A DNA stretch of 64,000 nt, taken from the NCBI GenBank assembly GCA_021806045.1, contig JAJZDI010000003.1, positions 62,001 to 126,000 of the forward strand, written 5' to 3'. Source of the DNA: Actinomycetes bacterium. GTDB lineage: Bacteria > Actinomycetota > Acidimicrobiia > Acidimicrobiales > RAAP-2. The first letter of the stretch is position 1, and the number at the start of each line of letters is the position of its first letter. The position numbers and the translations under genes are program-made. The notes below the pieces were generated by a model. It was not told the origin of the DNA. It made no database searches and worked only from the letters and a program-made list of their open reading frames with translations. This document shows positions 1 through 64,000 of the stretch, piece by piece.

Positions 1-785
1 CTGATGATCTCCTTGCCGATCAGGTGGTGGACGGCCGGCCACCAGGTGGCGAACCGCTCGTCGTCCTCCCCGTAGCCGATGGCGGTCAGGTAGTTGATCA
101 GCGCGTCGTACCAGACGTAGAAGACGTGTCCCGGGTCCCAGGGGACGGGGACGCCCCAGTCGATCGACGTCCGGGTGATGGAGATGTCCCGCAGTCCGCC
201 CTTGATGAAGCTCAACGCCTCGTTGCGCTTGGACTCGGGAGCCACCGCGTCGGGCGCCGACTCGTACCACTCGACCAGCCGGTCCTGGAAGGCGCTCAGC
301 CGGAAGAAGTAGTTCTCCTCCTCGAGCAGCTCGACCGGGCGCCGGTGCACGGGGCACAGGGTGCCTCCCTCCAGCTCGTCCTCGCCGTAGTACTGCTCGC
401 AGGACACGCAGTAGAGGCCCCGGTAGACGTCCTTCGTGATGTAGCCGTTGTCATGGATGACCTGGAGGAACCGCTGGACCGCCCGGTAGTGGCGGGGCTC
501 GGTGGTCCGGATGAAGTCGTCGTTCGAGATGTCGAGCCCGGCCCAGGCGTCGGCGAAGTGGACCGAGAGCCGGTCGGTCCACTCCTGGGGGCTCAGCCCG
601 TTCTCCTCGGCCGCCCGGGCCACCTTCTGGCCGTGCTCGTCCGTGCCGGTGAGGAAGAACACCTCGTCCCCCACCAGGCGGTGCCACCGGGCCATGGCAT
701 CGGCGTTCACGGTGGCGTAGGCGTGCCCCACGTGGGGCGCGTCGTTCACGTAGTAGATCGGCGTGGTGATGTAGAAGCGGGACAC
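1..785 (-). CDS. metG: Methionyl-tRNA synthetase, 3' part outside the window
   Basis: Class I aminoacyl-tRNA synthetase that charges tRNA-Met with methionine in the cytoplasm. About 261 N-terminal residues are present; the rest lies beyond the left edge. The protein opens SRFYITTPIYYVNDAPHVGH, with the HIGH-type ATP site written HVGH, then FFLTGTDEHGQK and the Cys-containing connective region (CVSCEQYYGEDE, CPVHRRPVE). I chose the GTG at 785 because it gives the family N-terminus and lies 7 bases after a TACGCT -10 hexamer (leaderless start). The KMSKS loop and anticodon domain are not in view. Certain at family level. Confidence 0.95.
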   Translation of the reverse strand, partial: MSRFYITTPIYYVNDAPHVGHAYATVNADAMARWHRLVGDEVFFLTGTDEHGQKVARAAEENGLSPQEWTDRLSVHFADAWAGLDISNDDFIRTTEPRHYRAVQRFLQVIHDNGYITKDVYRGLYCVSCEQYYGEDELEGGTLCPVHRRPVELLEEENYFFRLSAFQDRLVEWYESAPDAVAPESKRNEALSFIKGGLRDISITRTSIDWGVPVPWDPGHVFYVWYDALINYLTAIGYGEDDERFATWWPAVHHLIGKEII

Positions 786-792
786 TGCCGGT

Positions 793-798
793 AGCGTA
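793..798 (-). promoter_or_regulatory. Leaderless -10 element of metG
   Basis: Read on the minus strand, TACGCT (TANNNT type) lies 7 bases before the GTG start of metG. The same hexamer at the same distance precedes both SepF-like genes. No clear -35 box is seen. Confidence 0.5.
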
Positions 799-861
799 CC
801 CACCGCTCGCCGCCCCTCCGGACCTGGCCCACCGGCCGGCAGCCGCACCCCCTGGCCCCCT

Positions 862-910
862 GCCTCACCTCCCGGCGGACGCCTCACCTCCCGGCGGACG
901 CCTCACCTCC
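862..910. repeat. 19-bp tandem repeat, 2.6 copies
   Basis: GCCTCACCTCCCGGCGGAC occurs at 862-880 and 881-899, followed by 11 more matching bases. It fills most of the gap between metG and msrA. No function is evident; recent slippage is the simplest origin. Confidence 0.8.
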
Positions 911-934
911 GGTCGGGCCCTCCCACTGCCGACC

Positions 935-1489
935 TCACCAGTTGGCCACGTGGCACGCACCCCGGCCGGTCCTGGCCGTGAACCCCTGGTGGTAGGCCTC
1001 GGCCGGCCAGAAGGTCGTGGCCGGGACCACCTCGGTGACGATCGGTCGGCGGAAGCGCGCCCCGTACGACTCGAGGGCCTCACGGGCCTGGCGCTCCTGC
1101 TCCGGACCATGGGTGAAGATCGCCGACCGGTACTGGGTCCCCACGTCGGGCCCCTGGCGGTTGGGCGTGGTCGGATCGTGATGGCGGAAGAACGCCTCGA
1201 GTAGGTCGGCGTAGCCGATCACGGCCGGGTCGAACGTGACGAGCGCCGTCTCGGCGTGCCCCGTCGATCCCGTGCACACCGCTTCGTAGGTGGGATCCGG
1301 CGTCGACCCGCCCTCGTAGCCCACGACGACGTCGACCACGCCCGGCAGCTCGCGGAAGAAGTCCTCCACCCCCCAGAAGCATCCGGCGGCGAACGAGGCC
1401 CGCTCCATGCCGCCAGGAACGTCTCCGGGCTCGATGGCGGGCGCCCGGCTGTCGTCGACCACGGTGGTGCTGCGGTGTCCGAAGATCAT
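935..1489 (-). CDS. msrA: Peptide-methionine (S)-S-oxide reductase
   Basis: Repairs oxidised proteins by reducing methionine-S-sulfoxide. About 184 residues, normal for MsrA. The catalytic motif AAGCFWGVEDFFRE places the nucleophilic Cys near residue 37. GYEGGSTPDPTYEAVCTGSTGHAE and the FFRHHDPTT and GTQYRSAIF blocks are family hallmarks. The resolving cysteine is probably the one in the C-terminal GACHVANW. The ATG at 1489 is preferred over the GTG two codons upstream because GAGAGGGA sits about 7 bases before it. It is a single-gene unit. Confidence 0.93.
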   Translation of the reverse strand: MIFGHRSTTVVDDSRAPAIEPGDVPGGMERASFAAGCFWGVEDFFRELPGVVDVVVGYEGGSTPDPTYEAVCTGSTGHAETALVTFDPAVIGYADLLEAFFRHHDPTTPNRQGPDVGTQYRSAIFTHGPEQERQAREALESYGARFRRPIVTEVVPATTFWPAEAYHQGFTARTGRGACHVANW

Positions 1490-1620
1490 CGTCACTTCCC
1501 TCTCTCGGCAGGTGCTCCGGTGGTGCTGTCCTAGGGAACACCCTGTCCCCCCGGTTCGTTCCCGAGCCCCCGCTGGCTGCCGATCCCTACGGACCTCCGG
1601 GCGCCGCCGGCCCCTGCCCC

Positions 1621-2517
1621 CTACGGAGCCGCCGGCCCCACCGGACCCCCGGGTGTCACGGCCGGTCCCACCGCCAGTTGGTACACGCGCCGGCGGGGCA
1701 CGCCGAGCTCGGCGGCGACGGCGTCGACCGCGCCCCGGGTGCGCTCCCCCGCCCCCAGGCGGCGCTCGAGGGCCTCCCGGATCTCCCCGTCCGCCACCGC
1801 GGCCCGGGTCCGGCTGGCCGGCCCCACGACCAGGACGATCTCACCCCGTGGCTCGGCTGCGCCCGCCCACGTCACGGCGTCGGCCAGCGTGCCCCGCCAC
1901 ACCTCCTCGTGCACCTTGGTCAGCTCGCGGGCCACCGCCACCTGGCGCTCGGGCCCGCATGCGCCCGCAAGGTCGGCGAGCGTGCCCGCCACCCGGCCGG
2001 GCGCCTCGAAGCAGACGGACGTGGCCTCCGATCCGGCGATGGCGGCGATCCGCTCACGGCGGGCCGTGCCGCTGCGGGGCAGGAACCCCTCGAACGTGAA
2101 GCGGTCCGCCGGCAACCCGCTCAGCACCAGTGCGGCGAGCGCGGCCGACGGCCCGGGGACGACGGAGACGGGAACACCGGCCTCGATGGCCGCGGCCACC
2201 ACGGCCCCACCTGGATCCGAGATCCCGGGCATGCCCGCGTCGGTGACGACGGCCACCGTGGCCCCTCCCAGCGCAGCGGCCACCGCCTCCGCCGCCCGGT
2301 CGCGCTCGTTGTGGGCGTGCATCGACCGCAACGGCACCCCGGTGACCCCGGCGTGCGACAGCAGGGCACGGGTCCGCCTCGTGTCTTCGCAGTAGGCGAC
2401 GTCGGCACCCGAAAGCGTGGCGACCGCCCGCCGGCTGAGGTCGCCCAGATTGCCGATGGGCGTGCCGACCAGGACGATCGAACCCCCCAGCGGGCGGGTC
2501 CCCGGCTCGTCGGTCAC
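1621..2517 (-). CDS. rsmI: 16S rRNA (cytidine-1402 2'-O)-methyltransferase
   Basis: SAM-dependent enzyme that 2'-O-methylates C1402 in the 30S decoding centre. 298 residues. Tetrapyrrole-methylase-fold motifs are clear: LVGTPIGNLGDLSRRA near the start, ADVAYCEDTRRTRALL, and VTDAGMPGISDPG. The GTG at 2517 overlaps the stop of the DUF192 gene (GTGA), so the longer upstream ORF (13 extra codons) is unlikely. The C-terminal 40 residues form the usual RsmI helix-turn segment followed by a proline-rich tail. Translationally coupled to the upstream DUF192 gene. Confidence 0.94.
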   Translation of the reverse strand: MTDEPGTRPLGGSIVLVGTPIGNLGDLSRRAVATLSGADVAYCEDTRRTRALLSHAGVTGVPLRSMHAHNERDRAAEAVAAALGGATVAVVTDAGMPGISDPGGAVVAAAIEAGVPVSVVPGPSAALAALVLSGLPADRFTFEGFLPRSGTARRERIAAIAGSEATSVCFEAPGRVAGTLADLAGACGPERQVAVARELTKVHEEVWRGTLADAVTWAGAAEPRGEIVLVVGPASRTRAAVADGEIREALERRLGAGERTRGAVDAVAAELGVPRRRVYQLAVGPAVTPGGPVGPAAP

Positions 2518-2867
2518 TGGCGGAGCTCGAGCTGGTCGCCCACCGCAAGCCCCCACCTGCCGAAGGCACCAGCTGACGCCTCGATCACCGTGCGCCCGCC
2601 CCGCCGGGGTCGGCCCAGGCGCAACGGACGCATGGTGACCATGGCAACCACCCGCATGTCCCGGTCGCAGAAGGCCACGTCGAGCGGGAAGCGGACGCCG
2701 AAGGTGTGGACGGCACGGGTGTGCGGCAGGACCATCGCGCCCTCGTAGGTGCGAACACCGATGAGTCCCCGGGCCCGCTTGGCGAAGGTGTCGGCCACCT
2801 CCGCCGAGGCCAGCACCGACCCGTCACGGAGGAGCCAGCTCATCGCCCGGTTGCCCGCGCTTCCCAT
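2514..2867 (-). CDS. DUF192 family protein
   Basis: Small beta-barrel protein of 117 residues. DUF192 hallmarks are visible: VADTFAKRARGLIGVRTYEGAMVLPHTRAVHTFGVRFPLDVAFCDRD (in two blocks), then a terminal AVGDQLEL. Members are often secreted or fused to other domains; this one has no obvious signal peptide. The biochemical role of the family is not established. It is cotranscribed with and overlaps rsmI by 4 bases. An internal ATG eight codons in could also be the start. Confidence 0.85.
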   Translation of the reverse strand: MGSAGNRAMSWLLRDGSVLASAEVADTFAKRARGLIGVRTYEGAMVLPHTRAVHTFGVRFPLDVAFCDRDMRVVAMVTMRPLRLGRPRRGGRTVIEASAGAFGRWGLAVGDQLELRQ

Positions 2868-2979
2868 CCGGGACGCACCCGGCTCCGAACCGGACGGTCC
2901 CCCCGGCCCCGACCGCCCTGCCGGTCAGGTCGAATCCTCCGGCCCGGCCCCCAGGTTGGTGCCGAGCGTCGGGGGCGAC

Positions 2980-2985
2980 TAACCT
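2980..2985 (+). promoter_or_regulatory. -10 element of the bL37 gene
   Basis: TAACCT, TANNNT type, 9 bases before the ATG. It would give a leader of only a few bases or none. Confidence 0.45.
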
Positions 2986-2994
2986 TGGCGGGCC

Positions 2995-3078
2995 ATGTCG
3001 AAGCGAACCACGAAGCGGAAGCTCCGCACGAAGAAGAAGGCGAACCACGGCCGCAAGCCGAACTGCGGCCGGGGCTGA
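2995..3078 (+). CDS. Ribosomal protein bL37-type, 27 residues
   Basis: Very short, strongly basic peptide: MSKRTTKRKLRTKKKANH, then GRKPNCGRG. It matches the actinobacterial 50S protein bL37 (about 24 residues, of the form M-x-KRGRKKR...ANHGKRPNA), notably in the K-ANHG-[RK][RK]-PN core. Here the tail is CGRG instead of a single Ala. A TAACCT -10 hexamer lies 9 bases before the ATG and a strong hairpin follows the stop by 6 bases, so it looks like a self-contained transcription unit. The assignment rests on the motif only. Confidence 0.8.
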   Translation: MSKRTTKRKLRTKKKANHGRKPNCGRG

Positions 3079-3084
3079 CGCCCT

Positions 3085-3107
3085 CGCCGCCGGCCAGGCC
3101 GGCGGCG
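3085..3107 (+). terminator. Terminator after the bL37 gene
   Basis: Perfect 11-bp arms CGCCGCCGGCC / GGCCGGCGGCG around a single A, 6 bases after the bL37 stop. With so small a formal loop the inner pairs must open. No T-tract, as is usual in GC-rich actinobacteria. Confidence 0.6.
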
Positions 3108-3321
3108 GTGTGCGGCGGGGCTGACCCGACCGGCCAGGCTGGTCGAAGGGCCGCACAGCCGGCTGGACGACGGGGCACCCCCCCGAGGGACACCCCCCCT
3201 CGCAGTTCCTCGGACCGTGCATCGGCCGCCGACGCAGGACTGTCGGCCACCGGCACAGGACTGCCCGCCACTGGCGCGCGGCTGTCGGCTGTCACCGCGC
3301 GTGCAACCACGCCGGGCGCCG

Positions 3322-4209
3322 TCACCGGCGCCACGCCTCCCCCCGACGTTCCAGCACGCCGACCAGGGCCGTGGGACGATCGGAGATGATGCCGTCGACA
3401 CCGAGGTCGCACAGGCGTTCCATCTCCTCTTCCTCCTCGATCGTCCACACGTGCACGGCCAGGCCGTGGTCGTGGGCGACCTCGACGAACTCCTCGTCGA
3501 CGATGACGGTCTCGCCCACGGCCGCCGGGACCTGGAGGGCGACGTGCCGCATGGGGGCGATGGGGCCACCGCTGCGGAGCGCCCGCACGAAGTCGGCCAC
3601 GACCATCGTGCCGGCAGACGTGGGGATCTCCGGCGCCACCTGTGAAAATGCCTCCGTCGCCGTGTCGATGAAGGAGGCCACGATCACGTCGTCGCTCCGC
3701 CCGAATCGCCGCAGGAGCGCCGCCAGGTCGGCCTCGTAGGGCTCGACGACGGGAGCGGTCTGCTTGATGTCGAGGTTGAGGACCACGCCCGGGAACGCCT
3801 CGAGCACCTCTTCCAGCGTGGCGACGCCGAACGCCCGGTCCACCGGGGCCCGCCCCCGGTAGGGCCAGCCACCGGGCGGCTCCTCCAGCGTGACGTCGGC
3901 CCCCGGCGCCCACCAGTAGGCGTTGTCGAGAGCACGGAGCTCGGCGAGCGTGAGCGACGCGATGGCCCCGCTGGCGTCGGTCGTGCGGTCGACGGTGCTG
4001 TCGTGGCACACCACCAGGTGCCGGTCGGCGGTGGCGTGCACGTCCAGCTCGATCCCAGTGGCACCGGCGTCGAGGGCGGACTGGATGGCATGGAGCGTCG
4101 ATGACGGTCCCTCCCAGGCGCCGCCCTGGTGGGCGTAGGCGATGACCCGCCGCTCCAGCCACGCGTTCCGGTCGCCGTCGGGCCGACCCCAACCTCCGGC
4201 TGCACTCAC
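3322..4209 (-). CDS. Glycerophosphodiester phosphodiesterase
   Basis: Hydrolyses glycerophosphodiesters to glycerol-3-phosphate and an alcohol. TIM-barrel GDPD fold, 295 residues. AYAHQGGAWEGPSST is the HRG-type catalytic opening with Arg replaced by Gln. ATGIELDVHATADRHLVVCHDS holds the metal-binding E-x-D and the second catalytic His. The C-terminus has HVWTIEEEEEMERLCDLGVDGIISDRP. No signal peptide, so cytoplasmic. I chose the GTG at 4209 because a TACCGT hexamer lies 7 bases before it. The gene diverges from the next with overlapping promoters. The His-Gln-Gly variant is worth noting but does not remove the catalytic histidines. Confidence 0.88.
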   Translation of the reverse strand: MSAAGGWGRPDGDRNAWLERRVIAYAHQGGAWEGPSSTLHAIQSALDAGATGIELDVHATADRHLVVCHDSTVDRTTDASGAIASLTLAELRALDNAYWWAPGADVTLEEPPGGWPYRGRAPVDRAFGVATLEEVLEAFPGVVLNLDIKQTAPVVEPYEADLAALLRRFGRSDDVIVASFIDTATEAFSQVAPEIPTSAGTMVVADFVRALRSGGPIAPMRHVALQVPAAVGETVIVDEEFVEVAHDHGLAVHVWTIEEEEEMERLCDLGVDGIISDRPTALVGVLERRGEAWRR

Positions 4210-4216
4210 GCAATGA

Positions 4217-4226
4217 ACGGTAGCCT
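4217..4226. promoter_or_regulatory. Overlapping divergent -10 elements
   Basis: Minus strand: TACCGT at 4222-4217, 7 bases before the GTG of the phosphodiesterase gene. Plus strand: TAGCCT at 4221-4226, 10 bases before the ATG at 4237. The two hexamers share two bases, so polymerase binding for the two genes should be mutually exclusive. Confidence 0.45.
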
Positions 4227-4236
4227 CTGCTCCGCC

Positions 4237-4884
4237 ATGTTCGACCACGCGTTCACCCAGGTGGTGTCGTCACTGCGACGCTCGTTCGAGAGCGCCCTCC
4301 TCCAGCGGCAGGCCGTCGAGGAGAGGTTCCAGGTGGACGTCTTCCTCGGGGACCTCAGCTTCGAGACCTCCTACGGACTGCCCGGCGAGCAGCGCCCGGC
4401 ACGCATCCGGGTCGACGTCAGCCTCGACTGGCCGACCTGGAGCCAGACCGCCCTGCGCAGCTGGACCATCGGCGAGGAGCCGGACGAGCTCCCCGAGGTG
4501 CTGGCCGAGGTGGCGTTCCGGGTCCAGGGCCTGGCGTCGCGCCCCGACGTCGACGCCATCGGGGCGGTGGTCCCCCCGGCGCTGCCCCTGCTCGCCGAGG
4601 ATGTCCTGGAGCGCAGCGGGCCCACCATCGAGGAGCGCCACGGTGAGCCCGATGGCGAGGCCGGCGACGGTGGCGGCAGCGACGGGAACGGCGAGCACGA
4701 CGGCATCGAGTACGCCATCGAGGTGGACTACGAGGGCTCCAGCACCCTCGATGAGCGCTTCCTCGCCGATCCCGACGCCATCGACCTGGCCCTGGCCCCC
4801 CTGGGCCGGCTGGTCGCCTCCATCCTCGTCCGCTTGGCCGACCTGCCCCTCGACTTCCGGCCCCCGCGCCCGGCCGACGACTGA
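4237..4884 (+). CDS. Unknown acidic protein, 215 residues
   Basis: No family recognised. It begins MFDHAFTQVVSSLRRSFESA and has an N-terminal ordered half (to about residue 125), a Gly/Asp/Glu-rich linker (EPDGEAGDGGGSDGNGEHDG), and a C-terminal segment rich in Leu and Ala ending PLDFRPPRPADD. Overall strongly acidic, with no membrane segment or signal peptide. An ATG at 4213 is also in frame, but 4237 fits the -10 hexamer better. Codon use matches its neighbours and the frame is open throughout, so it is probably real. Confidence 0.65.
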   Translation: MFDHAFTQVVSSLRRSFESALLQRQAVEERFQVDVFLGDLSFETSYGLPGEQRPARIRVDVSLDWPTWSQTALRSWTIGEEPDELPEVLAEVAFRVQGLASRPDVDAIGAVVPPALPLLAEDVLERSGPTIEERHGEPDGEAGDGGGSDGNGEHDGIEYAIEVDYEGSSTLDERFLADPDAIDLALAPLGRLVASILVRLADLPLDFRPPRPADD

Positions 4885-4973
4885 CAGCGGGCTGACGGCG
4901 GGCTGACGCAGCCGAGCACGGGCAGGCCGGCCGTGCCGGCGGCCCGCGTGAGACCGGCCGCACCGCCCGCCCG

Positions 4974-6053
4974 TCAGTCGATACCCAGTCCCTTCTCGGC
5001 GGCCAGTGCGGCCAGGTCTGCCTGGGGCCGGGCACCGACGTGCGAGATCACCTCGGCGGCGCACAGCGCGCCGAGACGGGCCGCATCCGCAGGCGCGTGT
5101 CCGTGGGTGATGCCGGCCAGGAACCCGGCGGCGAACAGGTCGCCGGCCCCGGTGGTGTCGACGACCTCGGCCACCGGAGCGGCCGGGACCTCGAGCGGCC
5201 CGGTCGGGGTGACGACGAGTGCCCCCTGGGCGCCCCGGGTGAGGGCGGCCAGGATGCCCGTCTCCTCGATGTTCGAGACGGCCGCGTCGAACGAAGTGCC
5301 CCCGCCGAAGAGGAGGCGGACCTCGTCCTCGTTGGCGAAGAGCAGGTCGACGTCGTCCTCGATCAGCGCGAGGAACTCGCGGCGGTGGCGCTCGACGCAC
5401 GAGGGATCCGAGAGCGACAGGGCGACCGACGCGTCAGCGGCGTGGGCGGCGTCGATGGCGCGGCGCATCGCCGTCTTGGCCGACTCCCGCTCCCACAGGT
5501 AGCCCTCGAGGTACAGCACCCGGGCCGAGGCGATGTGCCCGTCGTGGACGTCCACGCTGTCGAAGTCGGAGGCGACCCCGAGGTGGGTGGCCATCGTCCG
5601 CTCGGCATCGGAGGTCACGAGCACGAGGCAGTGGCCGGTCACTGTGTCCTCGCCGTCGAGGGCTGCTGGGACGGGGTCGAAGGTGACCCCGACGGCCCGG
5701 ATGTCGTGGGTGAAGGTGCGGCCCAGGGCGTCGTCGGCCACCCGGCCGAGGAACGCGGCACGGCCGCCCAGGGCGGCGATGCCGGCCGCCGTGTTGGCCG
5801 CCGAGCCACCCGACGCCTCGATCGTCGGTCCCATCTGCTCGAAGATGACCTGTGAGCGCCCGGCGTCGACCAGGGCCATCGTCCCCTTGGCCAGGCCCAG
5901 CCGCTCGAGGGCCTCGTCATCGGAGCGGGCGAGAACGTCGACCAGCGCGTTCCCGACGGCGACGACGTCGTGGATGACGCCGCCGGTGCCGTCAGCCTGC
6001 GCGAGGTCGTCGGCATCGGCTATGGGCGCACCATCGGGAGCGCCGGTGGGCAT
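4974..6053 (-). CDS. PfkB-family sugar kinase, adenosine-kinase-like
   Basis: ATP-dependent kinase of the ribokinase/PfkB superfamily, 359 residues. Family features in order: VAVGNALVDVLA, the glycine-rich ASGGSAANTAAGIAALGG, LYLEGYLW, ANEDEVRLLFGG, and the anion-hole/catalytic-base signature VVDTTGAGDLFAAGFLAG near residue 295. The layout is that of the adenosine kinase subgroup rather than ribokinase, so adenosine salvage is likely but the substrate is not proven. A GTG at 6077 would add eight residues; neither start has a strong ribosome site. It diverges from pepN. Confidence 0.85.
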   Translation of the reverse strand: MPTGAPDGAPIADADDLAQADGTGGVIHDVVAVGNALVDVLARSDDEALERLGLAKGTMALVDAGRSQVIFEQMGPTIEASGGSAANTAAGIAALGGRAAFLGRVADDALGRTFTHDIRAVGVTFDPVPAALDGEDTVTGHCLVLVTSDAERTMATHLGVASDFDSVDVHDGHIASARVLYLEGYLWERESAKTAMRRAIDAAHAADASVALSLSDPSCVERHRREFLALIEDDVDLLFANEDEVRLLFGGGTSFDAAVSNIEETGILAALTRGAQGALVVTPTGPLEVPAAPVAEVVDTTGAGDLFAAGFLAGITHGHAPADAARLGALCAAEVISHVGARPQADLAALAAEKGLGID

Positions 6054-6087
6054 GGTTCCAGGATCGTCCGGGGGCACGGCCCGACGG

Positions 6088-6093
6088 TAGCCT
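6088..6093 (+). promoter_or_regulatory. Leaderless -10 element of pepN
   Basis: TAGCCT lies 7 bases before the pepN ATG at 6101, the spacing seen at several other starts in this window. Confidence 0.5.
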
Positions 6094-6100
6094 GCCGGGC

Positions 6101-8848
6101 ATGGCCCTCACGACGGAACCTGCCCCGGGCGGCGGCGAGACCCCCGCCTACCGCCTCCCCCGCACGGTGCTGCCCCGCCACTACCGGCTGGAGCTGACCC
6201 CCGACCTGGCTGCCGCCACCTTCGCCGGCCAGGTGTCGATCGACGTCGAGATCACCGAGCCGACCGCGACGGTGGTGCTGAACGCGGCCGAGCTCGACAT
6301 CACCACGGCCACCGTTCGGGCCGGCGGGGGCGAGCACCGGGCGTCAGTCGCCCTCGACCCCGACGAGGAACGGGCCACCCTGACCCTCCCGGACGAGCTC
6401 GCCTCCGGACCGGCCACTGTCGAGCTCGCCTTCACCGGGATCCTCAATGACAAGCTCCACGGCTTCTACCGCAGCACGTTCACCGGCGAGGACGGTACCG
6501 AGCACGTGATCGCCACCACGCAGATGGAGGCGACCGACGCCCGCCGGGCCTTCCCCTGCTTCGACGAGCCGGACCTGAAGGCGACGTTCGAGGTCGCCCT
6601 GGTGGTCGACGACGGGCTGGCCGCCTACTCCAATGGCGCCGTCGTGGCCGAGGAGCCCATCCCCGGCACCGGGCGCCGCCGCGTCCGCTTCGCCACCACC
6701 ATGGTGATGTCCACCTACCTGGTCGCCTTCGTCGTCGGCCCGCTGGAGGCGACCGACCCGGTGGACGTCGACGGCGTGCCACTGCGGATCGTGCACCCGC
6801 CGGCCAAGGGCCACCTCACCGGCTTCGCCCTCGAGGTCGGCGCCCACGCGCTCCGGTTCTTCACCGACTACTTCGGGATCCCCTACCCGGCCGACAAGCT
6901 CGACCTGGTGGCCATCCCCGACTTCGCCTTCGGCGCCATGGAGAACCTGGGGTGCGTCACCTTCCGGGAGTCCGTCCTCCTCGTCGACCCCGACCAGGCG
7001 GCCCGGGTCGAGCTCGAGCGGGTGGCCGACGTGGTGTGCCACGAGATCGCCCACATGTGGTTCGGCGACCTGGTGACGATGGGCTGGTGGAACGGAATCT
7101 GGCTGAACGAGGCGTTCGCCACGTTCATGGAGGTGGCCGCGGTCGACGCCTTCCGGCCCGACTGGCAGCGGTGGGTGAGCTTCGGCACCGAGCGCGAGGC
7201 GGCCCTCGCCGTCGACGGCCTGCACGCCACACGACCGGTTGAGTACCCGGTGGGGCGCCCCGAGGAGGCGCAGGGGATGTTCGACGTCCTCACCTACCAG
7301 AAGGGTGGCAGCGTCCTACGCATGCTGGAGCGCTTCATCGGCGCCGATGTCTTCCGCAACGGCATCCGCCGCTACCTGCGCACCCATGCCCACGGCAACA
7401 CGGAGACGGCCGACCTGTGGCGGGCCCTGGAGGACGCCAGCGGCCAGCCGGTGGGCTCGATCATGGACACGTGGATCCTCCAGGGCGGCTACCCGTTGGT
7501 GGTGGTGGACGGGGCGGCCGTGCGCCAGGAGCCCTTCTCCTACCGGACCGAGGCGGGCGGCGCCATCGGCGACGCGTGGCGGGTGCCCCTCCTCGTCCGC
7601 ACCCTCGACGACGGCAGCGGCCACGCCGGGAGCGGGCGCTCCACCGGCGCCGGCACTGGAAGCGAGCCGGCCGGCGCCACCTCGGTCCTCCTCGATCCGG
7701 CGGGAGCGCCGGTTTTGGAGGCGCCCACCGGTGGGGCGGCCGCCGACCACGGCGTGTCGGTGATGCCGTCGGGCGGCACCCTGCCGTCGGGGACCGGAGC
7801 CGGCACGTTGGTGGTGAACGCCGGCGGCCACGGCTTCTACCGGGTCGCCTACCCGCTCGGGCACCTCGACGGCCTGGCCACCCGGTTCGCCTCGCTGCTC
7901 CCACTCGAGCGCTACTGCCTCGTCTCGGACGCGTGGGCGGCCGCGCTGGCCGGCCGGTCCTCCCTCGACGGCTTCGCCCGGGTGACCCGGGCCGTGGTGG
8001 AGACGGGCGAGGGCGACCCGAGCGTCTGGTCCGTGGTGCTGGGAGCACTGGGCCTGTTCGACCGGGTCGTCCCCGACGACCAGCGCCCGGCACTGGCGGA
8101 CGTGGTCCGCGCCGTCGCCGGTCCCATGGCCGCCCGCCTGGGCTGGGAGCCCGGCCCTGACGACACCGAGCGCACCCCCGCCCTCCGGGCCTCGATCCTG
8201 CGCATGCTCGGCACGATCGGCGCCGATCCGAATGTGCGGGCGGAGGCGGCCCGGCGGTTCGCCGCCACCGTGTCCGTAGGGGCGGGTGGGGAGGGTGGCC
8301 CGGCGGCCGGCGGCCTCGATCCCGACATCGCCTCGGCGGTTCTCGACGTGGTGGCCACCACCGGCGGCGCCACCGAGTTCGACACCTACCTCGACCGCTA
8401 CCGGTCGCCTGCCACGCCCCAGGAGGAGAACCGTTACCTCTACGGCCTCGCCTCCTTCGACCAGCCCGAACTGGCCGAGCGCGCCTTCGACCTGGCCGTC
8501 ACCGAGGTGCGCACGCAGAACGCGCCGTTCGTCATCCAGCTCCTGCTGGCCAACCGGGCCAACGGCCCGGCCACGTGGTCCCGGGTGACCGCGTCCTGGG
8601 CCGACCTGGTCGATCGGTTCCCCGCCAACATCCTTCCCCGCATGCTCGATGGCGTCCGTGGGCTGGTCGATCCCGACGGGCTCGCCGGTGAGGTCACCGC
8701 GTTCGTGCAGGCCCACCCACTGCCCGGTGGGGGGAAGACCGTCGACCAGATCCTGGAGCGGCTGGCCGTCAACGTGGCCTTCAAGGAACGCTGGGGGCAG
8801 GCTGTCGTGGCAACCATGGGCACGGCGCTCGCCCCTCTGGCAGACTGA
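6101..8848 (+). CDS. pepN: Aminopeptidase N, M1 family
   Basis: Zinc metallopeptidase that removes N-terminal residues from peptides in the cytoplasm. 915 residues, near the usual size for the actinobacterial type. The GAMEN exopeptidase motif is at residues 278-282. The zinc site HEIAH is at 314-318 with the third ligand Glu337 in WLNEAFATF. TTQMEATDARRAFPCFDEPD is the conserved substrate-binding strand. A Gly/Ser/Thr-rich insertion near residues 505-570 and a helical C-terminal domain (ERAP1-like) follow. All catalytic residues are present. Confidence 0.95.
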   Translation: MALTTEPAPGGGETPAYRLPRTVLPRHYRLELTPDLAAATFAGQVSIDVEITEPTATVVLNAAELDITTATVRAGGGEHRASVALDPDEERATLTLPDELASGPATVELAFTGILNDKLHGFYRSTFTGEDGTEHVIATTQMEATDARRAFPCFDEPDLKATFEVALVVDDGLAAYSNGAVVAEEPIPGTGRRRVRFATTMVMSTYLVAFVVGPLEATDPVDVDGVPLRIVHPPAKGHLTGFALEVGAHALRFFTDYFGIPYPADKLDLVAIPDFAFGAMENLGCVTFRESVLLVDPDQAARVELERVADVVCHEIAHMWFGDLVTMGWWNGIWLNEAFATFMEVAAVDAFRPDWQRWVSFGTEREAALAVDGLHATRPVEYPVGRPEEAQGMFDVLTYQKGGSVLRMLERFIGADVFRNGIRRYLRTHAHGNTETADLWRALEDASGQPVGSIMDTWILQGGYPLVVVDGAAVRQEPFSYRTEAGGAIGDAWRVPLLVRTLDDGSGHAGSGRSTGAGTGSEPAGATSVLLDPAGAPVLEAPTGGAAADHGVSVMPSGGTLPSGTGAGTLVVNAGGHGFYRVAYPLGHLDGLATRFASLLPLERYCLVSDAWAAALAGRSSLDGFARVTRAVVETGEGDPSVWSVVLGALGLFDRVVPDDQRPALADVVRAVAGPMAARLGWEPGPDDTERTPALRASILRMLGTIGADPNVRAEAARRFAATVSVGAGGEGGPAAGGLDPDIASAVLDVVATTGGATEFDTYLDRYRSPATPQEENRYLYGLASFDQPELAERAFDLAVTEVRTQNAPFVIQLLLANRANGPATWSRVTASWADLVDRFPANILPRMLDGVRGLVDPDGLAGEVTAFVQAHPLPGGGKTVDQILERLAVNVAFKERWGQAVVATMGTALAPLAD

Positions 8849-8924
8849 ACGAGCTGAGTCACGCCTACGCCACGGGGGGTGGCGAGCGTTCCAGCGACCC
8901 GCAGAGGGTCAGGAGGGGTAGGGC

Positions 8925-10910
8925 ATGGTTGACGGCGAGGGGCCGGGGGCGCCGCGCGGACCGAGGGAACCGAACGATCCGCTCGCCTGGCGCCGGCCGG
9001 TCGGGAGGCGCGCCGCGGTTCCGCCGGGGCTCACCGGCGACGGCGCCCGGGGTGGTCCGAGCGCGCCCACCGATGCTGAGCGCTCGGCGGCCAAGCTGAC
9101 GGAGAGCGAGGTGCTCCGCCTCCGCCTGGCCCAGACGGAGGAGGCGCTCCGCCAGAGCGAGCAGCGGTTCGCCGACATGGTCGCCATCGCCCCCACCGCC
9201 GTGGTGGTGGCCCAGGATGGCGAGCTGGCCGCAGCCAACGCTGCCTGCATCCGGCTGCTCGGGCTGGAGTCGCCCGCCCACGTGATCGGGCGATCCCTGT
9301 CCGATTTCGTGCACGCCGACGACTGGGAGGCGGTGGCCTCCTTCCTGGCCGGCCACCTGTCGCTCGGCGTAGCCGGCCCCGGCAAGGAGGGAACCGGGTC
9401 GGTCACCACTCGCCTGGTCGGACCTGGCGACTACCAGGTGACCGTCGAGCTGGTGGGCATGGCCGTCCAGCACGCCGGCCGGCCGGCCGTGCAGTTCTTC
9501 GCCTCCGACGTCACCGACCTGGAGGAGACCGAGCGGCTCCTCAGCCACCAGGCGCTCCACGATCCCCTCACCGGCCTGCCCAACCGGCTGCTGTTCGTCG
9601 ACCGGGTCGGCCAGGCGCTGGCCCGCTCGCCACGGGCCCACAGCCGGGTCGGCGTGTTCTTCTGCGACCTCGACCGGTTCCAGGTCGTCAACGACGGCCT
9701 GGGGCACGCAGTGGGCGACCGGGTCCTGCTCATGGCGGCCGAACGCCTGCAGGGCAGCCTGCGTCCTTCCGACACGGTCGCCCGCTTCAGCGGGGACGAG
9801 TTCGTCGTCCTCTGCGAGCTCTCCAGAGAGCCGGGCGACGTCCCCACCGTGGCCAAGCGGCTGCTGGCCAGCATGTCCGATCCCTTCGACGTCGACGACA
9901 CCACCTTCACCATGTCGGCCAGCATCGGTGTCGCCGTGGCCGAGGACCGCTTCGTCGAACCCGAGGACCTCATCCGCGATGCCGCCGCCGCCACCAGCCA
10001 GGCGAAGGTCCGGGGGCGGAACCGCTTCGAGGTCTTCAGCCCCGCGACCCGGGAGCGGGCACTCGGCCGTATCCACATCGAGTCCTCGCTCCGGCGGGCC
10101 ATGGAGGACGGCCACCTGCGCGTGTACTACCAGCCCATGGTCGAGTGCCACACCGGGCGCCTGGTGGGTGCGGAGGCGCTCGTCCGCTGGCAGCACCCCG
10201 AGCACGGCCTGGTCATGCCCGGGTCCTTCATCCCGATCGCCGAGGAGTCCGGGCTGATCGTGGCCGTGGGCGCCTGGGTGCTGGAGCGCGCCTGCTGGCA
10301 GGCGAACGAGTGGGAGGGGAAGCTGCCGCCGGGGCAGACGCTGCACCTGTCGGTCAACCTGTCCGCCCACCAGCTCCACGATCCCGAACTGGTCGGCCGG
10401 GTGCGTGCCCTCATCGAGCGCTTCCCCGCCCGCCAGCGCCAGGTCATCCTGTCGCTCGAGGTGACCGAGACGACGCTCGTCCGCGACGCAGAGGCCACGA
10501 CCGAGGCCCTCGAGAACCTCGACGCGCTGGGCGTGCAGATTGGCATCGACGACTTCGGCACCGGCTACTCGTCGCTCAGCTACCTCAAGCGGTTCCCGGT
10601 GACGACGATCAAGGTCGACCGCACCTTCATCCAGTCCGTCGACGAGAACCCCGACGACCGGGCCATCGTCCAGGCCGTGATCCAGCTCGCCCACAACCTG
10701 GGCCTGACCGTGATCGCCGAGGGGGTGGAGCGCGAGGCGCAGCGCCGCCTCCTGGCCGACCTCGGCTGCGACCTCGTCCAGGGCTATCTCTTCGGTCGCC
10801 CGCTGGCCGAAGAGGTGATGACCGAGCTGATCCTGAACCGGGACGGGCCCGTCTACCTGGGCCCGGGCCACGAGCGGCGCACACCGGCCGACCTCGGCGC
10901 ACCCCGCTGA
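8925..10910 (+). CDS. PAS-GGDEF-EAL cyclic-di-GMP enzyme
   Basis: Cytoplasmic signalling protein of 661 residues without membrane segments. Order: low-complexity N-terminus, short coiled coil (about 55-75), PAS domain (about 78-195), GGDEF domain (about 200-370), EAL domain (about 385-645). The GGDEF signature reads FSGDEF (289-293), with the first Gly replaced by Ser. The RxxD inhibitory site is intact (R280-PS-D283), five residues upstream. EAL is intact as EALVRW (417-419), with IDDFGTGYSSL (Asp542, Asp543). I infer that it binds c-di-GMP and degrades it; cyclase activity is doubtful. The PAS domain probably senses a small ligand or redox cue. Confidence 0.93.
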   Translation: MVDGEGPGAPRGPREPNDPLAWRRPVGRRAAVPPGLTGDGARGGPSAPTDAERSAAKLTESEVLRLRLAQTEEALRQSEQRFADMVAIAPTAVVVAQDGELAAANAACIRLLGLESPAHVIGRSLSDFVHADDWEAVASFLAGHLSLGVAGPGKEGTGSVTTRLVGPGDYQVTVELVGMAVQHAGRPAVQFFASDVTDLEETERLLSHQALHDPLTGLPNRLLFVDRVGQALARSPRAHSRVGVFFCDLDRFQVVNDGLGHAVGDRVLLMAAERLQGSLRPSDTVARFSGDEFVVLCELSREPGDVPTVAKRLLASMSDPFDVDDTTFTMSASIGVAVAEDRFVEPEDLIRDAAAATSQAKVRGRNRFEVFSPATRERALGRIHIESSLRRAMEDGHLRVYYQPMVECHTGRLVGAEALVRWQHPEHGLVMPGSFIPIAEESGLIVAVGAWVLERACWQANEWEGKLPPGQTLHLSVNLSAHQLHDPELVGRVRALIERFPARQRQVILSLEVTETTLVRDAEATTEALENLDALGVQIGIDDFGTGYSSLSYLKRFPVTTIKVDRTFIQSVDENPDDRAIVQAVIQLAHNLGLTVIAEGVEREAQRRLLADLGCDLVQGYLFGRPLAEEVMTELILNRDGPVYLGPGHERRTPADLGAPR

Positions 10911-10931
10911 CCCCCGCTGACCCCCGCTGAC
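10902..10931. repeat. 10-bp tandem repeat over a stop codon
   Basis: CCCCGCTGAC-type unit, three copies, starting inside the last codons of the PAS-GGDEF-EAL gene. Each copy carries TGA, so extra copies would not extend the protein. Confidence 0.75.
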
Positions 10932-11024
10932 CTGGGAGAGCCTGCTGGCTCGGCGGCGCACGGCCGGCGCAGGCTCGACGCGACTGCACCGAGCCCGGTG
11001 CACCCGGACCTCGCCTGCGGCCCG

Positions 11025-11030
11025 TAGGAT
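11025..11030 (+). promoter_or_regulatory. Leaderless -10 element of the GDT1 gene
   Basis: TAGGAT lies 6 bases before the GTG at 11037. Confidence 0.5.
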
Positions 11031-11036
11031 CGGCCG

Positions 11037-11624
11037 GTGGACGTCGGGACGGCGATCGGGGTCTTCGCACTGATCTTCGTGGCGGAGCTCCCCGACAAGA
11101 CGATGATCGCCATGCTGGTCCTCGGCAGCCGATCCCGACCCGCCCTGGTCTGGGCGGGCTCGACCGTGGCGTTCGCCGTCCACGTCACGGTGGCGGTGCT
11201 CGTGGGGCACGCGCTCGCCCTCCTGCCCCGGACGTGGGTCCTCGGCGTCAGCGCCGCCCTGTTCGGGGCCGGTGCCGTCTACCTCCTCCTCGTGCCGGAG
11301 CGGACCGAGGAGGAGCGGGGCGAGCGCGAGGCCCAGCGGGCCCGGTCCGCCATCAACGTGGCCGGTGGGGCGTTCGTCGTCATCCTCGTCGGGGAGTTCG
11401 GCGACCTGACCCAACTGCTCACTGCGAACCTGGCCGCCCGGTCGCACGACCCGCTCAGCGTGGGGGTCGGCGCCTTCGTGGCCCTGGCCGCGGTGGCCGC
11501 GGTGGCCGCCTTCGGCGGGCGGGCGATGCTGCGAGTCCTGCCGCTGGCCGTGATCCGCCGGGCCGGGGGTGTCATCCTGCTGGGCTTCGCCGCCTACGAC
11601 ATCTACCAGCTCGTGCACGGCTGA
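11037..11624 (+). CDS. GDT1/TMEM165 (UPF0016) cation exporter
   Basis: Membrane protein of 195 residues with two copies of the family signature E-x-G-D-(K/R)-(T/S): AELPDKTMIAML near residue 17 (Pro in place of Gly) and VGEFGDLTQLL near 120. Each repeat has about three hydrophobic helices, with a charged cytoplasmic loop (ERTEEERGEREAQRARS) between. Characterised relatives export manganese or exchange calcium for protons, and the paired acidic motifs bind the ion. The bacterial MneA/MntX-type role is a reasonable inference. The start is a GTG preceded by a -10 hexamer. Confidence 0.9.
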   Translation: MDVGTAIGVFALIFVAELPDKTMIAMLVLGSRSRPALVWAGSTVAFAVHVTVAVLVGHALALLPRTWVLGVSAALFGAGAVYLLLVPERTEEERGEREAQRARSAINVAGGAFVVILVGEFGDLTQLLTANLAARSHDPLSVGVGAFVALAAVAAVAAFGGRAMLRVLPLAVIRRAGGVILLGFAAYDIYQLVHG

Positions 11625-11670
11625 CGTCTCCCGATCGGCCACGGCGTGATGGGGGCCCGATGCGGTGCCC

Positions 11671-11710
11671 GCCGGACATCCCGCCGGACATCCCGCCGGA
11701 CATCCCGCCG
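11671..11710. repeat. 12-bp tandem repeat, 3.3 copies
   Basis: GCCGGACATCCC at 11671-11682, 11683-11694 and 11695-11706 plus four bases. It lies in the leader region of the methyltransferase gene that starts at 11756. Copy number could alter spacing of upstream signals. Confidence 0.85.
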
Positions 11711-11755
11711 TGCTGCCTGCACCGGGACCGTGGGCGGGCGTGGGAAGCTGTGCCC

Positions 11756-12457
11756 ATGACCGCCCCGACCGACGCCCCCCCGGGCACCCCGAGGCGTGAC
11801 GAGCTCCTCGCCCGTGCCCGTGAAGCGACCGGCTTCATGCCCGACGACGAGGGAGAGGCCCTCTACGACGCAGCCGTGCGGGCCGGACGGGCCGGCCCGG
11901 GAGCCACGTTCGTCGAGATCGGCGCATGGTGCGGCAAGTCCACCGTCTACCTCGGAGCGGCAGCCGAGGCGACCGGAGCGGTCCTCTTCAGCCTCGACCA
12001 CCACCACGGGTCCGAGGAGAACCAGGCTGGCTGGCCCCACCACGACCCGTCGCTCGTCGATCCCCACACCGGGCGCATCGACACCCTCCCCCACTGGCGG
12101 CGGACCATCGTGGGCGCCGGGCTCGAGGCGAGCGTGGTCGGCGTCGTGGGGGACTCGCCGACGGTGGCATCGCGATGGTCGACACCGCTCGACTTCTGCT
12201 TCATCGACGGGGGCCACGGCGAGGAGCCGGCGTGGGCCGACTTCCGGGGGTGGACGCCCCACGTGCGCGTCGGCGGGTGGCTGGCCATCCACGACGTGTT
12301 CCCCGATCCGGCCGACGGCGGTCGCCCCCCCTACGAGCTGTGGTGCGCCGCCCTCGCCTCGGAGCAGTTCGTCGAGGACGGTGCCTGTGGCTCGTTGCGG
12401 ATCCTGCGGCGGGTCACCGGGCCCGGCGCACCGGAAGAGGGCGACGCGTCGGGCTGA
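11756..12457 (+). CDS. Class I SAM methyltransferase, Methyltransf_24-like
   Basis: 233 residues. Rossmann-fold features are visible: GATFVEIGAWCGKSTVYLGAAAE (motif I), LFSLDHHHGSEENQ (acidic end of strand 2), LDFCFIDGGHGEEP and GGWLAIHDVFPDP. The last two blocks, IDGGH and HDVF, are typical of the metal-associated Methyltransf_24/CmcI-like group. The substrate is unknown. It is a stand-alone gene with a tandem repeat in its upstream region. Confidence 0.82.
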   Translation: MTAPTDAPPGTPRRDELLARAREATGFMPDDEGEALYDAAVRAGRAGPGATFVEIGAWCGKSTVYLGAAAEATGAVLFSLDHHHGSEENQAGWPHHDPSLVDPHTGRIDTLPHWRRTIVGAGLEASVVGVVGDSPTVASRWSTPLDFCFIDGGHGEEPAWADFRGWTPHVRVGGWLAIHDVFPDPADGGRPPYELWCAALASEQFVEDGACGSLRILRRVTGPGAPEEGDASG

Positions 12458-12586
12458 CCGGCACTTCGGAATTGCGGGGTCCAGTGCTCGCGGGAGGTGG
12501 CGCGGTCCTTCGCCCGGTCTCACTGAGTGGCGCGCAGACCCGGCGTTCGGGGGCAGGGAGGTACAGGCGTCGCAGCCAGCCGATAT

Positions 12587-12611
12587 CCTTACATAAGGTA
12601 CTCATGTAAGG
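12587..12611. promoter_or_regulatory. Operator of the AbrB/VapC pair
   Basis: Inverted repeat CCTTACAT (12587-12594), 9 bases, ATGTAAGG (12604-12611). The left half also contains CCTTA-N2-TAAGG. It ends 7 bases before the antitoxin ATG, as expected for autoregulation by AbrB/MazE-type antitoxins. Confidence 0.75.
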
Positions 12612-12618
12612 AAGATCG

Positions 12619-12867
12619 ATGGACGTCGCAGCGAAGGTGACCTCGAAGGGTCAGGTGACCGTCCCGAAGGATGTCCGACGAGCCCTCGGTATCGAGGAAG
12701 GTGACACCGTCATCTTTCACGTCGAAGGCAACCGGGCACTCATGGAGCGAACTCCGGGCTTCCTGGACTTGGCTGGTTCTCTCAAGGTGCCTGCCGCCAA
12801 ACGGAACGTGGCCTGGGACGAGGTAGTGCGGAGATCACGTGCTGCACGGGTCACCAGGCAGCGGTGA
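12619..12867 (+). CDS. AbrB/SpoVT-type antitoxin
   Basis: 82 residues. The swapped-hairpin DNA-binding domain is plain: AAKVTSKGQVTVPKDVRRALG, then IEEGDTVIFHVEGNRALM. The C-terminal third (residues 50-82) is the likely toxin-binding region. It overlaps the downstream PIN toxin by 4 bases (GTGA), and the upstream palindrome is its likely operator. AGGAAG gives a ribosome site. Known members neutralise the VapC partner and repress their own promoter. Confidence 0.9.
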   Translation: MDVAAKVTSKGQVTVPKDVRRALGIEEGDTVIFHVEGNRALMERTPGFLDLAGSLKVPAAKRNVAWDEVVRRSRAARVTRQR

Positions 12868-13256
12868 GCGCCTTCGTCGACACCAACATCCTCGTCCGAC
12901 ACCTGGTGGGTGATCCTCCCGACATGGCCGCTCGCGCAACCGCCTACCTCGGCTCAGAGTCGGAGCTACTCGTCACCGACCTGGTCATCGCCGAAACGGT
13001 CTACGTCCTCGAATCCTTCTACGAGGTCAGCCGCCAGCGCATCGCAACATCGATGCGGTCGTTGCTGACGCTGAACTCGGTGGTCGTCGTCGATGCGGCT
13101 CTCCTGCTTCGCTCCATCGAGATCTATGAGCACGACCGGCTCGACTTCGCCGAGGCCTACCTGGTAGCAAGTGCCGAGTCATCGGGCGTTGATGCAGTGG
13201 CATCATTCGACCGGAGTATCGACCGGGTCGGCACAGTCGAACGGATCGAGCCATAG
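12864..13256 (+). CDS. vapC: PIN-domain toxin (VapC)
   Basis: Magnesium-dependent endoribonuclease toxin, 130 residues. The acidic PIN tetrad is complete: Asp6 (SAFVDTNILVRH), Glu44 (VIAETVYVLE), Asp94 (RLDFAEAYL) and Asp116 (ASFDRS). Starts at the GTG overlapping the antitoxin stop. VapC toxins of this type cut tRNA or rRNA loops; the target here is unknown. The open frame and complete active site suggest a functional pair. Confidence 0.92.
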   Translation: MSAFVDTNILVRHLVGDPPDMAARATAYLGSESELLVTDLVIAETVYVLESFYEVSRQRIATSMRSLLTLNSVVVVDAALLLRSIEIYEHDRLDFAEAYLVASAESSGVDAVASFDRSIDRVGTVERIEP

Positions 13257-13393
13257 AACTTCGCTCGGCGCGCGATCGCCACCGAACCGGCGGTATGGGA
13301 CGCGCGTTCTCCGACGATGTGGGGCGCGTCTGAGGGCGATTGGGGGGCGCGGCGATCGCGATCGCGGACGCCGGGACGTTTGAGCTTGAAGGG

Positions 13394-14305
13394 TCAGCCG
13401 GCGGCGGCGAACGCGACCACGACGTAGGCGGCGTGGCGGTCGAAGTCCTGGCGTCGCCTGTCGTAGACGGTGGTCGTTCTCGGGTCGGCGTGCCTGGCGG
13501 CCACTTGGACCTCTCGGAGCGGGACGCCCGCGTCGAGGGCAGCCATGATGAACGCCGCTCGCAGCATGTGCGGGTGGACCAACCCGAGCTGTGCCCGCTT
13601 GCCTATCGATCGGACCCAGCGGTGGGCGGTGCGCCGGTCGAGGCGTTGACCGTCGTGGCGCAACAGAATGGGACCGTCTCGGCGTTCCCCGACCGCGAGG
13701 TCGATGGTGCGAGCGGTGCGGGGCACCAGCGGTATGAGGGCCGGTTTGTTGCCCTTGCCGATGATCCACAACACCCGGTGCCCTCGTTCGAAAGCCATGT
13801 CTTCGATGTTGGTCTCACAAGCCTCGCTGACCCGCAGACCGTTCAGCCCGAGTAGTACGGCCAGGGAAGCGTGGGCATGGTCGAACCGCTCCGCAGTGAA
13901 GAGGAATCGGCCCAGCTCACCTCTGTCCAGTCCGCGCCGTTCCGAGGAGTGCACGGTCGGCCGGCGAACGTACTGGGCCGGGTTGGAAGAGATGCGGCCG
14001 TCGATGTGAGCAAACCGGTAGAAGCCGCACGCCGTGGACAGGCGCCGGTCGATGGTCGATGCTGCCAGCCCTCGCTCCTCCATTGAGGTCCGGTAGAGCT
14101 CGAGATGGGCTCGGGTGGCCTCGAGGACGGGCAGGCCGTGGTCGGCGGTCCACTGGAACAGGTTGCGCAAGTCGTGACGGTAGGCGTCGAGAGTCCGCCC
14201 GCTGTAGCGAGCGAGGAAAGCCACGGCAGCGAGCTCGGCCTCGTCGGGTGCGATCGACTCGGCCGTGAACGCCAAGACGTCGGTATTGGAATCGATAGTG
14301 GTCAT
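13394..14305 (-). CDS. Tyrosine recombinase / integrase
   Basis: 303 residues. N-terminal SAM-like core-binding domain (about 25-110), then the catalytic domain with all active residues visible: Arg158 (LNGLRVSEACE), Lys184 (GKGNKP), His246 and Arg249 (HPHMLRAAF), His272 (AARHADPRTT) and Tyr281 (TVYDRRR). Size and layout resemble XerC/D-like or cassette-type integrases. The ATG at 14305 follows GGGAG; the ORF open for 53 codons upstream is not needed. It sits between two toxin-antitoxin pairs, so it may mobilise or have mobilised this stretch. No att site was identified. Confidence 0.9.
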   Translation of the reverse strand: MTTIDSNTDVLAFTAESIAPDEAELAAVAFLARYSGRTLDAYRHDLRNLFQWTADHGLPVLEATRAHLELYRTSMEERGLAASTIDRRLSTACGFYRFAHIDGRISSNPAQYVRRPTVHSSERRGLDRGELGRFLFTAERFDHAHASLAVLLGLNGLRVSEACETNIEDMAFERGHRVLWIIGKGNKPALIPLVPRTARTIDLAVGERRDGPILLRHDGQRLDRRTAHRWVRSIGKRAQLGLVHPHMLRAAFIMAALDAGVPLREVQVAARHADPRTTTVYDRRRQDFDRHAAYVVVAFAAAG

Positions 14306-14390
14306 GAGTTGTCTCCCTTCGGGTGGGGAGGCCCAGCCAACTCCTATCGATCCCCGCCGACCCGCTCGACAACTGGACTCGACACCTGTC

Positions 14391-14404
14391 GTACTTTGTA
14401 GTAC
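14391..14404. promoter_or_regulatory. Inverted repeat in the int / BrnT divergent region
   Basis: GTACT-N4-AGTAC, 14391-14404, midway between the divergent integrase and toxin genes. A direct repeat CTCGACA (twice, 13 bases apart) lies next to it. Candidate operator; not matched to a known site. Confidence 0.4.
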
Positions 14405-14449
14405 ATCTGGGGGGTGGCAGGAGTGGACTGGTCCTAGCGGGCCGACTAC

Positions 14450-14695
14450 ATGCGAGAACGCCATGGGATCGAAGTGGAGTGGGCTGATGAGGCACTTGAA
14501 GACCCCGACGCTCTTCGTATCGACCCCGATCCAGCCAGCAGATCGGGACGTTCGGTGAGAACCATCGGCTACGCGACCAAGGCCGGGTACCTCGTCACGG
14601 TCATCACCGTCGAGGAGGCCGGAAGCACCTACGGCGTGAACGGCTGGAAGTCCAACGAGATCGACATCCGCCGTTACCGGGAGGAACGACCATGA
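14450..14695 (+). CDS. BrnT-like toxin, 5' end interrupted by TAG
   Basis: 81 residues from the ATG at 14450: RERHGIEVEWADEALEDP, SRSGRSVRTIGYATKAGYLVTV (in two blocks) and GVNGWKSNEIDIRRYREE. The beta-strand order and the terminal R-x-Y resemble the BrnT ribonuclease toxin family and its distant relatives. In the same frame upstream, GTG GAC TGG TCC TAG CGG GCC GAC TAC leads into the ATG. A reading V-D-W-S-stop-R-A-D-Y would extend the protein naturally. Either translation starts at 14450 with a weak ribosome site, or the toxin has a nonsense mutation at codon 5. It overlaps the antitoxin by 4 bases. Confidence 0.65.
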   Translation: MRERHGIEVEWADEALEDPDALRIDPDPASRSGRSVRTIGYATKAGYLVTVITVEEAGSTYGVNGWKSNEIDIRRYREERP

Positions 14696-15018
14696 GCGAC
14701 ACTGCGAAGATCATCGAAGCCGAGACCGAAGCGTCCGAGGACAACCGCGACGCGCCCATTCCCGAAAGCGCCAAGATCACCAGGCCGAACCGGAGCCGAT
14801 CGACCGTTTATTCGATCCGTCTGAACCCCGACGAGGTCGCCGCACTGCAAGCCATCTCCGACGCAGCCGGCGTCCCAGGATCAACCCTCGCCCGATCATG
14901 GATCGTAGAGCGAATCCAAGAAGAACAGGCCGGAGTCAGCGACGCCGAGGCCGAGCTGCGCGCCGCCCAGCGGCATCTCGCTCACTTGCAGCGCCACTTC
15001 CGCCAACAGGCGTCGTAA
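14692..15018 (+). CDS. RHH-type antitoxin (BrnA/CopG-like)
   Basis: 108 residues. An acidic N-terminal 35 residues is followed by a ribbon-helix-helix-like block, STVYSIRLNPDEVAALQAIS, DAAGVPGSTLARSWIVERIQEE, then a C-terminal amphipathic helix (AEAELRAAQRHLAHLQRHF). It starts at the ATG overlapping the toxin stop (ATGA). Toxin-first order with an RHH antitoxin is the brnT-brnA arrangement. It likely represses the shared promoter and neutralises the toxin. Confidence 0.72.
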   Translation: MSDTAKIIEAETEASEDNRDAPIPESAKITRPNRSRSTVYSIRLNPDEVAALQAISDAAGVPGSTLARSWIVERIQEEQAGVSDAEAELRAAQRHLAHLQRHFRQQAS

Positions 15019-15028
15019 CCTCTCTAAT

Positions 15029-15048
15029 AACGCCCGGCAGCCGGCGTT
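15029..15048 (+). terminator. Hairpin after the RHH antitoxin
   Basis: AACGCC / GGCGTT arms with an inner CGGC-A-GCCG stem, 10 bases after the antitoxin stop. Short, no T-tract; moderate terminator candidate. Confidence 0.45.
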
Positions 15049-15100
15049 GCGGGACGTATCGCTGTCGGGATTCGGGGATGGTTCTCGGGGACATTTGGGG

Positions 15101-15514
15101 CTACGGGAGCAGTTCGAAAGCAGGGGCGTGAGCGGGGCGTACGACAGTGAAGTGGCGGCGGTCGAGGGTGGCGATCTGGGTGACGTGGAGTCTCTCGGCC
15201 GCAGCCACCACTGAGGCGTCGATCGTTCCAAGTGGCAGGTCCCGATAGCGCCCGACGAGTTCAGCGATACGAAGCCAGTCCTCGCCGGCCACAGGCTCAC
15301 TCATCAAGTTGCCGGCGGCGAAGTCTCCTAGGAATCGGATTTCGGCCTCAACACCGAGCCGGCTGGCCAACAGGTATGCCACCTCGGTGACGACAAGTAC
15401 TGGGACGACTAGAGGACCCGGATGAGATTCGAGGAACTCGAGAGCTTCAACGTGGTGGTCGTCGTCGGAGTCGACGTAGGCATATAGCGGTCCGGCGTCG
15501 ACAAGGACCGCTAT
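15101..15514 (-). CDS. PIN-domain toxin (VapC) lacking a standard start codon
   Basis: The complete PIN frame begins at an ATA codon that overlaps the antitoxin TAG (ATAG), where ATGA or GTGA would be usual. It reads IAVLVDAGPLYAYVDSDDD, with Asp6, Glu44 (VVTE), Asp99 (GTIDASVV) and Asp118 (ATLDRRHF) all present, 137 residues. No ATG, GTG or TTG lies between the antitoxin coding region and the GTG at 15382; starting there would lose Asp6 and Glu44. So it is either started at AUA by coupled translation or inactivated by an ATG-to-ATA change. Family assignment is firm, expression is not. Confidence 0.75.
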   Translation of the reverse strand: MAVLVDAGPLYAYVDSDDDHHVEALEFLESHPGPLVVPVLVVTEVAYLLASRLGVEAEIRFLGDFAAGNLMSEPVAGEDWLRIAELVGRYRDLPLGTIDASVVAAAERLHVTQIATLDRRHFTVVRPAHAPAFELLP

Positions 15515-15741
15515 CGGGTTACCTCGTCGCGCAGGATCTCCTCGATCCGTACCGAGACATCGTGGGACCCGCTTCGCCCCGCAGCTGCCGCGATCATTCG
15601 ACGCCGTCCTGTTGGGCGAGACCCGAGATGAGTCTCGATGGCCTCGCGCGTGAGTTCAGATACCGTGACTCGTCTCCGCTCGGCTTCATGGCGGAGTCGG
15701 GCGTCTAGGTCATCAGGTAGCTTTACCGTTGTCCGCTTCAT
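15511..15741 (-). CDS. RHH-type antitoxin (VapB-like)
   Basis: 76 residues. MKRTTVKLPDDLDARLRHEA is the ribbon strand and first helix of a ribbon-helix-helix domain; ERRRVTVSELTREAIETHL is the second. The C-terminal GRSGSHDVSVRIEEILRDE is the toxin-binding tail. It is followed without gap by a PIN toxin. Its ATG lies inside a 34-base perfect palindrome, so both autorepression and mRNA folding could limit its expression. Confidence 0.85.
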   Translation of the reverse strand: MKRTTVKLPDDLDARLRHEAERRRVTVSELTREAIETHLGSRPTGRRRMIAAAAGRSGSHDVSVRIEEILRDEVTR

Positions 15742-15766
15742 GGTATGTCAGCATACCATGAAGCGG
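15733..15766. promoter_or_regulatory. Perfect 15-bp inverted repeat over the antitoxin start
   Basis: CCGCTTCATGGTATG (15733-15747), TCAG, CATACCATGAAGCGG (15752-15766). The antitoxin ATG (15741-15739) lies in one arm. In RNA from this strand it would form a 15-pair hairpin that hides the start codon; in DNA it is an ideal RHH operator. Confidence 0.85.
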
Positions 15767-16034
15767 CCAGCATCTGTAGCTTGCTTACCGACCCCGCCGT
15801 GCGCCCCAAGCCGGCGATCGGGGCGCCCTGCGGCAGCGAAACGGCTCGTCGTTGTGGGCGGGTGCAGCCGATCCCTATCCGTCGATCGGGCGCGATAGTC
15901 GGTCCGACGGAATAGCGCTGCGACGTGTTCCGGATCGGACATTCTGCGCTCGGGGATCGAGTGTTAGAAACGGTCCGGGCGATTCGCTTCGCTCGTGTCA
16001 TCCTGTTCGGGTGTCGGTGACGTTCTAAGGGTTG

Positions 16035-16550
16035 ATGGGCACAGTGGGCGACGGCGACTTTGAGGTGTTCTTCACCGAGGTGATCGGCGAAGCCATCTCA
16101 GTGACTGCCCGCGTACTGGAGGACCGAGGTTCTGCCGAGGACGCTGCGGTGGAAGCGATGGCTCGGGCTCATCTGCGCTGGCGGACCTTGTCGCTCGACC
16201 CCTTCCGCCGAGCGTGGGTTCTGAGGGTCGCCATCAACGCTGCTTTGGACATTCAGCGATCAGACCGCAGCCGCAGAGCCCGCGAGGCTCGCAGCGAGAC
16301 TGCCGCTGTGGGGGCGGACTTCGAGCAGCAAGTCCTGGACCGAATCGTGCTCGGTGGAGCTCTTGGGAAGTTACCCCGCCGTCAGCGCGAGGCGGTCGCG
16401 CTGCGCTATCTGGCCGGGTTGTCGGAAAGGGACGCCGCTGCAGCGATGGGGGTGACTGCCGGGTCGCTCAAGGTGCATCTCCGTCGGGGCTTGGCCGCCT
16501 TGGGGGGTCCGCTGACCCGCGAGATCACTGGTGGTGTTTCCGATGTCTGA
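16035..16550 (+). CDS. ECF RNA polymerase sigma factor (SigE-like)
   Basis: 171 residues. Region 2: FEVFFTEVIGEAISVTARVL, EDAAVEAMARAHLRWRTL and PFRRAWVLRVAINAALD. Region 4: LGKLPRRQREAVALRYLAGLSERDAAAAMGV, TAGSLKVHLRRGLAAL, a clear helix-turn-helix. The ATG at 16035 follows a short AAGGG. It overlaps the downstream membrane gene by 8 bases (ATGTCTGA), which places that gene's product in the position usually taken by an anti-sigma factor. Confidence 0.92.
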   Translation: MGTVGDGDFEVFFTEVIGEAISVTARVLEDRGSAEDAAVEAMARAHLRWRTLSLDPFRRAWVLRVAINAALDIQRSDRSRRAREARSETAAVGADFEQQVLDRIVLGGALGKLPRRQREAVALRYLAGLSERDAAAAMGVTAGSLKVHLRRGLAALGGPLTREITGGVSDV

Positions 16551-17451
16551 CGTTGACGTTCAGCGCCTCTTGGAAGCGACGCTACGGCGCAGCCGTCAGT
16601 TACGAACCCGACGACAGTTATACGCCGCTGGCATAGCTGTTGCCGTGGCCGCCGCCGTCGCCATCCCGGCCGCAGTTCTCTCAGGAGGATCGGCAAGGCA
16701 CGCCGTCATCATCTCGCCTGGTCCGTCTACCTCGAGCACCTCGACAGCACCGGCATCCGTGCTCCCGCCGGGACCCACAGGCACTGTCACAGTCCCAGAC
16801 GTAGCCGGCCAGACCTACCTACCGACGGCACAGATGGCCCTGGCCAACGTCGGACTGATGGCCCAGTATCAGCTTGAGCACAGCACGGCCGTAACGGCCG
16901 GAACGGTGGTGACTCAGGCACCGGCCGCGGGTTCAACGGTTCCGTCCGGCAGCACAGTGACCCTCATCGTCTCAACAGGACCGACGACTATTCCCGGAGC
17001 CCAGCCCTGCCAGGCCTCGGCCCTCAAGGTGCAGCCCGGCCAGCTCGTGTCCGAGGCGAGCGGACAGAACACCATCGACTGGTCACTCACCAACCTCGGC
17101 AACCCGTGCGTCCTCAACGGGTATCCCGCAGTCACGGCCCTCGATCAGCAGGGCCGAGTGCTGAACTTCACCTACTCCCATTCCGGTGACCAGATGACTA
17201 CCGCAGTCCCTCCACAACCGGTATACCTGCCCACGGGAAGCTCAGCCTGGGTAAGGCTGAACAAGTACCGCTGCGACGTCACCGTCCAGAACACAACAAC
17301 TTCCTTCAAGTTCGCCCTGCCATCCGGCGGCGGCTCGCTCGATCTCTCAGATTTGACGCGCATCTTCGACTACTGCGCGGAACCGCCGAGCTTGACGATC
17401 GCCGTCTCCCCCTTTGAGCCAGTTGAAATGCTGCTGTCCGCCAACCCGTAA
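16543..17451 (+). CDS. Membrane protein with PASTA and DUF4232 domains
   Basis: 302 residues. A short basic cytoplasmic segment (about 1-26) is followed by one membrane helix (YAAGIAVAVAAAVAIPAAVL, about 27-48), a Ser/Thr/Pro linker, one PASTA repeat (about 82-150, VTVPDVAGQTYLPTAQMALA ... GSTVTLIVS), and a DUF4232-like domain with four Cys (ACQ-type start at about 158 to the C-terminus). PASTA domains bind muropeptides or beta-lactams in Ser/Thr kinases. Its overlap with the sigma gene suggests an extracytoplasmic sensor acting on the sigma factor through the short N-terminus. That role is inferred. Confidence 0.8.
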   Translation: MSDVDVQRLLEATLRRSRQLRTRRQLYAAGIAVAVAAAVAIPAAVLSGGSARHAVIISPGPSTSSTSTAPASVLPPGPTGTVTVPDVAGQTYLPTAQMALANVGLMAQYQLEHSTAVTAGTVVTQAPAAGSTVPSGSTVTLIVSTGPTTIPGAQPCQASALKVQPGQLVSEASGQNTIDWSLTNLGNPCVLNGYPAVTALDQQGRVLNFTYSHSGDQMTTAVPPQPVYLPTGSSAWVRLNKYRCDVTVQNTTTSFKFALPSGGGSLDLSDLTRIFDYCAEPPSLTIAVSPFEPVEMLLSANP

Positions 17452-17633
17452 GAACGACCGTCACCACCACCTCCGAACCCAAAGCGTTGGGAGGCTACGT
17501 CCACGACATCGATCCCACTGACCGACAAGCCCACGACCTCAGCCCATTCAACATCGAGGCCATAAACCGCCAGAACACGCACCCATATTCGGTTAGTCCT
17601 TCGACGACCCGCCGTCGCGTGCCGAGCAGAATC

Positions 17634-17648
17634 GGCGCTCGGAGCGCC
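17634..17648. repeat. Inverted repeat GGCGCT-CGG-AGCGCC, copy 1
   Basis: Perfect 6-bp arms with CGG between, about 65 bases upstream of the first SepF-like gene. An identical copy with matching flanks lies upstream of the second gene at 18791-18805, so it belongs to the duplicated unit. Operator or terminator, not distinguished. Confidence 0.7.
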
Positions 17649-17700
17649 TCCTCTTCTTGACCCCCCGGGCGACGCAGGCGCGGATCGACCACGGAGGGTC

Positions 17701-17706
17701 TACGCT
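17701..17706 (+). promoter_or_regulatory. Leaderless -10 element of SepF-like gene 1
   Basis: TACGCT, 6 bases before the GTG at 17713, inside GGTCTACGCTC, which is kept word for word upstream of the second copy. Confidence 0.6.
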
Positions 17707-17712
17707 CGCGGC

Positions 17713-18288
17713 GTGGACGGTGAACCTCTTCCGGCGGCTGGAGATGCGCCGCAGGAGCGGATGGCCGTGATACGGACGTTCGGCGGCACAAAGCCGCTAA
17801 TCGCGATGCTCAACGCTGGTCATCCTGTCTTGGCCGTCCTGAGAACCTCCGAGGAAGAGCGGCGTCGGGTCGTGGATTTTCTGAGTGGGTGGGCGGTCGG
17901 TGCTGGCGGCGAGCTGGACAAGATCGGGCCGAACACGATCTTGGCTCGTCCGCCCGGCAGCCGAGCAGTCCACTTGGGCCGATCATCGCTCGTCTCGGCG
18001 GTGCAAGAGGTCTTTGCCGGCGACGATCCGCACCCACTGAGCCGCGAAGACGAGGAACGTCTGCTTCCGCTGGCTGTCGCTGGCTCCGCAGGCGCTCGCC
18101 GCAGGCTCATTGACGCCTACTCCGATTTCGCCACCGTCTTCGCCCTACGGATCCGCCCCCAGACCGTCTCGGAGGGGGCCGCCGTTCGGGCGGCACAGCA
18201 GGAGTTGGAGCGCTTGGCCAGCTTCCCCTCCCACGGTCCAATGCTGGCCTCGTTGGCGGAGGGGATCAGCAAGATCCTCCTGGGCTAA
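17713..18288 (+). CDS. SepF-domain protein with sigma-like C-terminus, copy 1
   Basis: 191 residues. Residues 17-82 match the SepF fold: VIRTFGGTKPLIAMLNAGHP, VLAVLRTSEEERRRVVDFLS, GGELDKIGPNTILARPPG. SepF in mycobacteria has the same pattern (hydrophobic strand, RLVDFAAG, G-x-x-DKV, FLL-x-P). Residues 108-190 are helical: LSREDEERLLPLAVAGSAGARRRLIDAYSDF resembles sigma-70 region 1.2-2.1, and RLASFPSHGPMLASLAEGI resembles regions 2.2-2.3. No region 4 or FtsZ-binding tail was recognised. The GTG start is 6 bases after TACGCT. The fusion is inferred by eye. Confidence 0.7.
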   Translation: MDGEPLPAAGDAPQERMAVIRTFGGTKPLIAMLNAGHPVLAVLRTSEEERRRVVDFLSGWAVGAGGELDKIGPNTILARPPGSRAVHLGRSSLVSAVQEVFAGDDPHPLSREDEERLLPLAVAGSAGARRRLIDAYSDFATVFALRIRPQTVSEGAAVRAAQQELERLASFPSHGPMLASLAEGISKILLG

Positions 18289-18385
18289 CCGGCCAAACGC
18301 ATAAAAATCCATCCTGCGCCTGTCCTTGTCGGGACTGCGCTCCCACGACATGCCCGGGAATCGGCGCTCTGCGCTCCGGGACGCG

Positions 18386-18715
18386 CTACCACCTGGCCCC
18401 GCACCAGCAGATGTGGTCGGAGTCATGGCCAGCGGGGGACGCACACAGATGGAAGCCACCCTCGTGCGTTGGCATCGCCTGCGGACCCGTGTCGGCTGAG
18501 TCGAGGCCGACCATGCACTTCCCCGCGGTGCGTCGCTGAGCGACTACTGGGGGATCGGCTGGCTCCTCCCAGGATGACCCAGCTCGGTGCCAGTCTCTGC
18601 CGCACTCAAGGCATCGACCGACGCCCCCCGGCGCGCCGGCCTTTAGATGCTCCTGCCAGTCGCCCAACTCTGGGGCCGCGACCTCAACGGCACCTCCGCA
18701 AGATGGACAGGGCAC
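18386..18715 (-). CDS. Putative zinc-ribbon protein, 109 residues
   Basis: Lies between the two SepF-like genes on the opposite strand. Begins at a GTG with PCPSCGGAVEVAAPE, then GVGRCLECGRDWHRAGSSWEE, and ends HLCASPAGHDSDHICWCGARW. CPSC plus CLEC form a likely four-cysteine zinc ribbon, and a second C/H cluster ends the protein. No family is recognised. The cysteine spacing argues against a chance ORF, but there is no clear ribosome site. Confidence 0.55.
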   Translation of the reverse strand: MPCPSCGGAVEVAAPELGDWQEHLKAGAPGGVGRCLECGRDWHRAGSSWEEPADPPVVAQRRTAGKCMVGLDSADTGPQAMPTHEGGFHLCASPAGHDSDHICWCGARW

Positions 18716-18790
18716 ACCTCATTCTGGTCGGCCGCGCCAGAACATGAGCGCATCCGATTATGGCGGACGACCGAGCCGGCGCTCGTAGTC

Positions 18791-18805
18791 GGCGCTCGGA
18801 GCGCC
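18791..18805. repeat. Inverted repeat GGCGCT-CGG-AGCGCC, copy 2
   Basis: Same 15 bases as at 17634-17648, with the shared flank TCGGCGCTCGGAGCGCCTC, about 65 bases before the second SepF-like GTG. Confidence 0.7.
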
Positions 18806-18858
18806 TCGTCCTCTCGTCCTGGCCGGGCGCCGTCGGCGCAGAACGAGCGACGAAGGTC

Positions 18859-18864
18859 TACGCT
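18859..18864 (+). promoter_or_regulatory. Leaderless -10 element of SepF-like gene 2
   Basis: TACGCT, 6 bases before the GTG at 18871; same sequence and spacing as the first copy. Confidence 0.6.
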
Positions 18865-18870
18865 CATAGC

Positions 18871-19446
18871 GTGGTCGGTGAGCCTCTCCCAGCGGCAGGG
18901 GATGCGGCGCAGGAGCGGATGGCGGTCATACGAACCTTCGGCGGCACCAAGCCGCTCATTGCGATGCTCAACGCCGGCCATCCGGTCTTGGCCGTGCTCA
19001 GAACCTCCGACGAAGAACGCCGCCGGGTACTGGACTTTCTGGGCGGGTGGGCGCTCGGAGCCGGCGGCGAGTTGGACAAGATCGGGCCGAACACGATCCT
19101 GGCTCGTCCGCCGGGGTGCGGAGCGGTCCATCTGAGCCGATTGTCCTTCGTCTCGGCAGTGGAGGAAGTCTTTGCCAGCGACGATCCGCACCCGCTGACC
19201 CGGGAAGAGGAGGAACGTCTGCTTCCCCTGGCTCTTGTTGGCTCAGCAGGCGCTCGCCGCAGGCTTATTGACGCCTACAGCGAGTTCGCCACCGTCTTCG
19301 CACTACGGATTCGCCCACAGTCCGTTTCGGAGGGGACCGCCATCCGGGCGGCACAACAGGAGCTGGAACGCTTGGTCAGCTTCCCTTCGCACGGTCCGCT
19401 GCTGGCCTCCCTGGCGCAGGGAATCAGCAAGATCCTCTTGGGCTAA
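18871..19446 (+). CDS. SepF-domain protein with sigma-like C-terminus, copy 2
   Basis: 191 residues, exactly the length of the first copy and without indels. By eye about two dozen residues differ (roughly 87% identity), mostly conservative, while many third codon positions differ. That pattern means both copies have been kept under protein-level selection since an old duplication. Differences cluster in residues 83-122, between the SepF core and the sigma-like helices (for example SRAVHLGRSSL versus CGAVHLSRLSF). The longer in-frame upstream ORF is not needed, since the conserved TACGCT and GTG define the start. Same uncertainty of function as copy 1. Confidence 0.7.
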   Translation: MVGEPLPAAGDAAQERMAVIRTFGGTKPLIAMLNAGHPVLAVLRTSDEERRRVLDFLGGWALGAGGELDKIGPNTILARPPGCGAVHLSRLSFVSAVEEVFASDDPHPLTREEEERLLPLALVGSAGARRRLIDAYSEFATVFALRIRPQSVSEGTAIRAAQQELERLVSFPSHGPLLASLAQGISKILLG

Positions 19447-19552
19447 CTGGCTCGCACATAAGACCATCTCGCGCTCGGGACGCCAGTGGAGCCGTGCCTC
19501 GGCGAGGGCGCGTGATTCGGCGCTCGGCCTCCTGATCGGGCAATCTGGCGGA

Positions 19553-19807
19553 GTGCCAGGAGTGGAGGACCATCCGGTCAACGGCCCCCTCAACGCCCTG
19601 ATCGAGGCTTGGTGTGATCGGAGGGACCTCAGGCCACTGGCCCTGCTCCTTCCTGCTTGCACGAGCAACTTCGGGCTCACCGACGGCTGGACAGAGGTCA
19701 TGGAGGCCCTCTACGACCTTCGGGCGCGGGGTCGATTGCCCGACGATGAGGAGGCAGAGGTGGAGCGCATAATCCCGATCGTCGAACGGATGGTGTACCG
19801 CACCTGA
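19553..19807 (+). CDS. Small unknown protein, 84 residues
   Basis: Starts at a GTG (PGVEDHPVNGPLNALIEAW), 107 bases after the second SepF-like gene. Helical, acidic, with alternating Leu pattern: CDRRDLRPLALLLPACTS, GWTEVMEALYDLRARGRLP, DDEEAEVERIIPIVERMVYR. No family recognised. The frame and composition are protein-like and it is likely part of the SepF-like gene neighbourhood. A GTG three codons later is an alternative start. Confidence 0.55.
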   Translation: MPGVEDHPVNGPLNALIEAWCDRRDLRPLALLLPACTSNFGLTDGWTEVMEALYDLRARGRLPDDEEAEVERIIPIVERMVYRT

Positions 19808-20093
19808 TCGGCTTCAGCCGCGCCCGAGTCGGCGATCTGGATCAGGACGGGTAGCACATATCACGCGGATCGCCTATCCCACTACGGCGAGTACCCCCTG
19901 CCCCACTCGTGCCGTTCATGGGCAGACAACGATCGCGAGCACCCATGGCCTCGCAGCCGGGTCGACCCCGCTCACATCCGAAGAGCTGGATGACCGGGGC
20001 AGATGAGGCGCCGGTGCCCCGAGTGGGTGACTCGCGGCGCCGCAGTGAGGCGGCGAGCTGAGCGGATGGATCGACCCGCACCGGCGCCGCGGA

Positions 20094-21194
20094 TCAGCTC
20101 GGCTGCGCCCGGAAGGGGAACGCTGGCTCGACCGGGGCGCCGGGAGCGGGCTCCGTCAGGTCGAGATGGCCGGGCAGGCCGTCGCCACGGAAGATCCCCG
20201 ACGCCGGGGTCGTTCGGCTCACCGCGTCCACGGCGAGGATCATGGCGCCGGCCGTGTAGGTGGAGCGCTCGAGGGGCGGGTAGGTGGCCTCGTCGGGGAA
20301 GACCATGCCCGTCCAGTAGGAACCGTCGTCGTTGCGGAGCTGCTGGACCCAGCGCAGGAGCTGCTCGGCCCGGACCGAGTCGCCGATGGCGTCGAGGGCC
20401 AGGACGCACTCTGCTGTCTCCGCCGCCGTGACCCAGTCCCCGGTCGACACACACCGGACCCCTGCCCCGTCCAAGACGAACGTCTGCCAGCCGGCATCGA
20501 TGTGGGCGGCTGCCTTCGACCCGGTGAGCGCTCCCGACAGGATCGGGTAGTACCAGTCCATGGCGAATTCGTGCTTGGGGGCGAACGCATCGGGATCGTG
20601 GGCGAGCGCCTGGCACAGCCGGACAGCGGCGATCTCCCAGTCCGGCCGCTCCCGTCCGAGCTGCTCGGCGATGGCGATGGCGCACCGCAGGCTGTGGTAG
20701 ATCGACGACGACCCGGTCAGGAGGGCGTACCCCTCCAGGTAGCCGGCGGGATCGAGGGACCAGTGGACCGAACCGTCGATCCGCTGGTAGCGCAGGACGA
20801 ATTCGATGGCCGCCTCCACCGTCGGCCACAGGGCCTCGAGCCCGGCCAGTTCGCCCGTCGACATGTACCGGTGCCAGGCTCCGGTGGCGACGTACGCGCA
20901 CACGTTGGTGTCGAGCCGGGGGTCCTTCACACCCGCGCCCAGGTAGTAGTTGAACCAGCTGCCGTCGGGGAGCTGGGTGGCGGCCAGCCACCGGTAGGCG
21001 GCGTCGGCCTCGTCGTCCATGCCGCATGCGGTCAGGGCCATCGCCGCCTCGATGTGGTTCCACGGGTCGCAGTGCCCGCCGGGGAACCAGGGGATCATGC
21101 CGTCGCCCCGCTGCACGTCGGCGATCGACCGGGCGGTGGCCAGCACCTCGGCCGCGCTGAGAATTCCGGGAGCCTCGGGGATGGCGCGCATCAC
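20094..21194 (-). CDS. Alpha/alpha-barrel protein of the prenyltransferase/cyclase type
   Basis: 366 residues, with repeated helical hairpins typical of (alpha/alpha)6 barrels: QRGDGMIPWFPGGHCDPWNHIE, AATQLPDGSWFNYYLG, LRYQRIDGSVHWSLDP and QLRNDDGSYWTG. The recurring DG-S-W element is the QW-like motif of squalene cyclase and prenyltransferase-beta folds. Actinobacterial relatives are labelled prenyltransferase but have no proven activity. Last gene of a three-gene operon; it begins 7 bases after the methyltransferase. The position suggests a role in making or trimming a glycosylated surface molecule. Confidence 0.7.
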   Translation of the reverse strand: MMRAIPEAPGILSAAEVLATARSIADVQRGDGMIPWFPGGHCDPWNHIEAAMALTACGMDDEADAAYRWLAATQLPDGSWFNYYLGAGVKDPRLDTNVCAYVATGAWHRYMSTGELAGLEALWPTVEAAIEFVLRYQRIDGSVHWSLDPAGYLEGYALLTGSSSIYHSLRCAIAIAEQLGRERPDWEIAAVRLCQALAHDPDAFAPKHEFAMDWYYPILSGALTGSKAAAHIDAGWQTFVLDGAGVRCVSTGDWVTAAETAECVLALDAIGDSVRAEQLLRWVQQLRNDDGSYWTGMVFPDEATYPPLERSTYTAGAMILAVDAVSRTTPASGIFRGDGLPGHLDLTEPAPGAPVEPAFPFRAQPS

Positions 21195-21201
21195 ACCCGC
21201 C

Positions 21202-22008
21202 TCACGCCCTCGCCCCGACCGCGGAGGTTGCGTCCCCGCCTGGCCCCACGTCCGACGCCGACGCCGACCCGTTCGACCCCGACGCGGCGGCCGGCCCGCC
21301 AGGCTTGGAGAGGTACACGACCAGGCTCTTGCCCACCAGCGGGTTGAGCACCCGGTCGGCCAGTCGGGTCACGGCCGGCGCCTTCTCGATGTCCCACACC
21401 AGCAGGCGGTGGTAGGCGCTGACGGCCGGATGGGCGTCGTTCTTCGGTCCCACCAGGCAGCGCAGCCACCAGTAGGGCGCATGCAGGCCGTGCGCGTGAT
21501 GGCTCCCGACCGCTTCGAGGCCCGCACCCCGCAGCCGGTCGACGAGCTGGCTACGGCGGTAGATCCGGACGTGCCCCCCAGGGACGTCGTGGTACTCGTC
21601 GGACAGTGCCCAGTTCACGAACTCGGGTCCGTAGCGAGGGACGGTGACGGCCATCGTCCCTCCCGGCCGGAGGACCCGGCTGAGCTCGGCCATCGCCGCC
21701 TCGTCGTCCGGAATGTGCTCGAGCACCTCGGAGGCGATGACCCGGTCGAAGCTGGCATCGGGGAACGGCAGATGGAGGGCGTCTCCCTGCACCGAGCCGG
21801 CACCGGCATCAGGGGCCAGCTCGCCCGCTTCGACCATCACGCCCAGGGTGGCCCGCACGTTGGCCACCTCGTCGCTGCCGGCGTCGAGGGCGACCACCCG
21901 GGCACCGAGCCGGGCCGCCTGGTACGCGTGGCGCCCGAACCCGCAGCCCAGATCGAGGAGGCGGTCACCCGGTCGGACCCCGAGGCGCCCGTAGTCGACC
22001 GTCAGCAC
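21202..22008 (-). CDS. Class I SAM methyltransferase (Methyltransf_11)
   Basis: 268 residues. Motif I is RLLDLGCGFGRHAYQAARLG near residue 17, then VVALDAGSDEV, GDALHLPFPDASFDRVIASEVLEHI and LRPGGTMAVTVPRYGPE. The C-terminal half carries HAHGLHAPYWWLRCLVG, an aromatic substrate-binding insert, and ends in a Ser/Ala/Gly-rich tail. It overlaps the upstream glycosyltransferase by 7 bases, so the two are coupled. Substrate unknown; a sugar or lipid-linked sugar is plausible from context. Confidence 0.88.
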   Translation of the reverse strand: MLTVDYGRLGVRPGDRLLDLGCGFGRHAYQAARLGARVVALDAGSDEVANVRATLGVMVEAGELAPDAGAGSVQGDALHLPFPDASFDRVIASEVLEHIPDDEAAMAELSRVLRPGGTMAVTVPRYGPEFVNWALSDEYHDVPGGHVRIYRRSQLVDRLRGAGLEAVGSHHAHGLHAPYWWLRCLVGPKNDAHPAVSAYHRLLVWDIEKAPAVTRLADRVLNPLVGKSLVVYLSKPGGPAAASGSNGSASASDVGPGGDATSAVGARA

Positions 22009-23435
22009 GGCGACTCACCCGCCAGCGACTCACCCGCCAGCGCCTCACCCGCCAGCGCTCCGCCCCCGCCGGTCGCGGCCCGGACCGGAGCCGCACGCCC
22101 ACCTGACAGCTCCGGCAGCATGGCCTCGTACTCGGCAGCGGTGCCCCGCGCCGTCACCTCCCAGGTGAAACGACCGAGGACCCGGGCGCGCCCGGCGCTG
22201 CCGAGTCGTGCCCGCAGGTCGGGATCGTCGAGCAGCCTGGCGATGGCGCCGGCCAGCGCGCTGGGGTCACCCGGGGGCACCAGGAGCCCGGTGTCGCCGT
22301 CGGTGCCCACCACTTCGGGAAGGGCGCCGCCCGTGGTGGCGACCAGCGGCACACCACACGCCATCGCCTCGATGGCGGGCAACGAGAAGCCCTCATAGAG
22401 GGAGGGGACCACCGCCACCTGCGCCTGGCCGTACTGGCGGGCCAGCTCCTCGTCGCTGATGCCGGTGACGCAGCGCACGATCGGCGCCAGCCCGAGGCGT
22501 TCGATGGCGCGGGCCACCCGACCGTCGGGCCGGGGGTTGCCGATGACGAGGAGCTCCACCTCGCGTTCGGTGCGGAGCTTCGCCACCGCCTCGAGCAGCG
22601 GGACCAGGCCCTTCATCGGGACGTCGGACGACGAGGTGACCATGATCCGGCCGGGGATCGGGGTCACGCCCTCCATCGGCCTGAAGACGGTGTGGTCGAC
22701 GCCGACCGGCACGACGGTCATGCGTCCCGGTTCGACGCCCATCTGCTCGGCGATGTCCCGCCGGGAGGACTCGGAGACGGTCACGACCCTCGGCAGGCGC
22801 CGGGCCACGCGCACCTGCATGCGGAGGAACCCGAACCACCGTCGGGTGGTGAAGCGCTGCCAGGGATTGGTGGTGTGCTCCAGGGCGAGCTGCCGGTCGA
22901 CGGTGATCGGGTGGTGCAACGTCGTGAGCAGCGGCCAGCCGTCACGCAGCATGCCGAGCATCCCGTTGCCCAGGCACTGGTTGTCGTGGATGAGATCGAA
23001 CTCGTCACGGCGCTCGGCCAGCATGCGGCGGGCACGGAGGCTGAAGGTCCACGGTTCGGGGAACCCGGCCGTGCACATCACTCCGAACTCCAGCGCATCG
23101 ATGCCGGACCTGAACTCCGCCAGGCGCGGCACCCGGAACGGGTCCGGGTCCCGGTAGAGGTCGAGGCTGGGGACGGGCGTGAAGCCCACCCCGTCGTCGA
23201 GCTCGGGCCACGGCTGGCCGGCGAACACCTCGACCGAGTGCCCCAGCGCGACAAGCTCCCGTGTCAGATGGCGGGTGTAGACGCCCTGGCCGCCGCAGCG
23301 CGGATTGCCCCGGTAGACGAGGAAGGCGACCCGCAGGCCCCCCGGCGCGGGTGGGCGTGGTGGGACGCGGTCGGGAAGGGACGGTCGGGGGCGCCGGTGG
23401 GTCCCGCGCCCGGTGGTACCCGAGCCTTCAGACAC
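22002..23435 (-). CDS. Glycosyltransferase family 4
   Basis: 477 residues, GT-B fold. N-terminal domain: RVAFLVYRGNPRCGGQGVYTRHL, DLIHDNQCLGNGML, TLHHPITVDRQL. C-terminal nucleotide-sugar domain: VVPVGVDHTVFRP, VAVVPSLYEGFSLPAIEAMACG with the E-x7-E retaining motif, then GGALPEVVG. It starts with GTG and has a proline-rich N-terminus (about 30 residues) and a C-terminal LAGE-type repeat. First gene of the operon with the methyltransferase and barrel protein. Donor and acceptor unknown. Confidence 0.92.
   Translation of the reverse strand: MSEGSGTTGRGTHRRPRPSLPDRVPPRPPAPGGLRVAFLVYRGNPRCGGQGVYTRHLTRELVALGHSVEVFAGQPWPELDDGVGFTPVPSLDLYRDPDPFRVPRLAEFRSGIDALEFGVMCTAGFPEPWTFSLRARRMLAERRDEFDLIHDNQCLGNGMLGMLRDGWPLLTTLHHPITVDRQLALEHTTNPWQRFTTRRWFGFLRMQVRVARRLPRVVTVSESSRRDIAEQMGVEPGRMTVVPVGVDHTVFRPMEGVTPIPGRIMVTSSSDVPMKGLVPLLEAVAKLRTEREVELLVIGNPRPDGRVARAIERLGLAPIVRCVTGISDEELARQYGQAQVAVVPSLYEGFSLPAIEAMACGVPLVATTGGALPEVVGTDGDTGLLVPPGDPSALAGAIARLLDDPDLRARLGSAGRARVLGRFTWEVTARGTAAEYEAMLPELSGGRAAPVRAATGGGGALAGEALAGESLAGESPC
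22011..22055. repeat. 15-bp tandem repeat in the glycosyltransferase tail
   Basis: CGACTCACCCGCCAG three times (the third with one change). It encodes the LAGES/LAGEA repeats at the glycosyltransferase C-terminus; copy number can change without a frameshift. Confidence 0.85.
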
Positions 23436-23571
23436 CGGTCACCGGCCGTGATGGACATGCCCAGACCAGGACCGACGTACGCATAGAACCAAGATCCTCC
23501 CCCGGTGGATCCGGCCGGCGCAAGCCCGCTGCCGGTGCCAGCCGCCTTCGGCCACCTGACCTGGCGAGATT

Positions 23572-23590
23572 CTGACACCGCGCGTGTCAG
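23572..23590. promoter_or_regulatory. Candidate operator upstream of the acyl-CoA dehydrogenase
   Basis: CTGACAC-CGCGC-GTGTCAG: perfect 7-bp arms and 5-bp centre, 84 bases before the dehydrogenase ATG, in the divergent region with the glycosyltransferase. The shape suits a TetR-type dimer; the regulator is not identified. Confidence 0.55.
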
Positions 23591-23662
23591 CAGGTCCAGC
23601 CAGGGTACCGGCCCCGGCAGCGGGGACGGCCGGCGCAGGTGCCGGTCCCGGCGGCCCGGCGG

Positions 23663-23668
23663 TACCAT
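23663..23668 (+). promoter_or_regulatory. Leaderless -10 element of the acyl-CoA dehydrogenase gene
   Basis: TACCAT, 6 bases before the ATG at 23675. Confidence 0.5.
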
Positions 23669-23674
23669 CCGGTC

Positions 23675-24913
23675 ATGGACCTCACCTACCCACCCGAAGC
23701 CGAAGCGTTCCGCTCGGAGATCCGCACCTGGCTGCAGGAGAACCTGCCCGAGGGGTGGGGGACGCCCGAATTCGTCCAGACCCGGGAGGAGCGCAAGGAG
23801 TTCCTCGCCGCATGGACGAACAAGCTCTTCGACGGCGGTTGGATCTGCGCTTCGTGGCCGAAGGAGTACGGCGGCAAGGGCCTGTCCCTCATGGAGTCGG
23901 TGGTCCTGAACGAGGAGTTCGCCCGGGCCGAGGCGCCCCTGCGGGCCGACTTCTTCGGCGACACCCTGGTGGGACCCACCATCCTCCAGTGGGGCACCGA
24001 GGAGCAGAAGAAGCAGTTCATCCCCGGCATCCTGAACGGCACCATCGCCTGGTGCCAGGGGTTCTCCGAGCCCGACGCCGGCAGCGACCTGGCTTCCCTC
24101 AAGACCTCCGCCGTCCGCGACGGTGACGAGTGGGTCATCAACGGCCAGAAGGTGTGGACCACCCAGGCCCAGTACGCCGACTACATCTTCCTCCTGGCCC
24201 GCACCAACCCCGACGCCCCCAAGCACGCAGGCATCTCCTACCTGCTGGTGCCGATGAAGCAGCCGGGCATCGAGGTGCGCCCCATCGAGCAGGTGGACGG
24301 CAGTTCGGAGTTCAACGAGGTCTTCTTCACCAATGCACGCTGCCCGGTCGAGAACGTGATCGGTGGCGTCGACAACGGCTGGAAGGTGGCCATGACCACG
24401 CTCGGGTTCGAGCGGGGCACGTCGGCCACCACCGGCCACCGCAGGTTCCTGCGGGAGCTCGAGCAGATCATCGACGCCGCCCGTGCCAACGGGCGGTCGA
24501 ACGACCCCGCCGTCCGCCAGGGCCTGGCCCGGGCCTGGTCGAAGGTCAAGATCATGGAGATCAACGGGTTCCGGTCGCTGACCGACTCGCTGAACGGCAC
24601 CCACCACATGGCCGCCTGGGGCGCCCTCAACAAGATGAACTGGTCGGAGTTCCACAAGGAGACCATGAACCTGGCCATCGACATCCTCGGCATGGACGGC
24701 CAGGTCCTCACCGGCGACCCGGTCGAGGCCGGATCGGCCGAGCCCAACCGCCGGGGGCGGGCCGACTACCCGGTCTCCGACATCCAGGCGTCGTTCTTCT
24801 TCTCCCGGTCGGAGACGATCTGGGGCGGGACGGCCGAGATCCAGCGGAACATCGTCGGCGAGCGGGTGCTCGGCCTGCCGAAGGAGCCCAAGCCGGCGTC
24901 GGCAGCCAGCTGA
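23675..24913 (+). CDS. Acyl-CoA dehydrogenase
   Basis: FAD-dependent flavoenzyme of 412 residues that introduces the alpha-beta double bond into acyl-CoA. N-terminal helical domain (LTYPPEAEAFRSEIRTWLQE), middle FAD-contact strands (WCQGFSEPDAGSDLASL, VINGQKVWTTQAQYADY), and C-terminal QIIDAARANG to ETIWGGTAEIQRNIVGERV. Layout is that of the long-chain or steroid-type actinobacterial FadE proteins. Substrate not fixed. Monocistronic, with a candidate operator and leaderless promoter upstream. Confidence 0.93.
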   Translation: MDLTYPPEAEAFRSEIRTWLQENLPEGWGTPEFVQTREERKEFLAAWTNKLFDGGWICASWPKEYGGKGLSLMESVVLNEEFARAEAPLRADFFGDTLVGPTILQWGTEEQKKQFIPGILNGTIAWCQGFSEPDAGSDLASLKTSAVRDGDEWVINGQKVWTTQAQYADYIFLLARTNPDAPKHAGISYLLVPMKQPGIEVRPIEQVDGSSEFNEVFFTNARCPVENVIGGVDNGWKVAMTTLGFERGTSATTGHRRFLRELEQIIDAARANGRSNDPAVRQGLARAWSKVKIMEINGFRSLTDSLNGTHHMAAWGALNKMNWSEFHKETMNLAIDILGMDGQVLTGDPVEAGSAEPNRRGRADYPVSDIQASFFFSRSETIWGGTAEIQRNIVGERVLGLPKEPKPASAAS

Positions 24914-24989
24914 CGCTCCCGGGCTCCAGGGCGCGCGTCCCGGTCTTCCGACCCACCGCGATCGGCACCGGGTGGGCCTCCCCGTCCCG

Positions 24990-26279
24990 TCAGGCCACCT
25001 GCGACGCCGATCCCTCCACCCCGCGCACCTCGGCGACACGGCCGGCGGCCGCCGAGGGCTGCCCGGCGACGGCGGTGCGGTGGTGGAGGGCGAGCAGGCC
25101 GGCGGCCACCACCGTCGCGCCCGCTCCCACGAGGATCGACACCCGGGGATTGCTCCACTGGGCGATGGCCCCCACCAGGGGTGAGCCGATCGGCGTCGAC
25201 CCGAGGAAGGCGACGGCGTAGAGGGCCATGACCCGGCCCCGCATCGCCGGGTCGGCGCGGAGCTGCAGCGAGGCGTTCGCTGTGGCGATGAAGCCGATCG
25301 ACGCGGCGCCCATCGGCACCATGAACGCGGTGGCGACGGCCAGGGTCGGCGACAGCGACACCGCCGCCATCAGCACGCCGAACACCAGTGCCAGCCCTTG
25401 GAGAAGGCGCGGCGTCGGCCGGGCCCGGTGGGCTGCGACCAGCCCGCCGAGCACCGCTCCGATGCCCATGGCCGAGGTGAACAGCGAATAGGCGCCGGCG
25501 CCGCCGTGGAACGTGGTCTTGGCCAGCAGGGCCAGCGTCACCTGGAAGTTGTAGGCGAAGACACCGATGATGGCCATGGCACCCAGCGTGTTGCGCAGCT
25601 CCGGCGTGCGCCACACATAGCGGAACCCGTCACGGACCTGCCCCGTCGCCCGGGGCACGCCCCCCGTCCGCTGGAGCTCGGCGGTGCGCATCATGGCCAG
25701 GCCGATGATGACGGCCACGAACGACGCCGCGTTCACGTAGAAGCAGGCGGCCAGGCCCATGGTGACGATGATGATGCCGCCGATGGCCGGCCCCACCACC
25801 CGTGACATGTTCATCACGACGGTGTTGAGGCTGACCGCGTTCGGGAGCTCGCTCTGACCCACCATCTCGCCGACGAACGTCTGCCGGGCAGGGTTGTCGA
25901 ACAGGTTGACCACGCCCAGCAATCCGGCCAGCAGGTAGACGTGCCACAGGCGTACCGCACCGGTGCTGGTCAGCACGCCGAGCACGAGCGCCAGCACGCC
26001 GCCGCCGGTCTGGGTGGCGAAGAGGAGGCGCCGCTTGTCGACCCGGTCGGCCACCAGCCCGCCCCACGGTCCGAAGAGCAGCATCGGCAGGAATTGCAGG
26101 CCGGTGACGATCCCGAGGTCGACCCCGCTACCCGTCAGCCGCAGCACCAGCCACGCCTGGGCCACCGACTGCATCCACGTACCCGACACCGACACCAGCT
26201 GGGCGATGAAGTACAGGCGGTAGTTGCGGATGCGCAGGGATCGGAACGTCTGGCGGGCGGCGGTTGCGATCCGGATCAC
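24990..26279 (-). CDS. MFS exporter, MFS_3 (EntS-like) type
   Basis: 429 residues with twelve hydrophobic segments. Opening RSLRIRNYRLYFIAQLVSVSGTWMQSVAQ is typical of the MFS_3 group; GPWGGLVADRVDKRRLL is the loop 2-3 motif. C-terminus is short and polar. It starts at a GTG overlapping the MarR gene stop (GTGA), so it is probably the regulated target of that repressor. Drug or siderophore export is a family-level guess. A related transporter lies at 59304-60647. Confidence 0.88.
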   Translation of the reverse strand: MIRIATAARQTFRSLRIRNYRLYFIAQLVSVSGTWMQSVAQAWLVLRLTGSGVDLGIVTGLQFLPMLLFGPWGGLVADRVDKRRLLFATQTGGGVLALVLGVLTSTGAVRLWHVYLLAGLLGVVNLFDNPARQTFVGEMVGQSELPNAVSLNTVVMNMSRVVGPAIGGIIIVTMGLAACFYVNAASFVAVIIGLAMMRTAELQRTGGVPRATGQVRDGFRYVWRTPELRNTLGAMAIIGVFAYNFQVTLALLAKTTFHGGAGAYSLFTSAMGIGAVLGGLVAAHRARPTPRLLQGLALVFGVLMAAVSLSPTLAVATAFMVPMGAASIGFIATANASLQLRADPAMRGRVMALYAVAFLGSTPIGSPLVGAIAQWSNPRVSILVGAGATVVAAGLLALHHRTAVAGQPSAAAGRVAEVRGVEGSASQVA

Positions 26280-26899
26280 GGCGCCACCTCGTCCCCGATG
26301 TCCCCGATGTCCCCGATGTCCCCGATGTCCTCGCGGTCTTCGATCCGCTCGAGCAGTGCGATCAGGTCGGCCAGTGCGGCGCGCTCCTCGGGCGCCAGGC
26401 GCTGCAGGCGGGCCGCCAGATAGGCGGTCCGGGCCGAGCGGTTGCGGGCCAGGGTACGGCGACCCTCGGGCAGCAGTCCGACCCGGGAGACGCGCCGATC
26501 GCTCTCGTCGGCCACGCGCCGGACCAATCCCATGCCCTCCAGGGCGCCGACGATGCGGGTCACCGACGGGGGTTGGACGCCTTCGCGGGCGGCAAGCTCC
26601 CCCAGCGTCGGCATGCCGAGCCGCTCGATGGCGGCCAGCGCGGAACCCTGCGACGGGGTCAGACCTCCGACCGACTGCTGGCGGAGATGGCGGTGCAGCC
26701 GGGTGAGGACGACCCGCAGGCGGGCCGCCAATTCCGCCTCGGCCTGGCCGGCGGGCCCGGAGGCCACCACGGTGTCCGGAACGTCATGGGCGGTCCCCGC
26801 CCCCGGCGTGTGGTCGCCCGCGGCGGCATCCGTCGACCGGGATTCGCCAGACAATCTCGGTCGCCCTCGCATCTCACGCAGTCCGGAACGGTCACTCAT
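26276..26899 (-). CDS. MarR-family repressor
   Basis: 207 residues. An N-terminal disordered stretch of about 50 residues is followed by the winged-helix domain: SVGGLTPSQGSALAAIERLG, TLGELAAREGVQPPSVTRIVGALE, RRVADESDRRVSRVGLLPEG. The C-terminus ends in a DIG repeat encoded by four 9-bp units. It overlaps the exporter gene and lies 10 bases from a 7-bp inverted repeat, a standard layout for autoregulation and control of a drug exporter. Confidence 0.9.
   Translation of the reverse strand: MSDRSGLREMRGRPRLSGESRSTDAAAGDHTPGAGTAHDVPDTVVASGPAGQAEAELAARLRVVLTRLHRHLRQQSVGGLTPSQGSALAAIERLGMPTLGELAAREGVQPPSVTRIVGALEGMGLVRRVADESDRRVSRVGLLPEGRRTLARNRSARTAYLAARLQRLAPEERAALADLIALLERIEDREDIGDIGDIGDIGDEVAP
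26291..26326. repeat. 9-bp tandem repeat in the marR 3' end
   Basis: GTCCCCGAT four times, encoding repeated D-I-G at the repressor C-terminus. Length changes keep the frame. Confidence 0.85.
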
Positions 26900-26908
26900 A
26901 CCACCACT

Positions 26909-26929
26909 TTAGTTAGTTTTGGTAACTAA
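26909..26929. promoter_or_regulatory. MarR operator
   Basis: TTAGTTA-N7-TAACTAA, perfect arms, 10 bases upstream of the MarR ATG. AT-rich against a very GC-rich background, which also fits a promoter -10 region. Confidence 0.7.
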
Positions 26930-26973
26930 TGTGTCGTCCACCGGACCGGTCTGCGATGCGGCCGAGGCCGTTT

Positions 26974-27013
26974 GGGCTGGCCGGAATGGGCCGCATGGGC
27001 TGGCCGGAATGGG
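26974..27013. repeat. 17-bp direct repeat
   Basis: GGGCTGGCCGGAATGGG at 26974-26990 and 26997-27013, in the gap between the MarR and acyltransferase genes. The rest of this gap shows nothing else. Confidence 0.7.
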
Positions 27014-27141
27014 AGGCATCCAGGGCCGACGACGGGCCAGCCGCCTCCCGGTACCGGGCGGCGTGCAGCCCGCAGGCATGGTGCGCTCAGCGCAGGGCCG
27101 GGCGCGTCACGTCGCCACGCTCCCGAGCGCGATCCCGCCGG

Positions 27142-29193
27142 TCACAAACCTTCGGTCGCCCTGACCTTCAGACCCGTTTCGGCGATCGAGGGGAGCACCA
27201 GGTGCTGCAGCCACTCGCCCCCGACCTTCGTGATGTGGATGCCATCGGACCACCGGACGACCACCCCATCGATCGTGCGCTGGAAGTGTCCGGACGGATC
27301 CAGGTCTCGGTTGAGGTCGACGATGGAGACCTTCGTCGGGTCGTGAGCCGCCACGGTGCGGAGGAGTGCGTTGTAGTCGTTCACCCGTGCCGGGCGGTTC
27401 TCGGGCCACACCGATCCGTTCGGGGCTTCGTCGGGCGGGGAGATGTACGGCATCGTGAAGAAGTCGACGTGCGCACCGCCCGCGCTCAGCACCGACACGA
27501 CGTGTTCGAGCTCACCCTCGAGGTGGGCACGCCATGCTGGTTGGGTGATGTCGGCCTCGTGACCACCTGAGAGATGGTCGGTGATCAACCACCGGCCGAG
27601 GATCACCCCCACCACTTCGGGCTTGTAGACCGCGACGTCGTGCGCCCACAGCGACGGCCAGTGCACGCAGGCGGAGACCGCCGTGAACGCCTTTCCCGAC
27701 ACGATGCTCCGGCCGGGGTCGAGATCACATCCGAGCACGCCCTTGTTGGTGATCTGCACGCCGTAGTTGGGGACGCTCCGCACCTGGAGGCCAGGGAGCG
27801 TCACGGCGAGGGAATCGCCGACGATCAGGAGCCGGACCGGGTGGGCGCCGAACGCGCCGTCCGCGCTCAGCGCCTGCCGTTCCGCCTGGGGGAGCGCACC
27901 CGGACCCAGCGTCACCGTCGCACCGGCCGCAGGCGCTACGGTCCCCGCCACCACGACGGCGACCGTGACGGCGACCAGGGCGGCCGACGGCAACGCAGCA
28001 CGCATCGTCCGCCAGTAGGTCCGTTCCATCACCGGACGTTCGATGAGGTAGTAGCTGCCGGCTGCGAGTGCCACCGTGGCGGCGGTACGGATGGCCAGGA
28101 GCGGCAGCCCGGTCACACCGGTGTGCGCCCCGTTGAGCTCGATGAAGACGGGGTAGTGCCACAGGTAGGCGCCGTACGACACGGTACCGAACCACACCAG
28201 CGGACGAAGGGAGAGGAACGCGGAGACGGGCCCCCGCCGAACGGTCACCGTAGCCACCAGGATCCCGGCGGCCGAGACGGCCGACACCATGAATCCGCCG
28301 AGGTAGTCGAACGACGAGGTCCCCTGCATGGTGACCGTGATGGCGAGTGTCCCGGCGAAGCCAGCGAGCCCGAGCACCGTCAACAGTGCCTGCCGCCCGA
28401 AGGTCCGGGCAGCCGGCGCCATGCCCTCCTGCCCCCTGCGGCGCTGGACCATGGTGAGGATGCACGCCGAAGCCGCTCCGACCAGGAGCGACTGGGCATG
28501 GGTGTCAGTGCCGAAGTAAAGGCGGGTGATGTTGGCCGTCGGATGGTAGAGAAGCGCCATCTCGAGCGCCGACCCGCCGGCACCGGCCAGCGACAGTGCC
28601 AGGAGCACCCGCAGGCCCCGATCGAAGGTGCGCGCCATCCGGAGCACTGCGAACGCCACCAACGGCCAGATCAGATAGAACTGCTCCTCGACGGCGAGTG
28701 ACCACGTGTGGGTGAGGGGCGAGACCGCCCCGGTGGCGACGAAGTAGTTGCCCGAGGCGGCGATCTGCCACCAGTTGGAGAAGTAGAAGAGCGCACTCAG
28801 CGCGTCCGTCCTGAATTCCGGGTACATGCCGGCGGGTTCGCCGAAACGGACCATCAGGGTCACCGCGACCAGTACGACGAGCAGTGCCGGTAGCAACCGG
28901 CGAGCGCGACGGAGCCAGAAGGCGGAGAGGACGATGGAGCCGCGCCGTGCGTACTCGCCCAGCAGCAGCCCGGTGATCAGGTAGCCGGAGAGGACGTAGA
29001 AGATGTCCAGGCTGAAGAACCCGCCCTGCAGCCACGGAACCCCGAAGTGGTAGCCCATGATGATGATGAGGGCGAACGCCCGCAGCCCGTCGAGCGAATC
29101 GATGCGTTCCCGCCCGGTCGCCGACGTCCGCCGCTGCCGACGGGTGCGCGGTTCTGGCAGGAGCGCCCTGCTGGTAAGCGCTGTGACCGACAT
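27142..29193 (-). CDS. OafA-like membrane acyltransferase with SGNH domain
   Basis: 683 residues. N-terminal acyltransferase-3 domain (about 30-400) with ten or so membrane helices: RIDSLDGLRAFALIIIMGYH (catalytic His in the GYH), FFSLDIFYVLSGYLITGLL, WLRRARRLLPAL. A further helix near 415 is followed by an extracytoplasmic SGNH hydrolase-like domain: RLLIVGDSLAVTLPG (Gly-Asp-Ser block I) and WSDGIHITKVGGEWL (Asp-x-x-His block V). Such proteins O-acetylate cell-surface polysaccharide. Stand-alone gene. Confidence 0.92.
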   Translation of the reverse strand: MSVTALTSRALLPEPRTRRQRRTSATGRERIDSLDGLRAFALIIIMGYHFGVPWLQGGFFSLDIFYVLSGYLITGLLLGEYARRGSIVLSAFWLRRARRLLPALLVVLVAVTLMVRFGEPAGMYPEFRTDALSALFYFSNWWQIAASGNYFVATGAVSPLTHTWSLAVEEQFYLIWPLVAFAVLRMARTFDRGLRVLLALSLAGAGGSALEMALLYHPTANITRLYFGTDTHAQSLLVGAASACILTMVQRRRGQEGMAPAARTFGRQALLTVLGLAGFAGTLAITVTMQGTSSFDYLGGFMVSAVSAAGILVATVTVRRGPVSAFLSLRPLVWFGTVSYGAYLWHYPVFIELNGAHTGVTGLPLLAIRTAATVALAAGSYYLIERPVMERTYWRTMRAALPSAALVAVTVAVVVAGTVAPAAGATVTLGPGALPQAERQALSADGAFGAHPVRLLIVGDSLAVTLPGLQVRSVPNYGVQITNKGVLGCDLDPGRSIVSGKAFTAVSACVHWPSLWAHDVAVYKPEVVGVILGRWLITDHLSGGHEADITQPAWRAHLEGELEHVVSVLSAGGAHVDFFTMPYISPPDEAPNGSVWPENRPARVNDYNALLRTVAAHDPTKVSIVDLNRDLDPSGHFQRTIDGVVVRWSDGIHITKVGGEWLQHLVLPSIAETGLKVRATEGL

Positions 29194-29374
29194 CCCCGGT
29201 TCACTGTCCCCTCCCCCACCAGCTGTCGTCCACCGTGGTCCACCGATCCGTTCCTGCCGGCCCCACCACGCGCGCTGTCACTGCTCAACTCCTCGTCCGG
29301 CGCCCCAACGGTAGCGACCGGATCCGGCCATGCCAGGACATCCGGTGCCCACCACCGCCGTCGGTGCGCGGGGG

Positions 29375-29785
29375 TCAGAAGCCCGGTACGTACCCGCCGC
29401 GACCCATAGCCCCGCTGACCAGGGGATCGAGGCTCTCGTCGACGCCACCCCGCACCTCGGTCACCCAGTCGAGCCGGTCACGGAGGATCCGCTCTACCCC
29501 TTGCTGGAGTGTGGACGAGCTGATGGCGCACGAGGAGCAGGCCCCCTGCAATTGGACCTCGACGATGCCTTCGACGACGTCAGCGTTGACCAGGATGAGA
29601 TCGCCGCCATCGGCCTGGACGGCCGGGCGCATCAGGTCGATGATCCCCGTCAACGCGCTCATCCGCTCAGCCACCTCAGCGTCGGAGAGCGCGGGGGCGG
29701 CATCGGCCGGGCTGTCGGCGGCATCGGCCGGGCTGCCGGCTGCGCCGACCCGTACATCGACTTCGGTGGTCGTCTCGTCGCTCAC
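29375..29785 (-). CDS. NifU C-terminal-type Fe-S scaffold
   Basis: 136 residues. NifU-like domain at about 42-112: ERMSALTGIIDLMRPAVQAD, GGDLILVNADVVEGIVEVQL and QGACSSCAISSSTLQQGVERIL with the CxxC that carries the cluster. The GTG at 29785 follows AGGAGA by 5 bases, better supported than the upstream ATGs. An acidic Ala-rich N-terminal extension precedes the domain. It probably stores or passes Fe-S clusters. Confidence 0.85.
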   Translation of the reverse strand: MSDETTTEVDVRVGAAGSPADAADSPADAAPALSDAEVAERMSALTGIIDLMRPAVQADGGDLILVNADVVEGIVEVQLQGACSSCAISSSTLQQGVERILRDRLDWVTEVRGGVDESLDPLVSGAMGRGGYVPGF

Positions 29786-30003
29786 GGCTCTCCTCATCGG
29801 CTGGACATCGGGGACGTGACGCATGCGGTCCGTCGTCCCCGGAAGGAACTGCGGTTCCGGACGACCTCGAGCACGTCCGGAGCGATCCCCAGCTCCCATT
29901 CTGCCGGGTCCGGGCCCACGACCGTGCAGCCCGGCGGACCCGACATGGCTCGCGACCCCACCGGTCGCTCAGCCCCGGACCACGCGCTCCCGGTGCCACC
30001 GGC

Positions 30004-30009
30004 TACCAT
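30004..30009 (+). promoter_or_regulatory. -10 element of the LLM oxidoreductase operon
   Basis: TACCAT. A GTG at 30015 in the frame of the oxidoreductase follows by 5 bases, but GGAGGGG just before the GTG at 30051 favours a short leader and the latter start. Confidence 0.4.
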
Positions 30010-30050
30010 ACGGTGTGCCCTCGGGACGGCAACAGCCTCTGGAGGGGTCG

Positions 30051-31064
30051 GTGGGACTGATCCTCCCGACCCTCCCACAGGAGACAACTCCCTCGTGGGC
30101 AGCGGTTTCCTCCGCAAGTACTACCGGTGGTGCGAACCCAGTGGGAACCCGGGACGGCAGGCCCGTGGCCGACCTCGCTCAGACATGCCGGAGGGCCGAG
30201 GAGCTGGGCGCCGGAGCCCTGTGGGCGTGCGACCACCTCTTCTGGCACGAACCGGTCATCGAGTGCCTCACGGCGCTCACCGTCGCCGCCACGGCCACAC
30301 GCGACGTGACCCTCGGCTCGTGTGTGCTCCAGCTCCCCCTCCGGGCCCCGGGCGCCGTCGCCAAGCAGGCCGCCTCCATCCAGCTGCTGAGCGAGGGGCG
30401 TCTCGTCCTCGGCGTCGGGGTGGGCAGCCACGAGGGCGAGTACGACCAGGCAGCGGCCGACTTCCATGCACGAGGGCACCGGCTCGACGACGGCATCGGC
30501 GAGCTCCGGCGCTCATGGGCGACGGGCCTCGCCCCAGACGGTGACGCCACCCGTTATCGGCAGCTCCCGGTGCCCCCCGAGATCCCCGTGTGGGTCGGCG
30601 GCTCGTCCGAGGCCGCTCTGCGGCGGGCCGCCCATCTGGCCGACGGCTGGATACCCCTCTTCGTGGGCGTGGACGACTACGAGGTGGCCATCGAACGCCT
30701 GGCGAAGGAGGCCGACCTGGCCGGCAGGGCGTCGGACGCCGTCGTGCCCTCCATCGTCCTGTTCGTCTCCGTCGGCGACGACCGGGACCGGGCCGTCCAG
30801 AAGGGCACCGGCTGGATGTCCTCGCTCTACCGCATCCCCCCCAAGGCATTCGCCCGGCACCTGGTCGCCGGCGACGCGCGGCACATCGCCCGGGAGATCC
30901 GTCGCTACGAGGACGCCGGCGCCCGCCACGTCGCCATCTACGTCACCGACGACGAGCCGCTCGACCAGTTCGGGGCCATCATGGCCGAGCTGGGAACGCC
31001 TGCACCTTCCCCCGTCCCCTCCACGCAACCCGTCCCCGCCACATCGGCAGAGGAGCCCGCATGA
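30051..31064 (+). CDS. LLM-class, probably F420-dependent, oxidoreductase
   Basis: 337 residues, luciferase-like TIM barrel. Features: VGLILPTLPQETT at the N-terminus, LWACDHLFWHEP, ATRDVTLGSCVLQLPLRAP, GRLVLGVGVGSHEGEY, EIPVWVGGSSEAALRRAA. The pattern fits the actinobacterial F420 group rather than the FMN group, but cofactor cannot be proven by eye. A strong ribosome site (GGAGGGG) supports the GTG. First of four tightly spaced genes, overlapping the next by 4 bases. Confidence 0.85.
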   Translation: MGLILPTLPQETTPSWAAVSSASTTGGANPVGTRDGRPVADLAQTCRRAEELGAGALWACDHLFWHEPVIECLTALTVAATATRDVTLGSCVLQLPLRAPGAVAKQAASIQLLSEGRLVLGVGVGSHEGEYDQAAADFHARGHRLDDGIGELRRSWATGLAPDGDATRYRQLPVPPEIPVWVGGSSEAALRRAAHLADGWIPLFVGVDDYEVAIERLAKEADLAGRASDAVVPSIVLFVSVGDDRDRAVQKGTGWMSSLYRIPPKAFARHLVAGDARHIAREIRRYEDAGARHVAIYVTDDEPLDQFGAIMAELGTPAPSPVPSTQPVPATSAEEPA

Positions 31065-32227
31065 CCATCCGCCCATCCGTGATCGGCACCGCCATCACCC
31101 CCATGAGCCGGCGCGACCGGACGGCCGAGGACATGGCCCACCAGGTCGTGGCCGAGGCCCTCGCCGATGCCGGCGTCGACCCCGCCGACGTGGGTCTCGT
31201 CATCTTCGCCAACGCCACTGCCGGCCGGCTGGTCGATCAGGGCTGCATCCGGGGGCAGTCCTTCCTCCGACAGTCGGGCCTGCGCCATGCGGCCATCATG
31301 AACGTCGACAACTCCTGCGGCGGCGGCGCCTCGGCCATGCACCTGGCCACGCTGGCCACCCGGGCCGGTGAGCGCAACGTGCTGGCCGTCGGGGTCGAGA
31401 AGATGTGGACGGGCAGCCGGACCGAGACGCTGGCCGGGATCGAGGACGGGGTGCCGCTGGTCGAGCGCATCAAGATGCACGAGACGCTCGAGAACCCCTC
31501 GGGGTCGGTGCTGATGGCGCTCAACGCCGGCTGGGCCCGCCTCCAGATGGAGGAGCGGGGCGCCACCACCGAGCAGTTCGCCGCCGCCGCCGTGAAGGCC
31601 CGCCGTCATGCGGCGCTCAACCCCGACGCCCAGTTCCGCGAGGAAGTGACCCTCGAGCAGGTCCTGGCGTCGCCGGAGATCGTGGCACCGCTGACTCGGC
31701 TCATGTGCTCCTCCTTCACCGACGGCGCGGCCGCTGCCGTGCTGTCACCCGAGGACCGGGTGGGTGCCCCCCGCATCCGCAGCACGACCGTACGTTCGGG
31801 CAACGGCGACATCGACTACCACGAGCGCCTGGCAGAGGCGGCCGTTGCCGCCTGGGAGGCCGCCGGGGTCAGCCCCGACGAGGTCGACGTGGTCGAGCTG
31901 CACGACGCCACCAGCCCCGAGGAGCTCTTCGCCCTCGAGTCGCTCGGCTTCTACAAGCCAGGCGACGCGGGACCGGCCACCCTGGCCGGCGAGACGGCCG
32001 TGGGGGGCCGAGGGCCGACGGTGAACACGAGCGGCGGGCTCGTCGGGCGTGGCCACCCGCTCGGCGCCACCGGCATCGCCCAGATCGTCGAGCTCACCCG
32101 CCAGCTGCGGGGTCAGGCGGGGACCCGGCAGGTCCCGGGAGCGACCCTTGCCATGGCGGCCAACACGGGCGGCATCATCGGCAAGGATGCGGCGTTCATC
32201 GGCATCCACGTGGTCGAGGCGGGCTGA
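31061..32227 (+). CDS. Thiolase-superfamily protein, SCP2-thiolase (lipid-transfer) type
   Basis: 388 residues. Nucleophile Cys in MNVDNSCGGGASAMHLA near residue 86; ELHDATSPEELFALE; GGLVGRGHPLGATGIAQI with the active His. The C-terminal block reads AANTGGIIGKDAAF and lacks the second Cys of degradative thiolases, as in the SCP2-thiolase group. These proteins work on bulky acyl-CoAs such as sterol side chains. Translationally coupled (ATGA) to the LLM gene and 3 bases from the FabH-like gene. Confidence 0.88.
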   Translation: MTIRPSVIGTAITPMSRRDRTAEDMAHQVVAEALADAGVDPADVGLVIFANATAGRLVDQGCIRGQSFLRQSGLRHAAIMNVDNSCGGGASAMHLATLATRAGERNVLAVGVEKMWTGSRTETLAGIEDGVPLVERIKMHETLENPSGSVLMALNAGWARLQMEERGATTEQFAAAAVKARRHAALNPDAQFREEVTLEQVLASPEIVAPLTRLMCSSFTDGAAAAVLSPEDRVGAPRIRSTTVRSGNGDIDYHERLAEAAVAAWEAAGVSPDEVDVVELHDATSPEELFALESLGFYKPGDAGPATLAGETAVGGRGPTVNTSGGLVGRGHPLGATGIAQIVELTRQLRGQAGTRQVPGATLAMAANTGGIIGKDAAFIGIHVVEAG

Positions 32228-32230
32228 GGC

Positions 32231-33175
32231 ATGCCGGTACCGAAGGGAGTGCGAGGGGGCGTCGTCACCGGGTGGGGGATCGCCGTGCCCGACAAGGTCG
32301 TCACCAACGACGACCTGTCGCTGCGGATGGACACCTCCGACGCCTGGATCGTCGAACGGACCGGGATCCGGGAGCGCCGGATCGGGGGCACCACGTCCGA
32401 GCTGGCCATCGAAGCGGGCCGGCGGGCCCTCGAGCGTGCCGGGCGTCGTCCCGACGAGATCGACGCCGTGATCCTGGCCACCACCACCCCCGATGGCATC
32501 GTGCCGGGGACCTCCGCGACCGTCCAGCACGGCATCGGCGTGCCCGGCGGGGCCTTCGACGTGAACGCCGCATGCTCGGGCTTCGTCTACGCCCTGTCCG
32601 TGGCCCACGGCCTGCTCGCCATCGGGGCGGAGCGGCTGCTGGTGATCGGTGCGGAGACCTTGAGCCGGATCACCGACTGGGACGACCGCTCCGTCGCCAT
32701 CCTCGTCGGTGACGGCGCCGGTGCGGTGGTGCTCGAGGCCACCGACGGCCCCGGACAGCTCCTGTCGTGGAACCTGGGAGCCGACGGCTCGCTCAAGCAC
32801 CTTCTCAAGTGCGACCACGGCGGCTACCTCTACATGGACGGCAAAGAGGTGTTCCGCAAGGCCGTCCGGGTCGTGGTGGAGTCGGCCGAGCAGGCCATCG
32901 CCGAGGCGGGGCTCACGCCCGCCGACATCGACGTCATGATCCCCCACCAGGCCAACCTGCGGATCATCTCGGCCGCCTGCCAGCGCCTCGGGATCCCCGA
33001 GGAGAAGGCCGTCGTGGTCATCGACCGCTACGGCAACACGTCGTCAGCGTCGATCCCCCTGGCCCTCGACGACGCGCTCACGACGGGACGCCTCGAGCCG
33101 GGCATGAACGTGCTCCTGACCGGTTTCGGCGGGGGCATGACCTGGGCGAGCGCGGTGCTCCGCTGGGGAGGCTGA
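32231..33175 (+). CDS. FabH-like 3-oxoacyl-ACP synthase III
   Basis: 314 residues. The Cys-His-Asn triad is complete: Cys115 (VNAACSGFVYAL), His239 (MIPHQANLRI) and Asn269 (RYGNTSSASIPLAL). DTSDAWIVERTGIRERRI is the conserved N-terminal block. Starts fatty-acid chains from acyl-CoA plus malonyl-ACP. Its place next to a thiolase-type protein and not in a fab operon suggests a specialised role. It is followed after 4 bases by the nucleotidyltransferase. Confidence 0.92.
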   Translation: MPVPKGVRGGVVTGWGIAVPDKVVTNDDLSLRMDTSDAWIVERTGIRERRIGGTTSELAIEAGRRALERAGRRPDEIDAVILATTTPDGIVPGTSATVQHGIGVPGGAFDVNAACSGFVYALSVAHGLLAIGAERLLVIGAETLSRITDWDDRSVAILVGDGAGAVVLEATDGPGQLLSWNLGADGSLKHLLKCDHGGYLYMDGKEVFRKAVRVVVESAEQAIAEAGLTPADIDVMIPHQANLRIISAACQRLGIPEEKAVVVIDRYGNTSSASIPLALDDALTTGRLEPGMNVLLTGFGGGMTWASAVLRWGG

Positions 33176-33179
33176 GGCG

Positions 33180-34076
33180 GTGGACCGACCGTCGCTGGTC
33201 ATCCTGGCCGCCGGCATGGCGCGCCGCTACGGCGGCTGCAAGCCACTGGCACCGATCGGACCCGGCGGCGAGGCCGTCATCGACCTCCTCGCCGGTGACG
33301 CCGTCCGTGCCGGCTTCGGCCAATTGGTGCTGGTCCTCGGACCGCAGACGGGCCCGGCCATCCGCTACCACGTCGAGCAGTGCTGGCCGGCGGCCGTGCC
33401 GGTGGCGTTCGCCGAGCAGCGGGTGCCTCTCGGCACCACCCACGCGCTCCTGGCCGCCCGGGGAGACCTGCCCGACGGCCCCTTCGCCGTGGCCAACGCG
33501 GACGACGTCTACGGCGAGGCGGCCATGGGGGCCCTGGCCGCGTTCCTTGGCGCCGACGACGGCCACGCCCTGGTCGGCTACGAACTGGCGCACACCATCG
33601 TCACCGACGACCCGGTCACCCGGGGCGTGTGCCAGGTCGACGCCGGCGGCAACCTGGTCGCCATCACCGAACGGCGTCAGGTCAGCCGCGTGGCCGGTGC
33701 CAGCTTCGTGTCGGGTGACGGGACCGGGCCCGAGCGCCTCGGCGGTGGCGAGATCGTCTCGGTCAACCTGTGGGGGTTCGCACCGTCCATCTGGCCGGTG
33801 CTCACCGCCGCGATGGAGGGCTCCGGACTTGACGAGGCGGCCATCGAGGCCGAGGTGGCCGCAGGGGCGGCCCCACCCAAGGCCGAAGTGCTCCTGCCCG
33901 AGGTGGTCGGTGACCTCATCCGGTCGGCGGACGCACCTCGGGTGCGGGTGATCCCGACGGATGCCGCATGCGTGGGCGTCACCCATCCGCAGGACCTGCC
34001 GACGGTCCGCGAGATCCTCTCGTACCAGGTGGCATCGGGGCTCCGCCCCCCCACCCCGTGGGCCGGCATCGCCTGA
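33180..34076 (+). CDS. Nucleotidyltransferase-fold protein
   Basis: 298 residues, GTG start. N-terminal signature SLVILAAGMARRYGGCKPLAPIG matches the NTP-transferase G-x-G-x-R-x(n)-K-P loop, followed by EQRVPLGTTHALLAAR and PFAVANADDVYGE (metal-binding Asp pair). EIVSVNLWGFAPSIWPVL resembles sugar-nucleotide pyrophosphorylases. Probable activator of a sugar phosphate or similar group; the substrate cannot be told. Last gene of the four-gene set. Confidence 0.82.
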   Translation: MDRPSLVILAAGMARRYGGCKPLAPIGPGGEAVIDLLAGDAVRAGFGQLVLVLGPQTGPAIRYHVEQCWPAAVPVAFAEQRVPLGTTHALLAARGDLPDGPFAVANADDVYGEAAMGALAAFLGADDGHALVGYELAHTIVTDDPVTRGVCQVDAGGNLVAITERRQVSRVAGASFVSGDGTGPERLGGGEIVSVNLWGFAPSIWPVLTAAMEGSGLDEAAIEAEVAAGAAPPKAEVLLPEVVGDLIRSADAPRVRVIPTDAACVGVTHPQDLPTVREILSYQVASGLRPPTPWAGIA

Positions 34077-34843
34077 GGGGCAAGCGAGCCCAGGGCCGGC
34101 GTCGCTCGAGGGCGTTCCGGACGCGACGCGGCCCCGAGTAACCGGTCGGCCGAAGCCTCCCGAGCTCCTCGGGGCCACGTTCGTGGTGGCACCGCTGGCC
34201 TGCGCTGAGCCGTGTCGGACGACCCTGCAGCGGGCACCGGATCCGGGTGCTGCGGGGAGCGCCCGAGTCCGTCACCGGACCACCTGCCGGGAACCCACCC
34301 ACCTTCGCTGCGTCCGGCTCGCCAGTCGGGCCCGGAGGCCCTCCCTCGTTGCCGTCCGATGAGGCCGATGGGCTCGAATGGGCCTTGCGACCCCCCGAAC
34401 CCCCGACCTCCACCTCCGGTGGGGTGTCGGATTCCCGAACTGGTGACACCTTGCGCCCGATGCCGACGGGGGTCAAGGGGCCGGAACGAAATCCCGATGT
34501 TGTCCCCAGGAATTTCGCGAAGTCCCCAGCGGGCCACGGTGTTTTCCACCGCACCTTCCCCAAGATGTCGCCAGGCGGAGCGGTACTTCTCCAGCTGGAC
34601 CGGCGTTGACATCCCCACCGCCACCTGCCGGTCAGCCCTCTTCGGAAGTTCTTAGTCCGATCTCAGCGGGGTCTCATGCTCGCTCGTGAACATGACCGTG
34701 CCAGCACAGCACACCCACTCCCGGCCCGAGCAGGGACCGGGGCGAACCGACCGGGCACCACCCTCCCGGACCGGCACCGCCCCGGTCCTTCCGGACCACC
34801 GGTGGCCGGGCGTGCTCCAACCCCCACCCACAGGAGGCACGAC
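34077..34843. other. 767-base gap without a convincing gene
   Basis: ORFs here lack family features and codon bias. The last part before 34844 holds CTTAGTCCGATCTC and a clear ribosome site (CAGGAGG), so the DUF5666 gene may have a long leader. No riboswitch, tRNA or repeat was recognised. Confidence 0.6.
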
Positions 34844-36085
34844 ATGTACCCGAATGATCCCCACGAGGATCCGGTCCAGCCCGACGATCACGTCGGACCT
34901 GCCGGGTCCGGCACCTGGCAGGCCCAGTCCGTCACCGGCACCTGGCAGGCCCAGTCCGGACCGGCTCCCAGCGACATCCCGGCGACGAACCATCGCAGCC
35001 CCCGAAGGTTGATCGCCACCTCGGCGCTGGCCGCCGGGCTCGCCCTCGGCGGATTCGGCGTGGCTGCTGCCGCCTCGGGTGGCAACGGCTCGAGCGGCAG
35101 CACGCCGGCCGCCACTACGAACAGCTCGTCGAGCTCGTCCGGCACGGTGACCCCGCCGGCCGGTGCGCCCATGGGGCCCCGTGGCGCCATGCGCGGCGGG
35201 CCCGGCGGCGTCATCACCGCCATCTCGGGCAACACCGTGACCTTCACCGGCATCGACGGTCAGTCCCACTCGGTCACGACCGACTCCTCGACCGTCTACC
35301 GCAAGGACGGCACCAAGGTGTCGTCCTCCGCCCTCGCCGTCGGTGAGCACATCGTCTTCCGCCCCGTCCGGCCCTCGACGTCCTCGTCGTCCTCGTCCAC
35401 CCCGTCGACGACCACGCCGGTCGCCGCCGAGATCGACATCGTCTCACCCTCCATCGACGGGACGGTCCACTCGATCAGCGGTTCGACCATGGTGATCGTG
35501 GACCAGCAGGGGTTCTGGCGGACGGTCGACGTGTCGGCCGGCGCCACCGTCACCCGCGGCGGCCAGGCGTCCACGCTCTCCGCCGTCAAGGTCGGTGACC
35601 ACGTGCGGGCCACGGGAACCATCGCCGCCGACAACACGACCCTCGACGCAACCACCATCCGGGTGGAGCTGCCGCGGGTGGGGGGCAAGGTGACCTCGGT
35701 GTCCGGGTCCACCATCACGGTCTCCGGGCCGGGCAGCACCACGTGGACCATCGACACCTCGGCGTCCACCACGTTCGTCACCGCCAACGGTCCGGGATCG
35801 ACGGCGTCCTCCTCCCTGTCCGCGGTGACGACCGGTTCGTTCGTCGACGCCGTCGGGACCCTCCAGGGAACCACCCTCACGGCCACCACCGTGACGATCC
35901 ACACGGGCACCGGCACCGCCGGACCCAGCGGATCCGGTGGGTTCGCCGGGCGGGGCCGGCCCGGCTTCGGGAGCGGCGGCCCCGGCGGCCCCGGCGGCCC
36001 CGGCGGCTTCGGCCCCGGTCCGATGGGCGGCGCCGGCACCAGCACCGGAGGCACGGCAGGCTCGGGTTCGACCACGGGAGCCTGA
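34844..36085 (+). CDS. Membrane-anchored DUF5666 repeat protein
   Basis: 413 residues. Acidic cytoplasmic N-terminus with a duplicated GTWQAQS, one membrane helix or signal anchor (LIATSALAAGLALGGFGVAA, about 62-81), Ser-rich linker, then three DUF5666-like beta repeats (about 120-190, 205-270, 280-350; GVITAISGNTVTFTGIDGQS, SIDGTVHSISGSTMVIVDQQ, GGKVTSVSGSTITVSGPG), and a Gly/Pro-rich tail with GGPGGPGGPGG. The ATG follows CAGGAGG. Extracytoplasmic; function of the domain is unknown. It is followed by two terminator hairpins. Confidence 0.82.
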   Translation: MYPNDPHEDPVQPDDHVGPAGSGTWQAQSVTGTWQAQSGPAPSDIPATNHRSPRRLIATSALAAGLALGGFGVAAAASGGNGSSGSTPAATTNSSSSSSGTVTPPAGAPMGPRGAMRGGPGGVITAISGNTVTFTGIDGQSHSVTTDSSTVYRKDGTKVSSSALAVGEHIVFRPVRPSTSSSSSSTPSTTTPVAAEIDIVSPSIDGTVHSISGSTMVIVDQQGFWRTVDVSAGATVTRGGQASTLSAVKVGDHVRATGTIAADNTTLDATTIRVELPRVGGKVTSVSGSTITVSGPGSTTWTIDTSASTTFVTANGPGSTASSSLSAVTTGSFVDAVGTLQGTTLTATTVTIHTGTGTAGPSGSGGFAGRGRPGFGSGGPGGPGGPGGFGPGPMGGAGTSTGGTAGSGSTTGA

Positions 36086-36090
36086 CCCCT

Positions 36091-36105
36091 ACCCCCGACG
36101 GGGGT
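36091..36105 (+). terminator. Short hairpin after the DUF5666 gene
   Basis: ACCCCC-GAC-GGGGGT, starting 5 bases after the stop codon. Confidence 0.5.
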
Positions 36106-36158
36106 GGGTCCACCACCGTTCCGGCCCAGCCGTCCGGTGACACCCTCACACCCGTACA

Positions 36159-36195
36159 GGCGACGGCCCCCCGCTCCCGGCGGGGGGCCGTCGCC
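36159..36195. terminator. Strong bidirectional terminator
   Basis: Perfect 16-bp arms (36159-36174 and 36180-36195) with a TCCCG loop, between convergent genes ending at 36085 and 36234. It probably serves both. Confidence 0.8.
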
Positions 36196-36233
36196 GTCCC
36201 GGCAGCCCGCCTCGAGCGCCCAACCGCAGGTGG

Positions 36234-37202
36234 TCAGCCGGTGATCGGTACGCCGTCGCCGTCGACGCCGCACAGACGGCGCCATCCGGGTGGCACCCGC
36301 CCCGGTGCGACCACGCCGGCGGCCAGCATGGCGGCAAGAACGGGACGGGTGGCCTCGTGGCGGAGGGCGACCCTCGACGGGCTGGCGGCGACCGCCCGCC
36401 ACGTCTGCCACCCCGGCAACCCGACGGTCCGGTACACACCGGGGTGGATCAGCCCGTCGAACATCGTCCGGATCACCAGGGGCAGCACCCTCGAGACCAG
36501 CACGCGGTCGACGGCGGGCGCACGCTCCCACAGCTCGGGCAGGACGGTGCGGGCGAAGGCGAGATGGCGGGCCTCCTCCATGCGGTGGTAGCGGCTCACA
36601 TCGCGAATGAACCCGTCCGTCTCCGGGTGCTCCGCCATCTTCTTCTGGAGGAGGTCGGGGATCTCCTCACCGGCCAGCACGAGAATGCACAGCGGCGTGG
36701 GGCGGTGGATCAGAGTCCGGCTGACGGTCCGGAAGACCAGGTTCGCCATGGGCCGGGCGAACGGGTTGACCGCCGTCGGCTGCAGCTGACCGAGCAGCCG
36801 GACGAACAGCCGGGAATGGCGGGTCTCCTCCCCGATCTCGTGAAGCATGTAGACGATCCGCTCGTCGTCCATACGGGCCGCATAGGCGATCATCTCGCTG
36901 AAGCCAGACATGAGGAGCGTCTCGAACCGGATCCCGGCGTCGACGACGGCGGCCAGCTCCTCCCGCCCCAGCGTCGACCACTGGTCGTCGGACAGGTCGA
37001 GGCCGAGATCGACCACGGACATGAGCTCGCGGGGGATGACTGGACCGCTGCCGACCTCGCCCGGAACGTCGATGTCTGGCTCGACGACCCGCCGGAGGGA
37101 CGCGGCGTTCAACTTCGCGATCCGTGCCGTGTTCTGGGTGCTGTGCCCGTCGCCGCGTGCAGCGCGCTCGCCGGTCGGCGACGTGGGTGCCGTGATCGTC
37201 AT
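36234..37202 (-). CDS. AurF-like diiron oxygenase
   Basis: 322 residues. The diiron ligand set of AurF is complete: Glu94 (GIRFETLLM), Glu126 and His129 (GEETRHSRL), Glu180 (LAGEEIPD), His206, Glu210 and His213 (RYHRMEEARHLAFAR). The last three have the same 4 and 3 residue spacing as in AurF. The founding enzyme oxidises an aryl amine to a nitro group; many homologues have other or unknown substrates. It overlaps the TetR gene by 4 bases and is cotranscribed with it. Confidence 0.87.
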   Translation of the reverse strand: MTITAPTSPTGERAARGDGHSTQNTARIAKLNAASLRRVVEPDIDVPGEVGSGPVIPRELMSVVDLGLDLSDDQWSTLGREELAAVVDAGIRFETLLMSGFSEMIAYAARMDDERIVYMLHEIGEETRHSRLFVRLLGQLQPTAVNPFARPMANLVFRTVSRTLIHRPTPLCILVLAGEEIPDLLQKKMAEHPETDGFIRDVSRYHRMEEARHLAFARTVLPELWERAPAVDRVLVSRVLPLVIRTMFDGLIHPGVYRTVGLPGWQTWRAVAASPSRVALRHEATRPVLAAMLAAGVVAPGRVPPGWRRLCGVDGDGVPITG

Positions 37203-38362
37203 GGCTTCCTCCTCGTGGTGGTGGCGGCGGCGGTGGTGGTCGCGCTCCGGTGGGGAACGCTGGTGGGATCGGCAGCTGCGGGCGCGCCCGTCCGACCCGC
37301 ATGGCTCTCGGTGCGGTGCCGCGCCTGGCGACCCCCAGCCGCCGTCCGGCGCCCCCCGGCGCTCCGGTCACGGGGGCCACCGTTCTCTCGGCTCCCCGAA
37401 GGGCCGGCATCGGCACCGACCGCATCCCGGTCGTGCGTGGGCGCATCCTCGGGGTCGATGCCGTCCAGGTTGGTCTTGTGCACGTTGCCCGCGCCGCGGC
37501 TCGTGCCGCGGCCCCGCCGGGGTGCGGCCGGCCTGGTCGACCTGGACGTCCTGGCTGACCCGAGCAGGTCGAAGCGGTCGGCCGGATCGGCGTCGTCGAT
37601 GGCCGGTCCTGCCGGACCGAAGTCGATGCGCGGTGGGACGGCGATCACATCGGGCGGCAGCCAGGTCGACGTCGGCCCCAACGTGTCGATGTCCGGGAGT
37701 CCGTCGCACACCAGACGGGTGAGGTACTCGCACACGCGGGCTCGGGGCAACGACCGGCGACGCAGCCACCAGTCCCCGGCGACGTGGACCATCCCCACCA
37801 TGCCGTAGGCCCAGACCTCGGCCGGACCGGAGTCGGAGCCGCCGGCCCGGAGGCCCTCGCCGAGGACGACGGCGATGCGCCGGCTGATCTGGCCGACGAA
37901 GTCGTCGATGGTGGCCGCCGACCCGGTCTCGGGGACCGCTCGCTGGACCAGGAACCGGTACACCTCCGGCTCGCTCTCGACGAACCGCAGGTACGCGTCG
38001 ATGGCCGAGGTAACCAGCTCCCGGGGTGCGACATCGGCTCGGAGCACGTCGTCGAGGGCGGCGTCGAGGAGTGAGAGCGAGAAGGCCGAGATGGCGTCGA
38101 CGAGGCCGGCCCGGTCGCCGAAGTGCCGGTACAGGATGGGCTTGGTGACGCCGGCGGCGGCGGCCATCTGGTCCATCGACGCACCAGGGCCCTCACGGCG
38201 GATCACCTCGATCGCCGCACCGAGGAGCTCGAGGCGGCGGGCGTCCCGGCGAGCCGTGCGGTCCACTGGCAGCGCCCCGGGCCGCAACCGCTTCGTCGTG
38301 CGGGCCGCCCTGCCTGCTGCCTCACGGGCTGATCCACGGATCTCGCGTGGCACTCTCGTCAT
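37199..38362 (-). CDS. TetR-family regulator with long disordered tail
   Basis: 387 residues from the ATG at 38362. DNA-binding domain near residues 40-95: RRLELLGAAIEVIRREGPGA, SMDQMAAAAGVTKPILYRHF, GDRAGLVDAI. Ligand domain to about 235 (helices including SEPEVYRFLVQRAVPETG). Then about 130 residues of Arg/Pro/Ala/Thr-rich disordered sequence, unusual for TetR. The start is set by a double palindrome that covers the ATG; the upstream alternative would place the operator within the gene. It likely represses itself and the AurF-like gene. Confidence 0.85.
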   Translation of the reverse strand: MTRVPREIRGSAREAAGRAARTTKRLRPGALPVDRTARRDARRLELLGAAIEVIRREGPGASMDQMAAAAGVTKPILYRHFGDRAGLVDAISAFSLSLLDAALDDVLRADVAPRELVTSAIDAYLRFVESEPEVYRFLVQRAVPETGSAATIDDFVGQISRRIAVVLGEGLRAGGSDSGPAEVWAYGMVGMVHVAGDWWLRRRSLPRARVCEYLTRLVCDGLPDIDTLGPTSTWLPPDVIAVPPRIDFGPAGPAIDDADPADRFDLLGSARTSRSTRPAAPRRGRGTSRGAGNVHKTNLDGIDPEDAPTHDRDAVGADAGPSGSRENGGPRDRSAGGRRTAAGGRQARHRTESHAGRTGAPAAADPTSVPHRSATTTAAATTTRRKP

Positions 38363-38393
38363 GTTACTCACGGTAACGTTACGCGGGGTAACA
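38362..38393. promoter_or_regulatory. Double palindromic TetR operator
   Basis: TGTTAC-N5-GTAAC followed at once by GTTAC-N5-GTAACA. The 32-base site is symmetrical except for the two 5-base spacers, so two dimers could bind side by side. It begins at the first base of the tetR ATG. Confidence 0.8.
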
Positions 38394-38566
38394 GTCAATC
38401 CGGGACACGGCGGGCGGTGGCGGTCCTCCCAGGGCGACCCGGGAAGTGTGATGGTGCGGCGGGAGGGAGCGGGCCGCTGGCGCCCGGCTGCGGGGCCGGG
38501 CTGCGCTCACGAGCGGCCGACGACCACCGCGGCCCGGACCGCTCGATCAGCTGCCGACCGGGGAGC

Positions 38567-40036
38567 TCAGCCGCGCAGCCGACGCAGCTCGGCGGCCACC
38601 GCCTTGCCGTTGGCCTTGCCCTGCGTGGCCTTCATCACCTGACCGGTGAAGAACCCGGCCAGCTTGTCGTCACCGTCGCAGAACCGCTGCCACTCGTCGG
38701 GATGGGCGGCCACCAGCTCGGCCACCGTGGCCACCAGCGTGTCCTCGGCCAGCGCCTCGAAGCCCTTGGCCGCGGCGATGGCCGCCGGGTCGCCGCCGGA
38801 CCGCATCAACTCGGCCAGGACCGACTTCACCTGCGTCGCGCTCAGAGAGCCCGACTCCTCCATACCGAGAAGGGCGGCGAAGGCGACGGGGTCGAGCCCA
38901 CGGGCCAGCTCGGGCTCGGTGGCTGCCTCGTTGGCCGCCCGTGCCAGGGTGAGGGGGGCGGCCACGCCGGCCGCCACCGTCCCCACCACGAGATCGTCCA
39001 GTCCCAGGTCGACGACGGTGGCGATCTGGTCCTGCTGGGCGGCGGTGGGCGCGGCGCCTGCCCCGCCCGCCCCGCCATCAGCCCGGAGGAGGTCCACCAG
39101 GCGGGCACGCCGTGCCGCCGGCAGCATTCCCAGGGTGTCGGCCACGGCGGTGATCCACTGGGCATCGGGGACCACGGGCACCAGGTCCGGTTCGAGGAAG
39201 TACCGGTAGTCGGTGGCCTCCTCCTTGGAGCGGAGGGTCACCGTCCGGCCGGCGTCCTCGTCCCAGTGGCGCGTCTGCTGGGCCACCGTCCCGCCCGACT
39301 CGAGCACCTCGATCTGCCGGCGGGCCTCGTACTCGACGGCACGGGCCAGGGAGCGCAGCGAGTTCAGGTTCTTGATCTCGCACCGGGTGCCGAAGGGGGC
39401 ATCGGGCCCCCGCCGAACCGACACGTTGGCGTCGACGCGCATGGAACCCTCCTCCATGCGGCCGTCCGAGGCACCGGTGGCCACCAGCACGCCACGCAGC
39501 TCGGCCGCGTAAGCGCGGGCCTGGGCCGCCGACCGGATGTCGGGGGCGCTCACGATCTCGACCAGGGGAACCCCCGAGCGGTTGTAGTCGACCAGGGAGT
39601 AGTCGGAGCCGTGGATGCGGCCCGTCCCACCGGCGTGGGTCGTCTTGCCCGTGTCCTCCTCCAGGTGGGCCCGAACGATGCCCACCACCGAGCCGTCCGG
39701 CAGCTCCAGGTGGCCGTCCACGTTGATCGGCTCGTCGTACTGGCTGATCTGGTAGTCCTTCGGCATGTCCGGGTAGAAGTAGTTCTTCCGGTGGAAGGTG
39801 GACGGCCGGATCTCGCAGCCGAGCGCGGTGCCGATGGCCATGGCCAGCTCCACCGCCTGTTGGTTCAGCACGGGCAGCGATCCCGGCAGTCCGAGGCACA
39901 CGGGGCACACGTTGGTGTTCGGCTCGTCCCCGAACACGTTCGGGCACCCGCAGAACAGCTTGGTGGCTGTCTTCAGCTCGCAGTGGACCTCCAGGCCCAC
40001 CACCATCTCCCAGCCGCCCAGGTCCCCTCCGGTCAT
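38567..40036 (-). CDS. gatB: Asp/Glu-tRNA amidotransferase subunit B
   Basis: 489 residues, normal length. [55 protein letters not shown] and [16 protein letters not shown] are the catalytic-cradle motifs that bind tRNA and the glutamyl/aspartyl end. The C-terminal YqeY-like domain ends [20 protein letters not shown]. With GatA and GatC it converts Glu-tRNA-Gln and/or Asp-tRNA-Asn to the amide. ATGA overlap with gatA; last gene of the operon. Confidence 0.97.
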
Positions 40037-41538
40037 CGAGCCCCCTCCCCGGTCACGGCCCCGCCGGCACCCGGATCGACAGCACCGGGATCACCGGCCG
40101 GCGGCGCCCCCGCCTCGAGCACGGCGGCCGCCCGGAACAGGACGCTCTCCCCCAACGCGGGGGCGAGCAGCTGGGCGCCCACCGGCAGCCCGTCGCCCCC
40201 GGTGCCGAAGGGCACGCTGATGGCCGGGTGGCCGGCCAGGTTCGACGGGATGGTGCACACGTCGGACAGGTACATGGCCAGCGGGTCGTCGAGGCGCTCC
40301 CCCAGGGGGAAGGCGGTGGTCGGCGAGGTGGGGCCGAGCAGCACGTCGCAGGTGCGATATGCCCGCTCGAACCCCTCGATGATGCGGGTGCGGACACGCA
40401 GGGCCTGGCCGTAGTACGCGTCGTAGTAGCCGGCGGAGAGGGCGTAGGTCCCGAGCATGATGCGCCGCTTCACCTCGGCGCCGAAACCGGCGGTCCGGGT
40501 GGCCACGTTCATCGACGCGGCGTCGGGTGCCTCCACACGGAGCCCGTAGCGGACACCGTCGTAGCGGGCCAGGTTGGAGGACGCCTCGGCCGGCGCGATC
40601 AGGTAGTAGGCGGAGAGCCCCAGTGCGACCTCGGGGACGGACACCTCCTCCACCCGGGCACCGGCAGCCGCGCACACCTCGGCCGCTGCCCGGATGCGGG
40701 CCACCACGTCGGCGTCCGCCCCGTCGAGGAGCTCCCGGACGACGCCCACCGTCAGCCCCGCGATCCCCTCGTCGAGCACGGAGAGGACCCGGGGAGTGGG
40801 CCGATCGAGGGAGGTGGAGTCGGCCGGGTCGTGCCCACCGATGACGTCGAAGGTGCCGGCCGCGTCGGCCACCGTGGTGGCGAACGGCCCGATCTGGTCG
40901 AGCGAGCTGGCGAAGGCCACCAGGCCGTAGCGCGACACCGTGCCGTAGGTGGGCTTCATGCCCACCACCCCGCACAGGGCGGCGGGCTGGCGGATCGACC
41001 CGCCCGTGTCGGACCCGAGGGCGAGGGGGGCGAACCCAGCAGCCACCGCGGCGGCCGAACCGCCCGACGACCCGCCGGGGACGCGTGAGGTGTCGTGGGG
41101 GTTGCGGGTGGGGCCCGTCGCCGACGTCTCGGTGGAGGACCCCATGGCGAACTCGTCCATGTTCGTCTTCCCCACCACCACCGCGCCGGCACGGGCCAGC
41201 CGGGTGACCACGGTGGCGTCGTAGGGCGGGCGCCAGCCGGCCAGGATCCGGGACGAGCACGTGGTGTCGATGCCGCGGGTGCACAGGTTGTCCTTCAGGG
41301 CCACCGGCACACCGGCCAGCGGGCCGGGGTCCTCCCCCGCCGCCACCATGCGGTCCACCTCGGCAGCCCGGGCACGGGCCTGGTCGGCCAGGACCAGGTT
41401 GAAGCAGTGGAGCTCGCCGTCCCGCTCGGCGATGGCGGCCAGCGACGCCTCCACCACCTCTACCGCCCGCCGCTCACCGGACCGGATGGCGTCGGCAAGA
41501 GCCAGGGCGGGCGCCGGCGTGGCCCCGGCAGGGCTCAC
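40033..41538 (-). CDS. gatA: Asp/Glu-tRNA amidotransferase subunit A
   Basis: 501 residues. Amidase that frees ammonia from glutamine. The Ser-cisSer-Lys triad is complete: Lys82 ([13 protein letters not shown]), Ser157 ([17 protein letters not shown]) and Ser181 ([17 protein letters not shown]), with the 75 and 24 residue spacing of known GatA. The GTG at 41538 overlaps the gatC stop (GTGA); the ORF upstream of it lies in gatC and is not used. Confidence 0.96.
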
Positions 41539-41843
41539 GGGGCCTCCCCCATGATCGACGGCACCCGGAAGCGGTCGTCCTCCACCGCCGGAGCGCTGGC
41601 CAGCACCTCGGCGCGATCCAGGCAAGGACGGGGCTCGTCGGGACGGAGCACGTTGGCCAGCGCCAGCGCGTGGGACGTGGGCGGCACGCCGGCCAGGTCG
41701 AGAGCGGCCACGTCGGCGGCGTGGTCGAGCACGGCCCCCAGCTGGTCGGTGTAGGTGTCGAGCTCGGCGTCGCTCAGCTCCAGGCGGGCCAGCATGGCCA
41801 CGTGGGCGACGTCGTCACGGCTGATGCTGTAGCGGCCGGGCAT
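41535..41843 (-). CDS. gatC: Asp/Glu-tRNA amidotransferase subunit C
   Basis: 102 residues. [40 protein letters not shown] and [20 protein letters not shown], then [12 protein letters not shown] are classical GatC blocks. It wraps around and stabilises GatA and GatB. First gene of gatCAB, about 40 bases after the esterase gene and perhaps read through from it. Confidence 0.94.
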
Positions 41844-41883
41844 CAGCGGACGTCCCCGTCGCACCGTGCCGGGCGGACGACCC

Positions 41884-42639
41884 TCACGATCCGAGCACCG
41901 TCCGGGCGAAGCCGACGACCCGCTCTTCGATGACGGGGGCGTCCCAGTCCAGCGTGGCCACGTGGTAGCTGCGCTCGAGCCACACCCGCTCCACCGGGCC
42001 GCCGGCCGCCTGCTCGAGGAGGTCGCCCGAGGCCGGTTCGACGACGTGGTCGTCCCGGCTCGACAGAAGGAGCACCGGGCAAGCGATGTCGGCGAGCGAC
42101 GGCTCGAGTCCGGCCACCGCGTCGAACAGCGACAGCACCGCCTCGAGCGGGGTCCCCTCGTAGGCCGACTCCGCCGCACCCGGCTTGGCGATGTCGGACC
42201 CGATCCCCGGGGCGACAGGGGTGCCGGCATCCAACAGCTCACGGATGGCAGTGCGGAAGGCATCGTCGGGCGCCTTGACCAGGGGGTTCACCACGGCGAT
42301 GCCGGCGATCTCCGGGTGGTTGGCGGCCAGCCAGCATGAGAGCGTCCCACCCATGGACAGGCCCACCACCGCGGTGCGCTGGCACCGGCCGGCCAGGCGC
42401 TGCCACGCAGCCTCCGCCGCACCCGACCAGTCCTCCCACCGGGTGGGGAGCATGTCCTCCACCGACGTGCCGTGCCCGGGCAGCAGGGGGAGTTCGACGG
42501 CGAAGCCGGCACCGGCCAGCGCTTCCGCCACCCCACGCATCGAGGTGGGGTTGCCGGTGAAGCCGTGGAGGACGAGGACACCGTGGTCGCCGTCACCCGA
42601 CGACCACGGTTCGGCACCTGGGAGAATGGGAGCAGTCAC
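41884..42639 (-). CDS. Alpha/beta-hydrolase, carboxylesterase type
   Basis: 251 residues. VLVLHGFTGNPTSMRGVAEAL is the oxyanion-hole strand; Ser nucleophile in VVGLSMGGTLSCWLA; acid in LLLSSRDDHVVEP; His in LERSYHVATLDWD. This is the arrangement of the Est30 family of carboxylesterases and monoacylglycerol lipases. Cytoplasmic, no signal peptide. GTG start, 8 bases from TAGCAT. Confidence 0.9.
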   Translation of the reverse strand: MTAPILPGAEPWSSGDGDHGVLVLHGFTGNPTSMRGVAEALAGAGFAVELPLLPGHGTSVEDMLPTRWEDWSGAAEAAWQRLAGRCQRTAVVGLSMGGTLSCWLAANHPEIAGIAVVNPLVKAPDDAFRTAIRELLDAGTPVAPGIGSDIAKPGAAESAYEGTPLEAVLSLFDAVAGLEPSLADIACPVLLLSSRDDHVVEPASGDLLEQAAGGPVERVWLERSYHVATLDWDAPVIEERVVGFARTVLGS

Positions 42640-42647
42640 GGAGGGGC

Positions 42648-42653
42648 ATGCTA
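42648..42653 (-). promoter_or_regulatory. -10 element of the esterase gene
   Basis: TAGCAT on the minus strand, 8 bases before the GTG. Leaderless spacing. Confidence 0.45.
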
Positions 42654-42755
42654 CCGGCCGCCAGGTCGTGGCGGGATAGCGTTCCCTGCTGGTAAGCAGT
42701 GGTCCGGCACTCAGAGGGGGGGCCGGAGCCGATGGTGCAAGGAGCCAGACAGACG

Positions 42756-43163
42756 ATGCCGACCTACGAGTTCCTGAGCGACGAGTGGCTGGTCGAGGCG
42801 CGGTCGATCCGAGCCGAGTACGAGGGCAAGGCGGGGCCCATCGGCCACCAGGTCCGCATGAACCTGATCATCACCGACGTGCCCTTCGGCGAGGGCGCCG
42901 TCCATGCCCACATGGACACGTCCGGAGGCGAGCTGGTGCTCGACACGGGCCACATCGACCCCGTCGACCTCAAGGTCACCCTGGAGTACACGGTGGCCAA
43001 GGCCATCCTCATCGAGGGCAACCCCCAGGCCGGCATGCAGGCCTTCATGTCCGGCAAGATCCGGGTGGACGGCGACATCAGCAAGCTGATGGCCATGCAG
43101 ACGGGCGCGCCCGACCCGTCGGCCGCCGAGGTGGCGGCCCGGCTGAAGGCAATCACGGCCTAG
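42756..43163 (+). CDS. SCP2-fold sterol/lipid carrier protein
   Basis: 135 residues. YEFLSDEWLVEARSIRAEYE, DTGHIDPVDLKVTLEYTVAK and GMQAFMSGKIRVDGDISKLM are typical of the bacterial SCP2 domain. Binds fatty acyl-CoA or sterols without catalysis. The ATG at 42756 is favoured over 42732 since AAGGAG precedes it. No partner in the immediate neighbourhood. Confidence 0.85.
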   Translation: MPTYEFLSDEWLVEARSIRAEYEGKAGPIGHQVRMNLIITDVPFGEGAVHAHMDTSGGELVLDTGHIDPVDLKVTLEYTVAKAILIEGNPQAGMQAFMSGKIRVDGDISKLMAMQTGAPDPSAAEVAARLKAITA

Positions 43164-43252
43164 GGGCGGTCACCCCATCGCCGCGGTCGACGCGGGAGTC
43201 CGCACCGCTCGGGACGACGTCCCGGCACCAGCAGGGCGCGATGCCGGCAAGC

Positions 43253-43258
43253 TAGCGT
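43253..43258 (+). promoter_or_regulatory. Leaderless -10 element of the 144-residue gene
   Basis: TAGCGT, 6 bases before the ATG at 43265. Confidence 0.5.
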
Positions 43259-43264
43259 GACGCA

Positions 43265-43699
43265 ATGGCCGCGCACGTCTCTCCTTCGCCGATCATCGAC
43301 TACTTCGTCCGGGAGCTTTCCGGCAGCATGCCCGACGACGAGCGCTCGAAGCTCGACGCCTACACCGACGTCATCGCAACGACCACGCACGAAGGTGATG
43401 CCCGCCGAGCGTGGCACTGCGCCGATTGGGCGCTGACCCTCGACCGGGACACACCGGCGAGCCACGAGCACAGGATCCGCGAGAAGCTCCACGAGGAGCA
43501 CAGGCTGTGGAAGGACACGATCCTCGGAGCCGAGTTTGGAGTGCTGAACCCGGCCGTCGGCCCCGATACGGACATCGAGATCCAGTGGGTCGATGATGCC
43601 GTCGCCATGGCGCGGACCGTGGCAGACGCCTCGGGTTGGGCGGCCGTACCGTGGGAGGACCTGCTGCAGGACATGCTCGGGATGGAACCCTCCGCCTGA
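43265..43699 (+). CDS. Unknown protein, 144 residues
   Basis: SPSPIIDYFVRELSGSMPDD, RRAWHCADWALTLDRDTPAS, EHRLWKDTILGAEFGVLNPA and DDAVAMARTVADASGWAAVP. Mostly helical, acidic, no membrane segment. No family recognised. Codon use is a little less GC3-biased than its neighbours, and it faces the exporter gene with only 4 bases between stop codons. A leaderless -10 hexamer supports the ATG. Confidence 0.65.
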   Translation: MAAHVSPSPIIDYFVRELSGSMPDDERSKLDAYTDVIATTTHEGDARRAWHCADWALTLDRDTPASHEHRIREKLHEEHRLWKDTILGAEFGVLNPAVGPDTDIEIQWVDDAVAMARTVADASGWAAVPWEDLLQDMLGMEPSA

Positions 43700-43703
43700 C
43701 GTT

Positions 43704-45302
43704 TCAGGATCCTCCCGGCCCCCGGTCCGGCCCCGCCTCGAGCACGCCCGCCTCGAGGGCACCGGCCTCGGCCACGGCAGCCTCGAGGGCACCGGCCTCC
43801 GCCCCTCCCATCGCCGCCTCGGCGGCGAACCGGCCCCGACCCGGCCGGGGCGTGTTGCGGATGAAGATCCCGGCGACCGCCGCGATCACGGCGGCGCCCC
43901 CGCCGACCAGGTAGGCGTGGTGGAACGACGTGGGCACCCCGCCGACGTCGTGGCCGCTGGCCTGGACGGTGACCATCACCTGGATCCCGGCGACCACCCC
44001 GATCTGGGTGATGAGAAGCTGGGCCGCGCTCATCACGCCGTACTCCTCCTCACGGATCTCGTTTGCGGCGGACGAGGCCGCCGACGGGGTGGCGATGCCG
44101 ATGCCCACCCCCGACAGGGCCAGGGCGGCCAGGACCAGCACCAGCGACGGGTGGGCGCCGAACCGGGTGAAGAGGACCATGGAGACGGCCAGGACGGCGG
44201 AGCCGAAGACGGTCGACACCCGCTCCCCCACCACCGCCGCTGCGTAGCCGGCCACCGGGGCGACGAGCGAGAACAGCAGCGGCCGGGCCGTCGACACCAG
44301 CCCGGCCCGGGTCTCGCTGTAGCCGTAGACGTTCTCCATCAGGATGGGGAACAGGAAGAACCCGCCCATATAGGCGAAGTTGGTCATGGCCTGGGTCACG
44401 ACGGGGAAGGTGAAGTTCCGCACCCGGAAGTAGCGCAACGGGATGAGCGGTCGGGCGGCGACCCGCTCGTGGAGGACGAACCACGCCAGCGACGCCACCG
44501 ACACCCCGCCCACCGCCACCGTCGGGACGGACAGCCAGCCCCACGAGGGTGCCTGGTCCATGGCCAGCAGACCGGCCGTCACGGCCACGGCCAGGGTCAC
44601 CGACCCCAACCAGTCCAGTTCGGCCAGGGCGCCCGGCACGGTGGTGGGCGCCCCGGGGGCGCCTCCGCTCGGCAGCACCAGGGTGGCGATCACCAGGGCC
44701 ACTGCCATGAGGGGGAGCTCGAACCAGAAGAGGGCCCGCCATCCCAGGTACTGGATCACCGGCGCGCCGACGGTGATCCCGAGCACCGGCCCACCGGCGC
44801 CGACGAGGGACCACCACCCCATGGCCTTGACCCGCTCCTCGGACGAGAACACCCGCAGGACGAGGGCCATCGACGTCGCACCGGTGGCCGCCCCCTGGAC
44901 CCCGTCGAGGGCCCGGGCCAGGATCAGCACGGCTGCCGACGGGGCGGTGGCGGTGAGCACCACGCTCAGCGCGGCACCGGCCAGGCCCCACAGGTAGAGG
45001 GTGCGATGGCCCCAGACGTCCCCGAGCTTGCCGAGGACGGGAGCGGCCACGCCGAAGGCCAGCAGGGGTGCCGTCGACGTCCACGTCAGGGTGGAGGTGG
45101 TGGTGTGGAGCTGGCGGGCGACCTGGGGCAGGGCGACGACGAAGACGGTGAAGGTGATGTTGACCGACAGCAGGCCGGCCAGCACCGCCCACAGCACGAA
45201 CCACCGATAGCGGGGCGAGTCGAGCAGGCGGGCGCGACGCCGGGCGAAGGCGGTCGCGGGCGCGCCGGGCTCGGCCCCCTCCGATCCCCCCCCGGCCCCC
45301 AC
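43704..45302 (-). CDS. MFS exporter, DHA2 (EmrB/QacA) type
   Basis: 532 residues with about fourteen hydrophobic helices. SVNITFTVFVVALPQVARQL, TWTSTAPLLAFGVAAPVLGKLGD and RTLYLWGLAG fit the drug:H+ antiporter-2 family, as does the motif C-like GPVLGITVGAPVIQ. Long Ala/Glu-rich C-terminal tail with LEA repeats (GALEAAVAEAGALEAG). It starts 4 bases after the SDR stop, so they form an operon. Substrate unknown. Confidence 0.9.
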   Translation of the reverse strand: MGAGGGSEGAEPGAPATAFARRRARLLDSPRYRWFVLWAVLAGLLSVNITFTVFVVALPQVARQLHTTTSTLTWTSTAPLLAFGVAAPVLGKLGDVWGHRTLYLWGLAGAALSVVLTATAPSAAVLILARALDGVQGAATGATSMALVLRVFSSEERVKAMGWWSLVGAGGPVLGITVGAPVIQYLGWRALFWFELPLMAVALVIATLVLPSGGAPGAPTTVPGALAELDWLGSVTLAVAVTAGLLAMDQAPSWGWLSVPTVAVGGVSVASLAWFVLHERVAARPLIPLRYFRVRNFTFPVVTQAMTNFAYMGGFFLFPILMENVYGYSETRAGLVSTARPLLFSLVAPVAGYAAAVVGERVSTVFGSAVLAVSMVLFTRFGAHPSLVLVLAALALSGVGIGIATPSAASSAANEIREEEYGVMSAAQLLITQIGVVAGIQVMVTVQASGHDVGGVPTSFHHAYLVGGGAAVIAAVAGIFIRNTPRPGRGRFAAEAAMGGAEAGALEAAVAEAGALEAGVLEAGPDRGPGGS

Positions 45303-45306
45303 GGGG

Positions 45307-46185
45307 TCAGCCGTCCAGCCGGTGCATCTCCGCCTGGAGCTCCTCGACGCTCCAGCGAGCGTCCTTCTCGAGGGTGTCGGTCATCGTCCACGGCTGGAAC
45401 AGCCGGATCTGACCGCCCTGGACGAAGTACACCTTGCCGGTGGCCGGGCACGACTCGGTGGCCAGGTAGGCGACGAGCGGCGACACGTTGGCCGGGTCCC
45501 AGCTGTCGAACGTTGACGGGTCGGTCGGCGCCTGGACGATGTCGGACAGCCCGGGCGTCTGCACCGTCATGCGGGTCCGGGCGGCGGGGGCGATGGCGTT
45601 GACCCGCACCCCGTAGCGGACGAGCTCGCTGGCCGCGATCACGGTGAGGGCGGCGATGCCCGCCTTGGCCGCCCCGTAGTTGGCCTGGCCGGGGTTGCCG
45701 AGCAGGCCGGACGTGGACGACGTGTTGATCACCGACGCGTGCACTTCATGGCCCGCCTTGGTCTGCTCGCGCCAGTAGGCGGCCGCGTGCCGGGTGGGGA
45801 CGAAGTGCCCCTTCAGGTGGACGTGGATGACGGCGTCCCACTCCTCCTCGCTCATGTTCACGAGCACGCGGTCACGCAGGATCCCCGCATTGTTGACCAG
45901 GACGTGGAGGTCGCCGAAGTGCTCGACGGCCGTGTCGATCAGGCGCTTGCCGCCCTCCCAGTCGGTGATGTCGTCGTGGTTGGCGACCGCCTGGCCACCC
46001 GCGGCCACGATCTCGTCCACCACGCTCTGGGCTGCGGTCACGTCGCCGCCGGTGCCCTCCAGGCTGCCGCCCAGGTCGTTCACGACCACCTTGGCCCCCT
46101 CGGCGGCGAAGAGCAGCGCGTGCTCGCGCCCGATGCCGCGGCCGGCGCCGGTGATGATCGCCACCCGTCCGTCCAGTGTGCCCAT
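45307..46185 (-). CDS. SDR oxidoreductase, 3-hydroxyacyl-CoA dehydrogenase type
   Basis: 292 residues. Cofactor motif TGAGRGIGREHALLFAAEGA with VVVNDLGG (Asp after strand 2: NAD-preferring), LHVLVNNAGILRD, catalytic Ser in INTSSTSGLLG and Tyr-x3-Lys in ANYGAAKAGIA. The DLGGSLEGTGGD block is typical of the MFE-2/17-beta-HSD4-like group that oxidises bulky hydroxyacyl-CoAs. Ribosome site GGGGGAG. First gene of a pair with the exporter. Confidence 0.92.
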   Translation of the reverse strand: MGTLDGRVAIITGAGRGIGREHALLFAAEGAKVVVNDLGGSLEGTGGDVTAAQSVVDEIVAAGGQAVANHDDITDWEGGKRLIDTAVEHFGDLHVLVNNAGILRDRVLVNMSEEEWDAVIHVHLKGHFVPTRHAAAYWREQTKAGHEVHASVINTSSTSGLLGNPGQANYGAAKAGIAALTVIAASELVRYGVRVNAIAPAARTRMTVQTPGLSDIVQAPTDPSTFDSWDPANVSPLVAYLATESCPATGKVYFVQGGQIRLFQPWTMTDTLEKDARWSVEELQAEMHRLDG

Positions 46186-46273
46186 GTCGCGCTCCCCCTT
46201 CGTCGTCGGCGGCCCGATGTCCGCGCTCCCCGTCCCGGCCGGGTGGCCGGGACGTCACCGGGAGCTCGGCGCT

Positions 46274-47404
46274 TCAGTCGGGATCGACCTCGCGCCGGCC
46301 GGCGTACGCCAACGTTGGCCTAGCCGCCCGGTGGTGGTCAAACCGGGCGTCGGGCAGGGCGGCGGCCATGCGGCTGACGGTCGCCCCGGGACCGGCGACG
46401 ATGAGGTATTCGACGTTGCGCAGGTGGGACACGGTGCCGACCTTGGCCCCCGTCGGCCCGTGGATGCCGATCCGCGCCCCCACGTAGCGGGCGGAGTCGA
46501 AGGCGAGGACCTCGACCGCACCCCGCAGGGCGCACATGTCGACCAGCTCGTCGAGGGTGAGCCAGCTCTCGTCGTTGTAGGAGAGGACGACCACCGTCGC
46601 GTCCACGTTCTCCACCACGCCGGCCAGCGCGGCGGGCATGGTGCGCTTGCCGTTGAAGACGCTGCGGGTCCCCGGCTCCCGCAGGTCGACCCGCTTGGCC
46701 GCCACCCCGTAGTGATCGGGCTCGTCTGCGGCGACGACGGTCTCCCACACGTGGTAGTTGGCGTCGTAGCGATGCTGGTTGTAGGGCGGGTCGAGGTAGG
46801 CGAGGTCGACGTGCCCGAGGCCACCGCCGGCCACCAGCGCGGCGGCGTCCCCCCGGATCGCCGTTCCCGCCCCGGCGATCAGCTGCGGGGGGCGGAGCTC
46901 GAGGGGCTTGGTGGCCCGGGGCGCCCACTGCTTGAGATAGGCCATCTGGACGCCGGTCGTCGAGTCGACCCGGTCGGCCGCCTCGAGCAGGCTGGTGAGG
47001 AGGACGGGCCACAGGGGGGTGCCGGCGTACTCGTCCTCGATGGCCCGGCGCACGGCGTCGATCCGGGCGCCGTTCTCGGGCCGGAAGTAGCGGGCGTTCT
47101 GGCAGAACGTCTCGGTGACGTAGCCGGGCTCCCCCGGGAGCCGGTTGAGGCGCTCCACCGCCGCCGCCACCCGGTCGGGCCCGACCGCAGGGTCGTCGGC
47201 GTCGCTGGCCACGTAGCAGCGGGCCAGCACCTCCGCCGTCCGGGTCACGTCCACGGCGGTGACCGAGCAGCCCGCCGCCTTGAGGGCCTGGGCCACCCGG
47301 GTGGTGCCGGTGAACAGGTCCAGTGCCGTGCGCGCCCCCTGGGCCTCGGCCAGCGCCACGATCGACGGCACCAGGCGGCGCTTGGAGCCCAGGTACTTGA
47401 TCAC
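46274..47404 (-). CDS. Solitary D12-class DNA adenine methyltransferase
   Basis: 376 residues. KYLGSKRRLVPSIVALAE is the F-x-G-K-type motif X, ALDLFTGTTRVAQAL is the SAM motif I, and DLAYLDPPYNQHRYDANYH carries the DPPY catalytic motif at residues 205-208. LSYNDESWLTLDEL resembles the N-terminal-target region of Dam-like enzymes. No restriction endonuclease is next to it. GTG start after GAGGGTGAG, 8 bases downstream of the HIT-like gene. The recognition site cannot be read from sequence. Confidence 0.87.
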   Translation of the reverse strand: MIKYLGSKRRLVPSIVALAEAQGARTALDLFTGTTRVAQALKAAGCSVTAVDVTRTAEVLARCYVASDADDPAVGPDRVAAAVERLNRLPGEPGYVTETFCQNARYFRPENGARIDAVRRAIEDEYAGTPLWPVLLTSLLEAADRVDSTTGVQMAYLKQWAPRATKPLELRPPQLIAGAGTAIRGDAAALVAGGGLGHVDLAYLDPPYNQHRYDANYHVWETVVAADEPDHYGVAAKRVDLREPGTRSVFNGKRTMPAALAGVVENVDATVVVLSYNDESWLTLDELVDMCALRGAVEVLAFDSARYVGARIGIHGPTGAKVGTVSHLRNVEYLIVAGPGATVSRMAAALPDARFDHHRAARPTLAYAGRREVDPD

Positions 47405-47411
47405 CGGGCTC

Positions 47412-47831
47412 TCACCCTCCCATCGTCGGCGTGGGCCCGTGCCCGGCGCCGGCGTCAGCTGCCAACCGCGTCGCCTGGCGGGGGGCGAACCGCCGGAACC
47501 ACCAGTTCGGGTCACGGGCATGGGCATGGAAATGTCCGGGGACCTGGCGCATCACCCGGTCGAACGACCAGCCCCCCACCCCGAAGCGCTCGTCGGCCAC
47601 CGCCCCGAGCCGGTCGAGCATGTGGTCGACGGCGTCGGCGGGGGCATCGGCGCCGTGGTGGCGCCAGACGACCATGGGGACGTCGCACACCTCGCAGTCG
47701 GCCACCCAGCAGATCCCGTCCTCGTGGTACCAGGGGGTGATGCGGGCCGCCTCGCACAGCTCGCACCCGGCAACGGGGTCGCCCAGTGCCTCCTCCCCGC
47801 CGGTGTCCGCCCCGGTGCCGGTGGCCGTCAT
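47412..47831 (-). CDS. HIT-like zinc-binding protein
   Basis: 139 residues. Two CxxC pairs (Cys23-ELC26 in AGCELCEAARI and Cys46-EVC49 in ADCEVCDVPMV) and a terminal triad His100-F-His102-A-His104 (VPGHFHAHARDP), which follows the HIT pattern H-x-H-x-H. A nucleotide-binding or nucleotide-hydrolysing role is possible but not shown. It overlaps the kinase gene by 4 bases (ATGA) and precedes the methyltransferase by 8. Confidence 0.55.
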   Translation of the reverse strand: MTATGTGADTGGEEALGDPVAGCELCEAARITPWYHEDGICWVADCEVCDVPMVVWRHHGADAPADAVDHMLDRLGAVADERFGVGGWSFDRVMRQVPGHFHAHARDPNWWFRRFAPRQATRLAADAGAGHGPTPTMGG

Positions 47832-49906
47832 CCGACGTAGAGATAGACGGTGGTGCCGGGAAGGACGACGGTCCCGGCGGCCGGGTCGGTGCCGATCACC
47901 ACCTTCGCCTTCGGCGGGCCGTAGGCGCCCCCCACGACCAGCCCGGCGGCCTGCAGGGCCGACTCGGCCTGACCGATCGAGTCGTCGGTCACATCGGGCA
48001 CGGGCACCGGCTTCGGGCCGAGCGACACGGCCACCGTCACCGTGCTGCCGTAGGGCTGGGGCCCCGCCGACGGGTCCGGCGTGGTGCCGATGACGGCGCC
48101 CGCCGCCACCGTCGAGCTGTACTCGTCGATCCTCTTCACCTGGAACCCGGCCCCCTGCAGGGCGGTGACCGCTCCCGCGTAGGTCGTCCCCACTCCGGCG
48201 ACGGCCGGCACCGTCACCGGAGCGTGCCCCTTGGAGGTGATGATCGTCACCGTCGAGCCGTAGAGGGCGCTCTGGGTGGGCGACGACCCGAGGATGGCGC
48301 CTGCCGGCACCGTCGAGCTGTACTGCGCGACCGACGACGGGCACACCCCGACCAGGTGGATGGCGGCCAGCGCTGCGATGGCGTCCTTGCAGCTGGAGAA
48401 GGTCGTCAGGTTCGGGATGGTCACCGGGGGAAGGCCGGCGGACACGGTGACCGAGATGACCGTCCCTTGGCGGGCGCCGGCGCCGTGACGGGGCGTGGGA
48501 CCAGGTTGCTGCGTGAGGATGACGCCCGCCGGCGTGGTGATGCTGAAGGTGTGCCCCGTCACCCGGACCGGGAAGTGGTCGGCCCTGGTGGCGGCCGTGG
48601 CAGCGGGAACCGTCTTGCCGACGAGCGACGGGATGGGATGGGTGGGGGTGAACACGTGACTCTCGACGGCGACGGCCGTCCCCGCACCGGCCAGGGCGAG
48701 CACCAGCACGATCACCGCCGCCACCCACGGCCACCGGCGGGGCCGGTCCCGACCGTCCCTCTGGGTGCCGGCGGCCTCGCTCCCTCCGGGCTCTACCGTG
48801 CCGCCGCCGTCGCCATCAGCGGCGGCGTCGCTGCCGCCGTCGCCGACCGCTCCCGGAACGGGCGATGCGCCTGGTACGGCAGCGGGCCCGCCGACGGGCA
48901 CGACCGGGACGGCCCCACGCCGCCGCCTCCCCCGCGACGTTCCCGGGCTGACTCCGGGCGGGGGCACCACCGGAGCCCCGATCTCGGTCAGGCTGGCGCC
49001 CAGCTCGGTCGGCGCTTCGGCCGGGTCGACCGTTCCGCCGCCCGCCGACGGGGCGCCGGGCAGGACCAGCGGCTCGGGCGCCGGGAGCGACACCGACAGG
49101 GCGGCCAGGCGCCTGCCCAGCTCCTCAGCATCGATGCGCTCCTCGACCTCCGGCGCCGCCCCCCAGAGCAGGACATCGTAGAGCGGGCCGAGGTCGGGAT
49201 GCTCGGGCAGGAGGGCGCCGACGCGGGCCGACAGGGTGGCGAGCGAGGTGTCCCCGACGAACGGGACCCCACCGGTGACCGCCTCGAAGAGGACGAGCGA
49301 CAGGGCGTAGACGTCGGCGCGCCCGTCGATGGGGTGGGCCAGCGCCTGTTCGGGCGAGGCGTAGCGGGCGGTGCCGAGGACGGTGCCCTCGGGCTCCGTC
49401 CATGCCGCCTCCGCCAGCGCCCGTGCCAGGCCGAAGTCGGCGATGCGCAACCGCTCGTCCGTGTCGAAGAGGAGGTTCTCCGGCTTGACGTCACGGTGGG
49501 CGAGGCCACGCCGGTGGGCATACGCCAGCCCGGCCGCCGCCTGGCGACCGACGTTCACCGCCTGTTCGGGCGTGAGGCGGGCGCCGCGATCCAGGACGCG
49601 CCGCAGGCTCCCACCGGCCAGGTACTCGAGGACGAGGAAAGGGCCGTCGGCATCCTCACCCCAGTCGTAGACCTGGAGGACGTTCGGGTGGTTGAGGGCG
49701 GCAACCGCCCGCGCCTCGGCCCGGAAGCGCTTGAGGAACGACGCGTCGTGGGCCAGCGCGGGATGCAGGACCTTGATGGCGACCTGCCGGTGGAGGTTCA
49801 CGTCCTCTGCCAGGTACACGTGCGCGGACGCGCCCGTGCCGACGGCCGTGACCAGTCGGTAGCGGTCGCCGAGGACCCGCCCGATGGAGTCGGTGATGCT
49901 CGGCAT
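47828..49906 (-). CDS. pknB: PknB-type Ser/Thr kinase with four PASTA repeats
   Basis: 692 residues. Kinase domain 14-270: glycine loop AVGTGASAHVYLAED, Lys45 (VAIKVL), HRDVKPEN with Asp139, and IADFGLARA (157-159). An Ala/Pro/Gly-rich linker leads to one membrane helix (about 392-414). Outside the cell there are four PASTA repeats (about 424-692). The activation segment (GTVLGTARYASPEQ) has the Thr residues used in autophosphorylation. It likely senses cell-wall fragments and controls division and wall synthesis. First gene of a minus-strand series with the HIT-like and methyltransferase genes. Confidence 0.93.
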   Translation of the reverse strand: MPSITDSIGRVLGDRYRLVTAVGTGASAHVYLAEDVNLHRQVAIKVLHPALAHDASFLKRFRAEARAVAALNHPNVLQVYDWGEDADGPFLVLEYLAGGSLRRVLDRGARLTPEQAVNVGRQAAAGLAYAHRRGLAHRDVKPENLLFDTDERLRIADFGLARALAEAAWTEPEGTVLGTARYASPEQALAHPIDGRADVYALSLVLFEAVTGGVPFVGDTSLATLSARVGALLPEHPDLGPLYDVLLWGAAPEVEERIDAEELGRRLAALSVSLPAPEPLVLPGAPSAGGGTVDPAEAPTELGASLTEIGAPVVPPPGVSPGTSRGRRRRGAVPVVPVGGPAAVPGASPVPGAVGDGGSDAAADGDGGGTVEPGGSEAAGTQRDGRDRPRRWPWVAAVIVLVLALAGAGTAVAVESHVFTPTHPIPSLVGKTVPAATAATRADHFPVRVTGHTFSITTPAGVILTQQPGPTPRHGAGARQGTVISVTVSAGLPPVTIPNLTTFSSCKDAIAALAAIHLVGVCPSSVAQYSSTVPAGAILGSSPTQSALYGSTVTIITSKGHAPVTVPAVAGVGTTYAGAVTALQGAGFQVKRIDEYSSTVAAGAVIGTTPDPSAGPQPYGSTVTVAVSLGPKPVPVPDVTDDSIGQAESALQAAGLVVGGAYGPPKAKVVIGTDPAAGTVVLPGTTVYLYVG

Positions 49907-50207
49907 GGTTCTGGCGCCAGGCTACCGACCGGCCGCACCTGTCGGGTGGACGGCCCCGGCTCGGGTCCCGTCTCCGGTCCCGTCTCCGGCACTCCGGTGG
50001 TGGCGGGTGGCGGGAGGCGCGGCGGCCACCCGGGACCGTTGTCGACGACACCAGGGTCTGTTGTCGGATCGATGGGACGTTCGCCCCGTTGTCCGAGCCG
50101 TGGGACGTTGTCCCCTTGCCATGGCGGGTGATCGAGCGTCGAATTGTCGGAGCGGGGGCACGGTGGGCGCCGCATCAGAGCCGGTGCGGCCCCGGAGGAG
50201 GCAACCG
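49907..50207. other. 301-base gap, divergent promoter region
   Basis: Between the minus-strand kinase and a plus-strand small gene. TAGCCT (minus strand, 49927-49922) lies 12 bases or so before the kinase ATG. GTTGTC occurs four times at 50038-50112 without regular spacing. No gene seen. Confidence 0.5.
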
Positions 50208-50429
50208 ATGATCGAGCTGCACGTGTTCATGGACGGATCTCCGGTGACGACGGTCCAGTTCGACGATCCCGAGGACGCCCAGGCGGCCGCGGAACGATGG
50301 ACGGAGCTCCCCGGGGTGACCTGCCAGATCGACGACGCCTCGTACCACCACGGCCCCGAGGACATCCTCGGGGGCGAGGTCGACCTGCTCCTCGACGAGG
50401 ACCTGGTCGGCGGCCCCGGACAGCGCTGA
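50208..50429 (+). CDS. Small acidic unknown protein, 73 residues
   Basis: IELHVFMDGSPVTTVQFDDP, EDAQAAAERWTELPGVTCQI, DDASYHHGPEDILGGEVDLL. A single beta-alpha-beta-like fold is plausible; acidic, soluble. The ATG has an excellent ribosome site (GGAGGAGG, 5-7 bases). No family recognised. Confidence 0.65.
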   Translation: MIELHVFMDGSPVTTVQFDDPEDAQAAAERWTELPGVTCQIDDASYHHGPEDILGGEVDLLLDEDLVGGPGQR

Positions 50430-50651
50430 CCACGCTGCTGCGTGCCCGCGGTCGCCCTCGAGCTCGCACCGGAACCCGCATTCACCATCCGTGGCAGCGA
50501 TCCCACAGCGCGAGAGAGGCAGAGGCGCTGGACCTCGGTCGACGCTGAACATGGCCATCGGCCCTGGCGATCGGGGGCGACCGGGTTGATGCTCGTGGAG
50601 TAGGGCGCCGTCCGTCCGGCAGCCAGCCGGTCGGGTGCGAGGAGGTGGGTC

Positions 50652-51134
50652 ATGGCGATGACGAGCCCGCGACCGACGGGCACCATGGGTGCCGGCACCG
50701 TGAGCCGGGGGGCGAACGGACCGGACATGCTCCTGCCCGGTCCGGCCACGCGGGCGTCGATGACGAGGACGGCCACCATGTCGGCCGTCGACATGGCGAT
50801 CGGCGTGCCCGGACCGGCGACCGCGGCGCAGTTCGCCACCCGGCGCGACCGCACCGGCATGGTGGCCCGCCTGGCGGACACCCTCGAGCAGTGGCGGGAG
50901 CGGATCGACGGGCTCCTGCGGCGCTCAGACCTCGGGGAGGTCGCGCTCCGTGACGCGCTCGGCGACCGCCTTGCCCACCTGGAGGTTGCCCTGGAGGTCG
51001 CCCACCAGCGCCTGTGGGTGTCGGCCAGCACGGTGGGTCACGACGCCGACTCCATCTACAACGACGTCGAAGACGCGCTGGCCGAGGTGAAGGTGGCCTA
51101 CGCCGAGGTGGTGGCCATCCTCGGCCGCCGCTGA
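50652..51134 (+). CDS. Unknown helical protein, 160 residues
   Basis: An N-terminal Thr/Gly/Ala/Met-rich half (about 1-65) is followed by a helical C-terminal half: VARLADTLEQWRERIDGLLR, RDALGDRLAHLEVALEVAHQ, DSIYNDVEDALAEVKVAYAE. The heptad-like Leu pattern suggests a coiled coil. GAGGAGG lies 7 bases before the ATG. No family recognised; not obviously linked to the ligase operon it faces. Confidence 0.6.
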   Translation: MAMTSPRPTGTMGAGTVSRGANGPDMLLPGPATRASMTRTATMSAVDMAIGVPGPATAAQFATRRDRTGMVARLADTLEQWRERIDGLLRRSDLGEVALRDALGDRLAHLEVALEVAHQRLWVSASTVGHDADSIYNDVEDALAEVKVAYAEVVAILGRR

Positions 51135-51157
51135 ACCGACCGTTCCCGCCCGCGGCA

Positions 51158-54397
<3,240 letters not shown>

Positions 54398-55573
54398 TCA
54401 GTCTTCCAGTCGGGCGACTGCCTCGGGGACGACCTCGAGGGCCAGGTCGACGTCGGCCGCCGTCGTCGTCCATCCCAGGCTGAGGCGCAGGCCGGAGCGG
54501 GCCGAGGACGCCATCCCCATGGCCACGAGGACGTGGCTCGGCTCGATGGCGCCCGAGGCGCACGACGATCCCGACGAGGCGTCGACCCCGGCCGCGTCCA
54601 GCAGGACGAGGAGCTCCTCGGCGTCGATCCCGGCCACGGTCACGTGGGCGTTGCCGGCGACCTTGCGGGCGCGGTCCCCCGTCTCGCTGAGGGAGGGTGC
54701 GGCGGCCACCAGCCCGTCCACCAGCCGGTCGCGCAACGCCGCCACCCGGTCGACGGTGGCGGCTCGGGTGGCCTCGCTGGCGGCCAGGGCGGCGGCCATA
54801 CCGGCGATCCCGGCCACGTTCGGAGTGCCGGCCCGGCGGTCACGCTCCTGGCCACCGCCGACGATGAGGGGAGCCACCGCCGCCCGTCCCCGTGCCACCA
54901 GTGCGCCCACCCCCATGGGCCCGCCGAACTTGTGGGCGCTCACCGCCACCAGATCGGCGGTTGCGGTGAGCGGGGCGGCGTCGGTCCACGGCACGGCCTG
55001 GACGGCGTCGACGAGGAGGGCGGCGCCGGGCGCCTTGGAGCGGGTGATGGTGGCCACGTCGGCGATGGGCTGGATGCTTCCCACCTCGTTGTTCACGGCC
55101 ATGACGGCCACCAGCACCGTTCCCTCGTCGCACGCCTCGCCCAGCGCGTCGAGATCGACGATCCCGTCGGCACCGGCGGGAACCAGCCGGAGCGCTGCGC
55201 CGGTGCGATCGGCCTGGCGCCGGCAGGCACGCAGGACGGCAGCGTGCTCGATGGCCGAGCAGACCACCGAGCCGCCCCCCTGGCCACCGGTCCGGCCACC
55301 GGACCCGCCACCGCCGGTCCCCGACTCGACGGCGGCGTGGACAGCCAGATTGTCCGCCTCCGTGCCGCCGCTGGTGAAGATCACGTCACCGGGCGCGGCC
55401 CCGAGGAGCGCCGCCACCCGCTCCCGGGCGTCGTCGACCGCCTGGCGGGCGGCCCGGGCCGAGGCGTGCATGCCCGACGGGTTGCCGGTCGGGCCGCCGA
55501 GGAACGGGAGCATGGCGTCGAGCGCCTCCGGTCGGACCGGGGTGGTGGCGGCATGGTCGAGGTACGACCGCAT
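54398..55573 (-). CDS. Cysteine desulfurase, IscS/NifS family
   Basis: 391 residues, PLP enzyme releasing sulfur from cysteine. YLDHAATTPVRPEALDAM, TSGGTEADNLAVH, PLP Lys215 in VSAHKFGGPMGVGAL, and mobile-loop Cys338 in DASSGSSCASGAIEPSHVL. The residues after 85 include a Gly-rich insertion (GTGGGGSGGRTGGQGGG), not usual. Its operon with mnmA argues for tRNA thiolation as a main role, though it could also feed Fe-S assembly. Confidence 0.95.
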   Translation of the reverse strand: MRSYLDHAATTPVRPEALDAMLPFLGGPTGNPSGMHASARAARQAVDDARERVAALLGAAPGDVIFTSGGTEADNLAVHAAVESGTGGGGSGGRTGGQGGGSVVCSAIEHAAVLRACRRQADRTGAALRLVPAGADGIVDLDALGEACDEGTVLVAVMAVNNEVGSIQPIADVATITRSKAPGAALLVDAVQAVPWTDAAPLTATADLVAVSAHKFGGPMGVGALVARGRAAVAPLIVGGGQERDRRAGTPNVAGIAGMAAALAASEATRAATVDRVAALRDRLVDGLVAAAPSLSETGDRARKVAGNAHVTVAGIDAEELLVLLDAAGVDASSGSSCASGAIEPSHVLVAMGMASSARSGLRLSLGWTTTAADVDLALEVVPEAVARLED

Positions 55574-55603
55574 CGCTCCAGTCTGCCCGGCCGGCGCGAC
55601 AGG

Positions 55604-56323
55604 TCAGCCCGGCGGCGGGCCCGCCTGGGTGAAGCGGGTACCGGGCGGGTCGATGGCCCAGGCCGGCGATGCGCCCCACCCGTCTTCGAACACGAGCTCG
55701 GGGAGGGGGCGGCGCCGGACCGGGCCGTGGCCCCCTACCGGCTGGCCCACGGTGATGGTGGCGTGGATCCCGACCGACGGCGGGATGTCGAGCACGTGCC
55801 GGAGGTCGTCCTCGACGAAGGTGTGGAGCTGGGTAAGGACCCCGCCGAGCCCGATGGCACGGGCGGCCAGCAGCAGGTTCTGGCACGCGGGGTAGACGGA
55901 CGCGCCCTCGAGGGGCGTAGGGGGCCGGTGGCGGACCAGGCAGGCGAGCACGATCACGGGCGCCTCGGCCACGTGATCGGTGTAGTGCTGCATGGTCCGG
56001 GCCATCCGGGCCTTGGGCGACGCCGGATCGGTGCCGGATCCCGACCGGTAACCGTCGGCCTCGCGCTTCGCCCCCCACATCTGCTCGGCGGCGCGTGCGA
56101 TGAGGGCGCGGGCGCGGCGAGCCCGGTCGCCGTCACGCAGCACCAGGAAGCGGAACGGCTGGCGGTTCGAACCGGACGGTGCCCGTGTGGCCGCCCACAT
56201 GATGGTTGCCAGCTCGTCGTCGGTCACCGGCCGGTCGGTGTACCGGCGGATCGCCCGCGTGGTGGCGAGGCCCTCCAGCAGGCCGAGCTCCCCGGCGGGC
56301 GGCGTGGTTCCAGTGGCGTGCAT
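55604..56323 (-). CDS. Nitroreductase-family flavoprotein
   Basis: 239 residues. TTRAIRRYTDRPVTDDEL is the FMN-phosphate-binding opening, RAPSGSNRQPFRFLVL the second, and AIGLGGVLTQLHTF the third contact. FMN-dependent NAD(P)H reductase acting on quinones, nitro or enone compounds. The ATG at 56323 gives a usual N-terminus; the ORF is open 15 codons further. Stop is 30 bases before the desulfurase start. Confidence 0.87.
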   Translation of the reverse strand: MHATGTTPPAGELGLLEGLATTRAIRRYTDRPVTDDELATIMWAATRAPSGSNRQPFRFLVLRDGDRARRARALIARAAEQMWGAKREADGYRSGSGTDPASPKARMARTMQHYTDHVAEAPVIVLACLVRHRPPTPLEGASVYPACQNLLLAARAIGLGGVLTQLHTFVEDDLRHVLDIPPSVGIHATITVGQPVGGHGPVRRRPLPELVFEDGWGASPAWAIDPPGTRFTQAGPPPG

Positions 56324-56407
56324 GCCGGCAGTGTCGCCGCTGCCGGCATGGTCACGCCAGGCCGGCACGCTCGGGCACGCCGGGCCGGGAGCGTCAGGCC
56401 GCGCCCA

Positions 56408-57802
56408 TCAGGCCACCCACACCGCCTTCACGTTGCAGAACTCGTGGAGGCCGTAGGCCGACAGCTCCCGGCCGATGCCCGATGCCTTCACCCCGCCGAA
56501 GGGCAGCTCGGGCATCGACGTCACCATGCCGTTCACGAACACCTGGCCGGCCACCAGCTCCCGGATGAAGCGCTCCTGGACGACCGGATCGACCGTCCAC
56601 ACGCTGGCGCCCAGGCCGAAGTCGGACGCGTTGGCCATGGCCAGTGCGTGGTCGGTGTCGGCCGCCCGGCTGAGCAGTGCCACCGGTCCGAACACCTCCT
56701 CGGTGGCCACCCGCATGCCGGGCATGATCCCGCTCACCACGGTGGGCAGGTAGAAGAAGCCCGGCCGCTCCGGCCCCCCGGGGCCGACCACCCGGCCACC
56801 GCCGCACAGGATGGCCGCTCCCTTGGCGCGGGCGTCCTCGACCTGGGCCTCGATGCCGTCACGTGCTGCCGCGCTGACGAGGGGGCCGACTTCGGTAGCG
56901 GGCTCCAGCGGGTCGCCGACGGCCAGGGCGCTCATCGCCGCCACGAACCGTTCGGTGAACTCGTCGGCCACCGCCTCGTGGACGATGAAGCGCTTGGCCG
57001 CGATGCACGACTGACCGTTGTTCTGGACCCGGGCCTGGACCCCGACCGCCACCGCCCGCTCCAGATCGGCGTCGGGCAGAACGACGAACGGGTCGCTCCC
57101 CCCCAGCTCGAGGACGACCTTCTTCCCCGCCGCCCCCGCCTGGGTGGCCACCGCCCGGCCGGCGCGCACGCTCCCGGTCAGGGTGACCGCCGCCACCCGG
57201 GGATCGGCGATCACGGCCGGGACCCGGTCGACGTCGATGAGCAGGGTCTGGAACACGCCGTCGGGGGCACCGGCTCGCTTGAAGAGGTACTCGAGGAGGA
57301 GGGCGCTCCGCGGGACGTTCGGCGCGTGCTTGAGCAGGCCGACATTGCCGGCCATGAGCGCGGGGGCGGCGAACCGGATGACCTGCCACAACGGGAAGTT
57401 CCACGGCATCACGGCCAGGACGGCGCCGAGCGGCTGGTAGATGACCCGGCTGGAGGTGGCGTTGGTGGCCACCGGCTCGTCGGCCAGCATGGCCGGGCCG
57501 TGCTCGGCGAACCAGCGCAACGCGGTGGCGCACTTGGCGACTTCGCCCTTGGCCTGGGCGAACGGCTTGCCCATCTCCTTCGTCAACACGAAGGCGATGT
57601 CGGGGAGCTCGCCCTCCAGCAGCTCGGCCGCGGTGATGAGCGTCCTCGCCCGGGTGCCGATATCGGTCGAGGCCCACTCGGCCGCCCCCCGGGCGGCGAG
57701 GGCCAGCCGCTCCTCGAGCTCCCGGTCGGTCAGTGGCTGGAACGTCTCGAGGACGTCACCGGTGGTCGGGTCGACGGTGGCGATCGGCGGGGAGGTGGTC
57801 AT
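56408..57802 (-). CDS. NAD(P) aldehyde dehydrogenase, succinate-semialdehyde type
   Basis: 464 residues. PWNFPLWQVIRFAAPALMAG is the cofactor-binding strand, catalytic Glu in VLELGGSDPFVVLPDADLE, catalytic Cys in NNGQSCIAAKRFIV, and EEVFGPVALL and LPFGGVKASGIGRELSAYG. SSADH (gabD/sad) is the closest style, but the substrate class cannot be fixed. Monocistronic in appearance. Confidence 0.9.
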   Translation of the reverse strand: MTTSPPIATVDPTTGDVLETFQPLTDRELEERLALAARGAAEWASTDIGTRARTLITAAELLEGELPDIAFVLTKEMGKPFAQAKGEVAKCATALRWFAEHGPAMLADEPVATNATSSRVIYQPLGAVLAVMPWNFPLWQVIRFAAPALMAGNVGLLKHAPNVPRSALLLEYLFKRAGAPDGVFQTLLIDVDRVPAVIADPRVAAVTLTGSVRAGRAVATQAGAAGKKVVLELGGSDPFVVLPDADLERAVAVGVQARVQNNGQSCIAAKRFIVHEAVADEFTERFVAAMSALAVGDPLEPATEVGPLVSAAARDGIEAQVEDARAKGAAILCGGGRVVGPGGPERPGFFYLPTVVSGIMPGMRVATEEVFGPVALLSRAADTDHALAMANASDFGLGASVWTVDPVVQERFIRELVAGQVFVNGMVTSMPELPFGGVKASGIGRELSAYGLHEFCNVKAVWVA

Positions 57803-57873
57803 AGGGACGATTCTTCCCCAGGGTGGCCGCGGCGCGCCCGGCGGCCCGCCGCCGGCACCGCCATCTCACCGCC

Positions 57874-59307
57874 TCACTGCCGGCCGAAGCGCTCGGCGGC
57901 CACCCGCCGCTGGAGCTTCCCCGTCGCCGTATGGGGCAGCTCGGCCACCACCGTCACCTCTTTGGGGCGCTTGTAGGGGGCGAGACGCTCCGCTGCGTGG
58001 GCGGCCAGGGCGTCGAGATCGATCACGGCTCCGGGAGCCGGCACCACCGCCGCACAGACCCGCTCCCCCCAGTCGTCGTCGTCCACCCCGAACACGGCCG
58101 CCTCGGCGACGCCGGGGACCTCGGCCAGCACCGCCTCCACTTCGGCCGGGTAGACATTGACACCCCCGCTGATGACCAGGTCGTCACGGCGACCGTCCAG
58201 GTAGAGGTAGCCCTCCCCGTCGAGCCGGCCCAGGTCGCCCACGGTGAAGGCGTCGCCTCGCCATGCGGACGCCGTCTTGTCCGGATCGCCCCAGTACTCG
58301 AATCGGGCGAAGGGGGGTGCCTGGCACCAGACCGTCCCGTCGGGATCGACCGACAGCCGCCGGCCGGGCCGGGCCCGCCCGACGGTGCCGGGTCGCTCCG
58401 ACCATTCGCCCGGCGAGCACACGGTGAACTGACCCTCGGTCGATCCGTAGAACTCCCACACCACGCCGGGACCGACCCGTGCCATGGCAGCCCGCTTGGT
58501 GGACGGCGGGCACGGTGACCCGGCGTGGACGAGCAGGCGGAGGTGGTCGAACCGGGCCGCTCCACCGTCGCTGACACCCGAGCCCGAGGTGGTGGCCAAC
58601 AGGCGGGCCAGTGCGGTCGGCGCCATGAAGGTGGTGGTGGGCACGGGGCCGACCCCGCCGGCCAGCACCCGGTGGGCCGTCGGTGCGTCGAACCTGCTGA
58701 GGATCACGCACGTCCCGCCCCGCAGGAGGGTCCCGCCGGCGAAACGCACCGAGACCGAGTGGTACATGGGTGAGCAGACCAGGTGGACGTCGCCGGCGTC
58801 GAACCCCCACAGGTCCGCCTCGTCCTCGAACGCGGCACGGGCCGTCGCCTCGTCCCACACCCCCGTCCACACGCCCTTGGCCTGTCCCGTGGTGCCGGAG
58901 GTGTAGTGCATCGGGCGGGCCAGCGGCCATGGCGCCAGATCGACCTCCGGGCCGCCGGACAGGGCAGCCAGGCCCTCCCGGTCGGTCACCACCAGCGACG
59001 GTCGTGCATCGGCGATCAACGTGTCCCGCTCGGCCTCGACCAGGGTGGCATTGAGGAGGACGGGGACGACACCGGTGCGGAGGGCGCCGAGCACGGCACA
59101 CAGGAGGTCGGCCGAGGATCCGAGGGCGAACGCCACCCGGTCCCCGGGGCCGAGCCCGGCAGTGGCCAGTGACCCGGCAGCCTGCCGCTGGCGACGTTCG
59201 GCGTCAGCAGCGGTGAGCACCTCGACGGACACGCCACCGGGCGGCGCAGCGTCGGCTGCGCCGGCTGCACCGGCTGCACCGGTCGGAGCGACCGGGGACC
59301 CGCTCAC
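57874..59307 (-). CDS. Acyl-CoA synthetase / AMP-dependent ligase
   Basis: 477 residues, shorter than most. P-loop MHYTSGTTGQAKGVW, the YGSTEGQ motif, GDLGRLDGEGYLYLDGRRDD with ISGGVNVYPAEVEAVL, and the C-terminal Lys in LPHTATGKLQRR. The N-terminal domain is reduced, without the usual 60 or so residues before the first motif. It starts with GTG overlapping the exporter gene (GTGA). Substrate likely a carboxylic acid of unknown type. Confidence 0.9.
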   Translation of the reverse strand: MSGSPVAPTGAAGAAGAADAAPPGGVSVEVLTAADAERRQRQAAGSLATAGLGPGDRVAFALGSSADLLCAVLGALRTGVVPVLLNATLVEAERDTLIADARPSLVVTDREGLAALSGGPEVDLAPWPLARPMHYTSGTTGQAKGVWTGVWDEATARAAFEDEADLWGFDAGDVHLVCSPMYHSVSVRFAGGTLLRGGTCVILSRFDAPTAHRVLAGGVGPVPTTTFMAPTALARLLATTSGSGVSDGGAARFDHLRLLVHAGSPCPPSTKRAAMARVGPGVVWEFYGSTEGQFTVCSPGEWSERPGTVGRARPGRRLSVDPDGTVWCQAPPFARFEYWGDPDKTASAWRGDAFTVGDLGRLDGEGYLYLDGRRDDLVISGGVNVYPAEVEAVLAEVPGVAEAAVFGVDDDDWGERVCAAVVPAPGAVIDLDALAAHAAERLAPYKRPKEVTVVAELPHTATGKLQRRVAAERFGRQ

Positions 59308-60647
59308 GGCGCGGTCCCCAGCTCGCCCGCCACGGGTGACCCGTCCGCCACAGGACCGGCGGAGGGCTCGAGGTCGACAGGCTCGAGGTCGACCCGCTGG
59401 ATATCGACCGGCTCGGGGTGTGCCCGCACGGGGTCGGCCAGGGATGCGAGGACGTGTGGGCGGAGGCCGGCGATGGCCGCCAGGGCGACGACGAGGGCGA
59501 CGGCCGCGCCCGCGGTCACGATCCGCAGGCCGGCGGCACTGGCGATCGCCCCTTGGATGACCGCACCGATCGGGTACAGGACGCCGAGGGCGAGCATGTA
59601 GAGGCTGAGGACCCGGCCGCGGGCCGCAGCCGGCGCCCACAGCTGGACGACGGTGTTCAGTCCCGAGAGCACGAAGATGTAGCCGGCCCCGACCAGGCCG
59701 ATGCCGACCGCGGCCAGGGGAAGCGTGGGCGCCGCTGCGTATGCCACGAGGAACGCGGGAAGCACGAACAGCGCGGTGCGAAGCAGCAGGGCCCGGCCGA
59801 ACCGCTGGGCCAGGGAAGGGAGGGCGACCGCCCCCACCACCGCCCCGATCCCCTGGGCCGCCACCAGCACGGACGTGCCGCCGCCACCGTGGTGGAGGAC
59901 GTCCTGAGCCATGGCCGGGACCAGCGCGATGAAGGGCGAGGCGGTCAGTGCCACCACGCTGATGAGCACGACCGCGCTGCGGCAGCCGGGAACGGAGGCC
60001 GCGGTCCGGGCACCCTGGACGACGCGGGCCCACGGACCGTCCTGGTCGGTGCGGGGGGCCGGGGGCGGGATCCGCACGAGGAGCAGCGCGACCAGCACGG
60101 CGGCGAACGACGCCGCGTTGACGGCGAAGGCCAGCGTGTACCGGTTGCCGATGAAGAAGACGCCGGCGACGAGTGGTCCGAGCACCCGGCCCATGTTGAA
60201 CTGGGCCGACGACAGCGAGACGGCTCCGAGCAGGTCCTCGGCCGGGACCAGGTCGGGCACCATGGCCTGGTACGCGGGGAACCCGATGGCGCTGGCCGAG
60301 CCGGCCAGGAAGGCCAGGGCGGTGAGCCCGGCCGGCTGGGTGTGGCCGGTGCCGACCAGGACGGCCAGGCCGGCGGCGCACGCCGTCTCGGCCAGGGTGG
60401 TCACGATCAGCCAGCGGCGACGGTCCAGGCGGTCGGCCAGCACGCCCCCCACCGGCGCCAGCAGGCCCATCGGCACGAACCCGACAGCGGCGATGGCCGC
60501 CGTCCACGCCGGGTTGTGAGTGCGGGCGGTGACGAGCACCCCGAGCGCGAGCATCTGCATCCACGTGCCGATGTTGGACACGAACGCCGCCGACCACACC
60601 AGCGCGAAGTTGCGGGACCGCAGCGGGCGCAACGACGGGCCGAACAC
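59304..60647 (-). CDS. MFS exporter, MFS_3 type
   Basis: 447 residues with about twelve membrane helices. RPLRSRNFALVWSAAFVSNIGTWMQMLALG is nearly the same as the start of the exporter at 24990, so the two are paralogues. LLAPVGGVLADRLDRRRWL is the loop 2-3 motif. The tail has repeated DLEPVD. Coupled to the downstream AMP-ligase, suggesting export or tolerance of the ligase's product or substrate. Confidence 0.88.
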   Translation of the reverse strand: MFGPSLRPLRSRNFALVWSAAFVSNIGTWMQMLALGVLVTARTHNPAWTAAIAAVGFVPMGLLAPVGGVLADRLDRRRWLIVTTLAETACAAGLAVLVGTGHTQPAGLTALAFLAGSASAIGFPAYQAMVPDLVPAEDLLGAVSLSSAQFNMGRVLGPLVAGVFFIGNRYTLAFAVNAASFAAVLVALLLVRIPPPAPRTDQDGPWARVVQGARTAASVPGCRSAVVLISVVALTASPFIALVPAMAQDVLHHGGGGTSVLVAAQGIGAVVGAVALPSLAQRFGRALLLRTALFVLPAFLVAYAAAPTLPLAAVGIGLVGAGYIFVLSGLNTVVQLWAPAAARGRVLSLYMLALGVLYPIGAVIQGAIASAAGLRIVTAGAAVALVVALAAIAGLRPHVLASLADPVRAHPEPVDIQRVDLEPVDLEPSAGPVADGSPVAGELGTAP

Positions 60648-60779
60648 GGCCCGAGCGTACCGGGGCCGACACCGGGCTCAGAACCCGTGGACCGGTGTCG
60701 AGCGCCCCACCCGATCGGCGCCGGCCGGCACGCCCTGTCCGGCCCCGGCGCCCGTCAGCCGCGAAGATGGACGACCAGT

Positions 60780-61634
60780 ATGCACGCACACGACGGCAGC
60801 GACAGGCCACCAAACCGCCGGACGCGCACGGACGAGGGCACGGTCGAGGGCGGCTACCTGCTGGCCAACGCGGAGACCGGAGCTGCCGACCGGCTCGCCG
60901 CCATGTCCGAGATCTTCGACCCGGTCACCTTCCGGCACCTCCGGGCCAGGGGCATCGGGCCGGGATGGCGGTGCTGGGAGGTGGGCGCCGGCGGAACGAC
61001 GGTGGTGACCTGGCTGGCCGAAGCGGTCGGACCGGGAGGAACGGTGGTGGCCACCGACCTCGACACCTCGTTGCTCGAACCGGTGGCGGGTCCGAACGTC
61101 GACGTCCTACGCCACGACGTGGCCCGCGACCAGCCACCAGCGGGGCCGTTTGACCTGGTGCACGCCCGCCTGGTCCTGGTGCACGTCCCCGACCGCCGGC
61201 GGGCCCTCGAGGCAATGGCAGGCGCCCTCAAGCCCGGCGGGTGGCTGGTGGTGGAGGATGCCGACCCCGCCCTCCAGCCGCTCGCCTGCCCCGACATGGC
61301 GGGTCCGGACGAGGAGCTGGCCAACAAGGTCCGCTCGGCGTTCCGCACCCTGCTGGCCGGCCGGGGAGCGGACCTCGCCTACGGGCGCACGCTGCCCCGT
61401 TCCCTCCGGGAGGTCGGGCTGATCGATGTGGCTGCCGAGGGCTGGTTTCCCCTCACCCACCATCGCGCCGCCGACCTCGAACAGGCCACGGTCACCATGC
61501 TCCGCGCACAGCTGCGCACGTCCGGTCTCGTCGACGACGAGGAGATCGACCGGCACCTGGCCACGGTCGCCGCCGGTCGACTCGACCTGGCCCAGCCCCC
61601 GCTGATCAGCGCCTGGGGTCGCCGGCCCACCTGA
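60780..61634 (+). CDS. Class I SAM methyltransferase
   Basis: 284 residues. GGYLLANAETGAADRLAAMS, WRCWEVGAGGTTVVTWLAEAVGP (motif I), VVATDLDTSLLEPV, FDLVHARLVLVHVP and LKPGGWLVVEDAD. The arrangement is that of small-molecule methyltransferases (ubiquinone/menaquinone or polyketide-tailoring style). The ATG at 60780 is the first reasonable start. Substrate unknown; not linked to an operon. Confidence 0.85.
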   Translation: MHAHDGSDRPPNRRTRTDEGTVEGGYLLANAETGAADRLAAMSEIFDPVTFRHLRARGIGPGWRCWEVGAGGTTVVTWLAEAVGPGGTVVATDLDTSLLEPVAGPNVDVLRHDVARDQPPAGPFDLVHARLVLVHVPDRRRALEAMAGALKPGGWLVVEDADPALQPLACPDMAGPDEELANKVRSAFRTLLAGRGADLAYGRTLPRSLREVGLIDVAAEGWFPLTHHRAADLEQATVTMLRAQLRTSGLVDDEEIDRHLATVAAGRLDLAQPPLISAWGRRPT

Positions 61635-61649
61635 CGGGCGGCCCGTTCG

Positions 61650-61784
61650 TCAGCCTTCGGTCCGGCCCCGATCGTGGCGCCGCTTGCGCCACGGGCGTAG
61701 GGCGAACCACCAGATGCTCGCCATGGTCGCCAGCGTCCCGAGGACGGCGGCCGGCTTGGCAAGGCTCTTCGAGCGATCGGACAT
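61650..61784 (-). CDS. 44-residue small membrane protein
   Basis: MSDRSKSLAKPAAVLGTLAT, then MASIWWFALRPWRKRRHDRG and RTEG. A short polar N-terminus, one hydrophobic stretch (residues 11-29) and a dense basic C-terminus, which would place the C-terminus inside. Stop codons of this gene and the methyltransferase are 13 bases apart (convergent). No homology recognised. Coding confidence comes from the coherent membrane-peptide pattern only. Confidence 0.5.
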   Translation of the reverse strand: MSDRSKSLAKPAAVLGTLATMASIWWFALRPWRKRRHDRGRTEG

Positions 61785-61870
61785 GGGACGACGTTAGCCC
61801 TCCCGGACCGGCACCCACCTGCGGGAGCAGGGATCGCATCGCCTGCCCACCCGAGTTCTTCGACATTTCA

Positions 61871-61898
61871 TAGACAGGCCATATGTGGCCCTTAGGTT
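61871..61898 (+). promoter_or_regulatory. htrA-type gene promoter with operator in its spacer
   Basis: TAGACA, 16 bases, TAGGTT (61871-61876 and 61893-61898). The spacer holds GGCCA-TATG-TGGCC (61877-61890), an inverted repeat where a repressor would block polymerase. Confidence 0.5.
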
Positions 61899-61917
61899 CG
61901 GGGCGCACCATGTCCGC

Positions 61918-63222
61918 ATGACCGAGTACCCCCCACGACCAGCCGGCGACGGGGCAGGCGATCCCGCCGGCGGACACCAGGTTGACCCCATCTCGCTCCC
62001 GCCGGGTACCCCGGCACCGGCCGCACCGGCAGCGGGTGCACTCCACCCGGCACAACCGGTCGATCCGGACTGGCGGTTCGCCGGCGGGGCCGATCCCCAC
62101 ACGCAGCCCCACCAGGCACTGCCGCCGGACGGCAGCGGCTGGGCCGCCCCGCCGGACGCCGGAGGTGGTCACGCCGGTTGGGCGCACGTGCCGGGAACCT
62201 GGCACGGCCAGGCGCCGTGGGCAGCGCCCTTCCACCTGGGCGCGCATGCTCCCGATACGCCTCCGGGAGCCGGCACGCCGGTCCCCCGCCACCGGGCCGG
62301 GCTGAAGACCACGGCCACACTGCTGGCAGCCGTGCTGGTCGGCGCGGCAGGTGGTGGTGCCGTCGTCGCCGCCACCCACGGCTCGAGCCCGACCACCACG
62401 CCAGTCACCCCCGTGAAAGTGGCCGCCACCCCCCCGTCCGCCGGGTCGTCGATGTCGATCTCGTCGATCGTGAAGTCCGTGTCGCCCGCCGTGGTCGAGG
62501 TCACCGACACCTTCGCCGGCGGCAGCGACGCCGGCACCGGCATGATCATCACCTCGTCCGGCGAGGTGCTGACCAACAACCACGTCATCGCCTACGGCGG
62601 CACGGTGACGGTCGCCCTGAACGGCTCCTCGACCCAGTTGCCGGCCACGGTGGTCGGCACCGACCCCGACAAGGATGTCGCCCTACTCCAGATCACCGGC
62701 GCCAGCGGCCTTCCCACGGTCACGTTCGGCAACTCGTCGGACGTGCAGGTCGGCGACCAGGTGGTGGCCATCGGCAACGCCTTGGCCCTGGGGACGAGCT
62801 CGTCGGTGACCTCCGGGATCATCTCGGCCACCAACCGCTCCATCACCGCCGGCACCAGCACGGGCAGCGGCACCGAGACCCTCACCGGGCTCCTGCAGAC
62901 CGACGCCCCCATCAACCCGGGCAACTCGGGCGGCCCTCTCCTCAACAGTGCCGGCCAGGTCATCGGGATGAACACGGCAGCGGCCGGCTCGACCTCGGGT
63001 TCGAGCGCCCAGAACATCGCCTTCGCCATCCCCTCCAATGAGCTGGTATCGCTGATCGCCGGACTCCGGACCGGCGGCGACGGGAGCCCCAACACCATCG
63101 CCGGCGCGGGTAGCTCCGGTGGCTACGGCTCGGGTGGCTACGGCTCAGGTGGCTACGGCTCGGGTGGCTACGGCTCGGGTGGCTACGGCTCGGGTGGCTA
63201 CGGCTACGGGGGCAGCTTCTGA
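61918..63222 (+). CDS. HtrA/DegP-like serine protease without a PDZ domain
   Basis: 434 residues. A cytoplasmic Pro/Gly/Ala-rich N-terminus (1-129) is followed by a membrane helix (131-151), then an extracytoplasmic trypsin-like domain with His222 (TNNHVIAYGG), Asp253 (DPDKDVALLQI) and Ser337 (INPGNSGGPLLN). S1C family. HtrA proteins usually carry one or two PDZ domains; here the protease domain ends near residue 395 and a Gly-Tyr-Gly-Ser repeat tail follows. Envelope protein quality control is the family role. Confidence 0.92.
   Translation: MTEYPPRPAGDGAGDPAGGHQVDPISLPPGTPAPAAPAAGALHPAQPVDPDWRFAGGADPHTQPHQALPPDGSGWAAPPDAGGGHAGWAHVPGTWHGQAPWAAPFHLGAHAPDTPPGAGTPVPRHRAGLKTTATLLAAVLVGAAGGGAVVAATHGSSPTTTPVTPVKVAATPPSAGSSMSISSIVKSVSPAVVEVTDTFAGGSDAGTGMIITSSGEVLTNNHVIAYGGTVTVALNGSSTQLPATVVGTDPDKDVALLQITGASGLPTVTFGNSSDVQVGDQVVAIGNALALGTSSSVTSGIISATNRSITAGTSTGSGTETLTGLLQTDAPINPGNSGGPLLNSAGQVIGMNTAAAGSTSGSSAQNIAFAIPSNELVSLIAGLRTGGDGSPNTIAGAGSSGGYGSGGYGSGGYGSGGYGSGGYGSGGYGYGGSF
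63118..63207. repeat. 15-bp tandem repeat, six copies
   Basis: GGTGGCTACGGCTCG-type units, six in a row (the last ends TAC), encoding GGYGS repeats at the protease C-terminus. Slippage would add or remove whole repeats. Confidence 0.95.
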
Positions 63223-63344
63223 CCGGCCCTCCCCGACCATCCGGTGGGCCGGCGCCATGACCGACCTACCGGGCTCCGGCGCCCCAACACGTTCGCCCCA
63301 ACCAGCCGGGAGCGGTTCCCCCGTCCGCTCCCGGCCCCCCCACT

Positions 63345-63376
63345 CGACGAGCCCCGCCTACCGGCGGGGCTCGTCG
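63345..63376. terminator. Bidirectional terminator between convergent genes
   Basis: Perfect 14-bp arms CGACGAGCCCCGCC / GGCGGGGCTCGTCG with a TACC loop. The SDR gene's TAG stop (63360-63358) lies at its left arm and loop, so the terminator overlaps the gene end. Confidence 0.8.
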
Positions 63377-64000
63377 GGCACCCGGTGGTGGACGCGCCCG
63401 GGGTCGGTCCTTCCCTCACACAGCTCGATCAGGTAGGCGCCAACCCAGGCCGGCGAGTTGAACGCCCCTCGTGCGCGCAGGTCGATGAACCGGTCGACGG
63501 CCGGGAAGCGCTCGGCCGGCTGGTCGCGGATGAGCGCCTGCATGGCGGTGTCGACGACACCGGGCGAGAGGGTGTGGGCCCGCAGCCCGAACCGGGCGCC
63601 CTCCAGCGCCAGCACCTCGGTCGCCTGGTCCACGGCCGCCTTCGACGCGCAGTACGGTGCCCATCCCTCATAGGGCGTCGTGGCCGCGCCGGAGCTGATG
63701 TTGACGACCACCCCGGCGCCGGGACGGTCACGCACGTGCCGCGCGAACGCCCGGGATCCGAGGAGGACGCCGGTGACGTTCACCGCCACCAACCTCGAGA
63801 CGGCCTCCGGATCGGCGTCGGCCAGAGGTCCCACCGGCTCGAGGAGCCCGGCGTTGTTCACCCACCAGTCGATACGGCCGAACGTGCCCACCACGCCGGT
63901 CACCAGCCGGTCGAGCACACCGGGATCGGTCACGTCGCCGGCCATCGGCACGCAGCGATCCTCGGCACCCGTAGGCACCGGCGGCTCGTTCCGGGCCAGG
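63358..64000 (-). CDS. SDR-family oxidoreductase, 5' end outside the window
   Basis: About 214 C-terminal residues. GRIDWWVNNAGLLEPVGPLA, RLVAVNVTGVLLGSRAFARH, catalytic Ser in VVNISSGAATTPYEG, Tyr-x3-Lys in APYCASKAAVDQATEVL, and LSPGVVDTAMQALIR. The dinucleotide-binding Gly motif would lie beyond the right edge. The start of the gene is not visible; an internal ATG at 63978 is not the true start. Substrate unknown. Confidence 0.88.
   Translation of the reverse strand, partial: LARNEPPVPTGAEDRCVPMAGDVTDPGVLDRLVTGVVGTFGRIDWWVNNAGLLEPVGPLADADPEAVSRLVAVNVTGVLLGSRAFARHVRDRPGAGVVVNISSGAATTPYEGWAPYCASKAAVDQATEVLALEGARFGLRAHTLSPGVVDTAMQALIRDQPAERFPAVDRFIDLRARGAFNSPAWVGAYLIELCEGRTDPGRVHHRVPDEPRR

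What the first reader, a model, noticed from the sequence alone, without database searches (positions are those of the whole stretch)
17634..18871. Duplicated upstream module: inverted repeat plus identical leaderless -10 before both SepF-like genes
Seen: GGCGCT-CGG-AGCGCC at 17634 and 18791, GGTCTACGCTC at 17697 and 18855, GTG exactly 6 bases after TACGCT in both. The intervening sequence has diverged, so these parts were retained. This suggests a common operator or regulator for the pair.
Basis: seen in the sequence. Interest (0 to 1): 0.5.

Follow-up and report, generated by a model that had tools for sequence, protein, structure and literature searches.

The report
Duplicated leaderless SepF-like genes on island
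Two side-by-side copies of a rare SepF-like gene, on a small stretch of foreign-looking DNA, each keep an ordinary promoter placed right at the gene start and a small palindrome upstream that may be a regulator's binding site; most of the likeness is explained by gene duplication.

Summary
In detail: the 15-bp palindrome, GGTCTACGCTC and the TACGCT-N6-GTG spacing are exact in both copies. The pair is an old duplication (17568-18386 against 18735-19541; 67 of 105 four-fold sites identical), so likeness is inherited by default. The -10 is no sign of a special regulator: TANNNT 6-8 bases before a start codon is this genome's general leaderless signal (54 matches at three offsets, 48 at the other 28), and both full-length orthologues found keep that geometry. 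The palindrome is the interesting part: it lies in the longest identical upstream run (19 columns) while the spacer is at neutral identity. Retention is suggestive, not decisive (P 0.002 to 0.22 over the nulls tried), and neither orthologue has it. Centred 72-73 bases before the start codon, it is most likely an operator; a terminator-like hairpin and chance are rivals. Ordinary overall; modest interest.

The parts
17634..17648 (.). Palindrome copy 1 (7-base arms, 1-base centre), bases -79 to -65 from the GTG
18791..18805 (.). Palindrome copy 2, identical, bases -80 to -66 from the GTG
17701..17706 (+). TACGCT, leaderless-type -10 of copy 1, 6 bases before GTG
18859..18864 (+). TACGCT, leaderless-type -10 of copy 2, 6 bases before GTG
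17713..18288 (+). SepF-like gene 1, 191 aa, start GTG
   Evidence: PF04472 E 5.3e-7, 30.2 bits, cut-off 27
18871..19446 (+). SepF-like gene 2, 191 aa, 87% identical to gene 1; an in-frame ATG at 18760 also exists
   Evidence: PF04472 E 7.6e-6, 26.5 bits, just under cut-off 27
17568..18386 (+). Duplicated tract, copy 1
   Evidence: blastn self-comparison, 79.1% over 823 columns
18735..19541 (+). Duplicated tract, copy 2
18361..18369 (+). TCGGCGCTC after gene 1, same word as the left half of the palindrome
19517..19525 (+). TCGGCGCTC after gene 2
12435..20079 (.). Low-GC segment (0.65 against 0.73 left and 0.726 right), missing at this place in same-genus genome G001
13394..14464 (-). Tyrosine integrase on the same segment
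   Evidence: PF00589 E 1e-19
16032..16550 (+). ECF-type sigma factor gene upstream
   Evidence: PF08281 E 9.4e-14
16531..17451 (+). PASTA + DUF4232 gene, next upstream of SepF-like gene 1
   Evidence: PF03793 E 2.1e-11, PF14016 E 7.8e-11

Best explanation
The two modules are two diverged copies of one leaderless gene unit, duplicated on an island-like segment. RNA polymerase recognises TACGCT as -10 and starts at, or within a base or so of, the GTG, so each gene has its own promoter; -10 and start codon are kept because a leaderless gene needs both. The palindrome, centred 72-73 bases upstream, would lie outside a leaderless transcript and is most likely a DNA site for a dimeric regulator that controls both copies. 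Shown: the sequences, the duplication, the general -10 geometry, a moderate excess retention of the palindrome. Inferred: the transcription start, protein binding, the sign of the regulation and the regulator.
For: TANNNT stands 6, 7 and 8 bases before 28, 14 and 12 of 1857 candidate start codons in 244 crude ORF calls, against 48 for the other 28 offsets together. Orthologues L012 (TACGCT-N6-GTG) and L038 (TAGTCT-N6-ATG) keep the geometry. Palindrome within an identical run of 19 while the spacer shows 30 of 47. Perfect palindromes of this form number 15 in the 64-kb window, about 0.025 per 105 bases by hand. The palindromes are 1157 apart, the start codons 1158, so the palindrome is in a different reading frame in the two copies, against coding as the cause.
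Against: Retention P is 0.06 to 0.22 under the more cautious nulls. Best matches upstream of L012 and L038 have 6 and 4 mismatches, shuffle P 0.99 and 0.18. Only one other exact place in the genome, in what looks like an unrelated divergent intergenic region. At one mismatch 13 strand-matches at ten places, 9 of them outside this locus, where 6.5 are expected: no clear regulon.
Confidence: 0.5

Rival explanations
1. The palindrome works as an RNA hairpin, a terminator or insulator that stops read-through from upstream into each leaderless promoter.
For: Copy 1 is one of two terminator-like sites in 16500-20500 (tail TCCTCTTCTT). Taken as 36-base pieces both copies fold into the 6-pair hairpin, -10.1 kcal/mol.
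Against: Two sites against 1.4 expected in shuffles; copy 2 does not pass the scan. The hairpin energies are within shuffles (21 of 200 and 104 of 200 fold as well) and in the 101-base folds the hairpin is not the predicted structure. The sites lie 183 and 503 bases after the preceding + strand stop codons (coordinates).
Confidence: 0.25
2. The palindrome is a chance survivor: nothing binds it, and the copies happen to agree there.
For: P up to 0.22 under cautious nulls; no orthologue shares it; no regulon.
Against: P 0.002 to 0.017 at identities 0.60 to 0.64, the latter being the four-fold yardstick; the surviving run is also a perfect palindrome.
Confidence: 0.2
3. TCGGCGCTC, found before and after each gene, marks the borders of a recombining unit, and the palindrome is a recombination site.
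For: 4 of the 5 window copies of TCGGCGCTC flank these genes, all in one orientation, against 13 in 400 kb elsewhere; the segment carries an integrase.
Against: Homology runs past the words on both sides and 348 unduplicated bases separate the tracts. Given the duplication only one independent coincidence is needed. A longer form, WTCGGCGCTCKG, has 5 matches in the genome where 9.8 are expected.
Confidence: 0.05

Closest known systems
Leaderless promoters of Actinobacteria (TANNNT about 12 bases before the start codon; PMC3160421, PMC3898074, passages seen)
   Same: TACGCT fits TANNNT; its first T is 12 bases before the GTG; both orthologues keep this; the genome as sampled is enriched for it.
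   Different: Nothing in the -10 part differs. The upstream palindrome is not part of the general signal.
[quoted passage not shown]
   Same: SepF domain by Pfam and by PDB-profile match.
   Different: A conserved C-terminal part of about 80 residues with no Pfam match; rare in the genomes searched; tandem and on an island-like segment. I did not compare these proteins with SepF2 or SepF3 by sequence.
Operators of dimeric regulators upstream of bacterial promoters (general knowledge)
   Same: Perfect palindrome at a fixed distance (60-61 bases from its centre to the -10) from two promoters.
   Different: No known consensus was matched and no regulator was assigned.

Membership tests
Leaderless promoter | TANNNT about 12 bases (first T) before the start codon | tested here: met
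   Exact in both copies; same in L012 and L038; enriched in the genome sample
Leaderless promoter | Transcript 5' end at the start codon | not testable with these tools
   Needs TSS mapping
SepF | PF04472 domain above curated cut-off | tested here: inconclusive
   Copy 1 30.2 bits (above 27), copy 2 26.5 bits (just below); alignment profile matches SepF chains 3zih, 8hzt, 8hzq, 3zii at E 5e-6 to 9e-5
SepF | Binds FtsZ and the membrane | not testable with these tools
   No experiment; FtsZ-contact residues and an N-terminal amphipathic helix were not examined
Intrinsic terminator | GC-rich hairpin followed by a T-rich tail | tested here: inconclusive
   Copy 1 passes the scan, copy 2 does not
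Genomic island | Deviant composition, an integrase gene, and absence at the same place in a close relative | tested here: met
   GC 0.65 against 0.73; PF00589; flanks 38 bases apart in G001, 104 in G035, 1731 in G003
Genomic island | Flanking direct repeats (att sites) | tested here: not met
   No shared direct word of 10 bases or more between 12300-12900 and 19500-20300. Imperfect or shorter repeats were not tested, so I say island-like

The most novel reading that the evidence does not exclude
A mobile island carries a duplicated SepF-like protein with an added C-terminal helical part, both copies under one island-specific operator, as a switchable modulator of the host's cell division.
Probability: 0.08. 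Interest if true: 0.5.

Novelty: new member of a known kind. Interest (0 to 1): 0.22.

Why it matters
It shows a leaderless gene duplicated with its promoter as one compact unit, and gives two natural variants of one upstream region with which to test what such a region needs besides the -10. The island setting makes the SepF-like pair a possible way for a mobile element to touch cell division, but that is a lead only.

Tried and rejected
A shared -10 as the mark of a special sigma factor: rejected, because the geometry is general and kept in orthologues. The palindrome as a genome-wide regulon site: not supported (three exact places; 13 strand-matches at ten places with one mismatch, 9 outside this locus, 6.5 expected). 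Of the eight places outside this locus I read one (C39) and looked for covering frames at that one and five more; two on C36 were not looked at. The palindrome as coding sequence: copy 2 has an upstream in-frame ATG at 18760, but the one-base shift between the copies speaks against it. Relatives in viral contigs, plasmids and phages: none found. Direct repeats at the segment ends: none of 10 bases or more in the stretches compared. tRNA: none in the window. Rfam: none at gathering score in the window, and one chance-level match near the right end (E 0.95). A sigma-factor-like reading of the C-terminal part, first suggested by eye: a single NCBIfam match for copy 1 (SigI, E 0.11), none for copy 2, no Pfam match for four C-terminal parts; left open. 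Structure prediction was poor (mean pLDDT 55.7, four sequences), so no fold search was run. Defence library: matches only for 16531-17451, to PD-T4-6 models over residues that overlap its PASTA domain. Literature: three papers seen as passages; the searches were seen as listings only; one search returned no paper.

Full report
Observation. The sequence claims are exact. The palindrome has 7-base arms around one base; 15 such perfect palindromes occur in the 64-kb window. The two genes encode 191-residue proteins, 87% identical, with a SepF domain at residues 21-82 (PF04472; copy 1 above, copy 2 just below the curated cut-off). A profile of the four full-length sequences matches solved SepF chains at best E 5e-6, and a MutL chain weakly (E 0.0029).

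Duplication. Self-comparison shows one long duplicated tract, 17568-18386 against 18735-19541, 79% identical over 823 columns, which reaches beyond the genes on both sides. Codon positions 1, 2 and 3 are 88, 97 and 71% identical, and 67 of 105 four-fold sites, so the copies are old and not freshly homogenised. The 348 bases between the tracts hold a minus-strand ORF, 18386-18715, 109 codons, Cys-rich; Pfam zinc-ribbon-type and Lar matches are all below cut-off, and of 148 genomes, the own one included, one other had a weak match (E 4.6e-4).

Is the retention more than chance? Before the palindrome run 16 of 31 columns are identical (8 of the 31 with gaps), between the runs 30 of 47 (1 gap); the palindrome sits in a run of 19, the -10 in a run of 11. 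With identity 0.60, 0.64, 0.70 and 0.75, P(run of 19 or more) is 0.002, 0.007, 0.033 and 0.10 over 112 columns and 0.005, 0.017, 0.077 and 0.22 over 250. Permuting the columns gives 0.014 with gap columns and 0.06 without; Fisher for 15 of 15 against 63 of 89 gives 0.02. The longest identical runs inside the coding part are 26, 20 and 17, so a run of 19 is striking only because the spacer has diverged. The element was chosen after seeing it. That the surviving run is also a perfect palindrome adds weight: by hand, about 0.025 such palindromes are expected per 105 bases.

The -10. In 464 kb (window, 320 kb of C9, 80 kb of C39), with 244 crude ORF calls and 1857 candidate ATG/GTG codons, TANNNT stands 6, 7 or 8 bases upstream 28, 14 and 12 times; the other 28 offsets from 0 to 30 hold 48 together. 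The sample includes the window, so the two genes may be among the 28. Genome-wide TACGCT-N6-GTG has 21 matches and its reversal 7. This is the known leaderless signal (PMC3160421 and PMC3898074, passages). The two full-length orthologues found have the same geometry: L012 in G052 (61% identical; TACGCT-GAGGAG-GTG) and L038 in G324 (48%; TAGTCT-CTTTGG-ATG). G052 is listed with 9% contamination, so the host of L012 is uncertain.

The palindrome elsewhere. Three exact places in the genome: the two here and C39:132944, which lies between divergent genes that by eye are a thioredoxin-domain-type protein and a short-chain dehydrogenase, if the latter starts at its ATG at L003:1603; open frames do cover the site. 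With one mismatch there are 13 strand-matches at ten places, 9 of them outside this locus, where 6.5 are expected. Upstream of L012 and L038 the best matches have 6 and 4 mismatches, shuffle P 0.99 and 0.18. So there is no clear regulon and no deep conservation. The word TCGGCGCTC from its left half also stands after each gene (18361, 19517; 4 of 5 window copies flank these genes; 13 in 400 kb elsewhere), but WTCGGCGCTCKG has 5 genome matches where 9.8 are expected, so I give this little weight.

How it most likely works. If transcription starts at the GTG, the palindrome (bases -79 to -65 and -80 to -66) is outside that transcript and acts as DNA, most simply as an operator, or as a hairpin in read-through RNA. 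Copy 1 passes the terminator scan and copy 2 does not; the short hairpin folds are within shuffles, and the 101-base folds do not predict the hairpin. I put 0.5 on the operator reading, 0.25 on the hairpin, 0.2 on chance survival, 0.05 on a recombination border.

Same-genus genome G001 matches the window at 83% up to 12434 and from 20080 on, with 38 bases between in G001; in G035 the flanks are 104 bases apart and in G003 1731; the G022 contig was too short to tell. Window 12435-20079 is therefore missing at this place in G001; whether its left part (12435-15499) occurs elsewhere in G001 was not searched. Its GC is 0.65 against 0.73 left and 0.726 right. It carries a tyrosine integrase, one clear PIN-domain gene (12864-13256) and one weak PIN match below cut-off (15101-15382), a small protein with weak DUF6290/NikA-like matches below cut-off (14692-15018), an ECF sigma gene and a PASTA/DUF4232 gene. 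A 91-bp stretch near the right end (19909-19999) recurs at 88% on contig C36, beside what by eye is another tyrosine integrase.

How rare is the gene? At E 1e-15, 2 of 172 family genomes, 1 of 397 order genomes and 1 of 396 phylum genomes have it, each count including the window's own genome; the samples overlap. The class sample at E 1e-12 gave 3 of 395, own included, one of them a C-terminal piece. In the larger samples only up to 8 candidates per genome were scored, so misses are possible. Among 148 relatives at E 1e-5 there were 26 with a match, but all except the own genome and G052 matched weakly (E 2e-7 to 1e-5) over the SepF domain only, as canonical SepF would. Two C-terminal pieces, L037 and L039, look like remnants.

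Verdict. Real and mostly ordinary: a duplicated leaderless unit on an island-like segment, with a candidate operator that deserves one reporter experiment.

Noticed in passing
12435-20079: Low-GC segment with integrase, PIN, ECF sigma and PASTA/DUF4232 genes, missing at this place in a same-genus genome.
   Followed up: partly
19909-19999: 91-bp stretch repeated at 88% on contig C36 (178180-178270) beside what by eye is another tyrosine integrase; possibly an old attachment sequence.
   Followed up: partly
18386-18715: Cys-rich minus-strand ORF that nearly fills the unduplicated gap between the two tracts; no confident family.
   Followed up: partly
18037-18285 and 19195-19443: Conserved C-terminal part of the SepF-like proteins, predicted helical at low confidence, with no Pfam match; a weak SigI match for copy 1 only.
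   Followed up: partly
L037:753-923: Remnant of the same C-terminal part in an actinobacterial contig, near what by eye are PIN and VapB-type genes, similar company to this segment.
   Followed up: no

Follow-up and report, generated by a model that had tools for sequence, protein, structure and literature searches.

Why should a bacterial protein appear to join the fold of SepF to that of sigma region 2? SepF is treated as a dedicated anchor for FtsZ, and sigma region 2 as a domain that binds RNA polymerase and melts DNA. In a window of 64,000 nucleotides from an Actinomycetes bacterium, the whole stretch of DNA analysed here, two related genes encode a protein that very probably consists of a SepF fold, a short helix and a sigma-2 fold, an architecture that depends for its second half on a structural model. 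This two-domain reading (SepF with sigma regions 1.2-2) had been put forward in a first-pass annotation of the sequence, and Pfam, AlphaFold2 and Foldseek bear it out. The combination of these two known folds is new; no published SepF-sigma fusion was found in the open-access literature searched, in agreement with the annotation's remark that it knew of none with this make-up.

The gene pair and its relatives

The two genes lie on the forward strand at 17713..18288 (copy 1, encoding P0001) and 18871..19446 (copy 2, encoding P0002). Each has a GTG start and encodes 191 residues, and each is recognised by its open reading frame, by a match to the SepF family PF04472 and by its dN/dS. The two proteins are 87% identical, as the annotation had counted, with 24 differences in 191 residues; the genes differ at 84 of 576 bases (85% identical). 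Third, first and second codon positions account for 55, 23 and 6 of the base differences, respectively, and 54 of the codon differences are silent as against 24 replacements, which agrees with the many silent differences noted earlier. Between the copies dN/dS is 0.126 for the whole gene, the SepF half having 0.053 and the C-terminal half 0.204. Comparison with the homologue in a second genome, G061, gives 0.17 for the whole gene and 0.12 for the C-terminal half. Selection thus acts on the protein sequence of both halves, and both genes of the window are under purifying selection. An artefact or a pseudogene is ruled out by the 55/23/6 codon-position pattern together with the dN/dS of 0.13.

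The description of the genes as a tandem pair holds only in part: there are two copies, but other DNA separates them. The duplication comprises 17632-18293 and 18789-19451 (84% identical over 663 columns), so that some 80 bases upstream of each gene were duplicated too, and the DNA of about 0.5 kb between the copies is unrelated. It contains an open reading frame on the opposite strand (18386-18715), whose Cys-rich product of 109 aa looks like a zinc ribbon and has no match in Pfam or NCBIfam. The pair lies on contig C31, and no further copy occurs within the 3.1 Mb genome.

How widespread is this architecture? The search covered about 1,180 distinct genomes from the phylum, sampled most densely within the family, order and class to which this genome belongs; its queries were either the C-terminal half or a still young profile, and more divergent members may therefore have been missed. 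Two other genomes in this class encode both domains together. The homologue in G061, from the same family, is full-length (P0003; 191 aa, 58% identity), although the assignment of its contig is less certain because the genome is reported to be 9% contaminated. That in G703, from the same class but outside the order, is also full-length (P0004; 46%). Two further genomes, G331 and G1173, retain C-terminal remnants only. The other weak C-terminal matches, most of which were inspected by alignment or frame, look like frames of unrelated genes. The family is thus uncommon and scattered, which is what one expects of an accessory gene. Phages, plasmids and viral contigs yielded no relative, and a search of PHROGs was empty; a phage or plasmid origin is rejected on these grounds.

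The G1173 remnant lies on a contig of the public MAG Actinomycetes bacterium LSA5.bin83 (locus L004; locus L099 is the same contig). At L004 600-950 it follows, by about 130 bp, a sequence resembling the 3' end of a tmRNA, as if at an integration site; the Rfam tmRNA match there has an E of 0.27, far below the cut-off. The G331 remnant (L057 1615-1773) starts where a MoaD-like gene ends, directly behind its stop codon. The idea that an integration site lies within the gene, suggested by the start of both remnants near the same residue, was dropped because there are only two independent cases.

Directly upstream of the genes is a putative -10 element, TACGCT, at 17701..17706 for copy 1 and 18859..18864 for copy 2, on the forward strand. 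A TANNNT sequence is located exactly six bases before the start codon in all four full-length genes, as TACGCT in the window pair and G061 and as TAGTCT in G703, where the spacing is counted from an ATG one codon upstream of the P0004 start used otherwise. Within the window only 5 of 1861 ATG/GTG triplets (0.27%) have TANNNT at this spacing, and two of the five are these genes. Mycobacteria, many of whose transcripts are leaderless, use TANNNT as their dominant -10 element, with its centre 7-12 bp before the transcription start (PMC3898074). The conserved spacing supports the chosen start codons and leaderless expression, and the genes are probably expressed from a leaderless promoter. Some 65-80 bp upstream of both copies is an identical palindrome, GGCGCTCGGAGCGCC, at 17634..17648 and 18791..18805 on the forward strand. 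This may be an operator, or the terminator of the preceding gene; it was not seen upstream of the G061 copy.

A SepF fold altered at its FtsZ contacts

The SepF-fold domain comprises residues 16-82, encoded at 17758..17958 in copy 1 and 18916..19116 in copy 2 on the forward strand. PF04472 matches all four members, with E from 5e-7 to 2.5e-5, and two of the four pass its 27-bit cut-off in hmmscan. For P0001 the match spans residues 21-82 (E 5.3e-7, 30.2 bits); for P0002 the same residues score just below the cut-off (E 7.6e-6, 26.5 bits), and 27.9 bits in a genome-wide search for SepF. The homologues P0003 and P0004 match with E of 2e-6 and 2.5e-5, and phmmer matched the SepF sequences of the PDB at about 1e-3. 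The predicted structure of this half matches the SepF folds 3zih (Foldseek E 2.3e-5), 6sat, 3zig, 3zie and 3p04. The earlier assignment of residues 17-82 to the SepF pattern is therefore sound.

The family shares with SepF the β-α-β core, the residues R52, D55 and G59 of helix α2, and G66 and P80; of these, R52, D55, G59 and G66 are kept in an alignment with 29 canonical SepFs, taken from the genome itself and from related ones. The invariance of R52, D55 and G59 suggests that this half serves as a dimerisation module. Other positions differ markedly. In Corynebacterium glutamicum SepF, K125 and F131 are residues whose mutation abolishes FtsZ binding (PMC7118173). The F131-equivalent position, assigned through alignment to the C. 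glutamicum structure 6sat, is I, I, C and M in P0001-P0004, compared with F or Y in 28 of the 29 canonical proteins, and the K125-equivalent position is K, K, R and E. At position 42 the family has V, where 28 of the 29 canonical SepFs have N. A signature GWAxGxGGxL...GPNTxxARP and the additional C-terminal domain also set the family apart.

The N-terminal membrane helix and long disordered linker of SepF are likewise absent. The fold core begins at residue 16, and the 15 residues before it (DGEPLPAAGDAPQER-like) contain no amphipathic helix as judged by eye; the start codon, and hence this short N-terminus, is supported by the conservation of the TANNNT element. Nor is the pair beside ftsZ. 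The canonical sepF of this genome is on a different contig, C39, 1.5 kb after an open reading frame with the FtsZ tubulin motif, and the FtsZ tail in this genome is DDEFDVPSFLR, a normal kind of FtsZ C-terminal peptide. Because the amphipathic helix is absent and the FtsZ-contact Phe is lost, the SepF half does not appear to be the usual FtsZ anchor, and the anchoring role implied by the annotation is unsupported. Judged by its residues, the N-terminal half is best described as a derived SepF fold and not as an FtsZ anchor of the known kind.

A sigma-region-2-like fold

The C-terminal domain comprises residues 103-191, encoded on the forward strand at 18019..18285 in copy 1 and 19177..19443 in copy 2, the latter being included in the alignment behind the structural model. 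AlphaFold2, run without templates on an alignment of the window and homologue sequences (n=6, including two fragments), modelled residues 103-191 alone with a pLDDT of 89 and a pTM of 0.79, as four helices at positions 9-20, 24-45, 52-68 and 75-88 of the segment; when the entire protein was modelled, this half was predicted at low confidence. In a Foldseek comparison with the PDB the best 50 matches listed are all sigma factors, and no other four-helix family occurs among them. The top matches have TM scores of up to 0.82 and a probability of 1.00, with E of 0.03 at best (0.03-1); the region 1.2-2 fragment of RpoS, 5h6x, superimposes with a TM score of 0.80 and an rmsd of 1.8 over 85 columns. 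In the viral library, phage sigma factors lead where matches are named. The modest E-values perhaps reflect the shortness of the domain, and the evidential weight of the Foldseek result lies in the unanimity of the matches, not in their E-values.

Sequence comparison gives a fainter signal in the same direction. When the six-sequence C-terminal alignment was compared by hhalign with the housekeeping-type sigma factors of the genome it scored 23.5 (P 0.002), against a mean of 11.0 (sd 2.0, maximum 18.8) for 150 column shuffles and 10.9 for the reversed alignment; with ECF sigma factors alone the score was not above the shuffles. The alignment is ungapped over residues 115-159, with G124, A128 and the loop before region 2.2 in register. 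Against three group 1/2-type sigma factors this ungapped 45-residue alignment gave z of 1.7-4.4; for two of the three, all members score above 3. Library searches gave less: Pfam has no match for the C-terminal half in any of the four members, NCBIfam SigI matches it with an E of 0.11 in P0001 only, and a sequence-only search for sigma in Pfam and the PDB found nothing.

The family thus resembles sigma-70 region 1.2-2 (PF04542 and relatives) in its four-helix fold, helix order and loop lengths, and differs in lacking β′ contact residues, the aromatics of -10 melting, and regions 3 and 4. In region 2.2 of Escherichia coli sigma70 the β′ clamp contacts are D403, Q406 and E407. The corresponding residues in P0001-P0004 are A/T/R/E, R/R/R/Q and A/A/I/V. 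Only in P0004, the member furthest from the rest, is there still an acid at the D403 position and Gln at that of Q406, which fits an origin from sigma-2 followed by loss. The fourth helix sits where region 2.3 would be, and its aromatics are missing (0, 0, 0 and 1 F/W/Y in P0001-P0004, compared with 5-6 in the sigma factors of the genome). Region 4, which recognises the -35 element, is absent, the protein ending at residue 191 directly after the fourth helix. The model indicates that the C-terminal half is the fold of sigma region 1.2-2.2 with a shortened 2.3 helix. The annotated match of residues 108-190 to the order and spacing of sigma regions 1.2-2.3 is accordingly upheld by structure and weakly by sequence, with the exception of the 2.3 aromatics, whereas the suggestion that the protein could contact RNA polymerase is unsupported for P0001 and P0002, which have A or T, R and A at the three clamp positions.

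Possible roles

What function is left to such a protein? Our best guess is the suggestion of the first-pass annotation that it mimics sigma. We tentatively propose a two-domain protein that acts by protein binding, as a mimic of sigma region 2 dimerised through SepF, and would give this whole statement, mechanism included, a little under an even chance. The SepF half, having lost membrane anchor and usual FtsZ pocket, would dimerise the protein. The sigma half would be a degenerate mimic that neither melts promoters nor holds core polymerase in the standard way, and would bind the usual partner of sigma-2 domains. An anti-sigma factor is the most likely such partner, by partner switching like that of PhyR, and the clamp of the polymerase a less likely one. 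As a result, an alternative sigma factor would probably be changed in its activity.

Among described systems, the closest in logic to a sigma half without its core-binding and DNA-melting residues is PhyR, whose degenerate sigma-like domain captures an anti-sigma factor instead of acting as sigma (PMC8103513; PMC4598750). Like this alphaproteobacterial sigma mimic, the family combines an unrelated domain with a sigma-like one in which the promoter and core contacts are degenerate. PhyR differs in that it has a receiver domain and both a sigma-2 and a sigma-4 part, whereas here sigma-2 alone is joined to SepF; neither Pfam nor the fold search found a receiver domain or a sigma-4-like part within the 191 residues. 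Against the mimic, no family library gives a significant sequence match for the C-terminal half, the Foldseek E is at best 0.03, and the ECF sigma factors alone score no higher than shuffles. A bolder form, which would physically link the division ring to transcription, seems to us improbable: a SepF-fold dimer or polymer would present the sigma-2 domains so that the state of the septum, through SepF, tunes sigma or anti-sigma activity, or so that the septum retains transcription machinery.

The neighbouring genes offer one candidate partner. An ECF sigma factor of SigE type (16032..16550, forward strand; PF08281 E 9e-14, TIGR02983 E 8e-27, below cut-off) overlaps a gene at 16531..17451 on the same strand, whose product contains PASTA and DUF4232 domains and, at its N-terminal end, a hydrophobic stretch that looks like a membrane span. 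From gene order the latter is possibly the anti-sigma factor of the ECF protein, of an unusual kind for such a candidate. The two genes end 261 bp upstream of copy 1, on the same strand. This neighbourhood is a weak pointer to a partner, because the pair was not seen at the G061 locus, where the gene is near a contig end, or at that of G703. A few kb upstream of the gene pair, at 13394-14464 on the reverse strand, is a gene for an XerC/XerD-like tyrosine recombinase (TIGR02225 E 1e-33, below cut-off), and the region 13.4-19.8 kb could be a mobile island. It also contains, at 14450-15018 on the forward strand, overlapping genes for a BrnT-like toxin (PF04365 E 2e-4, below cut-off) and a RelB-antitoxin-like protein, likely a toxin-antitoxin pair.

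Might the protein act in division instead? Its SepF half could pair with the true SepF of the genome and poison or tune the Z-ring, as happens with a SepF unable to bind FtsZ, with the sigma-like half as a spacer or regulatory module. That half lacks the membrane helix and the F131 aromatic yet keeps R52, D55 and G59; a canonical SepF is encoded near ftsZ elsewhere in the genome; and in C. glutamicum the K125E/F131A form of SepF can still interact with the endogenous protein, with multiple rings as the result (PMC7118173). We nevertheless consider this role unlikely, as it leaves unexplained a sigma-2 fold that is under purifying selection and fused in three genomes. A little less probable again is direct binding of RNA polymerase, with the sigma-2 half on the β′ clamp helices, as an inhibitor or as part of a split sigma factor resembling RsoA/SigO. 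The sigma-2 fold is the core-binding part of sigma (PMC4598750), Bacillus subtilis RsoA is a known partner protein with sigma-2 only (PMC8103513), and P0004 keeps the acid and Gln mentioned above. P0001-P0003, however, have A, T or R and R at those two positions, E407 is lost in all four members, and the region 2.3 aromatics are missing. RsoA is similarly a small protein with a sigma-2 part and no sigma-4, but it works in transcription with SigO, whereas this family is fused to a SepF domain and has no known sigma-4 partner gene.

More sceptically, the C-terminal half might be an unrelated four-helix bundle that has converged on sigma-2, the protein then being a SepF paralogue with a helical tail. 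The empty family searches, the Foldseek E of 0.03-1 and a model built on six sequences, two of them fragments, speak for convergence. We think it a poor prospect, given that 50 of the 50 PDB matches listed are sigma factors (probability 1.00, TM about 0.8 at the top) and that hhalign independently yields the same register as the fold match.

The sigma-2 mimic therefore remains the reading we prefer. The family forms a class of SepF paralogues whose members profile annotation would label as plain 'cell division protein SepF'. If our reading is true, here is a protein in which the contacts of both folds have worn away, and each fold would be reusable as a scaffold. It would also offer a concrete case in which to test whether division and transcription communicate in Actinobacteria.
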